The notes below the pieces were generated by a model that made no database searches, had not been told where the DNA came from, and saw nothing but the letters and a program-made list of their open reading frames with translations. A stretch of 64,000 nt of DNA, from NCBI GenBank assembly GCA_964035015.1, contig OZ036003.1, positions 2,662,531 through 2,726,530 on the forward strand, read 5' to 3'. The DNA is from Corallium rubrum (lineage: Eukaryota > Cnidaria > Anthozoa > Scleralcyonacea > Coralliidae). Positions within the stretch are counted from its first letter, which is position 1; each line of letters opens with the position of its first letter. Positions 1 through 64,000 of the stretch are shown here, in pieces. The position numbers were made by a program, and so were the translations under genes.

Positions 1-27
1 GGACGTTATAAGACAGTCCCACTTTGA

Positions 28-969
28 AAAAAAAACACCACCACAACCTCAACGGCCAATGTACTCCTTCCGGCAAAGAGGTCCTCATTTTTTGGGGATG
101 AGTTCCTACCATCTGAACGACCCACCGAACCTCACACGACAGCAACAAATCTTCAACGAACAGCAGAAGTGAGACAAAATGGCCGACAACAAGAAAACGC
201 GAAAACAACACAGCCCAAAATAATTAATATGTCGTCAAGAGAACTATCCAATGAAGAAACTAAACTATTAGAACGAGGTCTTAAATTCACTCCAACGCCA
301 AAACAGAATAGAAGCGAACTAAAAACAGACATTCAAGAATTCAGTAGAAAGATGCGTCTACTTGAATACTTCAACGACCAGCAACCGAATGGAGATGACA
401 AATCGTTGGTGAAGAATCCATCAAACTTTGTACCACCAAAGTGAGAAGATAAATATCTGAACATCTTTATTGAAGCTACAACAAACTACCATAAACAGCA
501 CGCAACAGCAAAGAAAAGCAACCTAACCAGAGGTGAACAGAACGCTTTAAATGAACTAAAAAACGACGACACAATTATCATAAAGGAAGCCGATAAAGGG
601 GGAGCGACCGTAATTATGGACAAAACATTTTATCGCGCAAAGGTTTACGAAATGCTAGCCGACAACGAACATTACGCAGAACTGACTGATTCAAACTATG
701 ATGACAAAATTATTAAAAAGATCGGAAAACACTTGAAGAAATTCGACCAAGAAACAACGAAGAAAGAGAAAGAATATTTACAGAATTTCGCGTGGAAAAC
801 ATCTAACTTCTATGGACTTCCAAAAATACATAAGTCGCAAGCTGTGAAGGAAGCCATACTCCAACAAAACTCGACGTACATTAAAGTACAAGCTCCACCA
901 GATCTCAAGCTGCGTCCAATTGTTGCTTGTCCATCAACATCAACACATAAGAGGGTGCAGCAATGGTAA
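28..969 (+). pseudogene. Penelope-like element reverse transcriptase, N-terminal part, broken
   Basis: One reading frame is open from 28 to 969 except for a single in-frame TGA at 442-444. It reads through motifs I associate with Penelope-like retroelement polymerases: EETKLLERGLKF near 260-290, KEADKGGATVIMDK around 585-625, then FYGLPKIHK and LRPIVACPS before a stop at 967-969. These are the region before and the first part of the RT domain; the catalytic aspartate pair and the GIY-YIG endonuclease of the family are absent. No ATG opens the frame (the first candidate start near 169 is GTG). The copy is therefore truncated at both ends and cannot make an active enzyme. Family assignment is from motif memory; order and spacing fit well. 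Confidence 0.75.
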
Positions 970-1330
970 CTTCCGGATCATGCCCATTTATCAATGTGAC
1001 AGTCATTCAAGCCGCTTAATAAGAGAGTCGAAGGAAAGAGATATTACTCCAACCGGACTTAAATTCATGTTAAATACCAACTTTGTGTAAGATATTTTTA
1101 TATAACTAGAACTATAACAACTTTGTGTAAGATATTTTTATATAACTAGAGGTTAGTGTGAAATATTTATGTAAATAATTAGCAGCAACCTAACACCACA
1201 CGTGTAGTGACGTAGTGGTGAAATACTACACATTGTAAATAGGATATCCAACCACTTCTAACTAAGTATTCAGCACCTGAGGAGCTTCTAATAAAAGAAC
1301 AACGAACTTTTTCTATATACTTTTACTTGT
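970..1330. repeat. Non-coding tail with a 33-bp direct repeat
   Basis: Positions 1078-1110 and 1118-1150 are identical 33-bp copies with a 40-bp period. The segment follows directly after the broken Penelope-like frame and could be that element's 3' region (AATAAAAG-like string near 1290), but I see no clear element end. No gene is visible. Confidence 0.5.
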
Positions 1331-1347
1331 GTGATCAATCTACACAT

Positions 1348-1349
<2 letters not shown>

Positions 1350-1424
<75 letters not shown>

Positions 1425-1428
1425 AGTG

Positions 1429-1464
<36 letters not shown>
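1350..1464. repeat. (TA)n microsatellite
   Basis: Two TA runs, about 1350-1420 and 1433-1464, separated by and followed by the string atcccagtg. The tyrosine/isoleucine reading frames over it are artefacts of the dinucleotide. Confidence 0.95.
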
Positions 1465-1468
<4 letters not shown>

Positions 1469-1510
1469 AGTGTTCCTGCTTCGCGTTCCTTCTTTATCGC
1501 TCTGCAAAAT

Positions 1511-1702
1511 TTAAATATCGGAACGCTGTCTGGCCTGCCGGGGCAAATCATTGCGACACTTCTGACGGCGCAATTTGAGAAGATACGCTTGAATGCGAAC
1601 CGTGCGGTTGTAAACCACCAGAGCAAAGCTGTTGTCGTCTTCGTAAACCAAACGTTTTGTGGAGGTTTTCGTTTGATACATCATCAAAAGTCTGTCGCCC
1701 AA
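1511..1702 (-). other. Unrecognised 60-codon reading frame, possible exon remnant
   Basis: A minus-strand frame reads as ordinary, non-repetitive protein (for example RLVYEDDNSF and IQAYLLKLRRQKC), unlike the simple-sequence frames next to it. I do not recognise it, it has no convincing start, and nothing around it suggests an element. It could be a decayed exon or transposon fragment. The rest of 1703-2169 is AT-rich and holds nothing I can identify. Confidence 0.2.
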
Positions 1703-2169
1703 TTCATCAACTTTTCTTCAAACGCGAGCGGTAAATGTGCTTGGTTACGTGTTGTGCCACAAAATACCATATATAAACGTTAAAATCTCGTCTTCCAAGC
1801 ACAAGATTATTTAACATCGCCTTTCTTTTTCTAAATTTTCAAAATATGGAACGCATTCTAGCATATTTAATATTTTTAATTATTCTAAAAAACCCACGTG
1901 ACAAGAACAAGCTTTCTGCCTCTGATTCGCATACTCTCTATATATATATCGTTATCGTGTAATAGGAGTCTGCACACAGGCTAATCAATGTCTAGCATTA
2001 AAAATTATCGCACCTTTATAAAAAAGGCTCTTTTAGTTAATTCCAAGTTTACTCGATTTATATATAGTTTTGTATTCTGGTAGCCTAATTATTAACATCA
2101 CTCCATTTGTCTTGAAAATAACTATGAAAATCATTTGGGACATTCCCGTTCATACATTTAATGACTAAC

Positions 2170-2644
2170 TTAAAGTGGTTCTCTGATGAAAATATTGTTG
2201 GTAGTGTTTCTGCATAATCCTAAAGATATTATGGTAGTTGGTAATTGTGCAGAGTTTCATTTCGAAATTCTCAAAAACAAAGTTGTATTTTACGCGAGAA
2301 GTTTTTATTTTTGACCGCCGCCATTGAATTGCCCTTGTTTGAGAAAAATGAGTTGAGGAGAACTTATGACATCATAGACTCGACGAAAACAAAAGATCAT
2401 TGTTGCTGTCAACAAAAGAATCATTGCTGTTATTGAGTGTATGTCATCATAAGCTTCCTCGACTCATTCTTCTCAAGCTCGGTCGCTTTCATTAGGACTC
2501 CAAAATACAAATTTCGCACGTAAAATATCACCTTTTCTTTATCGAATTTTGAAATGAACCTTTGCACGATTACTAACTACCATAACATCTGTAGAATTAT
2601 GCAAAAACACTGCCAACAAAATTTTCATCAGAGAACCACTTTAA
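2170..2644. mobile_element. Foldback MITE, near-complete imperfect palindrome
   Basis: The left half (2170 to about 2405) is an imperfect inverted copy of the right half (about 2405-2644) with almost no spacer. The outermost stretch, TTAAAGTGGTTCTCTGATG, is perfect at both ends, and inner blocks such as tattttacg and gagaagaatgagt also pair with indels. It has no coding capacity. TTAA occurs at both borders, so a piggyBac-type TTAA target or a TA target are both possible; the palindromic border prevents a decision. Confidence 0.7.
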
Positions 2645-2775
2645 TAATGTGCATTTAATTTTAAACAACATGCTATGTTTTAGAATTGGTTTTATACTTT
2701 GACTGCCAATAGTTTTGGGTTAACATTCCTTAAAATTTCAATATAGTTCCATTCCTTTTTAGCCCATGCGTTGTG

Positions 2776-3932
2776 TCAACCTCGTACCCAGGTTCTTTGC
2801 AACCCGCCGCGCGGAGAAAAAGACCCTGGTTTTGTCATGGTCACGTGACTACCAAAATCTGGTGGGGACAAATTTTGTTTGGACAGGGGTGGGGTAGAGA
2901 GGATTCGAAGCTTTTGTTTGAAAGATTTACCGTTTGAGAAAATACTTCGAACTTGGATTCAAGAGTTCAGCGCGAAGTGATCACAATATGGCTATGATCC
3001 TCGATTATGTTCACAAGAAACGGCGAACGTAGAAGAGACTCGCGCCACAGAGAAGCGAAGCAAAGGAGCAGGTGGCAGACGGTAAATAATTCACCATTTC
3101 AAATTCACCTAACTGCTCAAGCTGCTCAAGATTTCGACTATAATGCTTATTCTTACACACAACTTGTTTTTATGTGAATACTATACGTAAATTACCGAGG
3201 TGTAGAGCAGAGAGAAATTCGAAGCATTCGGACGATCGTCGTCATTTACCCAGACGGCAGTCTGAAGTTTTAATTTGGATAAACAACCTAGACAATTTAG
3301 CCAAGGCTGAGGAAAATATCTCAGCGCTTTGTATTTTTACGATTTATTTGGTGTGATATATGTTGCCGATAATTTTTCGTTACTGTAAAATTAATGATCA
3401 GCCCTCAAGTTTGAGTGCTGCATGATTATCTTTGTATATTTCACTTGTTTATATCAAAAATTTGCCTCTTCCTGTGCGAGACGAATAAGTTCCGTCTCCG
3501 TTCAACGACGCAGTGTAAATAGTATAAGACTTTCTCTCCGCTCCACACTTCGGTAATTTGCATAGTATTCACATCAAAACAAGTAGTGTGTGTGTGAGGA
3601 TAGCATTATAGCAGAAAAACCTGAGCAGCTAGGATAAAGTGTCCGAATTTAAAACGGGAAAAATATTTACCACCTGTGGGCACTGCTTTTCGCTTTTCTA
3701 CGCCGTCAGTGAGTCCCTCGTACGTTATCCGTTTCTTGTGAACATAGCCATATCGTACCCACTTAGCGCTGAACTCTTCAATCCAACATCGAAGCAATAA
3801 GCTTTAAATCCTCTTTACCCCACCCTGTCAAACAAAATTTGTCGCAACCAGATTTTTGTAGTCACGTGACCATGAAATACCAGGGTCTTTTCTCCGCGCG
3901 GCGGGTTTAAAAGAGCCTGGGTACGAGGTTGA
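2776..3932. mobile_element. 1.16-kb inverted-repeat DNA element with 7-bp target duplication
   Basis: The termini TCAACCTCGTACCCAGG (2776-2792) and its reverse complement (3916-3932) bound arms of roughly 430 bp that remain alignable with many substitutions; the arms include the palindromic block CCCGCCGCGCGGAGAAAAGACCCTGG-like sequence in shortened form. CGTTGTG is present immediately outside both ends (2769-2775 and 3933-3939), a 7-bp target duplication. No transposase is encoded; a 64-codon frame at 3606-3797 on the minus strand is part of one arm. Target duplications of 7-8 bp are known in P and hAT superfamilies, so a relation to one of these is possible but unproven. The right end lies about 40 bp before the splice acceptor of CABIN1 exon A. 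Confidence 0.75.
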
Positions 3933-3971
3933 CGTTGTGTTTGATCTATTTTGTTACCTAGTCCTGTTTAG

Positions 3972-4068
3972 CGTGCGCTGAAGTGGCTTTTAACGAAGCT
4001 GTTGGTCAAATGACTCCTTGCGAGGCCTGGTCGACAACTCTTGAACGGATTTTTCAGTGTGTCAATAA
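3972..4068 (+). CDS. CABIN1: CABIN1 exon A
   Basis: Acceptor tcctgtttag before 3972, donor GTGAGT at 4069. 97 nt, entering with 2 nt of a split codon and leaving with AA, which pairs with the T opening exon B to give Asn. Encodes CAEVAFNEAVGQM and AWSTTLERIFQCVN. The inverted-repeat element ending at 3932 sits just upstream of the branch-point region. Confidence 0.85.
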
Positions 4069-7000
4069 GTGAGTAAGATCTGTTGTAGTCGGTGTTTATA
4101 CTAGAAATATCCTAATACATTTCTTTTTATTTCTTGTGTTATCATGGCCCCATTACTCAGAGGCAATTATGTACGTGTAAGGGTTAATAATTATCACGAG
4201 TATAATAAGGAATTTATCATCGCGAGTGAAGTTTAACTATCTTATCCCATGACTCTTTTGCAATGAAATCATTTTATTTTTTATTTATTTAAGTGCCCAG
4301 GTAGCGAAAATTTAGTCTGTCTTATTTGAAAAAACAACACATTTAAAATGACAAAGTTTTGCGTGTGTGTGTCCTGTAAAGAACTTGCGTTTCGTGCCGT
4401 ACCGCGTATGTTCTTTACACGCTGTGACGTCATCTGTGTCCTGTTACAGTACGCACACGCAAAAATGTAATGTATTTTATTTTGTTAAATAAAATCACTT
4501 GAAAATTCTACGTCTTTGGTGCTGTGGAAAGAACACATCCACATGCTTTCTTCAAGTTCATTTGGTTTGATAATTATGCACATGTGAAGTCAAGATGTTT
4601 AATTTGCATATTGAACAAACTGAAATATCTCAAAAAACGAAAACGAAAAACGGCGAAGGATGTTACTCTGCTATTTTAAATGTTATTTTAAATGTTCTTT
4701 CAATAAAACAGACGTAAATTTGGTTTCGTAGGCACCTTAATTTACCGAGAACGAAACTCCAAGAGTTCGAAATCAATATACTCATGGGTGTGCGATTAAC
4801 GGTGTAATATGTGATTATCACACTCTTTTCCAATTAAAATAATATGATAACCATTTATCATCCAGTTTATCAGACTGTATGCGTGCTACTCAGTTGGATA
4901 GAGGATTCAACGTGTCTGTTAGAATAATGAAATGTGGGTGTGTTATGAGATAAATCTAATTTTTTATAATGACTGGAGTATTTAAGCAGTGTCTTTTCTA
5001 CTACCGTCAGTAGTGATACCCCCCCATCGGGCGGCGGAAGTAATTAGTATGCAAACGGTGTGTAGCCCCTCATCTCATTAGTATTCATTTTATAGCGGCG
5101 CGTTACGTCAGCAAGCCCTAACCCTAATATCATTATTTATGCTACCCTCTTAACCCTAACTTTCCCCCCTAAACCATAGTTGTTACCCAACCCCCCGGTT
5201 TTCACTACGTCATACCGACTTATTATTTATTCATTCTCATTCTCCTGTGGGACCTCCTAACCCTAATCTCATTACGTCATTATGTCTCGTGCTCCTATAT
5301 GACCCCCTAACCCTAATCTCACTCTACCCCCCGTTATTCACTACGTCATATTCACCTTCTCAGGCCCCTAACCCTAGCTGTCACTCAACCCCCCGGTTTT
5401 CACTACGTCATACCGACTTATTATTTATTCATTCTCAGACTCCTTTGGGACGTAGTAACCCTAACTTTCCCCCCTAATCCTAGATGTTACTTAACCCCCC
5501 GTCATTCCCGATTGGTCTCCGACTGATTTCCGAAGTTACGTAAAAGGCACTGGACTTATCTCTTTATAACTAATAGAAACCAACTTTCATTTAAACCCTT
5601 AACCCTACTTATAGTCAACAGTTGTGGGACACGTATACGTACAGAGCATGCGTACAGTAAACTTTAACAAAATAGACGTTCTTTACAAGGAACTAAAGAG
5701 AAATTGATAGAGGCACTTTATATTTTTTATCTGAAACCTTGTCTCGATGAGTATAGAGAGTTTTTAGCAGTCTAAGTGTCTGAATTGGCAGAGCTCGTAT
5801 AGACTTAGATTAATAGCATATAATGAATATTATAATAGAACCTAAATATTCAATCACCCTAGAATCATTCCTAACTATACCTTTGTTTATAAGTGAAGAA
5901 ATCGTAAGTAGAACTGAAGATTTTAGACGAGGATTCAATTCGAAAAGCCGTAGGAGCCATTTTAAGTGACGGTATATAAACGAAATATTATTTGGCGTCA
6001 GGGTGGATCAGTGCACACATAGCTGCAGTGATATTTGAATATTTATCCTCAGTGCACGTGCAGGAGACAAAGGCCGCGGTCACACCAACGCTTGAGCTTT
6101 TGGATTAGCGTGCTTGCTAGTGACGTCAATCAAGCAAGTGCTAGAATTTGAGACGAAAACATCGCGGTCACACGAAGAAACTTATAGCATGCTTGTTTAA
6201 GATCGTTGACAGATAACCTGTTAATAGGGATTAGAAATATATGAGGCAAAATCTACACTTTGCTATTTCGAAACAGTTCTTAATGATGGAGGACGTTTCT
6301 TTGCTCTTGCTTTATTTCATGTATCAACGTATGCGCTGTTCAATCAGGCGCAGAGCAATAAATCGCAGAAGGAGACGAATGTTCCTTATCCTACAACGGA
6401 TCAAACAAAACTTGCTATTTCTACAAAAGCTTCAAACGGCAACATTAACACTGCTTGTTGCGGCCGCCAGGGTAGTTAACCCAAGACAAGAACGAGAGTT
6501 TTGGGCACTTCCTAGACCAAGACTTGGGTGGTTTGAGCTAATCCTTCAAGACGATCGTCAGTCTCGTTATTGGAAAGAACACTTTCGTATGCACAAACAT
6601 AGTGCACGACTAGTGAATCTAGTAGCCCCAATAATATCCAAGAGGGACACGGTTTTTCGAGATGCCATCTCCACGCCTAAACGAGTGGCAATTGCTTTGT
6701 GGCGTTTGGCAGGAGGTGGAAGTTTTCGGGACGTCGCTACTCACTTCGATGTGGGAAAGTCAACGTGCGTTACAATAACGAAAGAGTTTTGTCAAGCACT
6801 AAATCGGTTGACAATGAATTACATTAAATTCCCTTCCAATCGTCGTGAAACTACCAGGGCAATAGCACTGTTTCAAGATGAATGCAAAATTCCACAAGCA
6901 GTTGGAGCAATTGACGCGACACATATCGGAATTATAGCACCTGAGGAACCTTTTGATTATTTTGACCGGCATCATCGTTATAGCGTTATCATGCAGGCTG

Positions 7001-10000
7001 TAGTTGGAGAAAATCTAATGTTTTTGGACACTGCTATTGGTTATCCAGGCAGCATGCACGACGCTCGGGTATTACGTCAAAGTAGTATCTTCAGAAAAGC
7101 CGAGAATGGCGATATTCTCACAGAGCCTTTCGTTACTGTCAATGGAGTTAATGTGCGACCACTTCTACTCGGAGATGGGGCATACCCTCTTCTACCTTGG
7201 CTGTTAAAGCCTTATCCCATCAATGCAATACTCAACCGCTCTCAGCGGCGCTTCAACAAAACGCTCTCCTCTGCCCGATCGACTGTAGAACGGGCTTTTG
7301 GAATTCTTAAAGGGAGATGGAGAATTCTCCTTAAAAGACTGGATAGCAGATTTTATAATATTCCGGAAATTATTCTTACCTGCTGCATTTTGCACAATTT
7401 TTGTCAGGAGGCAGGAGAAGAGTTTGATGATGACGAAGTTCTACAGAGGATCATCGCTATTGAGAGAGAGTATTTGCAGACTAGGGATCAGCAGAACATT
7501 GCTCAAAATCCTGTTGCCCAAGATATTCGCCAGTCCATCGAGTTACATTTGATGTAGACTAATAATACATTTTTATCTGAGCATGTTTTCTATTTTGCTT
7601 TAAAATGCAACTTCATATACTTAAAAAAACTCGCTGCATAAATTAAGAAACCCAACATTTTATTGACAGGATATCCATGCAAAAACAAACAATGCATTTA
7701 CAATAAATTTGTAGATTTAGTTTTATGTACAAGATAACCCAGACTGTTGAAGCACTGTAAAATTGCAATTTATATATGTTAATAGATCACTTTTTACTTT
7801 TACATTTTCTTTTTAGTTATACACAGCAAAACGGATAATTATTAGGTACAGTTTTTCCATCTGAATACTATATGTGTTCAACAATATATAAAGATAAAAT
7901 ACGAAAAAAGGTGTTATTTTTATTTCTTCAAAAGTTCGGCCATACGTAAAAAGAATTCTTGATCCCGTCTCCTTGACTCTTCATCAAGCTTTCTTTGTTC
8001 GGTCTCCATTTTAATTAGTAGCTCTTCGCTTCGCGATTGCGCCCTTTCCATCATCTCCATCTGCGAGCTCTGCATTTCTACAAGCTTCTCGGTCAAGTCA
8101 ACCATAGCAGAAGCTGCAGTAACTCGACCTTTCTTAGCTTTTCTGCCTGGCTTTTGAGGTACTCTTTTCTTTCGTTTAGAGCCAGCTGCCTCTGGAGATG
8201 TAGTACTGCTATCAGATTCTACCGAACCACTATCAGAGTCTTCCTCTGAATCATTCACTGCGGCTTCACTAGTGTTGGGACTGTTGGCGGAATCACTACC
8301 AGCTGACTTGACTTGGTCGCTCTGTATTACGCCAGGCATTGTTACAACAGCTCGTGTACCCAGAACTTCGTCAAACGAGTCGTAATATTGACTGGTTTTC
8401 GGTGATCTGCCCGTCAGGTTATTGTTGCCTTTAGCTTCCTTATAGGCTTGCTTTAAATTGCGGATTTTGTCCTTGCATTGTTTCACAGTCTTCGGACTCC
8501 CAGCTTTATTTACGGCTATCAGTATATGACGCCATGCTTCTGTGGCTCTGCTGCTTTCCACCTCATCGATCCTTTCTTTCCATTCGTGGACAAGGACGCT
8601 GGATTGTTCTTCCCTCCATTTTGTCAAACCTTTGGCGCCAATTTTTGCACTGGTAGAAACTGAGTTAGGAGCTTCGAGATTTGAATTCGGAGTCTTGTCT
8701 GAAGCGATGGAGTTGTTCACATTTGATGTGCTAGTCGTGGCATTCTCAGATCCCATTGCAACTGCGGCGTAATGTAAACTTCGTGGTTGTGTAGGTGGTG
8801 GATGAGGGAAATAGGAACCGTACTGTGGACCACTGTTCATCCAACTGGAATGCGTAGCAGATCGTGAAAGGTTACCTCCAATATATGCATGATATGGAAA
8901 TGGGGATTGGTTCCCGTCATTCGATGTTGAATTCGGTGTTCTAGACATTGTGATCCTTTTAGAAAACTTTATTTTCAGAGCCGCGCGCTTTTTAATACGT
9001 CTTCTTGCCTACAATCGACTAGAGTGTATTAAAACTGTACAAGTGTGTATTTCGAAATTACCGCTTTAGGCTTAGATAAAAACTGGATTTAAGTATATGT
9101 CAAACTAAAACATTTTGATTGGCCACGTTGTCCAATCCACTTGACGTAACACAACCTAGCACAGCTCAAGCGCAGTCCATACCACGCTTGAAACTCGCTG
9201 CGGCGTCTTTGTAATTTCAAGCATATCGTATCAGTTTTCAAGCAAGCTCGGGTGTCGCTGCTTGATCGGTCACACTAGCTAGCGCGCTAGGAAGGTGATG
9301 TGTTGACAGATATGAGTCAAGCAAGCACGATTCTAGCGCTAGTGTGACCGCGGCCAAAAGAAAAACTCATTAGGGGCAATTAAGAGATTAAGCGCTTAGG
9401 CAGGTCTAGGCGAGAAAGTCATTAGCGTGTATTTTGCATAAGACAGAATTCACAATAATCAGTTTAAAATATTTATTTCGGTTTTCGTTCAAACATACAC
9501 ATATAAAAAGTTTTAGTAAGGTCTGCTTCTTAGATTATATTTAGGTGTTTTTATTTTAAAAGTAGCATGATAATCTTTCTTGTCTTCTGGTGATAATTGT
9601 GATACATCTTCTTTTGTCATGGGTAAATATTTTGATCTAGTCATCAATAGATGATGTTCATACTCTTCTCTATCATCTGGGGTCATCTTTGCCAAGTCTT
9701 TCTCTGTCGGGTCGCCCAAAGTTTCCCAGTTATGAAAGAAATTATGTTTAAGCGTCGGTTGTTCAACGGTAGGAGGCGGTGTTACAAAATAGGTTTTAGG
9801 TGTAGCAGGGAAACCCCACGGAAGATCGTCAGTTTCTTGCTTTATCTCCGGTGTCAAATTTGGTGTATTTTTCCGAGTTTGAAGACTATCTATTTTTATT
9901 TCTGTTCAAAATTATTTTCATTAACTCCATCGGTAATATATGCCTTGGGACACGCAGTACAGAAACCAATTGAATGTAAAAAAGATAAGGGAGATCCTAA

Positions 10001-13000
10001 GTTACATAATTTACAATGATGATTGTTATCCTGATAGAAATCTTTCCATGAACATTTAGGACACTGAAGTAAATATACAACACGTGCAATACTTTGACAG
10101 TGTTCACATTCTCCAGTAAGTTCTTCATTTCTCTCCGAGTCCTCTCCACTCCGTTGCTCCGCGTCCGACTCTTCTTGTTCAGTTTCGGAGTCAGTTTCTT
10201 CGTCTTCGCTTTCGGATTCCGGCTCTTGATGTTCGTGACGTGCCAGCATGGTCAAAACTTGAACATTTTCAATGAGACTTTTATCAATTTTCAAATTTGC
10301 TAGTCCTTTAACAAAAACATCTAAACCAAGGGGCTCGGGAATCTTGGCATCGTATTCTGTTAGACAATATTCTATCAAATCAGTGATATTTGTTCTTGAT
10401 ATAGTTTTTCCATTATATACTATTTCCCCTCTTGAATTCCACGTGAGAAGATTATGGGATATCAGCAAACTGTTTAGCAGAGAAGACACTTTCTCTTCAT
10501 CGATTTCGTAGTGTAAATGTGATATTATTTGTTGGACGCGATAATTAGCGAGACTTGTTTCTTCCATGATGTTCACGCTTAAACTGACTATCGTAGCAAC
10601 TTTTAGGTCTTTTATACCATTTCTGCGAGTCCTTCTAAAACAGGACCAAGTAACAGGCTTAGAAATCCTTCACCGTTTTGAACCAGTGTTTTCTTTTTTC
10701 GTCTAAAACTTTGTCGGGGGTCAACCAAAATGTGTAGATCGTCCTGGTAAGGGATAAGTGTTTCAATCACCTGACGAGGTAATTCGTAGTGCATTTGCCA
10801 TAAATTATGCGCACACTCGCATATACATCGAACCTGCTCAGGGCTCGCGGACTCCAAAACAGCTCGCTGTTGTACCGGTTTTGAAAGACACACAAACTGA
10901 AGAAATGCTCTCTGTTCGTTGTTAAACATCACTCAATGAAAGTAAGGTTGCAAATGATTGAATTCCGCCAGAGCATACCTATATATTTTGAATTTGTGAC
11001 AGATATCCTTGAGGGGTCTTGGACTGAAAATTGGGGAAATAAGGCCGGTAAGAGGAAGATAAGGAAGATAAGGGGAAGATAAGAGGAAGATAAGGAAGAT
11101 AAAGGGAAGATAAAGGGAAGATATAGGGAAGATAAGAGGAAAATAAGGAAAATAAATGGGAAGATAAAGGGAAGATAAGGAAGATAAGAAGAAGATAAGG
11201 AAGATAAAAGGAAGATAAGAGGAAGATAAGGAAGATAAAGGGAAGATAAAGGGAAGATAAGAGGAAGATAAGAGGAAGATAAACGGAAGATAAGGAAGAT
11301 AAGAGGAAGATAAGTGGAAGATAAGAGGAAGATAAGAGGAAGCTAAGGAAGATAAGGGGAAGATAAGAGGAAGATACGAGGAAGATAAGAGGAAGATAAG
11401 GAAGATAAGAGGAAGATAAGGAAGATAAGAGGAAGATTAGAGGAAGATAAGAGGAAGATAAGTGGAAGATAAGGAAGATAAGAGGAAGATAAGAGGAAGA
11501 TAAGAGGAAGATAAGGAGGATAAGGGGAAGATAAAGGGAAGATAAGAGGAAGATAAGGAAGATAAGGAAGATAAGAGGAAGATAAGTGGAAGATAAGGAA
11601 GATAAAGGGGAGATAAGAGGAAGATAAGAGGAAGATTAGAGGAAGATATGAGGAAGATAAGTGGAAGATAAGAGGACGATAAGTGGAAGATAAGGAAGAT
11701 AAGGGGAAGATAAGGAAGATTAGAGGAAGATTAGAGGAATATAAGAGGAAGATAAGAGGAAGATAAGTGGAAGATAGGGAAGATAAGAGGAAGATAAGGA
11801 AGATAAGAGGAAGATAAGTGGAAGATAAGAGGAAGATAAGGAAGATATGGGGAAGATAAGAGGAAGATAAAAGGAAATAGAAATAGGGAGGAAATTGAAA
11901 TAAATTGTCCGAATATGCTTTGAAACAATCATTTTACTCCTAAACGTCAAAGAGTGAACATGTACATCTGTAACACTTGTGAAAAAATGTTTTCGACAAG
12001 AGGCAATCTTCAACGCCATATTAAAAATTCCCATCAGGAAATTAATACAGGGCATGTTTCCTCAGTTATCAATGGAGCAACAGTCATGCAGCATCCATTT
12101 ACTTGCATTGTCGCTGGATGCACACAGAGTGGTAAAACAGTATGGGTGAAAACGCTTCTGGAAAACGCCAAAACTACGATTAATCCTCCTCCCGAACGTA
12201 TCATTTGGTGTTATGGACAATGGCAGCCCATGTATTTAGAAATGATCAAGACAATACCAGGCATCGAATTCTACGAGGGTATACCTTCCGACATTGACTC
12301 TGATAATTTTCTTGAAGTCTCTCAACGTAACCTGATCGTCCTCGATGATCTTATGGCTCAATCTGGGGGAGATAAACGTATTGCTAGTCTATTTACTAAA
12401 GGTAGTCATCACAGGAATCTCTCCGTGATCTATATTGTTCAGAATATATTTCATCAAGGCAAAGAAACCAGAAACATCAGCCTCAACGCACACTATATCG
12501 TGCTATTCAAGTCTCCAAGGGATAAGCAACAAATTTCTGTCTTGGCACGGCAGGTGAACCCAGGTCATGTCCATGAATTTATGAAGAGTTATGAGGAGGC
12601 CACAAGTCGCCCTCATGGTTATTTAATGCTTGATCTAAAGCCGACTACGGACGACGATCACCGCCTCAAGACCAATGTTCTACCTGGCGAAAATAGCTCC
12701 AGCCTGCAGCAACAGCTGGGTAGTTTCATACAAAAGCAATCCTATCAATTACCTCCGATCGTTAATGCCATGTACAATACAGAACAAAAAATGCAAGATA
12801 TTGTACAAGCGTCACAGTTAACACCTGACGAAAAGAGCATACTTTACTCCAATCAGCTAGGACGTTTTCTGACGTTTCAAAACCAACTGCGAAATCAGTC
12901 TCAACCTCTGGCTAGTTTTCAAACTCGGAAAAATACACCAAATTTGACACCGGAGATAAAGCAAGAAACTGACGATCTTCCGTGGGGTTTCCCTGCTACA

Positions 13001-16000
13001 TCTAAAACCTATTTTGTAACACCGCCTCCTACCGTTGAACAACCGACGCTTAAACATAATTTCTTTCATAACTGGAAAACTTTGGGCGACCCGACAGAGA
13101 AAGACTTGGCAAAGATGACTCCGGATGAAAGAGAAGAGTATGAACACCATGTAATGATGACTAGATCAAAATATTTACCCATGACAAAAGAAGATGTATC
13201 ACAATTATCACCAGAAGACAAGAAAGATTATCATGCTACTTTTAAAATAAAAACACCTAAATATAATCTAAGAAGCAAACCTTACTAAAACTTCTTTATA
13301 TGTAACCGTAATTTGTTTTGATATCTGTAAGTTTAAGCCAATGCCGAAATAAATATTTTAAACTGATTATTGTGAATTCTGTCTTATGCAAAATGCACGC
13401 TAATGACTTTCTCGCCTAGACCTGCCTAAGCGCTTAATCTCTTAATTGCCCCTAATGAGTTTTTCTTTTGTCTCCTGCACGTGCACTGAGGATAAATATT
13501 CAAGTATCACTGCAGCTATGTGTGCACTGATCCATCCTGACGCCAAATAATATTTCGTTTATATACCGTCACTTAAAATGGCTCCTACGGCTTTTCGAAT
13601 TGAATCCTCGTCTAAAATCTTCAGTTCTACTTACGATTTCTTCACTTATAAACAAAGGTATAGTTAGGAATGATTCTAGGGTGATTGAATATTTAGGTTC
13701 TATTATAATATTCATTATTTAACAATTATTTACCGAAGTCGAGATGATTATCGGTGAATATTTACCGCGCCGCGAAGCGGCAAGGTAAATATTCACCGAT
13801 AATCATCGAGACTGAGGTAAATAATTGTTTTAGTATAATTTCTTTCACAAAATTAATCAAACAATTAATATTCGCTTCCGTTATGAATATAATTTACTTC
13901 CTTCTTAAAAACGTAATGATCGATCACATGACACATGATCTGAAATCTGAATTCGAAAGCAGTTCGGCAAGTTCGTTTGACATTTCACAACAACATCGAG
14001 GCTAAGACGCTGAAAAACGTTTTAAAACAACAAGGATCATGCATAATAAAAATCTAACAATGTAATACGTTCAAGAATAGTTAGTTGTTGTTCATATTGA
14101 TGTTAAATGTGAATGAACATCCCTGGAAAGTACCAGATGGAAGAATTGATTCGGGACACCTCACACCATGTGCTTGAAGAATATTTGCCTCATTTCTGCA
14201 AAAGGATACAGTACCGTTTGCGACTGTTGGACTGCTTTCTGCTGGATGTTGACGAGAGGCATCTGGAGTTGGGATGATTGACGAAGACGAAGTGGCTGCT
14301 GTATTTTCTTCGCCATGAACAAACGAACTTAGCGTCGACGACATCTGCTTAAACTGGCTTAGAGTTGGTCTGGCGCAATAACTTTCTATGCTTGTATCGC
14401 TTCTGTGACCAGTTACGGCTTTAATCTTTCGTGTTTCAACGTTGTTGGACGATAAAACAGTAACGGTGGTGGCTCGCAGCGAATGGTTGGTATAGTAAGG
14501 CGATATTCCAGCTCTTTGTGACATATCTCGCATCATGTTGTTGAGCAAGTTATGGCCGAGTACTTTTTTCTCGTACCAAACTATTGCTTCGTTTGGGTTG
14601 AACCTTGAAGAAGGATGTCTTGGTCGCTGGAACAACACGTCCATGTCAGGATTTAGGTGACTTAAATACGCTTTGATTGTATTTACTGGACATCTTGGCG
14701 ATTTTGTGAGAGCAAAGACCTTGCCGTCCGAGTGGTCTTCCGTGCCTTCGAGACCGCCAGTGTGATTTTTGCTTGAAAGCATCGTCCCCGGTTCATCTTT
14801 ATTGAGCTCGAAGTACTCTTCTCCAGTGCCTGTTGTACAAAGACGTAGCATCGATTTCTTCATTGCCCTCTGGTTTTCACGACCTCGTTTGCCAAAATAC
14901 AAAGAAATGTAGAACCAAACTGTTTGCATTAAACAGCGAGGATCACGGGTTTCAGCGCAAGCAAGTTCGCCTTTCTCGAAAAGGAGTTGTACCGCTTCAG
15001 GTGTCAAGGGATTTTTGTGGACAGTTCCAGCAATTTTTCCAGTGCCCATGAGATGTTTCAGGTAGGAATGCAATGTTTTATTTGCTTCTTGAAAGGCGAC
15101 CGGGTCACAAATTGAGAACTTTTTGTTATATGGTGGTGAGCGAAGATGGCGATCCAACGCAGCTCGCAATGACATCAAGGTTGCCTTTTTGTAGTAAGAA
15201 CCATCTTTTTTTCTTGCAGACATGTAGAATTTTGATAGACATTGATTCAGGTCATCAATTTCCATGTTCTCGAACTCGGTTGTAAACTCGTTTTGGTGTG
15301 AGAACCATTCTAGTGTAGAAAATAGTTAAAAAAGACAAGTAATTTTGCCCATCGCTCTTTTTTGACAGTCAGTTGTAAATTGTCAAACAAATTGTTAAGA
15401 AATTAATTGCAAAAAGACTCCTTACCTTTGAAAAGCTTAATCCCATATTTTGTTGCTAGTTTTGTGTTTTGTGGAATTGCACTGTCCTTTATTTGTTCAA
15501 TTTCCTCAACAGAAATTTCTACAAAACGACTGTGGGAAGCCATTTTGAAAGCATTATTTACTACTCAGGTAGTAAATAATGCCTCAGATTTACTACTCAG
15601 TTAACCAATCAAATTGCTCGAAAGCCATTTTTTACTACTGAAATTATACTAAATGCTATTAATCTAAGTCTATACGAGCTCTGCCAATTCAGACACTTAG
15701 ACTTCTAAAAACTCTCTATACTCATCGAGACAAGGTTTCAGATAAAAAATATAAAGTGCCTCTATCAATTTCTCTTTAGTTCCTTGTAAAGAACGTCTAT
15801 TTTGTTAAAGTTTACTGTACGCATGCTCTGTACGTATACGTGTCCCACAACTGTTGACTATAAGTAGGGTTAAGGGTTTAAATGAAAGTTGGTTTCTATT
15901 AGTTATAAAGAGATAAGTCCAGTGCCTTTTACGTAACTTCGGAAATCAGTCGGAGACCAATCGGGAATGACGGGGGGTTAAGTAACATCTAGGATTAGGG

Positions 16001-19000
16001 GGGAAAGTTAGGGTTACTACGTCCCAAAGGAGTCTGAGAATGAATAAATAGATAGATAGATAGATAGATACTTTATTAAAAATTACCTGGCAGCCAAGGG
16101 CTGAATTGCGTAATTTACAATGATAAATAGTGACAATAAGATAAAATGTTCAAATTAAGTATTTACAATAAAACTTAGTATACAATGACTATGTAAGGAA
16201 GCTTATAATATAGAAAAAGGGGTAATACGTTAGGGATCTACAATACGTTAGAGGTCTACAGAAAAGCAAGAAGCAGGTATAAAAGTTCTTTTAAAACGGT
16301 CAGTGCGTATGCGCGGAAGATCGAACATGCGCTTACGTCTAATGTTATACTTGGCCTCATGAAATGATGGAAGTAATTTATATAATTTGTGTAAGGGGTC
16401 AGATACAATTGAGGCGAATAATTTGCTGCATTGTTCCTCACGTCTGTCATACAGAGAACTGAGGTTACACAAATCTAAATTCTGATGATATGACACTCCA
16501 GGTGATATAATGGATAGAGCCCTCTTCTGCACACGTTCCAAGTCGTCGCTTAAATAGACGGGAAGGGAATAATGGAAGACCGGTGAACAGTACTCTAGAA
16601 TTGATCTCACACAGGTGCAATAAAAATTCACGATATCTGAAACAGGAACCTTAGCGCGTTTCAGTAAAACTAAAAAGTACATACGTTTGTTTGCTTTCTT
16701 GATAGTTTCTCTAACATGGGCATTCCACAGCAGGTCGTTAGAAATCGTCAAGCCCAAAATTTTAGCATTATCAACGATATCGAGTTGTTTACCGTTAACT
16801 ACAATTGGAACAAAAACATGTTTTTCTTTTTTGAAATCTAAGACCATTTCTTTACACTTGTCAGCGTTCAGTTGAAACTTATGATCAGATGACCAGGATT
16901 GAACTGCAGAAACTGCGCAGTGGACTTGACTGCAGGATCCTCTTGGTACCACTTCGGCAATTGTTGTGTCATCCACAAATTTCCACGAACTCACATCAGA
17001 TACTTGAAGATCATTAATCATCAATAGAAAGAGCCACGGGCCAAGTTTGGTGCCTTGGGGGACGCCTGCGGGAACGTTACCCCATTCCGAAAAACAATCT
17101 TTAGATAGCTTCACGCGTTGTTGCCTGTTTAGTACGAAGTCAGAAACCCAGCGTGCAATACCATGGGGAATGGATAGACTAAAGATTTTCTGCACCAGAA
17201 GAGTATGATCAATTAAATCAAATGCCTTTCTATAGTCAAATAACACTAATCTCACAGCAGCACCCGTACCATCGGTAGCTTCCGCCAACTGGTGAATCAT
17301 GGATACTAGAGCTAGCACAGTTGAGGATTTGGGAACTGCGCCAAATTGGTCGGGATCAATCATTTCGAGAACAGCAGGGCCAATAAATAATGTAACCACG
17401 AAATCTTCTGCAACTTTAGAAATTGTGGAGGTCAGTGAAATAGGTCTAAGGTGCTTATTTACGTCTGTAATTGGTTTTTGTTTTGGAAGTGGAGTAACAT
17501 TGGCAAGTTTCCATGCTGACGGAAGCTTCTGCTCTTTAAATGAACTATTGATCACTGAACAAACTGGTTGTGCAAGAATTGACGCATACTCTTTCAGTAG
17601 CCAGTTAGGTACTCCATCTGGGCCTGAGGCTTTATGTGAATTGAGATTCTGTAGTGAAATCCGCACAGCCGCTTCGGGAATATCAATGGGATCCTGATCT
17701 TCTTCAAAAGGAGGGAGAGAGTCGAGAGGATGGTATGATTGCATGGATTCCAAAAAAGCAGCGTTTATCATGTTTGCAATTTCTACAGTTGGTTGGTTAC
17801 TGCAGACTTCATCAACATGAAGATGAGACAACAAATCGTCCGAACTGGTGGTAGGTACCATACCAGAAATACGCTTGATCTCTTTCCACCACTGTTTCGG
17901 CTTAGTTTCTTTGAGGTGATGAACCTTCGAGAAAAAGAATTTGCTCCGACAAAGTTTTCTTTCACGGTTTACAGAGTTACGATAATAACGATAGAGCTGC
18001 ATATCTCCTTTAGAGAAGGCTTTCTGACGCAGTTTGACTAGGTTCTTAAATTCTGCAGTAATCCACGGTGGATCATTATTGTGGAGCTTAACTTCCTTGA
18101 GTGGCATAATCGTATCAAAACCGACTGTAATAAAGTCGACCAATAACCGAAGTTTGACTTCGCAACAAGCCGCAGATTCGATGATGGACCAGTCTATCGA
18201 ACTCAGATATCTCCCAAGTTCTTTCTTCCTACTAGGTCGGGTATCCCTCCTTGAAACTGTTCGTCGACTGGAGGTGTTAGAAGATTTCTCTTTGGCGTAA
18301 AGAACAATAACATTATGGTCAGACAAGCCAAAAGGTGGATACATTACCAAGGTGTTCTTGCCGTAGAACTGTGGGATGTTTGTAATAATTAGGTCTAGAA
18401 TCTGGTTGCCTGTAGTTGGAAATGAAACTAGCTGTTTCATTCTGAACTGCACCAGAAGGCGATCGACTTTAAGGCGGTTAAAATCACCGACCAGCAAGAT
18501 CCCGCAGCCAGGAAAAAGTCCTTCTATGGCAGTAAGTGAAGAAGTCAAGAAGTCGAGTATCACTTGATCATCGGCACTGGGCGGATGGTATACCGTGCCC
18601 ACAACAATACAAGGTACACCACGGGGAAGCCTCGTTGGTCTTACGTAAATCCAGAGGACTTCTATATCTGGGCGATGAAGGTGATCCAGAATCTTGAATT
18701 GGATCGAGTTCTTAATATATAGGCAAACACCGCCATGTAGGCCCGAGGTACGATTCTTACAAATTAAATTATAACCGGGTATATGAAGGCATTCGTTACT
18801 AATAAAGTCGTTCAGCCAAGTTTCTGTAAAGGCAGCAAGATCGGGTTTCTTAGCCCTGACAAAATTTCTCACTTCGTCTATTTTAGGTGCTAGAGACATT
18901 GTATTTGACAAAAGTAGATTGGGAACAAACATTCCTATGCGGTTTTCGACACAAGGGATACGAACGCAGTTGGAGAGATTGCGTAACCGATTATGATAAT

Positions 19001-22000
19001 TCGGAATACGAATTTGCCAACCCAGATCAGGGACCAAATTATTTATAGGTTGGAAGTTGTCTGTTGTGTGTGATGTATGAGCTCGGTCGCTCCTAAGTTC
19101 GATGGTCTCATTTAAGATCGTGTTATACGATGAACGAGATCTAAATAGTTCAGCCAACTGCTGGTTTGATTGTTCACAGATTGTTTCCGAAGAGATTTCT
19201 GACTGCGTTTGAACGAATGTCGCTGTTGCGGTTTGTTGTTGGTAAAATGAACCCGGGGAAAAACCTGGTTATGTATCTTATGATGTGCTCTGTTAGACAA
19301 AGGTCTCGATTGTTGTTGCTGCGATCGCCGTCGATCGGTCATAATTTGGTCTTCACATTTTTGAGTTGGGTGTTGACGTTTATGTTTCGCTATTTGGTCT
19401 TCACATTTTTGAGTTGAGTGTTGACGTTTATGTTTCGCTATATAGTCATGCAATTTGATCCTCCTGGGAAACATGATTAGTTGATTGTACGACACTGAGT
19501 TGTTGCTGATTGGTTACTGGTATTTCGATCAATATAGGATTTTCATAACATCCTAACTTTTTGTTACGCCTTCACTTAACGTCGAAATTTGCTCATCAGT
19601 GGAATATTGTTGATTGGCAGTTGGGATTTCTTTTGGTGTTGGATTTACATAACTTCCAATCTTCTTTGCCATGGCCTCGCTTTGCCGTTTGGCATCTGAG
19701 ACTTCAATTAGCGTGGGATTTAAATAACTACTTGCCTTCTTTGTCGCGTCTTCGCTAATTAGCAGCGGAATTTGCACATTAGTGGGATGTTGTTGAATGG
19801 TAATTGGTATTTCTTGCAGTGACGAATTTACATAACTTCCAATCTTCTTTGCCACGTCCTCGCTTATCTTCGATAGTTTTTCACCAATTGAATTGATTTG
19901 GTGATTTATTTTGGATTCTAGGATAGTCATGTCCAACTTTATGCCTTCAACATCGGGCGATAGTTCCACACATTTGCATTGAAGTGTAGCCGTTGTTGCT
20001 TTAACTGCGATGTTCTCGGTGATGTTGTGACCCACGGGTTCATGCCGGTTGTTAATTATTTTGAGCAGAAAGCATGTTGTTTTGTTGGCCTCTTTCCCTT
20101 CAACAGCAAGGACTTTCTTATTCTTCCACCATTGTATTGTCACATCATTATTAATAAAAACCTTTTTTTCTCCTCCCGGAGAGGACCAGTTTCCTTCAAG
20201 TTGTAGTATGTCTTCCACGAAGGTCTTCAACGATTCATGGTCGCCGTCCCATGCGAGTCGTAAATTCGCTGTCATCTTCGCATCAAGTATTAGTTAACTT
20301 TATATAAAAAAACACCTTTAGCTCGACAGTGATTTATTAGTTGAAATACTTTCACCAATTTTACCAAGATTTCCCTATATAATTTGGCAATTTATACAGA
20401 GCAATTTTTGACACGTCTTCACTCCTTTTAATAATAAGTTAATTATAATAATAAATTAAACTTTTAATAATAAATAATAAGTCGGTATGACGTAGTGAAA
20501 ACCGGGGGGTTGAGTGACAGCTAGGGTTAGGGGCCCGAGAAGGTGAATATGACGTAGTGAATAACGGGGGGTTGAGTGAGATTAGGGTTAGGGGGTCATA
20601 TAGGAGCACGAGACATAATGACGTAATGAGATTAGGGTTAGGAGGTCCCACAGGAGAATGAGAATGAATAAATAATAAGTCGGTATGACGTAGTGAAAAC
20701 CGGGGGGGTTGGGTAACAACTATGGTTTAGGGGGGAAAGTTAGGGTTAAGAGGGTAGCATAAATAATGATATTAGGGTTAGGGCTTGCTGACGTAACGCG
20801 CCGCTATAAAATGAATACTAATGAGATGAGGGGCTACACACCGTTTGCATACTAATTACTTCCGCCGCCCGATGGGGGGGGGGGGGGGGGTATCACTACT
20901 ACCGTCCTTTCTTGAATTGGTGCTGCTCTTGAATGGATTTTTGTAAATGAGCATCCTTCACACAAATAAGTACCTATTGATTAGATTTTTACAAGTAACC
21001 CTCTTGGTAAGTTTTAAATACTGTGGAGGAAATTAAGTCGGTCTTATCTAAAAGAACACTTTAAATGGCAAAGTAACATATTTTGCAATTTTTTCGTTTC
21101 TTTCCTTTGTTGTTGAGATATTTATCAATTATTGGACGAGTCTGAGCAAAATATCATGATTTGTCAGTGGCGAGCTGCTAGTTATTTGCCGATGCCGAAG
21201 GCAGAGGCAAATAACTAGCAGCGGGACACTGACAAATCATGATATTTTGCGATAGACGAGTTCAATAATTGATTTATCATTCATAAAATAGTTAAAAATT
21301 TGAAATGCATGAAGTAAGAGATCGCCACTCTTCTCTCTGTCTTCGGCATACTAAAATCTTCGTAAAACTTACTTTTTGTTGGCACGAGTATGCTTTTTAT
21401 CTTACTAAAACTTCCTTTTCAATATTTCTTTTCTGAAGTACATTGTCGTTATGGATGCTTCCAAATACTCTCGATTATTTCCTCGGATAACTGAAGAACT
21501 AGCCGCCATGTTTACGAAAATTATCATTCACTTCGTTTCTATCCCGCATTCTGATTGGTTAATTTACCTGCAAATAATTTTATGAGCATGCGCACTAGCG
21601 ATAACGCTACTGACGGCAAATAATTTTCGTAAACATGGCGGCTAGTTCTTCAGCTATCCGAGGAAATAATCGAGAGTATTTGGAAGCATCCATAACGACA
21701 ATGTACTTCAGAAAAGAAATATTGAAAAGGAAGTTTTAGTAAGATAAAAAGCATACTCGTGCCAACAAAAAGTAAGTTTTACGAAGATTTTAGTATGCCG
21801 AAGACAGAGAGAAGAGTGGCAATCTCTTACTTCAGGCATTTCAAATTTTTAACTATTTTATGAATGATAAATCAATTATTGAACTCGTCTATCGCAAAAT
21901 ATCATGATTTGTCAGTGTCTCGCAGTAACTCGTCACTGACAAATCATGATATTTTGCTCAGACTCGTCCAATAATTGATAATTATTTGCCGTCAGCAGCG

Positions 22001-25000
22001 TTATCGCCAGTGCGCGTGCTCATAAAATTATTTGCAGCAGAAAATTATTTGCACTCAGTTATTTGCAGGTAAATAAACCCAATCAGAATGCGGGATAGAA
22101 ACGAAATGAGTGATAATTCAGGTTGTGTGATATGCAAATTAAACATTTTGACGTCACAAATGCATAATGACTTATCAGGGAATGTTATATATCTTTGTTA
22201 TTATGAAACATAATAACTTGAAAATCGACATGTTTGGTATTGTGGAAGAAACACACCCACATGCTCGAATTAATTTAGTTTGATAATTACAACAATATAT
22301 AACCTTCTCCAATAACTCATCTACATGTAACGTCAAATTGCTTAACCCTCTGAGGCCTGGACCTCTCCCTGAGCTGAATAAAATCGTCTGGCGTTAGCCA
22401 GATAAAATACTAAAGACTCGTCTTCAGGCTTTAAAGGGTTAATTTGCATATCAAACAACCTAAAATATCGCAACAATGAAGCAGGGAAACGAAAAACTGC
22501 GAAAGATGTTACTCTTTATAGCTTTAAATAGTAATTACTGGTAATAATTTTTTCTTTTAATATCCAATAGTATTCTCAGTATGGACTCTAGCTTGTTGTA
22601 TACCCTTCATGATGAAAAAGTACAACGACTTACGCAGAATTTAATCAAGGTATTTCGATATTCGTTAATGTGCCTCCCCAAGTGTAGGGTCTAATGACTG
22701 TGCGCGAGCTGGTTTCTAACTTCGCAGGAAATTTACTGATAATCGGGACATTTTATTGACACACGTAAGAACCGCCCGAAAATGAACACAAATGTCTTGT
22801 GTTTTCTCCGGATATTTTTTAAGTTTTCACAGTTCAAGTAGAAGCTTATACCTTTTCAATTACCTCTTTTCAAAATATTCTATCGGACAAATTTTAGTAA
22901 GACTATATCATTGACGTAATTCTATATGTTCTAAGGGACTAGTCATAAAGTAACTGCTAGGGGGGGCCGGAGGGAAAAATGACTTTTCCAAAAAAAATTT
23001 GGTGGCCCATCCTGAGAAACTCGACAAAATTTCATGGCCCATCACAGATTATTGAAAACATTTCATGACCCACCCTGTTATACATCTATGTCAATCACTT
23101 CGAACAGACCATCATCACTTTCTCCATATAAAACTAAAACCAATAAGTTAGTCACATATTTACTTATCAATGTTTTGGTAAAAGTGATTTGCAATCGAGG
23201 AATGTAATATATTTGATAAAAGTACCTCAATTCCAATACCATACCTTCATAGTAATTACTTTAAGATGGACTTTATATGCAAGGTACCTTGAGGCATTGA
23301 ACAGTACATCACAAAAATCCAAAAGTAAAGAAGATATGTGTGCACAGCCAAAACTAAAACCGAGGTATCATTTGACTGCATTAAAAACTTTAATTGAGAA
23401 GGATTGTTTTGAGGAGAGTGCTTTAGCACTAGCAAATGAAATAATGGCTACATTAAAAAAGCAAAAGGAAGTAAGCCAAAGGAAAGCAAATTCAAGAGGT
23501 GGAAAAAAACAACGTACAATTGATTTTTATGTGCAAAAGTCATCGGCCACTACAATATCTTCTCCTCATTCTTCCTCATCTGGCTCTACGTCATCAGAAT
23601 CTGAAGAAGATTAATTCTTTTATGTGGATTACACATGAATTTAGACTCACAAACTATTAACTCTATTACAGAATCATCCTCAGAGAAACACGAAGAGATA
23701 ATTTTCATGATTTAATATCTCACACTGTCGAAGTCAATGAATAATTGTTTTTTTTATTCAAAAATATTTTTGAAATTTAAAGTTTTCGTTGACTTCGGCA
23801 GTGTAAGATAATCATGAAAACTAAATAAATAAAGTTTTGTTTCTTAATATTTTGAATTTATTTTTATTTTGAATGTTACTTTTAAGAAAATTGTATAGTA
23901 ATTATCTGAGTAAAGAGTCCAAATTGGCTATATTTGTTTCATGGCCCATCCATTTGCACAAGAAATACTTAATGGCCCACCCAAATTGATTAAAATAATT
24001 TCATGACCCATCCATATTCCCTCCGGCCCACCCTAGCAGTTACTTTTTGACCGGTCCCTAACGAGCACCAAAGCTGTAATAAACTTCAAATATACGACAA
24101 ATTTTTTAATAGTATATTTGAAGTTTGTTATAATAAAAAAAAAAAGGAAAAAAAATCTTGTTTCGGGGGGATGGTTACTTCGTGTATGGGGTATACACAT
24201 TCTGTGTATTTTGGGGATGAAGCGCTCCTGATTGTCACGTTCAATCCCATAGACTCCGGCTATTTATTGTAGTTATAGATCAGTCGAATCGTAAGGACTG
24301 TCCAACTGTATGTACGGTTGGTCAGGTTGATATCTTAGAGGCTAGCAACCTCTTTGACAGTATATGCGCGTGTGCGCATTAGCAGAGTCTTAATGGGGAT
24401 TATATGCGCGTGTGCGCATCAGCAGAGTCCTAATGGGGATTATAACCCCTGGACAACAATCTAAGGCCATGTATATAAGAATGAGTCTGTGGGATGATGC
24501 TTGACCATAATTTTACACTATAGAAGTGCTTCCCCCCAAACCCCTTCTCCCACAAAACTGCTGTGGGTGTTTATTTGCTTGACATTGCTGTGTTCAATAA
24601 ACAACACTTTTAATCATTAACCCAGTTAGACGGGGTTAGTATTTGGATCGGTGACCGCTTGGGAATGACCCCTTTGTCGAGCTTGGAACCCATGTAAGTA
24701 TAGTTGTAGTTGATCATGCTGTGCTACGAGGGTTCTTCGCCGGGTTCTCCGGTTTTTCTCTCTCTGTAAAATCAACACCAACATTTTAGCTGTGATTCGT
24801 GGTCTAAACTGTGTCGTATGGCGGTTGCCTGTAGTGCCTTTGATATGCCTCGACACGGTCACTTTGATCTGCGTCCTTCGTAACTCAGCCGCTTGCTGAG
24901 AGTAAGGATGATTAGCCCGCAGTCGTTTATCCTTTAAAACCTAAACTGAGTCATTACTGATGAGGTAGGGGTAATTGAATGTGTTAAAACAAATTAAATA

Positions 25001-28000
25001 TTCTATTTTGTTGGTAGGAGTTGATTTTAAGCATTAAATCACACTCAATAGTTTATTTTTTTAGAAAATCTTTTTTTTTATTTAAGTGATTTAAATCGGT
25101 GATTTTTCTTTTTTTTAAATTTTGATTTAACTCACGATTTAGGTGATTTAAACCAACGTGATTTAAATCCGAAACCCTGTTATGTAGAAAACATAGGCGC
25201 CAAGCCACCCTAATATCGCGGGTTTCAAATCACATTTAACATGATAAGTAAGGAAATCCTACCAATTGTGACAACCTTTTTTCTCATTCTGAGGTAATCG
25301 AAGTATCTATGGATTCGGCAGAAAACGCATCAGATGTTCCCTTAGCAACTGTCATGCCATGGATGCTGTTATACAGAATTATACGAAGGTAAGTTTGTGC
25401 TGTTGTTCTAGAGTAAAGATATGTTTTAGCGGATTTAACCATGTAGTTGCTTGTACACATAAGTCAAATAGGTTTTCCTCCCTCCGTAAAATCAACACCT
25501 ACATCTTAGCTGTGATCCGTAGTCTGAACTGTGTCGTATGGCGCGTGCTTGGGGCGCCTTTGATATGCCTCCACACCGCCACGCTGATCTGCTTCCTTCG
25601 CAATGGCTTTCCGAAACGTCTCCCTTGGACGAGTAAAATCGTCTGGCAGTTTGAGAAAACGATAAAGTTGCCCCACGGCAATGCAAGTGAAAAGGGTTAA
25701 TATCTTACCGATACTTTGGGGGAGGTATGGAATACAGTAAGTGTATCAAAACCACGTTTGATTGTTTTTTCAATATTATACCAACAATTTGTAAGTGTTT
25801 ATATTTAAACCCTTGCACATATTTTAAAAACCTCATTTTTGTGATTGAAGTTTTGAATTTTTATAATTTTTACCTAGCAAAGAAGATGGAAACGAAGTAG
25901 AAGAAATGGAAGTTGATGAAGTGTCATCAGTAATCAAAATGCCCGAACCTGACACTTCCGAATCCCCAGCAACTATTCAAGAAGCCCCCGCTCTCATGGC
26001 CCAAGTTAGCCTTCCTTTGTCATTGCAATTTCTTCGTCTGGGACATGAAGCACTTGGAGGGTAACTGCTTTCTTTATTGTTAATGACGATTTTTTAATGA
26101 TGGTGATGGTGACGGTGTTGATCGTAATCATAATGGTGATGCATGGTGATGGTGATGGTAGTGGTAATGGTACTATAGTAAGATGTGGTCGTTAGCAGGA
26201 AGTGGTAGTTACAAGTACTTGGGTATATTGCAGTTTGATCAAGTTTTGCATTAGAAAATAAACGAAAAACTGAATTAAGCTCAAGAACACCTCTTGCGTG
26301 TATTGAATGCATTGAACTCTCTCTCCTCCACAGAGGCTCGGAAGCGAAGGCGTGCGGGCGAGGGAGAAGACGCGCGAGGAGTGATGAGAAGAGGGAAAGG
26401 AAATGAGCCTCTGCCAGATAATGTCAATATGGCGCTCAAATTCCTGGTGGACTAGGCGCCAGACTCGGAATTTCAATATATAATCAAATTTAATTTACGG
26501 AATTGAAAAGTTGGAAATCAATAAATTGTGAACAAAGACTCTACTCGAGAATGGTAATATCGTTACACAAGGACAGCTGGCCGCGTTACGAATTTTTTTA
26601 TTTGTTCCGCAAGTGATTTCCATAGAACAATTCAGAACTAATAACGTCCAGAACAATATTCTAGACTTATTAGATCTTGAAGAAAACATTGTACTTCGTG
26701 CAAACTATCGTCCCATTTGTTAGTTGACTGAAATCTCTTCGTATTCGGTTCGTTTGCCGACTTCGAATTCGGTGTTCAAAATTTTTCTGCAACTAATATC
26801 GTCCTTCTCCAGCGTACTTGCACTTATTGCCAAGCATTGTATATCTTCTTCTGCGTTATGGTTATCGTAAAGCTAGAGAATAAAGAAGTTTAAATTAATC
26901 GAAATATAGTTTACATCCAGCTAATTGATTTAAAATTGCAGACACGTAAATGACAGCAAGAATCAAATAAATACATGTAATCGCACTGTTTCTTCCAACC
27001 TTGGATACTTAGACCCTGAAGGGAGTGCTGAATTTCTCCCACATTATCTGGCAGAGGCTTCTTTCCTCTTTTTCAACCTTCTGGAGGTTCTCCGCGCGCT
27101 TTACGATTGCCCGCGCGTCTGCGACTAACCAGAATAATTAATAGAAGCCTCTGCGGAGAAGAGGTAACTGCATGGTCTCACTCAGGTCTAAACGTTGTTC
27201 TCGCTATATTGATAATGTTTTTCATTGTTATATGTTCTTGTAAATTCAGACTTTTTTCTAATTTTAGTCGTTCGTGGTGCATCAATAACGATGGAATGTT
27301 CCTGCTTCTCTATGTTGACGTTTTTCTGAACAGTCTGAAAGAAAAATCGCCTTCATTAGAACAAAATCGAGACGTATGTCTGTTTTTAATGACAACTTAG
27401 TAGTAGTTATGCTCTCTCACATTACGTTGCGTTATTCCATTTTATTTGTTTTCATTCTATTTTATTTTTAATTTTATTTAATTCTAGTTTATATTTAGTC
27501 TATAATAGTCTATAGTCTATAGTCTATAGTCTATAGCCCATATAGCCTATATAGTCTATAGTCTAGATACAATTACAGACCTGGAGCGAGGGGAATTCCA
27601 AAATAAATTACCCCGAGGGATATTTCATCTCCAGGGGTTATTTTTTGTGGAATACCCCGAGCGAAAGGTCTATAATTGATATATTATACCGAAACATATT
27701 AATCTTTCAAAAAAAAAAAGCTGAAATAATGTTAATAAAGTTCGCTTAGCTTAACTTTTGGCTTAGCTTAAAGTTTGTCAGCTTTTCATTGTCTGTTTCC
27801 ATTCTGTTGATATTAACCCGGTATTAAGTGTCATTTCAAGGCTTCTTGGGATGCGTTCTTTGCTGCTTTCTTTGTATTTCATGAATTCTTATTTTCTTGT
27901 AACCTAACAATCTTCTTGTCAACGTCGGAATGTTCAAGCGAAACGTCTTCTTGTTCCACCAAACTCCGCCATTGTTGACAGCTCGTGAATCGTGCGTGGC

Positions 28001-28680
28001 ATTCACGCGTGGTACACCAATCATATACCCCACTGTGGCGGGGTACTTCGACATTATATCCCGCTACAGCGGGGTATATTACTTTAGTACTATGCAGTGA
28101 GGGGTAATTTGATGATTAAGTGACTGGTCACGTTGTACAAATCAAGCTTTCTGACTGGACAATTTACAGTTGATGTATAATATTAGTCTATAGTCTATAG
28201 CCTATAGTCTATAGTCTATAGTCTATAGTCTATAGTCTATAGTCTATAGTCTATAGTCTATAGTCTATAGTCTATAGTCTATAGTCTATAGTCTATAGTC
28301 TATAGTCTATAGTCTATAGTCTATAGTCTATAGTCTATAGTCTATAGTCTATAGTCTATAGTCTATAGTCTATAGTCTATAGTCTATAGTCTATAGTCTA
28401 TAGTCCAGTCTATAGCCTATTGTCTATAAGCTGTAGTCTCTATGTTATAGTGTATAGTCTATTATTTGTTTGGGAATATTGGTAATATTACTCAGGGTAA
28501 AATTTATTAACCAAGATAATTGACCGTATTTGGTATACAAAAACTTGACAGTTCAACCATATTTCATTGTGCCTTTTCTTTATTAGTTCTTTTCTTTTCT
28601 TTTCTTTTAAGCAGAAGTTAGTTCGAGAATTAGAGCAATGTTTCTTTTGCCTTTACGGTCATCCTTCCAAGAAAGCAAAG
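3972..28680 (+). CDS. CABIN1: CABIN1 (calcineurin-binding protein cabin-1), six internal exons, partial
   Basis: Six segments with consensus splice borders join in matching phases: 3972-4068, 22571-22649, 25294-25388, 25878-26060, 27268-27373, 28612-28680. The joined product collinearly matches the middle of vertebrate CABIN1 as I remember it: CAEVAFNEAVGQM, RLTQNLIKVIEVSM, MPWMLLYRII, LGGRSWCINNDG and LEQCFFCLYGHPSKK correspond to conserved CABIN1 strings in the same order and spacing. CABIN1 is the large TPR-containing HIR3-like subunit of the nuclear HIRA complex, which deposits histone H3.3, and was first described as a calcineurin inhibitor. About 630 nt of coding sequence is present; earlier exons lie upstream of the window or were not found, later ones were not found before or after the gap. 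The first intron here is 18.5 kb and holds a whole Polinton. The call rests on remembered sequence; a protein search would settle it. Confidence 0.9.
4069..5002. repeat. Intron sequence with a dispersed repeat copy (about 4310-4700)
   Basis: No gene is visible. Blocks at about 4316-4370 and 4480-4690 resemble, in the same orientation, blocks at about 21030-21100 and 22200-22520 (for example tttggtttgataatta, aatttgcatat, ggatgttactct). The two copies therefore flank the Polinton. The second copy is expanded by hairpin insertions. Confidence 0.5.
6241..7557 (+). CDS. Harbinger transposase, HARBI1-like DDE nuclease
   Basis: 438 codons, near the usual length for HARBI1-type transposases. A basic N-terminal stretch (RRRAINRRRRR, about residues 37-47) is followed by a helix-turn-helix region (about 140-190, with RDVATHFDVGKST) and the DDE_Tnp_4 nuclease. 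The catalytic triad is visible: D225 in GAIDATHI, D312 in GDGAYPLL, E350 in VERAFGILKGRW. It cuts and joins the element's TIRs in the nucleus, working with the Myb-like partner encoded at 7920-8948. The first ATG is at 6241; the ATG at 6283 (MMEDVSLLLLYFMY) is also plausible because many relatives begin with a similar string. No frame damage is seen. I see no intron. Confidence 0.96.
   Translation: MRQNLHFAISKQFLMMEDVSLLLLYFMYQRMRCSIRRRAINRRRRRMFLILQRIKQNLLFLQKLQTATLTLLVAAARVVNPRQEREFWALPRPRLGWFELILQDDRQSRYWKEHFRMHKHSARLVNLVAPIISKRDTVFRDAISTPKRVAIALWRLAGGGSFRDVATHFDVGKSTCVTITKEFCQALNRLTMNYIKFPSNRRETTRAIALFQDECKIPQAVGAIDATHIGIIAPEEPFDYFDRHHRYSVIMQAVVGENLMFLDTAIGYPGSMHDARVLRQSSIFRKAENGDILTEPFVTVNGVNVRPLLLGDGAYPLLPWLLKPYPINAILNRSQRRFNKTLSSARSTVERAFGILKGRWRILLKRLDSRFYNIPEIILTCCILHNFCQEAGEEFDDDEVLQRIIAIEREYLQTRDQQNIAQNPVAQDIRQSIELHLM
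7558..7919. other. Interval between the two Harbinger genes
   Basis: AT-rich convergent 3' ends. AATAAATTT near 7703 and AATAAAAATA-like strings on either strand can serve polyadenylation. Nothing else is visible. Confidence 0.5.
7920..8948 (-). CDS. Harbinger accessory protein, Myb/SANT-like DNA-binding
   Basis: 342 codons from the ATG at 8948. The N-terminal 100 residues are low-complexity (Ser/Asn/Pro-rich). A trihelix Myb/SANT-like domain follows (about 108-195: LTKWREEQ, AWRHILIAVNKAG, KDKIRNLKQAYKEAK, YYDSFDEVLG). Then come an acidic Ser/Glu stretch (about 218-253), a basic nuclear-localisation stretch (SKRKKRVPQKPGRKAKKGR, 257-275) and a C-terminal coiled coil (about 283-342, rich in M/E/Q/R). 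In the Harbinger family the partner protein carries the transposase to the nucleus and binds the element's ends; that role is inferred from family knowledge and from the arrangement with the transposase gene. The frame is intact. Confidence 0.92.
   Translation of the reverse strand: MSRTPNSTSNDGNQSPFPYHAYIGGNLSRSATHSSWMNSGPQYGSYFPHPPPTQPRSLHYAAVAMGSENATTSTSNVNNSIASDKTPNSNLEAPNSVSTSAKIGAKGLTKWREEQSSVLVHEWKERIDEVESSRATEAWRHILIAVNKAGSPKTVKQCKDKIRNLKQAYKEAKGNNNLTGRSPKTSQYYDSFDEVLGTRAVVTMPGVIQSDQVKSAGSDSANSPNTSEAAVNDSEEDSDSGSVESDSSTTSPEAAGSKRKKRVPQKPGRKAKKGRVTAASAMVDLTEKLVEMQSSQMEMMERAQSRSEELLIKMETEQRKLDEESRRRDQEFFLRMAELLKK
8949..9355. promoter_or_regulatory. Harbinger right subterminal region
   Basis: Between the Myb gene start and the right TIR lie repeated short strings: CAAGCAAGC near 9240, CGGTCACAC at 9267-9275, CAAGCAAGCAC near 9318 and the terminal GTGTGACCG at 9342-9350. 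The left end has matching strings (6077-6085, 6130-6137, 6165-6173). They are candidate binding sites for the transposase or Myb partner, and the region must also hold the Myb gene promoter. Confidence 0.5.
9513..9888 (-). pseudogene. Duplicated C-terminal fragment of the Polinton packaging ATPase
   Basis: This is the left-TIR copy of the last 115-125 codons of the ATPase at 11960-13288. It ends in the same NLRS(R/K)PY C-terminus but lacks the Walker motifs and has no ATG; the similarity stops abruptly at 9888, the inner TIR border. It differs from the functional copy at several residues (for example PATPKTY against PATSKTY, NWETLG against NWKTLG). It is a by-product of TIR extension into the gene, not an independent gene. 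Confidence 0.85.
9896..10567 (-). CDS. Polinton-encoded zinc-ribbon-like acidic protein, function unknown
   Basis: 223 codons from the ATG at 10567 (an upstream GTG at 10576 is in frame). The N-terminal 105 residues look helical. Residues about 113-150 are strongly acidic (E/D/S). The C-terminal part has four CxxC pairs, C154/C157, C169/C172, C185/C188 and C203/C206, together able to hold two zinc ions. I do not recognise the family. It starts 45 bp from the stop of the 105-aa gene on the same strand, so the two could share a transcript. It stops 8 bp from the TIR border. Position beside the packaging ATPase suggests a Polinton structural or regulatory gene; that is inference. Confidence 0.75.
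   Translation of the reverse strand: MEETSLANYRVQQIISHLHYEIDEEKVSSLLNSLLISHNLLTWNSRGEIVYNGKTISRTNITDLIEYCLTEYDAKIPEPLGLDVFVKGLANLKIDKSLIENVQVLTMLARHEHQEPESESEDEETDSETEQEESDAEQRSGEDSERNEELTGECEHCQSIARVVYLLQCPKCSWKDFYQDNNHHCKLCNLGSPLSFLHSIGFCTACPKAYITDGVNENNFEQK
10612..10929 (-). CDS. Small Polinton protein with basic/hydrophobic C-terminus
   Basis: 105 codons from the ATG at 10929. The layout is a helical N-terminal half (FNNEQRAFLQFV, ECAHNLW), then RRKKKTLVQNG followed by a hydrophobic tail GFLSLLLGPVLEGL. Small proteins with a KKK-x-LVQQGG-FLPLLL-like end occur next to the packaging ATPase in animal Polintons and adintoviruses, where they have been compared with adenovirus core/membrane-active peptides; I recall this pattern but cannot verify the family here. 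Transcribed divergently from the ATPase across the minisatellite. Confidence 0.7.
   Translation of the reverse strand: MFNNEQRAFLQFVCLSKPVQQRAVLESASPEQVRCICECAHNLWQMHYELPRQVIETLIPYQDDLHILVDPRQSFRRKKKTLVQNGEGFLSLLLGPVLEGLAEMV
11041..11875. repeat. GGAAGATAA-type purine minisatellite in the Polinton
   Basis: About 830 bp of interspersed units GGAAGATAA, AGAGGAAGATA, GGGAAGATAA and shorter forms, all purine-rich on the + strand apart from the T. It separates the divergent 105-aa gene and ATPase gene and so occupies the shared promoter region. The Leu/Pro/Ser reading frames on the opposite strand are artefacts. Confidence 0.95.
11960..13288 (+). CDS. Polinton genome-packaging ATPase (FtsK/HerA type) with N-terminal C2H2 finger
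   Basis: 442 codons from the ATG at 11960 (a GTG two codons earlier is less likely). Residues 4-25 form a C2H2 zinc finger (C4, C7, H20, H25). Walker A is GCTQSGKT (53-60), Walker B LIVLDDLM (125-132), followed by the HHRNLSVIYIVQN sensor-like stretch, as in the A32-type packaging ATPases of Polintons and adintoviruses, which drive DNA into capsids. The last about 120 residues are a Pro/Thr/charged tail that lies within the right TIR and is duplicated at 9513-9888. The frame is intact although capsid genes are missing here. It is the only recognisable core Polinton enzyme in this copy. Confidence 0.9.
   Translation: MYICNTCEKMFSTRGNLQRHIKNSHQEINTGHVSSVINGATVMQHPFTCIVAGCTQSGKTVWVKTLLENAKTTINPPPERIIWCYGQWQPMYLEMIKTIPGIEFYEGIPSDIDSDNFLEVSQRNLIVLDDLMAQSGGDKRIASLFTKGSHHRNLSVIYIVQNIFHQGKETRNISLNAHYIVLFKSPRDKQQISVLARQVNPGHVHEFMKSYEEATSRPHGYLMLDLKPTTDDDHRLKTNVLPGENSSSLQQQLGSFIQKQSYQLPPIVNAMYNTEQKMQDIVQASQLTPDEKSILYSNQLGRFLTFQNQLRNQSQPLASFQTRKNTPNLTPEIKQETDDLPWGFPATSKTYFVTPPPTVEQPTLKHNFFHNWKTLGDPTEKDLAKMTPDEREEYEHHVMMTRSKYLPMTKEDVSQLSPEDKKDYHATFKIKTPKYNLRSKPY
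13719..13829. repeat. Near-perfect terminal hairpin of the recombinase element
   Basis: TTAACAATTATTTACC at the left pairs with GGTAAATAATTGTT at the right; the arms (about 50 bp) also contain gatgattatcggtgaata and its complement. The tip is CCGCGAAGCGG. It lies downstream of the recombinase gene's 3' end. Similar hairpin tips (gccgaaggc, gccgtaggc, gggcgaagccc) occur at the other loci listed below. Confidence 0.95.
14081..15543 (-). CDS. Tyrosine recombinase (Crypton/DUF3504 type), two exons, intact
   Basis: Exon 1 runs 15543-15426 and exon 2 15309-14081; the 116-bp intron (15425-15310) has GTAAGG and ctacactag borders, and a split Glu codon restores the frame, giving 448 residues. The N-terminal region is helical and SAM-like (PQNTKLATKYG, KFYMSARKKDGSYYKK). 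The catalytic domain shows an Arg in GKRGRENQR (181 or 183), HSLR (H315, R318), GHRSD (H341) and the nucleophile in IESYCAR (Y350), the R-HxxR-H-Y set of tyrosine recombinases. This is the Crypton-derived family also captured in host genes such as ZMYM2 and KCTD1. About 80 residues of Ser/Thr-rich tail follow. It presumably excises and integrates its own element. No damage is seen. Confidence 0.92.
15544..15652 (-). promoter_or_regulatory. Recombinase gene upstream region with palindrome
   Basis: Immediately upstream of the ATG is a perfect palindrome GCATTATTTACTAC-TCAG and its complement (15551-15582), then further TTTACTACT strings at 15590-15640. It must include the promoter of the gene and the right recombination end. 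Repeated ttactact motifs are candidate recombinase-binding sites. Confidence 0.55.
16248..19157 (-). CDS. LINE ORF2: endonuclease-reverse transcriptase
   Basis: An open frame of 969 codons. An APE-type endonuclease occupies about residues 85-285 (TETWLND, GGVCLYI, GDFN with D225, and SDHN with H281). The RT occupies about 500-800: ASGPDGVPNW, LRPISLTS, LFDYRKAFD with D641, AGVPQGTKLGPWLF, and the catalytic FVDD (D729, D730). A C-terminal tail carries SILEYCSPVFHYSLP and RVQKRALSII. It nicks target DNA and copies the LINE RNA in place. The frame opens with TTG at 19157; an ATG or translational coupling to ORF1, which overlaps at 19112-19157, sets the real start. No stop or frameshift is visible, so it may be active. 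Confidence 0.95.
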   Translation of the reverse strand: MAELFRSRSSYNTILNETIELRSDRAHTSHTTDNFQPINNLVPDLGWQIRIPNYHNRLRNLSNCVRIPCVENRIGMFVPNLLLSNTMSLAPKIDEVRNFVRAKKPDLAAFTETWLNDFISNECLHIPGYNLICKNRTSGLHGGVCLYIKNSIQFKILDHLHRPDIEVLWIYVRPTRLPRGVPCIVVGTVYHPPSADDQVILDFLTSSLTAIEGLFPGCGILLVGDFNRLKVDRLLVQFRMKQLVSFPTTGNQILDLIITNIPQFYGKNTLVMYPPFGLSDHNVIVLYAKEKSSNTSSRRTVSRRDTRPSRKKELGRYLSSIDWSIIESAACCEVKLRLLVDFITVGFDTIMPLKEVKLHNNDPPWITAEFKNLVKLRQKAFSKGDMQLYRYYRNSVNRERKLCRSKFFFSKVHHLKETKPKQWWKEIKRISGMVPTTSSDDLLSHLHVDEVCSNQPTVEIANMINAAFLESMQSYHPLDSLPPFEEDQDPIDIPEAAVRISLQNLNSHKASGPDGVPNWLLKEYASILAQPVCSVINSSFKEQKLPSAWKLANVTPLPKQKPITDVNKHLRPISLTSTISKVAEDFVVTLFIGPAVLEMIDPDQFGAVPKSSTVLALVSMIHQLAEATDGTGAAVRLVLFDYRKAFDLIDHTLLVQKIFSLSIPHGIARWVSDFVLNRQQRVKLSKDCFSEWGNVPAGVPQGTKLGPWLFLLMINDLQVSDVSSWKFVDDTTIAEVVPRGSCSQVHCAVSAVQSWSSDHKFQLNADKCKEMVLDFKKEKHVFVPIVVNGKQLDIVDNAKILGLTISNDLLWNAHVRETIKKANKRMYFLVLLKRAKVPVSDIVNFYCTCVRSILEYCSPVFHYSLPVYLSDDLERVQKRALSIISPGVSYHQNLDLCNLSSLYDRREEQCSKLFASIVSDPLHKLYKLLPSFHEAKYNIRRKRMFDLPRIRTDRFKRTFIPASCFSVDL
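19112..20275 (-). pseudogene. LINE ORF1, frameshifted
   Basis: Starts at the ATG at 20275 (MTANLRLAWDGD). The first 240 codons end at 19553; the protein pattern then continues one frame over (KKLGCYENPILIEIP) and returns to the first frame from 19495 to 19112. The middle has three to four tandem copies of a roughly 40-residue unit containing KKIGSYVNPT and later a repeat of IAKHKRQH-TQKCEDQ. A coiled-coil-like stretch lies near LDMTILESKINHQINS. ORF1 proteins package LINE RNA; no RRM or zinc knuckle is obvious. The breaks could be mutations or assembly errors in a repeat. Confidence 0.75.
20276..20468 (-). promoter_or_regulatory. LINE 5' untranslated region
   Basis: About 190 bp between ORF1 and the target duplication; AT-rich, presumably with the internal promoter. 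Nothing specific is recognised. Confidence 0.5.
21122..21981. mobile_element. Head-to-head pair of hairpin elements (recombinase-family derivatives)
   Basis: The outer ends ttatcaattattggacgag (21122) and its complement (ending 21981) enclose a symmetric structure: hairpin (21123-21273), arm (21274 to about 21525), centre, inverted arm (about 21612-21869), hairpin (21870-21981). Each arm has an ATGGCGGC start reading outward toward its hairpin (minus near 21510, plus near 21634) with decayed codons resembling a recombinase exon 1 (LSEEIIESI in one frame). The layout of gene start in the middle and hairpin at the 3' side matches the intact element at 13719-15652. The central 100 bp also recurs inverted at 21982-22120. 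Confidence 0.6.
21982..22570. repeat. CABIN1 intron: inverted copy of the hairpin-pair centre and a dispersed repeat
   Basis: 21982-22120 is an inverted copy of 21525-21620 (tctatcccgcattctgattgg in both). About 22200-22520 is the second copy of the dispersed repeat at 4480-4700, interrupted by about 110 bp including a ctggcgttagccag palindrome (22391-22404). No gene is visible before exon B. Confidence 0.5.
22571..22649 (+). CDS. CABIN1: CABIN1 exon B
   Basis: Acceptor atatccaatag before 22571; donor GTATTT after AAG at 22649. 79 nt: one base completing the Asn codon from exon A, then 26 codons (ILSMDSSLLYTLHDEK, VQRLTQNLIK). Leaves in phase 0. 18.5 kb from exon A. Confidence 0.85.
22650..22931. 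other. Short CABIN1 intron stretch without features
   Basis: AT-rich; I see nothing in it. Confidence 0.5.
22935..24058. mobile_element. DNA transposon with GGGAC TIRs and TAA target duplication
   Basis: Left end GGGACTAGTCATAAAGTAAC and inverted right end share about 38 of 42 positions through the ccggaggga block. TAA flanks both ends (22932-22934, 24059-24061). Subterminal regions carry repeated TTTCATG(G/A)CCCATC strings: three at the left (about 23025-23080) and three at the right (about 23938-24012, same orientation with gaps). 23702-23820 is an internal inverted repeat (ttttcatgatt and complement). A 3-bp TAA duplication fits PIF/Harbinger-like elements but also some CACTA-like ones; no transposase domain is recognised. 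Confidence 0.7.
23336..23614 (+). CDS. Unrecognised 92-codon frame inside the GGGAC element
   Basis: From the ATG at 23336 the product is basic, then has KKQRTIDFYVQKSS and a Ser/Glu-rich acidic end (SSESEED). The frame is open about 49 codons further upstream without another ATG, so this may be the last exon of a transposase or accessory gene. I do not recognise the family. Confidence 0.35.
   Translation: MCAQPKLKPRYHLTALKTLIEKDCFEESALALANEIMATLKKQKEVSQRKANSRGGKKQRTIDFYVQKSSATTISSPHSSSSGSTSSESEED
24078..24132. repeat. Short hairpin
   Basis: ataaacttcaaatatac and its complement gtatatttgaagtttgttat flank about 15 bp. Just outside the GGGAC element. Confidence 0.6.
24140..24610 (+). mobile_element. 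Possible solo LTR or retroelement promoter region
   Basis: A TATA-like tgtatataag near 24469, an AATAAAC polyadenylation-like string at 24597 and two 41-bp tandem copies of tatatgcgcgtgtgcgcat followed by agcagagtc (starting about 24361 and 24402) give an LTR-like order of promoter then poly(A) signal. No target duplication or internal region could be defined, so this is tentative. Confidence 0.3.
24613..24890 (+). mobile_element. 5S rRNA-derived SINE
   Basis: 24625-24657 (ggttagtatttggatcggtg and then accgcttgggaat) matches the 3' third of animal 5S rRNA, including the box C region of the RNA polymerase III internal promoter. It continues into a body with gtaaaatcaacacc, ttagctgtgat and gatatgcctc, which is shared with the copy at 25478-25606. 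5S-headed SINEs are the SINE3 type. The 5S part is too short and diverged to be a functional rRNA gene. Confidence 0.7.
25065..25168. repeat. Degenerate GATTTAAATC repeat
   Basis: Repeated tgatttaaat/gatttaactc/gtgatttaaatc strings over about 100 bp in the B-C intron. 24891-25293 otherwise shows no gene. Confidence 0.6.
25294..25388 (+). CDS. CABIN1: CABIN1 exon C
   Basis: Acceptor ttttttctcattctgag before 25294; donor GTAAGT at 25389. 95 nt entering in phase 0 (VIEVSMDSAENA, VMPWMLLYRIIR) and leaving with AG. Confidence 0.88.
25478..25606 (+). mobile_element. 5'-truncated SINE copy in CABIN1 intron C-D
   Basis: Shares the body of the SINE at 24613-24890 (gtaaaatcaacacc, ttagctgtgat, gtctgaactgtgtcgtatgg, gatatgcctcc) but lacks the 5S head. 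The downstream tail differs from the first copy. Confidence 0.7.
25878..26060 (+). CDS. CABIN1: CABIN1 exon D
   Basis: Acceptor tttttacctag before 25878; donor GTAACT at 26061. 183 nt: C completes Ser with exon C, then an acidic variable stretch (EDGNEVEEMEVDE) and the conserved LPLSLQFLRLGHEALGG start. Leaves with GG. Confidence 0.88.
26097..26175. repeat. GGTGAT minisatellite
   Basis: Imperfect ggtgatggt units in the D-E intron, 36 bp beyond exon D's donor. Confidence 0.85.
26325..27155. mobile_element. Inverted-repeat element in CABIN1 intron D-E
   Basis: The left block (26325-26430) and inverted right block (27035-27155) share CAGAGGCT near the edge and GCCTCTGCCAGATAATGT at the inner side (26407-26424 against 27041-27058). 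Each block is itself a hairpin through CAGAGGC/GCCTCTG. The 600 bp between is AT-rich with no recognised gene. No target duplication could be fixed. Confidence 0.55.
27268..27373 (+). CDS. CABIN1: CABIN1 exon E
   Basis: Acceptor cttttttctaattttag before 27268; donor GTATGT at 27374. 106 nt: T completes Gly with exon D (LGG-RSWCINNDGMFLLLY), then VDVFLNSLKEKSPSLEQNRD in pieces; leaves in phase 0. Confidence 0.9.
27495..27565. repeat. TATAGTC microsatellite, left part
   Basis: 7-bp TATAGTC units with variants (tatagcc). The same array resumes at 28184 beyond the hairpin element. Confidence 0.9.
27566..28183 (-). mobile_element. Shortened hairpin recombinase element, copy 1, inside a microsatellite
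   Basis: Hairpin head at about 27585-27665 (ggggaattcca against gtggaatacccc, with a cccgag tip region). The body is about 85-90 percent similar to the copy at 29254-29657. On the minus strand, near 27972, AACAATGGCGGAGTTTGG starts a decayed exon: other frames give EHSDVDKKIVRLQENK and NTKKAAKNAS, which match the N-terminal pattern of the recombinase (IKDS-PQNTKLAT). A second hairpin (ataccccactgtggcgggg and partner, 28023-28073) follows, then about 110 bp. The recombinase domain is missing. It interrupts a TATAGTC array on both sides. Confidence 0.7.
28184..28405. repeat. TATAGTC microsatellite, right part
   Basis: About 30 almost perfect 7-bp units in the E-F intron, degenerating to 28460. 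Confidence 0.95.
28612..28680 (+). CDS. CABIN1: CABIN1 exon F
   Basis: Acceptor in a ttttcttttcttttaagcag context gives two possible starts, 28612 or 28615 (NAGNAG), both in phase 0. Donor GTAATC after AAG at 28680. Encodes LVRELEQCFFCLYGHPSKKAK. The AAT microsatellite begins 9 bp into the following intron. Confidence 0.88.
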
Positions 28681-28686
28681 GTAATC

Positions 28687-28806
<120 letters not shown>

Positions 28807-28897
28807 GTTTCAGAAATTGCAGCTTGATGTTAGTAATAATTGTTAGTTGTTTGCTGTACAAGCTGTGTTAGTTAGTAATACTCAGAAAAAACTCTGA

Positions 28898-28967
28898 GCT
28901 CTGAGCGAATCGAACCCACAACCTTCTGAATACCAGCCAGACGCTCTAACCATTGAGCCACCAGAAC
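28898..28967 (-). pseudogene. tRNA-Thr-like unit, T-stem damaged
   Basis: Inverted counterpart of 29020-29092 with the same acceptor, D and anticodon arms, but two bases are missing after TTCGAT so the T stem cannot close. Confidence 0.7.
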
Positions 28968-29019
28968 TCAGATAGCGGAGCAAGGTTAATTAAGGTACTT
29001 ATACCTTAGACTGTGCCCA

Positions 29020-29092
29020 GTTCTGGTGGCTCAATGGTTAGAGCGTCTGGCTGGTATTCAGAAGGTTGTGGGTTCGATCCCCGCTCAGAGCT
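29020..29092 (+). tRNA. tRNA-Thr(GGT)-like cloverleaf, probably repeat-borne
   Basis: 73 nt that fold completely: acceptor GTTCTGG/TCAGAGC (7 pairs, with G-T pairs), D stem GCTC/GAGC, anticodon stem TCTGG/TCAGA with loop CTGGTAT (anticodon GGT), T stem GTGGG/CCCGC around TTCGATC. The pol III A box TGGCTCAATGG and B box GGTTCGATCC are intact. Its inverted partner and repeat context argue for a tRNA-derived element rather than a working tRNA gene. Confidence 0.6.
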
Positions 29093-29253
29093 CAGAGTTT
29101 TTCTGAGTATTACTAACTAACACAGCTTGTACAGCAAACAACTAACAATTATTAATAATAATAATAATAATAGTTTAATATCAGTATTTCCATAAAAATG
29201 GCTCTTCGCCTGACAAAATAATACTAATACATATAATATATAATAATATTTAT

Positions 29254-29657
29254 AGGGGAATTCGATAAAATTTTACACCGAGGTATGATATATCCCGAGG
29301 GCGAAGCCCGAGGGGTAATGTTTCATCGAATTCCCCGAGCGAAAGATCTATAAATTATATATTATACCAAAACATATTAATCTTTCCAAAACAAAAAGCT
29401 GAAATAATGTTAATAAAGTTCGCTTAGCTTAACTTTTGTCTGCTTTTCATTGTCTATTTCCATTCTGTTGTCGTCTGAAGGCTTCTGGATGCATTGTTTG
29501 TTGCCTTCTTTGTATTCCCTGAATCCTTATTTTCTTGTAACCTAACAATCTTCTTGTCCACATCTGAATGTTCCGGCGAAACGTTTTCTTGTCTCGCCAA
29601 ACTCCGCCATTGTTGACAGCTTCGTGAATCGTGCGTGGCGTTCACGCGTGGTACACT
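29254..29657 (-). mobile_element. Shortened hairpin recombinase element, copy 2
   Basis: Hairpin head at 29254-29337 (ggggaattcgat against atcgaattcccc, tip gggcgaagccc). The body parallels 27566-28020. On the minus strand AACAATGGCGGAGTTTGG (start about 29608) opens MAEFGETRKRFAG, and the neighbouring frame continues DVDKKIVRLQENKDSGNTKKAT, the N-terminal signature of this recombinase family. No catalytic domain remains. The right edge abuts the 11-bp minisatellite. Confidence 0.72.
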
Positions 29658-31178
29658 AATATTAATATTATATTAATATTATATTGATATAATATTAACA
29701 TTAATATAATATTAATATAATATTAATATATTATTAATATAATATTAATATAATATTAATATAATATTACTATAATATTAATATAATATAATATTAATAT
29801 AATATTAATATAATATTAATATAATATTAATATAATATTGATAAAATATTAATATAATATTGATATAATATTAATATAATATTAATATAATATTAATATA
29901 ATATTAATATAATATTAATATAATATTAATATAATATTAATATAATATCAATATAATATCAATATAATATCAATATAATATCAATATAATATCAATATAA
30001 TATCAATATAATATCAATATAATATCAATATAATATCAATATAATATCAATATAATATCAATATAATATCAATATAATATCAATATAATATCAATATAAT
30101 ATCAATATAATATCAATATAATATCAATATAATATCAATATAATATCAATATAATATCAATATAATATCAATATAATATCAATATAATATCAATATAATA
30201 TCAATATAATATCAATATAATATCAATATAATATCAATATAATATCAATATAATATCAATATAATATCAATATAATATCAATATAATATCAATATAATAT
30301 CAATATAATATCAATATAATATCAATATAATATCAATATAATATCAATATAATATCAATATAATATCAATATAATATCAATATAATATCAATATAATATC
30401 AATATAATATCAATATAATATCAATATAATATCAATATAATATCAATATAATATCAATATAATATCAATATAATATCAATATAATATCAATATAATATCA
30501 ATATAATATCAATATAATATCAATATAATATCAATATAATATCAATATAATATCAATATAATATCAATATAATATCAATATAATATCAATATAATATCAA
30601 TATAATATCAATATAATATCAATATAATATCAATATAATATCAATATAATATCAATATAATATCAATATAATATCAATATAATATCAATATAATATCAAT
30701 ATAATATCAATATAATATCAATATAATATCAATATAATATCAATATAATATCAATATAATATCAATATAATATCAATATAATATTAATATAATATTAATA
30801 TAATATTAATATTAGATTATTATAATATTAATATGATATTAATATAATATTAATATAATATTAATATAATATTAATATAATATTAATATAATATTAATAT
30901 AATATTAATATAATATTAATATAATATTAATATAGTATTAATATAATATTAATATAATATTAATATAATATTAATATAATATTAATATAATATTAATATA
31001 ATATTAATATAATATTAATATAATATTCATCTAATATTCATCTAATATTCATCTAATATTAATCTAATATTAATCTAATATTAATCTAATATTAATCTAA
31101 TGTAATGTAATGTAATGTAATGTAATGTAATGTAATGTAATGTAATGTGATGTAATGTAATGTAATGTAATATAAGTA
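29658..31178. repeat. 11-bp AT minisatellite with a homogenised central variant, grading into TAATG
   Basis: 29658-29942 and about 30786-31020 are TAATATTAATA units. About 29943-30785 consists of some 76 TCAATATAATA units that differ at one position. From 31021 come TAATATTCATC (3) and TAATATTAATC (4), then about 15 TAATG units to 31178. Confidence 0.95.
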
Positions 31179-31181
31179 TAG

Positions 31182-31811
31182 GTAATCATATGATAGCGAG
31201 TGCAATTAATGATTTTACACTACGAGTGATATTTGAAAATTGATCCGAAATTGCACGAGCCGTAGGCGAGTGCAATTTGGCTCAATTTTCAAATATCACG
31301 AGTAGTGTAAAATCATTAATTGCATGAGCAAAATCATATGATTACTTGTTTATTATATGCATAACAAAATTACGATATCTATCTTAATTACAGTCAAATT
31401 CTGAATGTTTGAATGTTTATTGGCCATACAACCACAGACAATCTTAAAACGTTATTCAAAGCAGTGAATTAATTTTTCTTTCTGGCAACCAACTATAAGT
31501 AATCACAAACTTCAAAACCAATTTACAGTTACCTGAAGTGTCAATCCTTGTCGTACGCTTCGTAGTAATTCGCGCGTTTGAAAACATCTTGTTTCGTTAC
31601 AACTGGACAACAAACAGTTTCACTTATGGTGAGCAGATGTCACCTGTATTGATCTTGAAATATTTACATGAAATTTTCAGTTGAAAGTGTTCCACAAGTC
31701 GTTCGAAAAGTCAAAATCTTTCAATTTGAAAATACGCCGCCATTTTGAATTTTATTTTTTACCACTGTTACCATGGTAACATTAATTTGCACTCCGGAGA
31801 GTGCAATTAAT
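31182..31811 (-). mobile_element. Hairpin element with possible exon-1 remnant
   Basis: 164-bp terminal hairpin (31182-31345: gtaatcatatgat ... atcatatgattac, tip gccgtaggc) at the left, a small palindrome (31781-31811: attaatttgcactc/gagtgcaattaat) at the right and AAAATGGCGGCG on the minus strand near 31738. The order hairpin, body, gene start, small palindrome equals that of 13719-15652, but the body (about 430 bp) has no recombinase domain and the codons after the start are broken. Confidence 0.55.
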
Positions 31812-31963
31812 GAGGGTAATAGAACGACGAGGAGTGCTATTAATGCCAAAATCATATGAGTGATTACAAAATCGACCGACCGCGAAGCGGGAGGTTGATT
31901 TGTTAATCACGAGTATGATTTGGCATTAATAGCACGATTCAATTCGTTCTATTACCCATTAAT
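31806..31963. repeat. Second hairpin abutting the element
   Basis: attaatgagggtaatagaacg pairs with cgttctattacccattaat; inner arms include gtgctattaatgcc; tip ccgcgaagcggg. It overlaps the small palindrome of the neighbouring element by 6 bp. Confidence 0.85.
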
Positions 31964-32573
31964 TATATATCCTTCTGTAATCAGGTCATGTCCTCGTCTT
32001 CTTTGTCGTGTCTTTGTTTTCGACAGCAAATACTTCATAGTAGCCCAACTTTTGGGTTCTAGACCTAGGCCTCTCAACATGGCCCGCAAAAAATGCAAAT
32101 GTCAGGCGGCCATTTCTTTTAATATACGGAGACTCGTCGAGGAGTTTTTTTAATAATAAAGTGAATTTATGAGGAGTTCATACAATTATATGTGAGGTAA
32201 AACCGGGAGTTATTGATAAAGAATGACAAGAACCAAAAATGTGAGTAATTTAGTGCTGTTTGTCTTTACTTTATATTGTGTTTATACGCATGTATTTATA
32301 AACACACTCATGCAGTTTAAGCTTTACTGTATTTCACCGATTGTTGCTACTTTACTGACTAAAATATTTAAGAAATACCCGGGTGCCAATCTGGATAATA
32401 CTTTGTTTTTAATTTGTTGGGGACACGACACTGTTTTCAAAACGTATACAAAAAAATACAAATTTAAGTTCTATATTTTAATATTTAAAATCCTCCATTT
32501 TTTAATTTTTTGAAAAATCCCGCAAAATCCTACAGCTTAGGTGCTGAACTGTGATTGGACAATTTTGATAGCT
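31964..32573. other. AT-rich stretch up to the satellite border
   Basis: Short reading frames only; I see no recognisable exon, element or RNA. The satellite starts sharply at 32574, where tagct changes to the repeated acaatcattgac. Confidence 0.6.
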
Positions 32574-35500
32574 ACAATCATTGACAAAATTAGTTGAAAC
32601 GACTTGAGTGAATCATGCCATGTTAATTGCTAGGCCTCTTTTTTGCATGAATTGCTATCCCCCCGTCCCCCCTTTTCAATGTTGATACTCTGAACATTTA
32701 AATGTAATGGCAGGTGACTGAGTGCAAATTGCAAACGTTTTGAGGTCCACAACATTGAAGTGGGGGGGAGGGGGAACATGAAACCATTTCATGTTAGCTT
32801 TGTTTCAAGAATTATGTCAATGATTGTCTGAGAACAAATTGGACGCAAACGCAACAGATTTAATTCATAAAAATCCATTTTCTCTGATGGATTGACCATT
32901 AATGTTTTAAAATATGCTAAAGAAGAATATGTGGTTAGTTTATATGCATATTATATTGTCGAACGGGATTACAATAATTTTTTTGTAAGCATTTGAAGTT
33001 AAAGTTTTATGCGATGAGCAAGCGATTAATTACAGTAGAGCCATTTAAAAGAAGTTGCGTATGCCACGGCTCACAGGCATAATGACCTATGTGACAAAAC
33101 AAGTCGAAGAAGCCACTCTAGTTAAGAAATTACCAAGTCATTTAGAAAAAGATTAGTAGTTTGATAAAGGAACTCTCGTCCTATTGAATTTCTATAGAAC
33201 CGTGGCGAAGTCGAGTGGCTCATGTGCCGCTGGTTGCTCAGTTACTTTGAATGATCATTTTTCGCGAAAGAACATAGTGGAATTAGTGTGGCAGCATAAC
33301 AGGAATTATTCGTAAATAAAATTTAAGCGTCAGGAATAACATGGAATTTAGGCGGTTTCTGCAGTCGGTCGTATACGATTACGTTCAACCGGAGAAATGA
33401 GCCCGACATGTCTTGTTTTTTGAACAAATCTCCCAGGGGGTCTATCGCAACATGGCGCCTTGCTGCTTAGCATTCGCTATATTGGACAAATAAATAGTGT
33501 TATAGAATTATTTCGAGTGAAATGAACTGTTTATAGTAATTTCTTAGCTACATCGTTTTATATCAATTCAGTTTACCATATCAATTCTGTATTTTGCCAC
33601 ACTTTACCACACTTTACCACACTTTACCATGCTTATGTTAATAAATTAGATTATGATTCTTTTATATATGCAGATTGTGGTAAAGTGTGGTAAAGTGTAC
33701 TAAATTTTAGTGTAAGTATATGGTAAAGTGTGATCAAATGCAACAATTATGTCCACTTAATGCTTAAATAGAGCTAAAGTTTAAAAACATCTTTGTGTAA
33801 CGAATATTTCAGTTGAAATTGCACTGAATATTATGCGAAGTTTGTGGTAAAGTGTGGTAAGCTGAGCTTAATTTTAGCGGTCTCGTACACAGCAAAGTGC
33901 AATGATATCTTAGAAGTATATATGTGTTGTCAACTGTTTGTCAACTATTTGTAATGATAAAAGTATAAGGAGAAAGGTTTGGGTATCGATTATTTTTGTT
34001 GAAATCGAGCTGAACTCCTCGATTCATTGTTTATTTATGTTCCTTGACATATGAGCTCTTTTATAACACGGGTGCCAGTTGTAACTTGAGATGAATTCGA
34101 AGCCTTGGGTAATTATTCTATTGACAAGTTTTTAATGAATGCAACTGGTGAAAGAATTTTTTCCCCCTTGCTACAAACAATTTGTTCTGTTCTTTTGGGC
34201 ATTCACTTAAGACAATTTCTTCCCGACTTTTCTCTTTATATCAGCATGAATGGTCAAATATTTTAATGATTTGCGCAAGTGCAGGGTATACATTATCCTT
34301 CATGATAGGTCTGCAATAAAGTTATCGACAGATTTTAATTTTACGTGTAGGTTTTGTGTCAGAATTATAAACTCATCATGGAAATACAGAGGGCGTGCGC
34401 AGCTTTTAAACCGACAATAATTTTGAACCTGATTTCCGCGTAGTGACAGTTAACATTAGGACGTCATGGTGACGTCATGTAATTAACCTTGAATTAAAGT
34501 TTATCGTTTGTTGTTAGCGATCAATATATGTGTTAAATGTATGTGAGATCACTTTGCGCAGTCGTGGGTAAAATATGCCGTTTCTCTGCAACGAAAAATG
34601 TACGGAGAATTATTAACGTAAATTCAGACAATCATTGACAAAATTAGTTGAAACGACTTGAGTGAATCATGCCATGTTAATTGCTAGGCCTCTTTTTTGC
34701 ATGAATTGCTATCCCCCCGTCCCCCCTTTTCAATGTTGATACTCTGAACATTTAAATGTAATGGCAGGTGACTGAGTGCAAATTGCAAACGTTTTGAGGT
34801 CCACAACATTGAAGTGGGGGGAGGGGGAACATGAAACCATTTCATGTTAGCTTTGTTTCAAGAATTATGTCAATGATTGTCTGAGAACAAATTGGACGCA
34901 AACGCAACAGATTTAATTCATAAAAATCCATTTTCTCTGATGGATTGACCATTAATGTTTTAAAATATGCTAAAGAAGAATATGTGGTTAGTTTATATGC
35001 ATATTATATTGTCGAACGGGATTACAATAATTTTTTTGTAAGCATTTGAAGTTAAAGTTTTATGCGATGAGCAAGCGATTAATTACAGTAGAGCCATTTA
35101 AAAGAAGTTGCGTATGCCACGGCTCACAGGCATAATGACCTATGTGACAAAACAAGTCGAAGAAGCCACTCTAGTTAAGAAATTACCAAGTCATTTAGAA
35201 AAAGATTAGTAGTTTGATAAAGGAACTCTCGTCCTATTGAATTTCTATAGAACCGTGGCGAAGTCGAGTGGCTCATGTGCCGCTGGTTGCTCAGTTACTT
35301 TGAATGATCATTTTTCGCGAAAGAACATAGTGGAATTAGTGTGGCAGCATAACAGGAATTATTCGTAAATAAAATTTAAGCGTCAGGAATAACATGGAAT
35401 TTAGGCGGTTTCTGCAGTCGGTCGTATACGATTACGTTCAACCGGAGAAATGAGCCCGACATGTCTTGTTTTTTGAACAAATCTCCCAGGGGGTCTATCG

Positions 35501-38500
35501 CAACATGGCGCCTTGCTGCTTAGCATTCGCTATATTGGACAAATAAATAGTGTTATAGAATTATTTCGAGTGAAATGAACTGTTTATAGTAATTTCTTAG
35601 CTACATCGTTTTATATCAATTCAGTTTACCATATCAATTCTGTATTTTGCCACACTTTACCACACTTTACCACACTTTACCATGCTTATGTTAATAAATT
35701 AGATTATGATTCTTTTATATATGCAGATTGTGGTAAAGTGTGGTAAAGTGTACTAAATTTTAGTGTAAGTATATGGTAAAGTGTGATCAAATGCAACAAT
35801 TATGTCCACTTAATGCTTAAATAGAGCTAAAGTTTAAAAACATCTTTGTGTAACGAATATTTCAGTTGAAATTGCACTGAATATTATGCGAAGTTTGTGG
35901 TAAAGTGTGGTAAGCTGAGCTTAATTTTAGCGGTCTCGTACACAGCAAAGTGCAATGATATCTTAGAAGTATATATGTGTTGTCAACTGTTTGTCAACTA
36001 TTTGTAATGATAAAAGTATAAGGAGAAAGGTTTGGGTATCGATTATTTTTGTTGAAATCGAGCTGAACTCCTCGATTCATTGTTTATTTATGTTCCTTGA
36101 CATATGAGCTCTTTTATAACACGGGTGCCAGTTGTAACTTGAGATGAATTCGAAGCCTTGGGTAATTATTCTATTGACAAGTTTTTAATGAATGCAACTG
36201 GTGAAAGAATTTTTTCCCCCTTGCTACAAACAATTTGTTCTGTTCTTTTGGGCATTCACTTAAGACAATTTCTTCCCGACTTTTCTCTTTATATCAGCAT
36301 GAATGGTCAAATATTTTAATGATTTGCGCAAGTGCAGGGTATACATTATCCTTCATGATAGGTCTGCAATAAAGTTATCGACAGATTTTAATTTTACGTG
36401 TAGGTTTTGTGTCAGAATTATAAACTCATCATGGAAATACAGAGGGCGTGCGCAGCTTTTAAACCGACAATAATTTTGAACCTGATTTCCGCGTAGTGAC
36501 AGTTAACATTAGGACGTCATGGTGACGTCATGTAATTAACCTTGAATTAAAGTTTATCGTTTGTTGTTAGCGATCAATATATGTGTTAAATGTATGTGAG
36601 ATCACTTTGCGCAGTCGTGGGTAAAATATGCCGTTTCTCTGCAACGAAAAATGTACGGAGAATTATTAACGTAAATTCAGACAATCATTGACAAAATTAG
36701 TTGAAACGACTTGAGTGAATCATGCCATGTTAATTGCTAGGCCTCTTTTTTGCATGAATTGCTATCCCCCCGTCCCCCCTTTTCAATGTTGATACTCTGA
36801 ACATTTAAATGTAATGGCAGGTGACTGAGTGCAAATTGCAAACGTTTTGAGGTCCACAACATTGAAGTGGGGGGAGGGGGAACATGAAACCATTTCATGT
36901 TAGCTTTGTTTCAAGAATTATGTCAATGATTGTCTGAGAACAAATTGGACGCAAACGCAACAGATTTAATTCATAAAAATCCATTTTCTCTGATGGATTG
37001 ACCATTAATGTTTTAAAATATGCTAAAGAAGAATATGTGGTTAGTTTATATGCATATTATATTGTCGAACGGGATTACAATAATTTTTTTGTAAGCATTT
37101 GAAGTTAAAGTTTTATGCGATGAGCAAGCGATTAATTACAGTAGAGCCATTTAAAAGAAGTTGCGTATGCCACGGCTCACAGGCATAATGACCTATGTGA
37201 CAAAACAAGTCGAAGAAGCCACTCTAGTTAAGAAATTACCAAGTCATTTAGAAAAAGATTAGTAGTTTGATAAAGGAACTCTCGTCCTATTGAATTTCTA
37301 TAGAACCGTGGCGAAGTCGAGTGGCTCATGTGCCGCTGGTTGCTCAGTTACTTTGAATGATCATTTTTCGCGAAAGAACATAGTGGAATTAGTGTGGCAG
37401 CATAACAGGAATTATTCGTAAATAAAATTTAAGCGTCAGGAATAACATGGAATTTAGGCGGTTTCTGCAGTCGGTCGTATACGATTACGTTCAACCGGAG
37501 AAATGAGCCCGACATGTCTTGTTTTTTGAACAAATCTCCCAGGGGGTCTATCGCAACATGGCGCCTTGCTGCTTAGCATTCGCTATATTGGACAAATAAA
37601 TAGTGTTATAGAATTATTTCGAGTGAAATGAACTGTTTATAGTAATTTCTTAGCTACATCGTTTTATATCAATTCAGTTTACCATATCAATTCTGTATTT
37701 TGCCACACTTTACCACACTTTACCACACTTTACCATGCTTATGTTAATAAATTAGATTATGATTCTTTTATATATGCAGATTGTGGTAAAGTGTGGTAAA
37801 GTGTACTAAATTTTAGTGTAAGTATATGGTAAAGTGTGATCAAATGCAACAATTATGTCCACTTAATGCTTAAATAGAGCTAAAGTTTAAAAACATCTTT
37901 GTGTAACGAATATTTCAGTTGAAATTGCACTGAATATTATGCGAAGTTTGTGGTAAAGTGTGGTAAGCTGAGCTTAATTTTAGCGGTCTCGTACACAGCA
38001 AAGTGCAATGATATCTTAGAAGTATATATGTGTTGTCAACTGTTTGTCAACTATTTGTAATGATAAAAGTATAAGGAGAAAGGTTTGGGTATCGATTATT
38101 TTTGTTGAAATCGAGCTGAACTCCTCGATTCATTGTTTATTTATGTTCCTTGACATATGAGCTCTTTTATAACACGGGTGCCAGTTGTAACTTGAGATGA
38201 ATTCGAAGCCTTGGGTAATTATTCTATTGACAAGTTTTTAATGAATGCAACTGGTGAAAGAATTTTTTCCCCCTTGCTACAAACAATTTGTTCTGTTCTT
38301 TTGGGCATTCACTTAAGACAATTTCTTCCCGACTTTTCTCTTTATATCAGCATGAATGGTCAAATATTTTAATGATTTGCGCAAGTGCAGGGTATACATT
38401 ATCCTTCATGATAGGTCTGCAATAAAGTTATCGACAGATTTTAATTTTACGTGTAGGTTTTGTGTCAGAATTATAAACTCATCATGGAAATACAGAGGGC

Positions 38501-41500
38501 GTGCGCAGCTTTTAAACCGACAATAATTTTGAACCTGATTTCCGCGTAGTGACAGTTAACATTAGGACGTCATGGTGACGTCATGTAATTAACCTTGAAT
38601 TAAAGTTTATCGTTTGTTGTTAGCGATCAATATATGTGTTAAATGTATGTGAGATCACTTTGCGCAGTCGTGGGTAAAATATGCCGTTTCTCTGCAACGA
38701 AAAATGTACGGAGAATTATTAACGTAAATTCAGACAATCATTGACAAAATTAGTTGAAACGACTTGAGTGAATCATGCCATGTTAATTGCTAGGCCTCTT
38801 TTTTGCATGAATTGCTATCCCCCCGTCCCCCCTTTTCAATGTTGATACTCTGAACATTTAAATGTAATGGCAGGTGACTGAGTGCAAATTGCAAACGTTT
38901 TGAGGTCCACAACATTGAAGTGGGGGGAGGGGGAACATGAAACCATTTCATGTTAGCTTTGTTTCAAGAATTATGTCAATGATTGTCTGAGAACAAATTG
39001 GACGCAAACGCAACAGATTTAATTCATAAAAATCCATTTTCTCTGATGGATTGACCATTAATGTTTTAAAATATGCTAAAGAAGAATATGTGGTTAGTTT
39101 ATATGCATATTATATTGTCGAACGGGATTACAATAATTTTTTTGTAAGCATTTGAAGTTAAAGTTTTATGCGATGAGCAAGCGATTAATTACAGTAGAGC
39201 CATTTAAAAGAAGTTGCGTATGCCACGGCTCACAGGCATAATGACCTATGTGACAAAACAAGTCGAAGAAGCCACTCTAGTTAAGAAATTACCAAGTCAT
39301 TTAGAAAAAGATTAGTAGTTTGATAAAGGAACTCTCGTCCTATTGAATTTCTATAGAACCGTGGCGAAGTCGAGTGGCTCATGTGCCGCTGGTTGCTCAG
39401 TTACTTTGAATGATCATTTTTCGCGAAAGAACATAGTGGAATTAGTGTGGCAGCATAACAGGAATTATTCGTAAATAAAATTTAAGCGTCAGGAATAACA
39501 TGGAATTTAGGCGGTTTCTGCAGTCGGTCGTATACGATTACGTTCAACCGGAGAAATGAGCCCGACATGTCTTGTTTTTTGAACAAATCTCCCAGGGGGT
39601 CTATCGCAACATGGCGCCTTGCTGCTTAGCATTCGCTATATTGGACAAATAAATAGTGTTATAGAATTATTTCGAGTGAAATGAACTGTTTATAGTAATT
39701 TCTTAGCTACATCGTTTTATATCAATTCAGTTTACCATATCAATTCTGTATTTTGCCACACTTTACCACACTTTACCACACTTTACCATGCTTATGTTAA
39801 TAAATTAGATTATGATTCTTTTATATATGCAGATTGTGGTAAAGTGTGGTAAAGTGTACTAAATTTTAGTGTAAGTATATGGTAAAGTGTGATCAAATGC
39901 AACAATTATGTCCACTTAATGCTTAAATAGAGCTAAAGTTTAAAAACATCTTTGTGTAACGAATATTTCAGTTGAAATTGCACTGAATATTATGCGAAGT
40001 TTGTGGTAAAGTGTGGTAAGCTGAGCTTAATTTTAGCGGTCTCGTACACAGCAAAGTGCAATGATATCTTAGAAGTATATATGTGTTGTCAACTGTTTGT
40101 CAACTATTTGTAATGATAAAAGTATAAGGAGAAAGGTTTGGGTATCGATTATTTTTGTTGAAATCGAGCTGAACTCCTCGATTCATTGTTTATTTATGTT
40201 CCTTGACATATGAGCTCTTTTATAACACGGGTGCCAGTTGTAACTTGAGATGAATTCGAAGCCTTGGGTAATTATTCTATTGACAAGTTTTTAATGAATG
40301 CAACTGGTGAAAGAATTTTTTCCCCCTTGCTACAAACAATTTGTTCTGTTCTTTTGGGCATTCACTTAAGACAATTTCTTCCCGACTTTTCTCTTTATAT
40401 CAGCATGAATGGTCAAATATTTTAATGATTTGCGCAAGTGCAGGGTATACATTATCCTTCATGATAGGTCTGCAATAAAGTTATCGACAGATTTTAATTT
40501 TACGTGTAGGTTTTGTGTCAGAATTATAAACTCATCATGGAAATACAGAGGGCGTGCGCAGCTTTTAAACCGACAATAATTTTGAACCTGATTTCCGCGT
40601 AGTGACAGTTAACATTAGGACGTCATGGTGACGTCATGTAATTAACCTTGAATTAAAGTTTATCGTTTGTTGTTAGCGATCAATATATGTGTTAAATGTA
40701 TGTGAGATCACTTTGCGCAGTCGTGGGTAAAATATGCCGTTTCTCTGCAACGAAAAATGTACGGAGAATTATTAACGTAAATTCAGACAATCATTGACAA
40801 AATTAGTTGAAACGACTTGAGTGAATCATGCCATGTTAATTGCTAGGCCTCTTTTTTGCATGAATTGCTATCCCCCCGTCCCCCCTTTTCAATGTTGATA
40901 CTCTGAACATTTAAATGTAATGGCAGGTGACTGAGTGCAAATTGCAAACGTTTTGAGGTCCACAACATTGAAGTGGGGGGAGGGGGAACATGAAACCATT
41001 TCATGTTAGCTTTGTTTCAAGAATTATGTCAATGATTGTCTGAGAACAAATTGGACGCAAACGCAACAGATTTAATTCATAAAAATCCATTTTCTCTGAT
41101 GGATTGACCATTAATGTTTTAAAATATGCTAAAGAAGAATATGTGGTTAGTTTATATGCATATTATATTGTCGAACGGGATTACAATAATTTTTTTGTAA
41201 GCATTTGAAGTTAAAGTTTTATGCGATGAGCAAGCGATTAATTACAGTAGAGCCATTTAAAAGAAGTTGCGTATGCCACGGCTCACAGGCATAATGACCT
41301 ATGTGACAAAACAAGTCGAAGAAGCCACTCTAGTTAAGAAATTACCAAGTCATTTAGAAAAAGATTAGTAGTTTGATAAAGGAACTCTCGTCCTATTGAA
41401 TTTCTATAGAACCGTGGCGAAGTCGAGTGGCTCATGTGCCGCTGGTTGCTCAGTTACTTTGAATGATCATTTTTCGCGAAAGAACATAGTGGAATTAGTG

Positions 41501-44500
41501 TGGCAGCATAACAGGAATTATTCGTAAATAAAATTTAAGCGTCAGGAATAACATGGAATTTAGGCGGTTTCTGCAGTCGGTCGTATACGATTACGTTCAA
41601 CCGGAGAAATGAGCCCGACATGTCTTGTTTTTTGAACAAATCTCCCAGGGGGTCTATCGCAACATGGCGCCTTGCTGCTTAGCATTCGCTATATTGGACA
41701 AATAAATAGTGTTATAGAATTATTTCGAGTGAAATGAACTGTTTATAGTAATTTCTTAGCTACATCGTTTTATATCAATTCAGTTTACCATATCAATTCT
41801 GTATTTTGCCACACTTTACCACACTTTACCACACTTTACCATGCTTATGTTAATAAATTAGATTATGATTCTTTTATATATGCAGATTGTGGTAAAGTGT
41901 GGTAAAGTGTACTAAATTTTAGTGTAAGTATATGGTAAAGTGTGATCAAATGCAACAATTATGTCCACTTAATGCTTAAATAGAGCTAAAGTTTAAAAAC
42001 ATCTTTGTGTAACGAATATTTCAGTTGAAATTGCACTGAATATTATGCGAAGTTTGTGGTAAAGTGTGGTAAGCTGAGCTTAATTTTAGCGGTCTCGTAC
42101 ACAGCAAAGTGCAATGATATCTTAGAAGTATATATGTGTTGTCAACTGTTTGTCAACTATTTGTAATGATAAAAGTATAAGGAGAAAGGTTTGGGTATCG
42201 ATTATTTTTGTTGAAATCGAGCTGAACTCCTCGATTCATTGTTTATTTATGTTCCTTGACATATGAGCTCTTTTATAACACGGGTGCCAGTTGTAACTTG
42301 AGATGAATTCGAAGCCTTGGGTAATTATTCTATTGACAAGTTTTTAATGAATGCAACTGGTGAAAGAATTTTTTCCCCCTTGCTACAAACAATTTGTTCT
42401 GTTCTTTTGGGCATTCACTTAAGACAATTTCTTCCCGACTTTTCTCTTTATATCAGCATGAATGGTCAAATATTTTAATGATTTGCGCAAGTGCAGGGTA
42501 TACATTATCCTTCATGATAGGTCTGCAATAAAGTTATCGACAGATTTTAATTTTACGTGTAGGTTTTGTGTCAGAATTATAAACTCATCATGGAAATACA
42601 GAGGGCGTGCGCAGCTTTTAAACCGACAATAATTTTGAACCTGATTTCCGCGTAGTGACAGTTAACATTAGGACGTCATGGTGACGTCATGTAATTAACC
42701 TTGAATTAAAGTTTATCGTTTGTTGTTAGCGATCAATATATGTGTTAAATGTATGTGAGATCACTTTGCGCAGTCGTGGGTAAAATATGCCGTTTCTCTG
42801 CAACGAAAAATGTACGGAGAATTATTAACGTAAATTCAGACAATCATTGACAAAATTAGTTGAAACGACTTGAGTGAATCATGCCATGTTAATTGCTAGG
42901 CCTCTTTTTTGCATGAATTGCTATCCCCCCGTCCCCCCTTTTCAATGTTGATACTCTGAACATTTAAATGTAATGGCAGGTGACTGAGTGCAAATTGCAA
43001 ACGTTTTGAGGTCCACAACATTGAAGTGGGGGGAGGGGGAACATGAAACCATTTCATGTTAGCTTTGTTTCAAGAATTATGTCAATGATTGTCTGAGAAC
43101 AAATTGGACGCAAACGCAACAGATTTAATTCATAAAAATCCATTTTCTCTGATGGATTGACCATTAATGTTTTAAAATATGCTAAAGAAGAATATGTGGT
43201 TAGTTTATATGCATATTATATTGTCGAACGGGATTACAATAATTTTTTTGTAAGCATTTGAAGTTAAAGTTTTATGCGATGAGCAAGCGATTAATTACAG
43301 TAGAGCCATTTAAAAGAAGTTGCGTATGCCACGGCTCACAGGCATAATGACCTATGTGACAAAACAAGTCGAAGAAGCCACTCTAGTTAAGAAATTACCA
43401 AGTCATTTAGAAAAAGATTAGTAGTTTGATAAAGGAACTCTCGTCCTATTGAATTTCTATAGAACCGTGGCGAAGTCGAGTGGCTCATGTGCCGCTGGTT
43501 GCTCAGTTACTTTGAATGATCATTTTTCGCGAAAGAACATAGTGGAATTAGTGTGGCAGCATAACAGGAATTATTCGTAAATAAAATTTAAGCGTCAGGA
43601 ATAACATGGAATTTAGGCGGTTTCTGCAGTCGGTCGTATACGATTACGTTCAACCGGAGAAATGAGCCCGACATGTCTTGTTTTTTGAACAAATCTCCCA
43701 GGGGGTCTATCGCAACATGGCGCCTTGCTGCTTAGCATTCGCTATATTGGACAAATAAATAGTGTTATAGAATTATTTCGAGTGAAATGAACTGTTTATA
43801 GTAATTTCTTAGCTACATCGTTTTATATCAATTCAGTTTACCATATCAATTCTGTATTTTGCCACACTTTACCACACTTTACCACACTTTACCATGCTTA
43901 TGTTAATAAATTAGATTATGATTCTTTTATATATGCAGATTGTGGTAAAGTGTGGTAAAGTGTACTAAATTTTAGTGTAAGTATATGGTAAAGTGTGATC
44001 AAATGCAACAATTATGTCCACTTAATGCTTAAATAGAGCTAAAGTTTAAAAACATCTTTGTGTAACGAATATTTCAGTTGAAATTGCACTGAATATTATG
44101 CGAAGTTTGTGGTAAAGTGTGGTAAGCTGAGCTTAATTTTAGCGGTCTCGTACACAGCAAAGTGCAATGATATCTTAGAAGTATATATGTGTTGTCAACT
44201 GTTTGTCAACTATTTGTAATGATAAAAGTATAAGGAGAAAGGTTTGGGTATCGATTATTTTTGTTGAAATCGAGCTGAACTCCTCGATTCATTGTTTATT
44301 TATGTTCCTTGACATATGAGCTCTTTTATAACACGGGTGCCAGTTGTAACTTGAGATGAATTCGAAGCCTTGGGTAATTATTCTATTGACAAGTTTTTAA
44401 TGAATGCAACTGGTGAAAGAATTTTTTCCCCCTTGCTACAAACAATTTGTTCTGTTCTTTTGGGCATTCACTTAAGACAATTTCTTCCCGACTTTTCTCT

Positions 44501-47500
44501 TTATATCAGCATGAATGGTCAAATATTTTAATGATTTGCGCAAGTGCAGGGTATACATTATCCTTCATGATAGGTCTGCAATAAAGTTATCGACAGATTT
44601 TAATTTTACGTGTAGGTTTTGTGTCAGAATTATAAACTCATCATGGAAATACAGAGGGCGTGCGCAGCTTTTAAACCGACAATAATTTTGAACCTGATTT
44701 CCGCGTAGTGACAGTTAACATTAGGACGTCATGGTGACGTCATGTAATTAACCTTGAATTAAAGTTTATCGTTTGTTGTTAGCGATCAATATATGTGTTA
44801 AATGTATGTGAGATCACTTTGCGCAGTCGTGGGTAAAATATGCCGTTTCTCTGCAACGAAAAATGTACGGAGAATTATTAACGTAAATTCAGACAATCAT
44901 TGACAAAATTAGTTGAAACGACTTGAGTGAATCATGCCATGTTAATTGCTAGGCCTCTTTTTTGCATGAATTGCTATCCCCCCGTCCCCCCTTTTCAATG
45001 TTGATACTCTGAACATTTAAATGTAATGGCAGGTGACTGAGTGCAAATTGCAAACGTTTTGAGGTCCACAACATTGAAGTGGGGGGAGGGGGAACATGAA
45101 ACCATTTCATGTTAGCTTTGTTTCAAGAATTATGTCAATGATTGTCTGAGAACAAATTGGACGCAAACGCAACAGATTTAATTCATAAAAATCCATTTTC
45201 TCTGATGGATTGACCATTAATGTTTTAAAATATGCTAAAGAAGAATATGTGGTTAGTTTATATGCATATTATATTGTCGAACGGGATTACAATAATTTTT
45301 TTGTAAGCATTTGAAGTTAAAGTTTTATGCGATGAGCAAGCGATTAATTACAGTAGAGCCATTTAAAAGAAGTTGCGTATGCCACGGCTCACAGGCATAA
45401 TGACCTATGTGACAAAACAAGTCGAAGAAGCCACTCTAGTTAAGAAATTACCAAGTCATTTAGAAAAAGATTAGTAGTTTGATAAAGGAACTCTCGTCCT
45501 ATTGAATTTCTATAGAACCGTGGCGAAGTCGAGTGGCTCATGTGCCGCTGGTTGCTCAGTTACTTTGAATGATCATTTTTCGCGAAAGAACATAGTGGAA
45601 TTAGTGTGGCAGCATAACAGGAATTATTCGTAAATAAAATTTAAGCGTCAGGAATAACATGGAATTTAGGCGGTTTCTGCAGTCGGTCGTATACGATTAC
45701 GTTCAACCGGAGAAATGAGCCCGACATGTCTTGTTTTTTGAACAAATCTCCCAGGGGGTCTATCGCAACATGGCGCCTTGCTGCTTAGCATTCGCTATAT
45801 TGGACAAATAAATAGTGTTATAGAATTATTTCGAGTGAAATGAACTGTTTATAGTAATTTCTTAGCTACATCGTTTTATATCAATTCAGTTTACCATATC
45901 AATTCTGTATTTTGCCACACTTTACCACACTTTACCACACTTTACCATGCTTATGTTAATAAATTAGATTATGATTCTTTTATATATGCAGATTGTGGTA
46001 AAGTGTGGTAAAGTGTACTAAATTTTAGTGTAAGTATATGGTAAAGTGTGATCAAATGCAACAATTATGTCCACTTAATGCTTAAATAGAGCTAAAGTTT
46101 AAAAACATCTTTGTGTAACGAATATTTCAGTTGAAATTGCACTGAATATTATGCGAAGTTTGTGGTAAAGTGTGGTAAGCTGAGCTTAATTTTAGCGGTC
46201 TCGTACACAGCAAAGTGCAATGATATCTTAGAAGTATATATGTGTTGTCAACTGTTTGTCAACTATTTGTAATGATAAAAGTATAAGGAGAAAGGTTTGG
46301 GTATCGATTATTTTTGTTGAAATCGAGCTGAACTCCTCGATTCATTGTTTATTTATGTTCCTTGACATATGAGCTCTTTTATAACACGGGTGCCAGTTGT
46401 AACTTGAGATGAATTCGAAGCCTTGGGTAATTATTCTATTGACAAGTTTTTAATGAATGCAACTGGTGAAAGAATTTTTTCCCCCTTGCTACAAACAATT
46501 TGTTCTGTTCTTTTGGGCATTCACTTAAGACAATTTCTTCCCGACTTTTCTCTTTATATCAGCATGAATGGTCAAATATTTTAATGATTTGCGCAAGTGC
46601 AGGGTATACATTATCCTTCATGATAGGTCTGCAATAAAGTTATCGACAGATTTTAATTTTACGTGTAGGTTTTGTGTCAGAATTATAAACTCATCATGGA
46701 AATACAGAGGGCGTGCGCAGCTTTTAAACCGACAATAATTTTGAACCTGATTTCCGCGTAGTGACAGTTAACATTAGGACGTCATGGTGACGTCATGTAA
46801 TTAACCTTGAATTAAAGTTTATCGTTTGTTGTTAGCGATCAATATATGTGTTAAATGTATGTGAGATCACTTTGCGCAGTCGTGGGTAAAATATGCCGTT
46901 TCTCTGCAACGAAAAATGTACGGAGAATTATTAACGTAAATTCAGACAATCATTGACAAAATTAGTTGAAACGACTTGAGTGAATCATGCCATGTTAATT
47001 GCTAGGCCTCTTTTTTGCATGAATTGCTATCCCCCCGTCCCCCCTTTTCAATGTTGATACTCTGAACATTTAAATGTAATGGCAGGTGACTGAGTGCAAA
47101 TTGCAAACGTTTTGAGGTCCACAACATTGAAGTGGGGGGAGGGGGAACATGAAACCATTTCATGTTAGCTTTGTTTCAAGAATTATGTCAATGATTGTCT
47201 GAGAACAAATTGGACGCAAACGCAACAGATTTAATTCATAAAAATCCATTTTCTCTGATGGATTGACCATTAATGTTTTAAAATATGCTAAAGAAGAATA
47301 TGTGGTTAGTTTATATGCATATTATATTGTCGAACGGGATTACAATAATTTTTTTGTAAGCATTTGAAGTTAAAGTTTTATGCGATGAGCAAGCGATTAA
47401 TTACAGTAGAGCCATTTAAAAGAAGTTGCGTATGCCACGGCTCACAGGCATAATGACCTATGTGACAAAACAAGTCGAAGAAGCCACTCTAGTTAAGAAA

Positions 47501-50500
47501 TTACCAAGTCATTTAGAAAAAGATTAGTAGTTTGATAAAGGAACTCTCGTCCTATTGAATTTCTATAGAACCGTGGCGAAGTCGAGTGGCTCATGTGCCG
47601 CTGGTTGCTCAGTTACTTTGAATGATCATTTTTCGCGAAAGAACATAGTGGAATTAGTGTGGCAGCATAACAGGAATTATTCGTAAATAAAATTTAAGCG
47701 TCAGGAATAACATGGAATTTAGGCGGTTTCTGCAGTCGGTCGTATACGATTACGTTCAACCGGAGAAATGAGCCCGACATGTCTTGTTTTTTGAACAAAT
47801 CTCCCAGGGGGTCTATCGCAACATGGCGCCTTGCTGCTTAGCATTCGCTATATTGGACAAATAAATAGTGTTATAGAATTATTTCGAGTGAAATGAACTG
47901 TTTATAGTAATTTCTTAGCTACATCGTTTTATATCAATTCAGTTTACCATATCAATTCTGTATTTTGCCACACTTTACCACACTTTACCACACTTTACCA
48001 TGCTTATGTTAATAAATTAGATTATGATTCTTTTATATATGCAGATTGTGGTAAAGTGTGGTAAAGTGTACTAAATTTTAGTGTAAGTATATGGTAAAGT
48101 GTGATCAAATGCAACAATTATGTCCACTTAATGCTTAAATAGAGCTAAAGTTTAAAAACATCTTTGTGTAACGAATATTTCAGTTGAAATTGCACTGAAT
48201 ATTATGCGAAGTTTGTGGTAAAGTGTGGTAAGCTGAGCTTAATTTTAGCGGTCTCGTACACAGCAAAGTGCAATGATATCTTAGAAGTATATATGTGTTG
48301 TCAACTGTTTGTCAACTATTTGTAATGATAAAAGTATAAGGAGAAAGGTTTGGGTATCGATTATTTTTGTTGAAATCGAGCTGAACTCCTCGATTCATTG
48401 TTTATTTATGTTCCTTGACATATGAGCTCTTTTATAACACGGGTGCCAGTTGTAACTTGAGATGAATTCGAAGCCTTGGGTAATTATTCTATTGACAAGT
48501 TTTTAATGAATGCAACTGGTGAAAGAATTTTTTCCCCCTTGCTACAAACAATTTGTTCTGTTCTTTTGGGCATTCACTTAAGACAATTTCTTCCCGACTT
48601 TTCTCTTTATATCAGCATGAATGGTCAAATATTTTAATGATTTGCGCAAGTGCAGGGTATACATTATCCTTCATGATAGGTCTGCAATAAAGTTATCGAC
48701 AGATTTTAATTTTACGTGTAGGTTTTGTGTCAGAATTATAAACTCATCATGGAAATACAGAGGGCGTGCGCAGCTTTTAAACCGACAATAATTTTGAACC
48801 TGATTTCCGCGTAGTGACAGTTAACATTAGGACGTCATGGTGACGTCATGTAATTAACCTTGAATTAAAGTTTATCGTTTGTTGTTAGCGATCAATATAT
48901 GTGTTAAATGTATGTGAGATCACTTTGCGCAGTCGTGGGTAAAATATGCCGTTTCTCTGCAACGAAAAATGTACGGAGAATTATTAACGTAAATTCAGAC
49001 AATCATTGACAAAATTAGTTGAAACGACTTGAGTGAATCATGCCATGTTAATTGCTAGGCCTCTTTTTTGCATGAATTGCTATCCCCCCGTCCCCCCTTT
49101 TCAATGTTGATACTCTGAACATTTAAATGTAATGGCAGGTGACTGAGTGCAAATTGCAAACGTTTTGAGGTCCACAACATTGAAGTGGGGGGAGGGGGAA
49201 CATGAAACCATTTCATGTTAGCTTTGTTTCAAGAATTATGTCAATGATTGTCTGAGAACAAATTGGACGCAAACGCAACAGATTTAATTCATAAAAATCC
49301 ATTTTCTCTGATGGATTGACCATTAATGTTTTAAAATATGCTAAAGAAGAATATGTGGTTAGTTTATATGCATATTATATTGTCGAACGGGATTACAATA
49401 ATTTTTTTGTAAGCATTTGAAGTTAAAGTTTTATGCGATGAGCAAGCGATTAATTACAGTAGAGCCATTTAAAAGAAGTTGCGTATGCCACGGCTCACAG
49501 GCATAATGACCTATGTGACAAAACAAGTCGAAGAAGCCACTCTAGTTAAGAAATTACCAAGTCATTTAGAAAAAGATTAGTAGTTTGATAAAGGAACTCT
49601 CGTCCTATTGAATTTCTATAGAACCGTGGCGAAGTCGAGTGGCTCATGTGCCGCTGGTTGCTCAGTTACTTTGAATGATCATTTTTCGCGAAAGAACATA
49701 GTGGAATTAGTGTGGCAGCATAACAGGAATTATTCGTAAATAAAATTTAAGCGTCAGGAATAACATGGAATTTAGGCGGTTTCTGCAGTCGGTCGTATAC
49801 GATTACGTTCAACCGGAGAAATGAGCCCGACATGTCTTGTTTTTTGAACAAATCTCCCAGGGGGTCTATCGCAACATGGCGCCTTGCTGCTTAGCATTCG
49901 CTATATTGGACAAATAAATAGTGTTATAGAATTATTTCGAGTGAAATGAACTGTTTATAGTAATTTCTTAGCTACATCGTTTTATATCAATTCAGTTTAC
50001 CATATCAATTCTGTATTTTGCCACACTTTACCACACTTTACCACACTTTACCATGCTTATGTTAATAAATTAGATTATGATTCTTTTATATATGCAGATT
50101 GTGGTAAAGTGTGGTAAAGTGTACTAAATTTTAGTGTAAGTATATGGTAAAGTGTGATCAAATGCAACAATTATGTCCACTTAATGCTTAAATAGAGCTA
50201 AAGTTTAAAAACATCTTTGTGTAACGAATATTTCAGTTGAAATTGCACTGAATATTATGCGAAGTTTGTGGTAAAGTGTGGTAAGCTGAGCTTAATTTTA
50301 GCGGTCTCGTACACAGCAAAGTGCAATGATATCTTAGAAGTATATATGTGTTGTCAACTGTTTGTCAACTATTTGTAATGATAAAAGTATAAGGAGAAAG
50401 GTTTGGGTATCGATTATTTTTGTTGAAATCGAGCTGAACTCCTCGATTCATTGTTTATTTATGTTCCTTGACATATGAGCTCTTTTATAACACGGGTGCC

Positions 50501-53500
50501 AGTTGTAACTTGAGATGAATTCGAAGCCTTGGGTAATTATTCTATTGACAAGTTTTTAATGAATGCAACTGGTGAAAGAATTTTTTCCCCCTTGCTACAA
50601 ACAATTTGTTCTGTTCTTTTGGGCATTCACTTAAGACAATTTCTTCCCGACTTTTCTCTTTATATCAGCATGAATGGTCAAATATTTTAATGATTTGCGC
50701 AAGTGCAGGGTATACATTATCCTTCATGATAGGTCTGCAATAAAGTTATCGACAGATTTTAATTTTACGTGTAGGTTTTGTGTCAGAATTATAAACTCAT
50801 CATGGAAATACAGAGGGCGTGCGCAGCTTTTAAACCGACAATAATTTTGAACCTGATTTCCGCGTAGTGACAGTTAACATTAGGACGTCATGGTGACGTC
50901 ATGTAATTAACCTTGAATTAAAGTTTATCGTTTGTTGTTAGCGATCAATATATGTGTTAAATGTATGTGAGATCACTTTGCGCAGTCGTGGGTAAAATAT
51001 GCCGTTTCTCTGCAACGAAAAATGTACGGAGAATTATTAACGTAAATTCAGACAATCATTGACAAAATTAGTTGAAACGACTTGAGTGAATCATGCCATG
51101 TTAATTGCTAGGCCTCTTTTTTGCATGAATTGCTATCCCCCCGTCCCCCCTTTTCAATGTTGATACTCTGAACATTTAAATGTAATGGCAGGTGACTGAG
51201 TGCAAATTGCAAACGTTTTGAGGTCCACAACATTGAAGTGGGGGGAGGGGGAACATGAAACCATTTCATGTTAGCTTTGTTTCAAGAATTATGTCAATGA
51301 TTGTCTGAGAACAAATTGGACGCAAACGCAACAGATTTAATTCATAAAAATCCATTTTCTCTGATGGATTGACCATTAATGTTTTAAAATATGCTAAAGA
51401 AGAATATGTGGTTAGTTTATATGCATATTATATTGTCGAACGGGATTACAATAATTTTTTTGTAAGCATTTGAAGTTAAAGTTTTATGCGATGAGCAAGC
51501 GATTAATTACAGTAGAGCCATTTAAAAGAAGTTGCGTATGCCACGGCTCACAGGCATAATGACCTATGTGACAAAACAAGTCGAAGAAGCCACTCTAGTT
51601 AAGAAATTACCAAGTCATTTAGAAAAAGATTAGTAGTTTGATAAAGGAACTCTCGTCCTATTGAATTTCTATAGAACCGTGGCGAAGTCGAGTGGCTCAT
51701 GTGCCGCTGGTTGCTCAGTTACTTTGAATGATCATTTTTCGCGAAAGAACATAGTGGAATTAGTGTGGCAGCATAACAGGAATTATTCGTAAATAAAATT
51801 TAAGCGTCAGGAATAACATGGAATTTAGGCGGTTTCTGCAGTCGGTCGTATACGATTACGTTCAACCGGAGAAATGAGCCCGACATGTCTTGTTTTTTGA
51901 ACAAATCTCCCAGGGGGTCTATCGCAACATGGCGCCTTGCTGCTTAGCATTCGCTATATTGGACAAATAAATAGTGTTATAGAATTATTTCGAGTGAAAT
52001 GAACTGTTTATAGTAATTTCTTAGCTACATCGTTTTATATCAATTCAGTTTACCATATCAATTCTGTATTTTGCCACACTTTACCACACTTTACCACACT
52101 TTACCATGCTTATGTTAATAAATTAGATTATGATTCTTTTATATATGCAGATTGTGGTAAAGTGTGGTAAAGTGTACTAAATTTTAGTGTAAGTATATGG
52201 TAAAGTGTGATCAAATGCAACAATTATGTCCACTTAATGCTTAAATAGAGCTAAAGTTTAAAAACATCTTTGTGTAACGAATATTTCAGTTGAAATTGCA
52301 CTGAATATTATGCGAAGTTTGTGGTAAAGTGTGGTAAGCTGAGCTTAATTTTAGCGGTCTCGTACACAGCAAAGTGCAATGATATCTTAGAAGTATATAT
52401 GTGTTGTCAACTGTTTGTCAACTATTTGTAATGATAAAAGTATAAGGAGAAAGGTTTGGGTATCGATTATTTTTGTTGAAATCGAGCTGAACTCCTCGAT
52501 TCATTGTTTATTTATGTTCCTTGACATATGAGCTCTTTTATAACACGGGTGCCAGTTGTAACTTGAGATGAATTCGAAGCCTTGGGTAATTATTCTATTG
52601 ACAAGTTTTTAATGAATGCAACTGGTGAAAGAATTTTTTCCCCCTTGCTACAAACAATTTGTTCTGTTCTTTTGGGCATTCACTTAAGACAATTTCTTCC
52701 CGACTTTTCTCTTTATATCAGCATGAATGGTCAAATATTTTAATGATTTGCGCAAGTGCAGGGTATACATTATCCTTCATGATAGGTCTGCAATAAAGTT
52801 ATCGACAGATTTTAATTTTACGTGTAGGTTTTGTGTCAGAATTATAAACTCATCATGGAAATACAGAGGGCGTGCGCAGCTTTTAAACCGACAATAATTT
52901 TGAACCTGATTTCCGCGTAGTGACAGTTAACATTAGGACGTCATGGTGACGTCATGTAATTAACCTTGAATTAAAGTTTATCGTTTGTTGTTAGCGATCA
53001 ATATATGTGTTAAATGTATGTGAGATCACTTTGCGCAGTCGTGGGTAAAATATGCCGTTTCTCTGCAACGAAAAATGTACGGAGAATTATTAACGTAAAT
53101 TCAGACAATCATTGACAAAATTAGTTGAAACGACTTGAGTGAATCATGCCATGTTAATTGCTAGGCCTCTTTTTTGCATGAATTGCTATCCCCCCGTCCC
53201 CCCTTTTCAATGTTGATACTCTGAACATTTAAATGTAATGGCAGGTGACTGAGTGCAAATTGCAAACGTTTTGAGGTCCACAACATTGAAGTGGGGGGAG
53301 GGGGAACATGAAACCATTTCATGTTAGCTTTGTTTCAAGAATTATGTCAATGATTGTCTGAGAACAAATTGGACGCAAACGCAACAGATTTAATTCATAA
53401 AAATCCATTTTCTCTGATGGATTGACCATTAATGTTTTAAAATATGCTAAAGAAGAATATGTGGTTAGTTTATATGCATATTATATTGTCGAACGGGATT

Positions 53501-56500
53501 ACAATAATTTTTTTGTAAGCATTTGAAGTTAAAGTTTTATGCGATGAGCAAGCGATTAATTACAGTAGAGCCATTTAAAAGAAGTTGCGTATGCCACGGC
53601 TCACAGGCATAATGACCTATGTGACAAAACAAGTCGAAGAAGCCACTCTAGTTAAGAAATTACCAAGTCATTTAGAAAAAGATTAGTAGTTTGATAAAGG
53701 AACTCTCGTCCTATTGAATTTCTATAGAACCGTGGCGAAGTCGAGTGGCTCATGTGCCGCTGGTTGCTCAGTTACTTTGAATGATCATTTTTCGCGAAAG
53801 AACATAGTGGAATTAGTGTGGCAGCATAACAGGAATTATTCGTAAATAAAATTTAAGCGTCAGGAATAACATGGAATTTAGGCGGTTTCTGCAGTCGGTC
53901 GTATACGATTACGTTCAACCGGAGAAATGAGCCCGACATGTCTTGTTTTTTGAACAAATCTCCCAGGGGGTCTATCGCAACATGGCGCCTTGCTGCTTAG
54001 CATTCGCTATATTGGACAAATAAATAGTGTTATAGAATTATTTCGAGTGAAATGAACTGTTTATAGTAATTTCTTAGCTACATCGTTTTATATCAATTCA
54101 GTTTACCATATCAATTCTGTATTTTGCCACACTTTACCACACTTTACCACACTTTACCATGCTTATGTTAATAAATTAGATTATGATTCTTTTATATATG
54201 CAGATTGTGGTAAAGTGTGGTAAAGTGTACTAAATTTTAGTGTAAGTATATGGTAAAGTGTGATCAAATGCAACAATTATGTCCACTTAATGCTTAAATA
54301 GAGCTAAAGTTTAAAAACATCTTTGTGTAACGAATATTTCAGTTGAAATTGCACTGAATATTATGCGAAGTTTGTGGTAAAGTGTGGTAAGCTGAGCTTA
54401 ATTTTAGCGGTCTCGTACACAGCAAAGTGCAATGATATCTTAGAAGTATATATGTGTTGTCAACTGTTTGTCAACTATTTGTAATGATAAAAGTATAAGG
54501 AGAAAGGTTTGGGTATCGATTATTTTTGTTGAAATCGAGCTGAACTCCTCGATTCATTGTTTATTTATGTTCCTTGACATATGAGCTCTTTTATAACACG
54601 GGTGCCAGTTGTAACTTGAGATGAATTCGAAGCCTTGGGTAATTATTCTATTGACAAGTTTTTAATGAATGCAACTGGTGAAAGAATTTTTTCCCCCTTG
54701 CTACAAACAATTTGTTCTGTTCTTTTGGGCATTCACTTAAGACAATTTCTTCCCGACTTTTCTCTTTATATCAGCATGAATGGTCAAATATTTTAATGAT
54801 TTGCGCAAGTGCAGGGTATACATTATCCTTCATGATAGGTCTGCAATAAAGTTATCGACAGATTTTAATTTTACGTGTAGGTTTTGTGTCAGAATTATAA
54901 ACTCATCATGGAAATACAGAGGGCGTGCGCAGCTTTTAAACCGACAATAATTTTGAACCTGATTTCCGCGTAGTGACAGTTAACATTAGGACGTCATGGT
55001 GACGTCATGTAATTAACCTTGAATTAAAGTTTATCGTTTGTTGTTAGCGATCAATATATGTGTTAAATGTATGTGAGATCACTTTGCGCAGTCGTGGGTA
55101 AAATATGCCGTTTCTCTGCAACGAAAAATGTACGGAGAATTATTAACGTAAATTCAGACAATCATTGACAAAATTAGTTGAAACGACTTGAGTGAATCAT
55201 GCCATGTTAATTGCTAGGCCTCTTTTTTGCATGAATTGCTATCCCCCCGTCCCCCCTTTTCAATGTTGATACTCTGAACATTTAAATGTAATGGCAGGTG
55301 ACTGAGTGCAAATTGCAAACGTTTTGAGGTCCACAACATTGAAGTGGGGGGAGGGGGAACATGAAACCATTTCATGTTAGCTTTGTTTCAAGAATTATGT
55401 CAATGATTGTCTGAGAACAAATTGGACGCAAACGCAACAGATTTAATTCATAAAAATCCATTTTCTCTGATGGATTGACCATTAATGTTTTAAAATATGC
55501 TAAAGAAGAATATGTGGTTAGTTTATATGCATATTATATTGTCGAACGGGATTACAATAATTTTTTTGTAAGCATTTGAAGTTAAAGTTTTATGCGATGA
55601 GCAAGCGATTAATTACAGTAGAGCCATTTAAAAGAAGTTGCGTATGCCACGGCTCACAGGCATAATGACCTATGTGACAAAACAAGTCGAAGAAGCCACT
55701 CTAGTTAAGAAATTACCAAGTCATTTAGAAAAAGATTAGTAGTTTGATAAAGGAACTCTCGTCCTATTGAATTTCTATAGAACCGTGGCGAAGTCGAGTG
55801 GCTCATGTGCCGCTGGTTGCTCAGTTACTTTGAATGATCATTTTTCGCGAAAGAACATAGTGGAATTAGTGTGGCAGCATAACAGGAATTATTCGTAAAT
55901 AAAATTTAAGCGTCAGGAATAACATGGAATTTAGGCGGTTTCTGCAGTCGGTCGTATACGATTACGTTCAACCGGAGAAATGAGCCCGACATGTCTTGTT
56001 TTTTGAACAAATCTCCCAGGGGGTCTATCGCAACATGGCGCCTTGCTGCTTAGCATTCGCTATATTGGACAAATAAATAGTGTTATAGAATTATTTCGAG
56101 TGAAATGAACTGTTTATAGTAATTTCTTAGCTACATCGTTTTATATCAATTCAGTTTACCATATCAATTCTGTATTTTGCCACACTTTACCACACTTTAC
56201 CACACTTTACCATGCTTATGTTAATAAATTAGATTATGATTCTTTTATATATGCAGATTGTGGTAAAGTGTGGTAAAGTGTACTAAATTTTAGTGTAAGT
56301 ATATGGTAAAGTGTGATCAAATGCAACAATTATGTCCACTTAATGCTTAAATAGAGCTAAAGTTTAAAAACATCTTTGTGTAACGAATATTTCAGTTGAA
56401 ATTGCACTGAATATTATGCGAAGTTTGTGGTAAAGTGTGGTAAGCTGAGCTTAATTTTAGCGGTCTCGTACACAGCAAAGTGCAATGATATCTTAGAAGT

Positions 56501-59500
56501 ATATATGTGTTGTCAACTGTTTGTCAACTATTTGTAATGATAAAAGTATAAGGAGAAAGGTTTGGGTATCGATTATTTTTGTTGAAATCGAGCTGAACTC
56601 CTCGATTCATTGTTTATTTATGTTCCTTGACATATGAGCTCTTTTATAACACGGGTGCCAGTTGTAACTTGAGATGAATTCGAAGCCTTGGGTAATTATT
56701 CTATTGACAAGTTTTTAATGAATGCAACTGGTGAAAGAATTTTTTCCCCCTTGCTACAAACAATTTGTTCTGTTCTTTTGGGCATTCACTTAAGACAATT
56801 TCTTCCCGACTTTTCTCTTTATATCAGCATGAATGGTCAAATATTTTAATGATTTGCGCAAGTGCAGGGTATACATTATCCTTCATGATAGGTCTGCAAT
56901 AAAGTTATCGACAGATTTTAATTTTACGTGTAGGTTTTGTGTCAGAATTATAAACTCATCATGGAAATACAGAGGGCGTGCGCAGCTTTTAAACCGACAA
57001 TAATTTTGAACCTGATTTCCGCGTAGTGACAGTTAACATTAGGACGTCATGGTGACGTCATGTAATTAACCTTGAATTAAAGTTTATCGTTTGTTGTTAG
57101 CGATCAATATATGTGTTAAATGTATGTGAGATCACTTTGCGCAGTCGTGGGTAAAATATGCCGTTTCTCTGCAACGAAAAATGTACGGAGAATTATTAAC
57201 GTAAATTCAGACAATCATTGACAAAATTAGTTGAAACGACTTGAGTGAATCATGCCATGTTAATTGCTAGGCCTCTTTTTTGCATGAATTGCTATCCCCC
57301 CGTCCCCCCTTTTCAATGTTGATACTCTGAACATTTAAATGTAATGGCAGGTGACTGAGTGCAAATTGCAAACGTTTTGAGGTCCACAACATTGAAGTGG
57401 GGGGAGGGGGAACATGAAACCATTTCATGTTAGCTTTGTTTCAAGAATTATGTCAATGATTGTCTGAGAACAAATTGGACGCAAACGCAACAGATTTAAT
57501 TCATAAAAATCCATTTTCTCTGATGGATTGACCATTAATGTTTTAAAATATGCTAAAGAAGAATATGTGGTTAGTTTATATGCATATTATATTGTCGAAC
57601 GGGATTACAATAATTTTTTTGTAAGCATTTGAAGTTAAAGTTTTATGCGATGAGCAAGCGATTAATTACAGTAGAGCCATTTAAAAGAAGTTGCGTATGC
57701 CACGGCTCACAGGCATAATGACCTATGTGACAAAACAAGTCGAAGAAGCCACTCTAGTTAAGAAATTACCAAGTCATTTAGAAAAAGATTAGTAGTTTGA
57801 TAAAGGAACTCTCGTCCTATTGAATTTCTATAGAACCGTGGCGAAGTCGAGTGGCTCATGTGCCGCTGGTTGCTCAGTTACTTTGAATGATCATTTTTCG
57901 CGAAAGAACATAGTGGAATTAGTGTGGCAGCATAACAGGAATTATTCGTAAATAAAATTTAAGCGTCAGGAATAACATGGAATTTAGGCGGTTTCTGCAG
58001 TCGGTCGTATACGATTACGTTCAACCGGAGAAATGAGCCCGACATGTCTTGTTTTTTGAACAAATCTCCCAGGGGGTCTATCGCAACATGGCGCCTTGCT
58101 GCTTAGCATTCGCTATATTGGACAAATAAATAGTGTTATAGAATTATTTCGAGTGAAATGAACTGTTTATAGTAATTTCTTAGCTACATCGTTTTATATC
58201 AATTCAGTTTACCATATCAATTCTGTATTTTGCCACACTTTACCACACTTTACCACACTTTACCATGCTTATGTTAATAAATTAGATTATGATTCTTTTA
58301 TATATGCAGATTGTGGTAAAGTGTGGTAAAGTGTACTAAATTTTAGTGTAAGTATATGGTAAAGTGTGATCAAATGCAACAATTATGTCCACTTAATGCT
58401 TAAATAGAGCTAAAGTTTAAAAACATCTTTGTGTAACGAATATTTCAGTTGAAATTGCACTGAATATTATGCGAAGTTTGTGGTAAAGTGTGGTAAGCTG
58501 AGCTTAATTTTAGCGGTCTCGTACACAGCAAAGTGCAATGATATCTTAGAAGTATATATGTGTTGTCAACTGTTTGTCAACTATTTGTAATGATAAAAGT
58601 ATAAGGAGAAAGGTTTGGGTATCGATTATTTTTGTTGAAATCGAGCTGAACTCCTCGATTCATTGTTTATTTATGTTCCTTGACATATGAGCTCTTTTAT
58701 AACACGGGTGCCAGTTGTAACTTGAGATGAATTCGAAGCCTTGGGTAATTATTCTATTGACAAGTTTTTAATGAATGCAACTGGTGAAAGAATTTTTTCC
58801 CCCTTGCTACAAACAATTTGTTCTGTTCTTTTGGGCATTCACTTAAGACAATTTCTTCCCGACTTTTCTCTTTATATCAGCATGAATGGTCAAATATTTT
58901 AATGATTTGCGCAAGTGCAGGGTATACATTATCCTTCATGATAGGTCTGCAATAAAGTTATCGACAGATTTTAATTTTACGTGTAGGTTTTGTGTCAGAA
59001 TTATAAACTCATCATGGAAATACAGAGGGCGTGCGCAGCTTTTAAACCGACAATAATTTTGAACCTGATTTCCGCGTAGTGACAGTTAACATTAGGACGT
59101 CATGGTGACGTCATGTAATTAACCTTGAATTAAAGTTTATCGTTTGTTGTTAGCGATCAATATATGTGTTAAATGTATGTGAGATCACTTTGCGCAGTCG
59201 TGGGTAAAATATGCCGTTTCTCTGCAACGAAAAATGTACGGAGAATTATTAACGTAAATTCAGACAATCATTGACAAAATTAGTTGAAACGACTTGAGTG
59301 AATCATGCCATGTTAATTGCTAGGCCTCTTTTTTGCATGAATTGCTATCCCCCCGTCCCCCCTTTTCAATGTTGATACTCTGAACATTTAAATGTAATGG
59401 CAGGTGACTGAGTGCAAATTGCAAACGTTTTGAGGTCCACAACATTGAAGTGGGGGGAGGGGGAACATGAAACCATTTCATGTTAGCTTTGTTTCAAGAA

Positions 59501-61300
59501 TTATGTCAATGATTGTCTGAGAACAAATTGGACGCAAACGCAACAGATTTAATTCATAAAAATCCATTTTCTCTGATGGATTGACCATTAATGTTTTAAA
59601 ATATGCTAAAGAAGAATATGTGGTTAGTTTATATGCATATTATATTGTCGAACGGGATTACAATAATTTTTTTGTAAGCATTTGAAGTTAAAGTTTTATG
59701 CGATGAGCAAGCGATTAATTACAGTAGAGCCATTTAAAAGAAGTTGCGTATGCCACGGCTCACAGGCATAATGACCTATGTGACAAAACAAGTCGAAGAA
59801 GCCACTCTAGTTAAGAAATTACCAAGTCATTTAGAAAAAGATTAGTAGTTTGATAAAGGAACTCTCGTCCTATTGAATTTCTATAGAACCGTGGCGAAGT
59901 CGAGTGGCTCATGTGCCGCTGGTTGCTCAGTTACTTTGAATGATCATTTTTCGCGAAAGAACATAGTGGAATTAGTGTGGCAGCATAACAGGAATTATTC
60001 GTAAATAAAATTTAAGCGTCAGGAATAACATGGAATTTAGGCGGTTTCTGCAGTCGGTCGTATACGATTACGTTCAACCGGAGAAATGAGCCCGACATGT
60101 CTTGTTTTTTGAACAAATCTCCCAGGGGGTCTATCGCAACATGGCGCCTTGCTGCTTAGCATTCGCTATATTGGACAAATAAATAGTGTTATAGAATTAT
60201 TTCGAGTGAAATGAACTGTTTATAGTAATTTCTTAGCTACATCGTTTTATATCAATTCAGTTTACCATATCAATTCTGTATTTTGCCACACTTTACCACA
60301 CTTTACCACACTTTACCATGCTTATGTTAATAAATTAGATTATGATTCTTTTATATATGCAGATTGTGGTAAAGTGTGGTAAAGTGTACTAAATTTTAGT
60401 GTAAGTATATGGTAAAGTGTGATCAAATGCAACAATTATGTCCACTTAATGCTTAAATAGAGCTAAAGTTTAAAAACATCTTTGTGTAACGAATATTTCA
60501 GTTGAAATTGCACTGAATATTATGCGAAGTTTGTGGTAAAGTGTGGTAAGCTGAGCTTAATTTTAGCGGTCTCGTACACAGCAAAGTGCAATGATATCTT
60601 AGAAGTATATATGTGTTGTCAACTGTTTGTCAACTATTTGTAATGATAAAAGTATAAGGAGAAAGGTTTGGGTATCGATTATTTTTGTTGAAATCGAGCT
60701 GAACTCCTCGATTCATTGTTTATTTATGTTCCTTGACATATGAGCTCTTTTATAACACGGGTGCCAGTTGTAACTTGAGATGAATTCGAAGCCTTGGGTA
60801 ATTATTCTATTGACAAGTTTTTAATGAATGCAACTGGTGAAAGAATTTTTTCCCCCTTGCTACAAACAATTTGTTCTGTTCTTTTGGGCATTCACTTAAG
60901 ACAATTTCTTCCCGACTTTTCTCTTTATATCAGCATGAATGGTCAAATATTTTAATGATTTGCGCAAGTGCAGGGTATACATTATCCTTCATGATAGGTC
61001 TGCAATAAAGTTATCGACAGATTTTAATTTTACGTGTAGGTTTTGTGTCAGAATTATAAACTCATCATGGAAATACAGAGGGCGTGCGCAGCTTTTAAAC
61101 CGACAATAATTTTGAACCTGATTTCCGCGTAGTGACAGTTAACATTAGGACGTCATGGTGACGTCATGTAATTAACCTTGAATTAAAGTTTATCGTTTGT
61201 TGTTAGCGATCAATATATGTGTTAAATGTATGTGAGATCACTTTGCGCAGTCGTGGGTAAAATATGCCGTTTCTCTGCAACGAAAAATGTACGGAGAATT
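32574..61300. repeat. 2053-bp satellite, 14 tandem copies
   Basis: Unit starts at 32574, 34628, 36681, 38734, 40787, 42840, 44893, 46946, 48999, 51052, 53105, 55158, 57211 and 59264. The first unit is 2054 bp (one extra G in the GTGGGGGGGAGG run); the others are 2053 and look identical by eye. The last copy is cut by the gap 16 bp before completion. No reading frame over 60 codons and no known RNA (5S, snRNA, tRNA, histone) is recognised. Per unit there are clustered TGGTAAAGTGTGG motifs in both orientations (33597-33861 in unit 1) and two GACGTCATG copies (34460-34479). Confidence 0.98.
33597..33861. repeat. TGGTAAAGTGTGG motif cluster in the satellite unit (unit 1 example)
   Basis: Three reverse-orientation CCACACTTTAC units (33597-33631), then forward units at 33677-33699 (two), 33721-33732 (one) and 33843-33861 (one and a half). 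The first two groups can pair into a hairpin with a stem of about 20 bp. The cluster recurs in every copy. Confidence 0.85.
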
Positions 61301-61500
61301 NNNNNNNNNNNNNNNNNNNNNNNNNNNNNNNNNNNNNNNNNNNNNNNNNNNNNNNNNNNNNNNNNNNNNNNNNNNNNNNNNNNNNNNNNNNNNNNNNNNN
61401 NNNNNNNNNNNNNNNNNNNNNNNNNNNNNNNNNNNNNNNNNNNNNNNNNNNNNNNNNNNNNNNNNNNNNNNNNNNNNNNNNNNNNNNNNNNNNNNNNNNN
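61301..61500. other. Assembly gap (200 N)
   Basis: Exactly 200 unknown bases; the satellite stops on the left and unrelated sequence begins on the right. True gap size and continuity are unknown. Confidence 1.
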
Positions 61501-62597
61501 AAAGTTCTTCTTGCCTTTAGTTGCTCACTACCTACAGGCTACAACCACAATTTCAACCATTTCTATACAATTTGCGCCTGTTCCACGTTCGTAACAGTTC
61601 TTTCGACCTGCTCTCTGGTAATCGCTTTTCCCACTCTGTTGTTGGACTCCATAAAGACGCACATTTAGTGGCGACAGTACTGATATAAAGAAACTCTTTA
61701 TACACACCTACTCACAAAATGGCAGCCATTTTGATTAGTTTTGAACTTGATTGGAAAGCAAGACTTTGATTGGTTGTCCATAATTATATTAAGCCGAGCT
61801 CTGGTGCCAAGGTTGCTTTGACGACAGTATGGCCTGGGTTGTTACCCGTGTTTTCAATTGAGAATATCCTGGATAGTACCCGTTGACGATTGTGTTCAAC
61901 GGCTGTATTACTGCGGTAACAACTGATATTTGCTTTATTCAGCGAATATTTTTTTTTTGAAAGTGATGTTCTTCCTCTCAATATCGGTATACATAATTAT
62001 CTAATCGTCATTTTAAAAACAAGAATAATCATGGACTATGACTGCACGTAACAATCCATGGAAAAACTGAAACTCTATAGAGAGCCACCTTCAAAGTGCA
62101 AATTGTAGCGAAATCCAATATGTTTTAATCGGAGCACGAGCGCGATGAAAATCTTTGTCAGTCGCAGCAAAAATCATCCGTTTGAACAGCGCTTTAGATT
62201 ACATGGGAATGTGTTGACCGTGTTTAGTTCATACCTTAAAATACATTATTTTATTACAAAACAATTTAAGTAATTTTTAAAACGTGAGCATCAGTATTTT
62301 ATCAGATTTAAAAAACGAGGCGATAACCGAGTGTTTTAGGTCTGATAAAACACGTACTGCGAATGTTTTGACTAGCTTCAAAAACGACCAATTTTCTAAG
62401 TTCATTGGCGTAGTAATTTTGAAAAATAATGTTGTCTAAGTCGAAAAAATCAAACCACCAATGTAGGGTTGGATCGGATTGGATAGAATAGGATACCATC
62501 AAGAAAGTTTAAGTATAGAAGAGCAAGGCTTGAACGAGATCTAGGAAGGCTTATAACGACCGAAACAAAATCAAATTCGCGACCTTTAACTCTCAAC
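61501..62597. other. Sequence after the gap without recognised genes
   Basis: No exon, RNA or element end is convincing. 62294-62353 is a small hairpin (gtattttatcagatt against ggtctgataaaacac). Confidence 0.6.
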
Positions 62598-62801
62598 AAA
62601 CGAACGAACGAACGAACGAACGAACGAACGAACGAACGAACGAACGAACGAACGAACGAACGAACGAACGAACGAACGAACGAACGAACGAACGAACGAA
62701 CGAACGAACGAACGAACGGACGGACGGGCGGGCGGACGGACGGACGGGCGGGCGGACGGACGGACGGACGGGCGGACGGACGGACGGACAGGCCGGCAGG
62801 C

Positions 62802-62849
<48 letters not shown>

Positions 62850-63323
62850 GGACGGACGGACGGACGGACGGACGGACGGACGGACGGACGGACGGACGGA
62901 CGGACGGACGGACGGACGGACGGACGGACTGACTGAAGGACGGACTGAAGGACGGACTGACTGAAGGACGGACTGACTGAAGGACGGACGGACTGAATGA
63001 CGGACTGAATGACGGACGGACGGACTGAATGACGGACTGACGGACTGAATAACTGACGGACTGACGGACTGACGGACGGACGGACGGACGGACGGACGGA
63101 TTGAGTGATGGACTGAGTGACGGACGGACTCACTCGTTCACTCACTCACTCACTCACTCACTCACTCACTCACTCACTCACTCACTCACTCACTCACTCA
63201 CTCACTCACTCACTCACTCACTCACTCACTCACTCACTCACTCACTCACTCACTCACCAGCAGACAAACAAACAAACAAACAAACAAACAAACAAACAAA
63301 CAAACAAACAAACAAACAAACAA

Positions 63324-63370
<47 letters not shown>

Positions 63371-63381
63371 CTCACTCACAA

Positions 63382-63445
<64 letters not shown>

Positions 63446-64000
63446 ACAAACAAACAAACAAACAAACAAACAAACAAACAAACAAACAAACAAACAAACA
63501 AACAAACAAACAAACAAACAAACAAACAAACAAACAAACAAACAAACAAACAAACAAACAAACAAACAAACAAACAAACAAACAAACAAACAAACAAACA
63601 AACAAACAAACAAACAAACAAACAAACAAACAAACAAACAAACAAACAAACAAACAAACAAACAAACAAACAAACAAACAAACAAACAAACAAACAAACA
63701 AACAAACAAACAAACAAACAAACAAACAAACAAACAAACAAACAAACAAACAAACAAACAAACAAACAAACAAACAAACAAACAAACAAACAAACAAACA
63801 AACAAACAAACAAACAAACAAACAAACAAACAAACAAACAAACAAACAAACAAACAAACAAACAAACAAACAAACAAACAAACAAACAAACAAACAAACA
63901 AACAAACAAACAAACAAACAAACAAACAAACAAACAAACAAACAAACAAACAAACAAACAAACAAACAAACAAACAAACAAACAAACAAACAAACAAACA
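62598..64000. repeat. Tetranucleotide repeat mosaic
   Basis: Consecutive period-4 arrays: CGAA (62598-62716), CGGA/CGGG (62717-62790), CAGA (62802-62848), CGGA (62849-62928), CTGA/AGGA mix (62929-63126), CTCA (63128-63257), CAAA (63265-63326), CAAG (63327-63370, 63383-63443), CAAA (63444 to the window end). Long Ser/Arg/Val and Phe/Val/Cys/Leu reading frames here are artefacts. Confidence 0.98.

Follow-up and report, generated by a model that had tools for sequence, protein, structure and literature searches.

A tyrosine recombinase element with a hairpin at one end, inserted in a Polinton of the coral Corallium rubrum

The window analyzed here, i.e., the whole stretch of 64,000 nucleotides of contig OZ036003.1 of Corallium rubrum, contains a Polinton with three insertions. 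Polintons have terminal inverted repeats and are flanked by a 6-bp target duplication. Both features are found at 5009-20900, where the two ends read AGTAGTGATACC and the duplication is ACCGTC, and one ORF of this Polinton (11954-13288) has a weak match to an A32-type ATPase (E 2e-5). The Polinton is short, with outer arms of about 1 kb, and it is broken by a Harbinger (~6072-9355), a LINE (~16055-20465), and a 1934-bp element with a terminal hairpin, in the right arm, which is the subject of this work. The segment 9355-9888 also matches 12913-13470 in inverted orientation. Elsewhere in the window, we found around 14 near-identical tandem units of 2,053 bp (32574-61300, 99.95% or more in self-comparison), in an array that ends at a 200-base N gap (61301-61500), and tandem arrays of a short unit at 29657-31180 and 62595-64000, with steps of ~11 and ~8 bases. 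Two divergent tRNA-like genes (28897-28967 and 29020-29092, 44.8 and 58.8 bits) are the only Rfam matches of the window at the gathering cut-offs.

The borders of the 1934-bp insert were obtained by comparing the two Polinton arms (654 bp of arm pieces, 99.4% identity). The left arm lacks the insert and provides an exact empty site: once joined, the flanks 13659-13718 and 15653-15712 match the reverse strand of 5760-5879 at 99.2% over 120 bp, and the empty site reads TATTCATTAT followed by ATGCTATT on the two sides of the insertion point. This evidence, read letter by letter in the window, concerns one site. It confirms the exact borders and the empty site in the opposite arm that had been proposed in an earlier note on this sequence, and it refines the accompanying claim that 0 bp were duplicated. 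The insert is flanked by TAT on the left, which belongs to the target, and by TAA on the right, which belongs to the element. Hence, TA is common to both sides and the third base is not duplicated: in the empty site this base is T, it is the target's and remains on the left, while the A on the right is the element's. We dropped the reading of TAT/TAA as a genuine 3-bp target duplication and kept solely the common TA. The same comparison revealed target duplications of about 3 bp (AAA) for the Harbinger and of about 15 bp for the LINE in the same arms, so that the method is able to detect a duplication.

From left to right, the element consists of the hairpin, a terminal inverted repeat (TIR), a body with a tyrosine recombinase (YR) gene, and a second TIR, which gives TIR-gene-TIR-hairpin in the direction of the gene (Table 1). 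The TIRs, absent from the earlier note, are perfect over 13 bp (TTAGTATAATTTC and GAAATTATACTAA). The left one lies directly inside the hairpin, which stands outside it, and the right one lies exactly at the border. The hairpin, with arms 89% complementary, was recovered on the 3' side of the gene and the 32-bp palindrome on its 5' side, as previously described. The direct copies of a short word near the right end are possible recombinase binding words, judging from the sequence. A Smith-Waterman search for binding words common to the hairpin and the right end gave a score no better than random slices (41/300 as high). The YR is the sole long ORF of the element, and no Rep-helicase was found within it among the ORFs or by domain search.

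Table 1. Parts of the element and its empty site in the window.
Feature	Position	Strand	Basis
Whole element, 1934 bp	13719..15652	- (strand of the recombinase gene)	Empty site; two further ~100% copies of 1-1934
Empty site, insertion point in the other Polinton arm	5819..5820	.	Arm comparison
Target triplet TAT left of the element (TAN rule)	13716..13718	.	
Terminal hairpin, 53-nt arms	13721..13829	+ (strand with GA/GA loops and G-T pairs)	Folding
Left GA-AGTC-GA, half of two tandem GA/GA internal loops	13735..13742	+	Folding
Right GA-GACT-GA, partner half of the two GA/GA loops	13808..13815	+	Folding
Left 13-bp inverted repeat, directly after the hairpin	13830..13842	+	Sequence
Recombinase exon 2, including the stop codon; domains DUF3504 and Phage_integrase	14081..15309	-	ORF, domain search
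Recombinase exon 1	15426..15543	-	ORF and relative P0009
32-bp palindrome (arms of 14 bp around a 4-bp centre), next to the start codon on its upstream side	15551..15582	.	
TTTACTACT in three direct copies (15557, 15589, 15631) towards the right end	15556..15639	+	
Right 13-bp inverted repeat, at the border, ends TAA	15640..15652	-	Sequence

The recombinase gene lies on the minus strand (start 15543, stop 14081) and encodes 448 residues in two exons separated by a GT-AG intron of 116 bp (15310-15425), without internal stop. Its exon junction is backed by a full-length coral relative (P0009), in agreement with the intact two-exon gene announced before. The protein matches the DUF3504 and Phage_integrase domains, which argues for the proposed Crypton relative. 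Among 27 sequences, R181/R183, H315, and Y350 are invariant and R318 is nearly so; we take these to be the catalytic residues of the R-H-R-Y motif. The recombinase thus has the DUF3504 kinship and the R-H-R-Y residues of Crypton and CryptonA recombinases. The best protein relative, filed under Paramuricea clavata, has 96% identity over 81% of the query, and the seven organism-named relatives among the matches listed are all corals, stony or soft. In the PDB, a sequence search returned XerA only (E 4e-4). We found no relatives in phage records and none in IMG/VR and GTDB contigs using a peptide-pattern search, and two DNA words of the element were unmatched in viral contigs.

To the folding of the hairpin corresponds a z-score of -16.8, and 0/200 shuffles were as good. 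A 300-kb sample of the genome contains two relatives of the element, both in stretch L014, where the homology spans the hairpin, the junction, and then TTAGTATAA; one of them is a 304-bp element with the same left border as the element of the window. The window hairpin and copy A of L014 have a common plan (stem-GA/GA-4 bp-GA/GA-stem). In this comparison of two sequences, with the structure taken from the window hairpin itself, 17 of the 47 pairs vary, 8 of them by a change in both partners and 7 by a change in one, and 2 are broken. Each of the 7 one-sided changes creates or removes a G-T pair on the strand that is read starting at the left end, and sliding the partners by 1-3 columns leaves at most one double change. 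Copy B (L014:5124-5231) keeps the right half of the family hairpin (GA-CCCC-GA), and its left half is replaced by another foldback.

A covariance model built from the window hairpin and copy A gave 18 matches at E below 1e-5 in 364 kb, which correspond to 16 loci once two opposite-strand matches of the same hairpins are removed. In the 15 folded hairpins (L014:5124 left out), 27/36 two-by-two loops are GA/GA, a frequency that is partly selected because the model rewards the first two loops; the third and inner loops also show GA/GA. For comparison, GA/GA was found in 10/68 two-by-two loops of 84 unmatched palindromes of 70 nt or more, even taking the better strand, and in 22/28 loops of 12 model-matched palindromes. 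Four of these 10 loops come from one palindrome missed by the model (L003:3997-4147, GA/GA in 4/5 two-by-two loops), which is probably another family of this hairpin class. In a raw count, the word adjoining the hairpin end recurs inverted at 10 of the 16 loci, including the window. The distance from the start of the hairpin to the end of the inverted word is 1,934 bp in the window and 270-690 bp at the other loci. At least five different TIR words are involved, so that several repeat families of the genome have this signature in common. Our search of the 30 sampled stretches (300 kb) gave no YR, hence these other hairpin families are linked to YRs only by their common layout. The window itself has further hairpins of the GA/GA class. 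Two of them, inverted (21122-21286 on the plus strand and 21858-21981 on the minus strand), are at both ends of a unit of ~860 bp with an 84-bp perfect inverted repeat, and both are preceded by TAN; this two-hairpin variant lies just outside the right end of the Polinton. Another one (27567-27693) is preceded by TAG, and a 13-bp word located 1.7 kb downstream, which has one mismatch, may be its partner.

We then considered the whole genome (474 Mb in 312 contigs). The search with the element, with 40 of 566 candidates scored, gave at least 81 matches, including two further full copies (1-1934) at about 100%, one copy interrupted by 9.1 kb, one internally deleted copy, and diverged YR relatives. 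At least 20 of the copies, at 90%, cover precisely 1-124 of the query, i.e., the hairpin and the TIR. The word at the hairpin/TIR junction has 794 exact occurrences (reversed control: 0) and the left-end word has 1,658 (control: 1). The TIR word is about twofold more frequent than the hairpin+TIR word (1,413 vs 666, controls 0). Among the first 100 listed TIR words, there are 26 inverted pairs under 1 kb: the hairpin is on exactly one side in 25, on neither side in one, and never on both. These pairs and word counts show a hairpin that constantly belongs to the element and stands on one side of it only. In other words, it is an integral part of one end and no passenger. Most of these pairs (25/26) are too short to hold the recombinase gene.

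The recombinase has at least 104 matches in the genome, among which three near-identical intact copies. Its relatives retain the hairpin end in the same position; at 54% identity, it is the left-end word that is retained there. Of the three YRs on C1 below 23.7 Mb, two lie 373 and 403 bp from a left-end word. Around the YR at C1:11976534 (35% identity), 24 kb were free of left-end words, none of the exact junction words listed lies at C1:18447073, and six intact YR copies at 65-66% identity are without hairpin match among the 40 of 566 candidates scored. The earlier note had proposed to look for hairpins with their own borders, apart from the recombinase in most copies, and the outcome is mixed. 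The hairpin apparently lies apart from the recombinase in most copies, given the 1,658 left-end words against at least 104 recombinase matches, but these separate hairpins keep the same inverted repeats and are non-autonomous copies without borders of their own. The flanking target duplications that it had also proposed to look for are not evident in the copies read letter by letter.

The site of insertion follows a rule. Reading the left border of the 16 hairpin loci letter by letter, we found TA at positions -3,-2 in 14 of them (nominal P 2e-14 against a background of 0.075), or 13/15 in a stricter count without L014:5124, whose left half is not the family's, and never at offsets -2 and -4. 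Genome-wide, TAN precedes 1,440 of the 1,658 left ends, which are not mutually independent copies. In the elements that were read, TAA is found on the right exactly at the border or no more than 3 nt from it; this border is ambiguous by 1-3 nt in several of them, and the right flanks vary. A search for end-to-end junctions (up to 25 bp allowed) gave 7 matches, 6 of them at spacing 0 (reversed control: 1), and L023 has another head-to-tail pair abutting within about 2 bp. The six zero-spacer junctions fit a circle joint or an insertion beside an end. The third base on the left and the A of the element on the right are what is expected of a recombinase swapping a short core, unlike a DDE transposase.

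How does this element compare with known systems? It resembles CryptonA in being short, with a single YR akin to DUF3504 and no further gene found, in having a cnidarian host, and in its non-autonomous copies outnumbering the autonomous ones. Yet, it has TIRs, a hairpin at one end, and the TAN/TAA rule. Kojima and Jurka 2011 (PMC3212892) reported that their survey of animal Cryptons had revealed no terminal repeats, that Cryptons lack both TIRs and long direct repeats, that the first ones had terminal direct repeats of 4 or 6 bp, and that a fungal Crypton composite, MarCry-1_FO, has TIRs. Since the perfect 13-bp TIRs contradict published animal Cryptons, we did not file the element as an ordinary CryptonA. 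In Cryptons, short terminal direct repeats serve as recombination substrate; here, the left TAN and the right TAA have no more than TA in common. In the open literature, in the text available, we found no animal Crypton described with a hairpin or with TIRs at its ends, and a one-ended hairpin is, as far as we could find, an undescribed build for this class of animal transposons. In Tn916-type coupling, a short donor-derived core lies on one side and the core of the target on the other. Vibrio SE elements similarly have a YR, inverted end motifs, no duplication, and the donor core on one side and that of the target on the other (PMC9345347); their core has 6 bp instead of the 3-bp TAN/TAA, and the available part of that description mentions no terminal hairpin.

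In the reading that we consider likely, the insert is a CryptonA relative, i.e., a YR transposon that is autonomous, includes the hairpin in one of its ends, and moves by means of its own recombinase, with numerous non-autonomous copies beside it. The YR copies without a left-end word or hairpin match and the sampled stretches without a YR, given above, count against this reading, as does a layout that also suits Helentrons. The chief rival, which we find unlikely, is a Helentron-like rolling-circle element of the HINE type that carries a captured Crypton YR as cargo and is moved by the Rep-helicase of another element. According to the available description, HINEs have subterminal inverted repeats of 12-15 bp, a palindrome near the 3' end, and no target modification, and Helentrons, HINE, and DINE-1 resemble our element by inverted repeats, one of them offset from the terminus by a palindrome, by the unmodified target, and by many non-autonomous copies (PMC4067079). 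Our element has such subterminal repeats and such a palindrome, its layout fits that of non-autonomous elements of Helentrons, and the genome has at least 150 Helitron Rep matches. However, HINE sites are T-rich, with at least two Ts at each end (PMC4067079), which is not what we observe: the site is TAN and the right flanks are varied. The element also differs by a YR in place of a Rep-helicase and by a 53-nt-arm hairpin that reaches the terminus. Moreover, none of the 6 Rep matches on C1 below 23.7 Mb is closer than 9.7 kb to a listed left-end word, and the YR and the ends, or the left-end word, stay together down to the 54% identity given above.

The other rivals concern the target or the hairpin. 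A DDE transposon with a TA duplication that carries the YR, as in MarCry-1_FO, would explain TA on both sides of the element, but the empty site assigns the third base of TAN to the target, on the left, and the right ends that were read carry TAA at the border or up to 3 nt from it. A TA duplication would need an extra substitution, and the only long ORF is the YR; we regard this as very improbable. That the complementarity of the hairpin is kept by palindrome correction (template switching), without function, is improbable. Correction likewise gives paired changes on both arms, but it should remove the GA/GA loops, and these are kept where the adjoining pairs change; nor would it favour G-T pairs on one strand. 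Finally, the hairpin might be a MITE of its own, inserted 2 bp inside the left TIR and flanked by a duplicated TTA or TTTA. TTTA is indeed found on both sides of the hairpin, and the TIR meets the border exactly if the hairpin is omitted, which made this our favoured reading at first. We rejected it on the genome counts (the 794 junction words and the 25/26 one-sided pairs): hairpin, junction, and TIR are common to hundreds of copies, and the chance that this reading is correct seems negligible.

The preferred reading, a CryptonA-related transposon moved by its own recombinase, suggests the following mechanism. The element inserts after TAN, so that the triplet on the left remains that of the target, the TAA on the right is the element's, and no classical duplication arises. 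Most likely, the YR would join the right end to the left end, giving a circle, which may be a single strand, and these ends, once joined, would recombine at TAN. The TAA of its own right end could serve as a target too, producing the spacer-free head-to-tail copies. We infer that the YR drives the movement because it is kept with the ends over a wide divergence, and because of the target rule, the swapped core, and the zero-spacer junctions.

The integron integrase lies outside the cassette. In attC sites, extrahelical bases of the folded bottom strand guide the integrase (PMC3053210), and by analogy the substrate here would be a folded single strand: the hairpin, whose structure is conserved on one strand with fixed GA/GA loops, is probably recognized as folded single-stranded DNA, much like attC by integron integrases, and it may let the element move in this form. 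Alternatively, it might be a structured RNA of the same sense. Both systems combine a YR with a palindrome that has unpaired bases at fixed intervals; in integrons, one strand of it is bound (PMC3053210), as would be the case here. Integron cassettes are bacterial, and the likeness is in the structure of the site. A wider reading, which we advance tentatively and find rather doubtful, is a large animal superfamily of YR transposons that move via a folded single strand, where the one-ended hairpin with its fixed tandem GA/GA loops would be an attC-like site, read on one strand of the DNA, and many families would depend on one class of recombinases. Their TIR and stem sequences would differ, and the loops, the TAN target, and the layout would be in common.

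The ends and the target rule of animal Cryptons have so far been hard to define. As the ends are here defined by an empty site and genome-wide counts, the reaction can be rebuilt and tested. The human genes ZMYM2, QRICH1, KCTD1, and KIAA1958 derive from Crypton-type recombinases, and such genes are in many cases transcriptional regulators (PMC3212892), which makes their ancestral DNA targets of interest. If our reading is true, a strand-specific hairpin with conserved mismatches links Cryptons to the folded-strand recombination known from integrons, and it explains repeats with a hairpin at one end that annotation would call MITEs. The superfamily, if it exists, would be a eukaryotic counterpart of integron cassette recombination.
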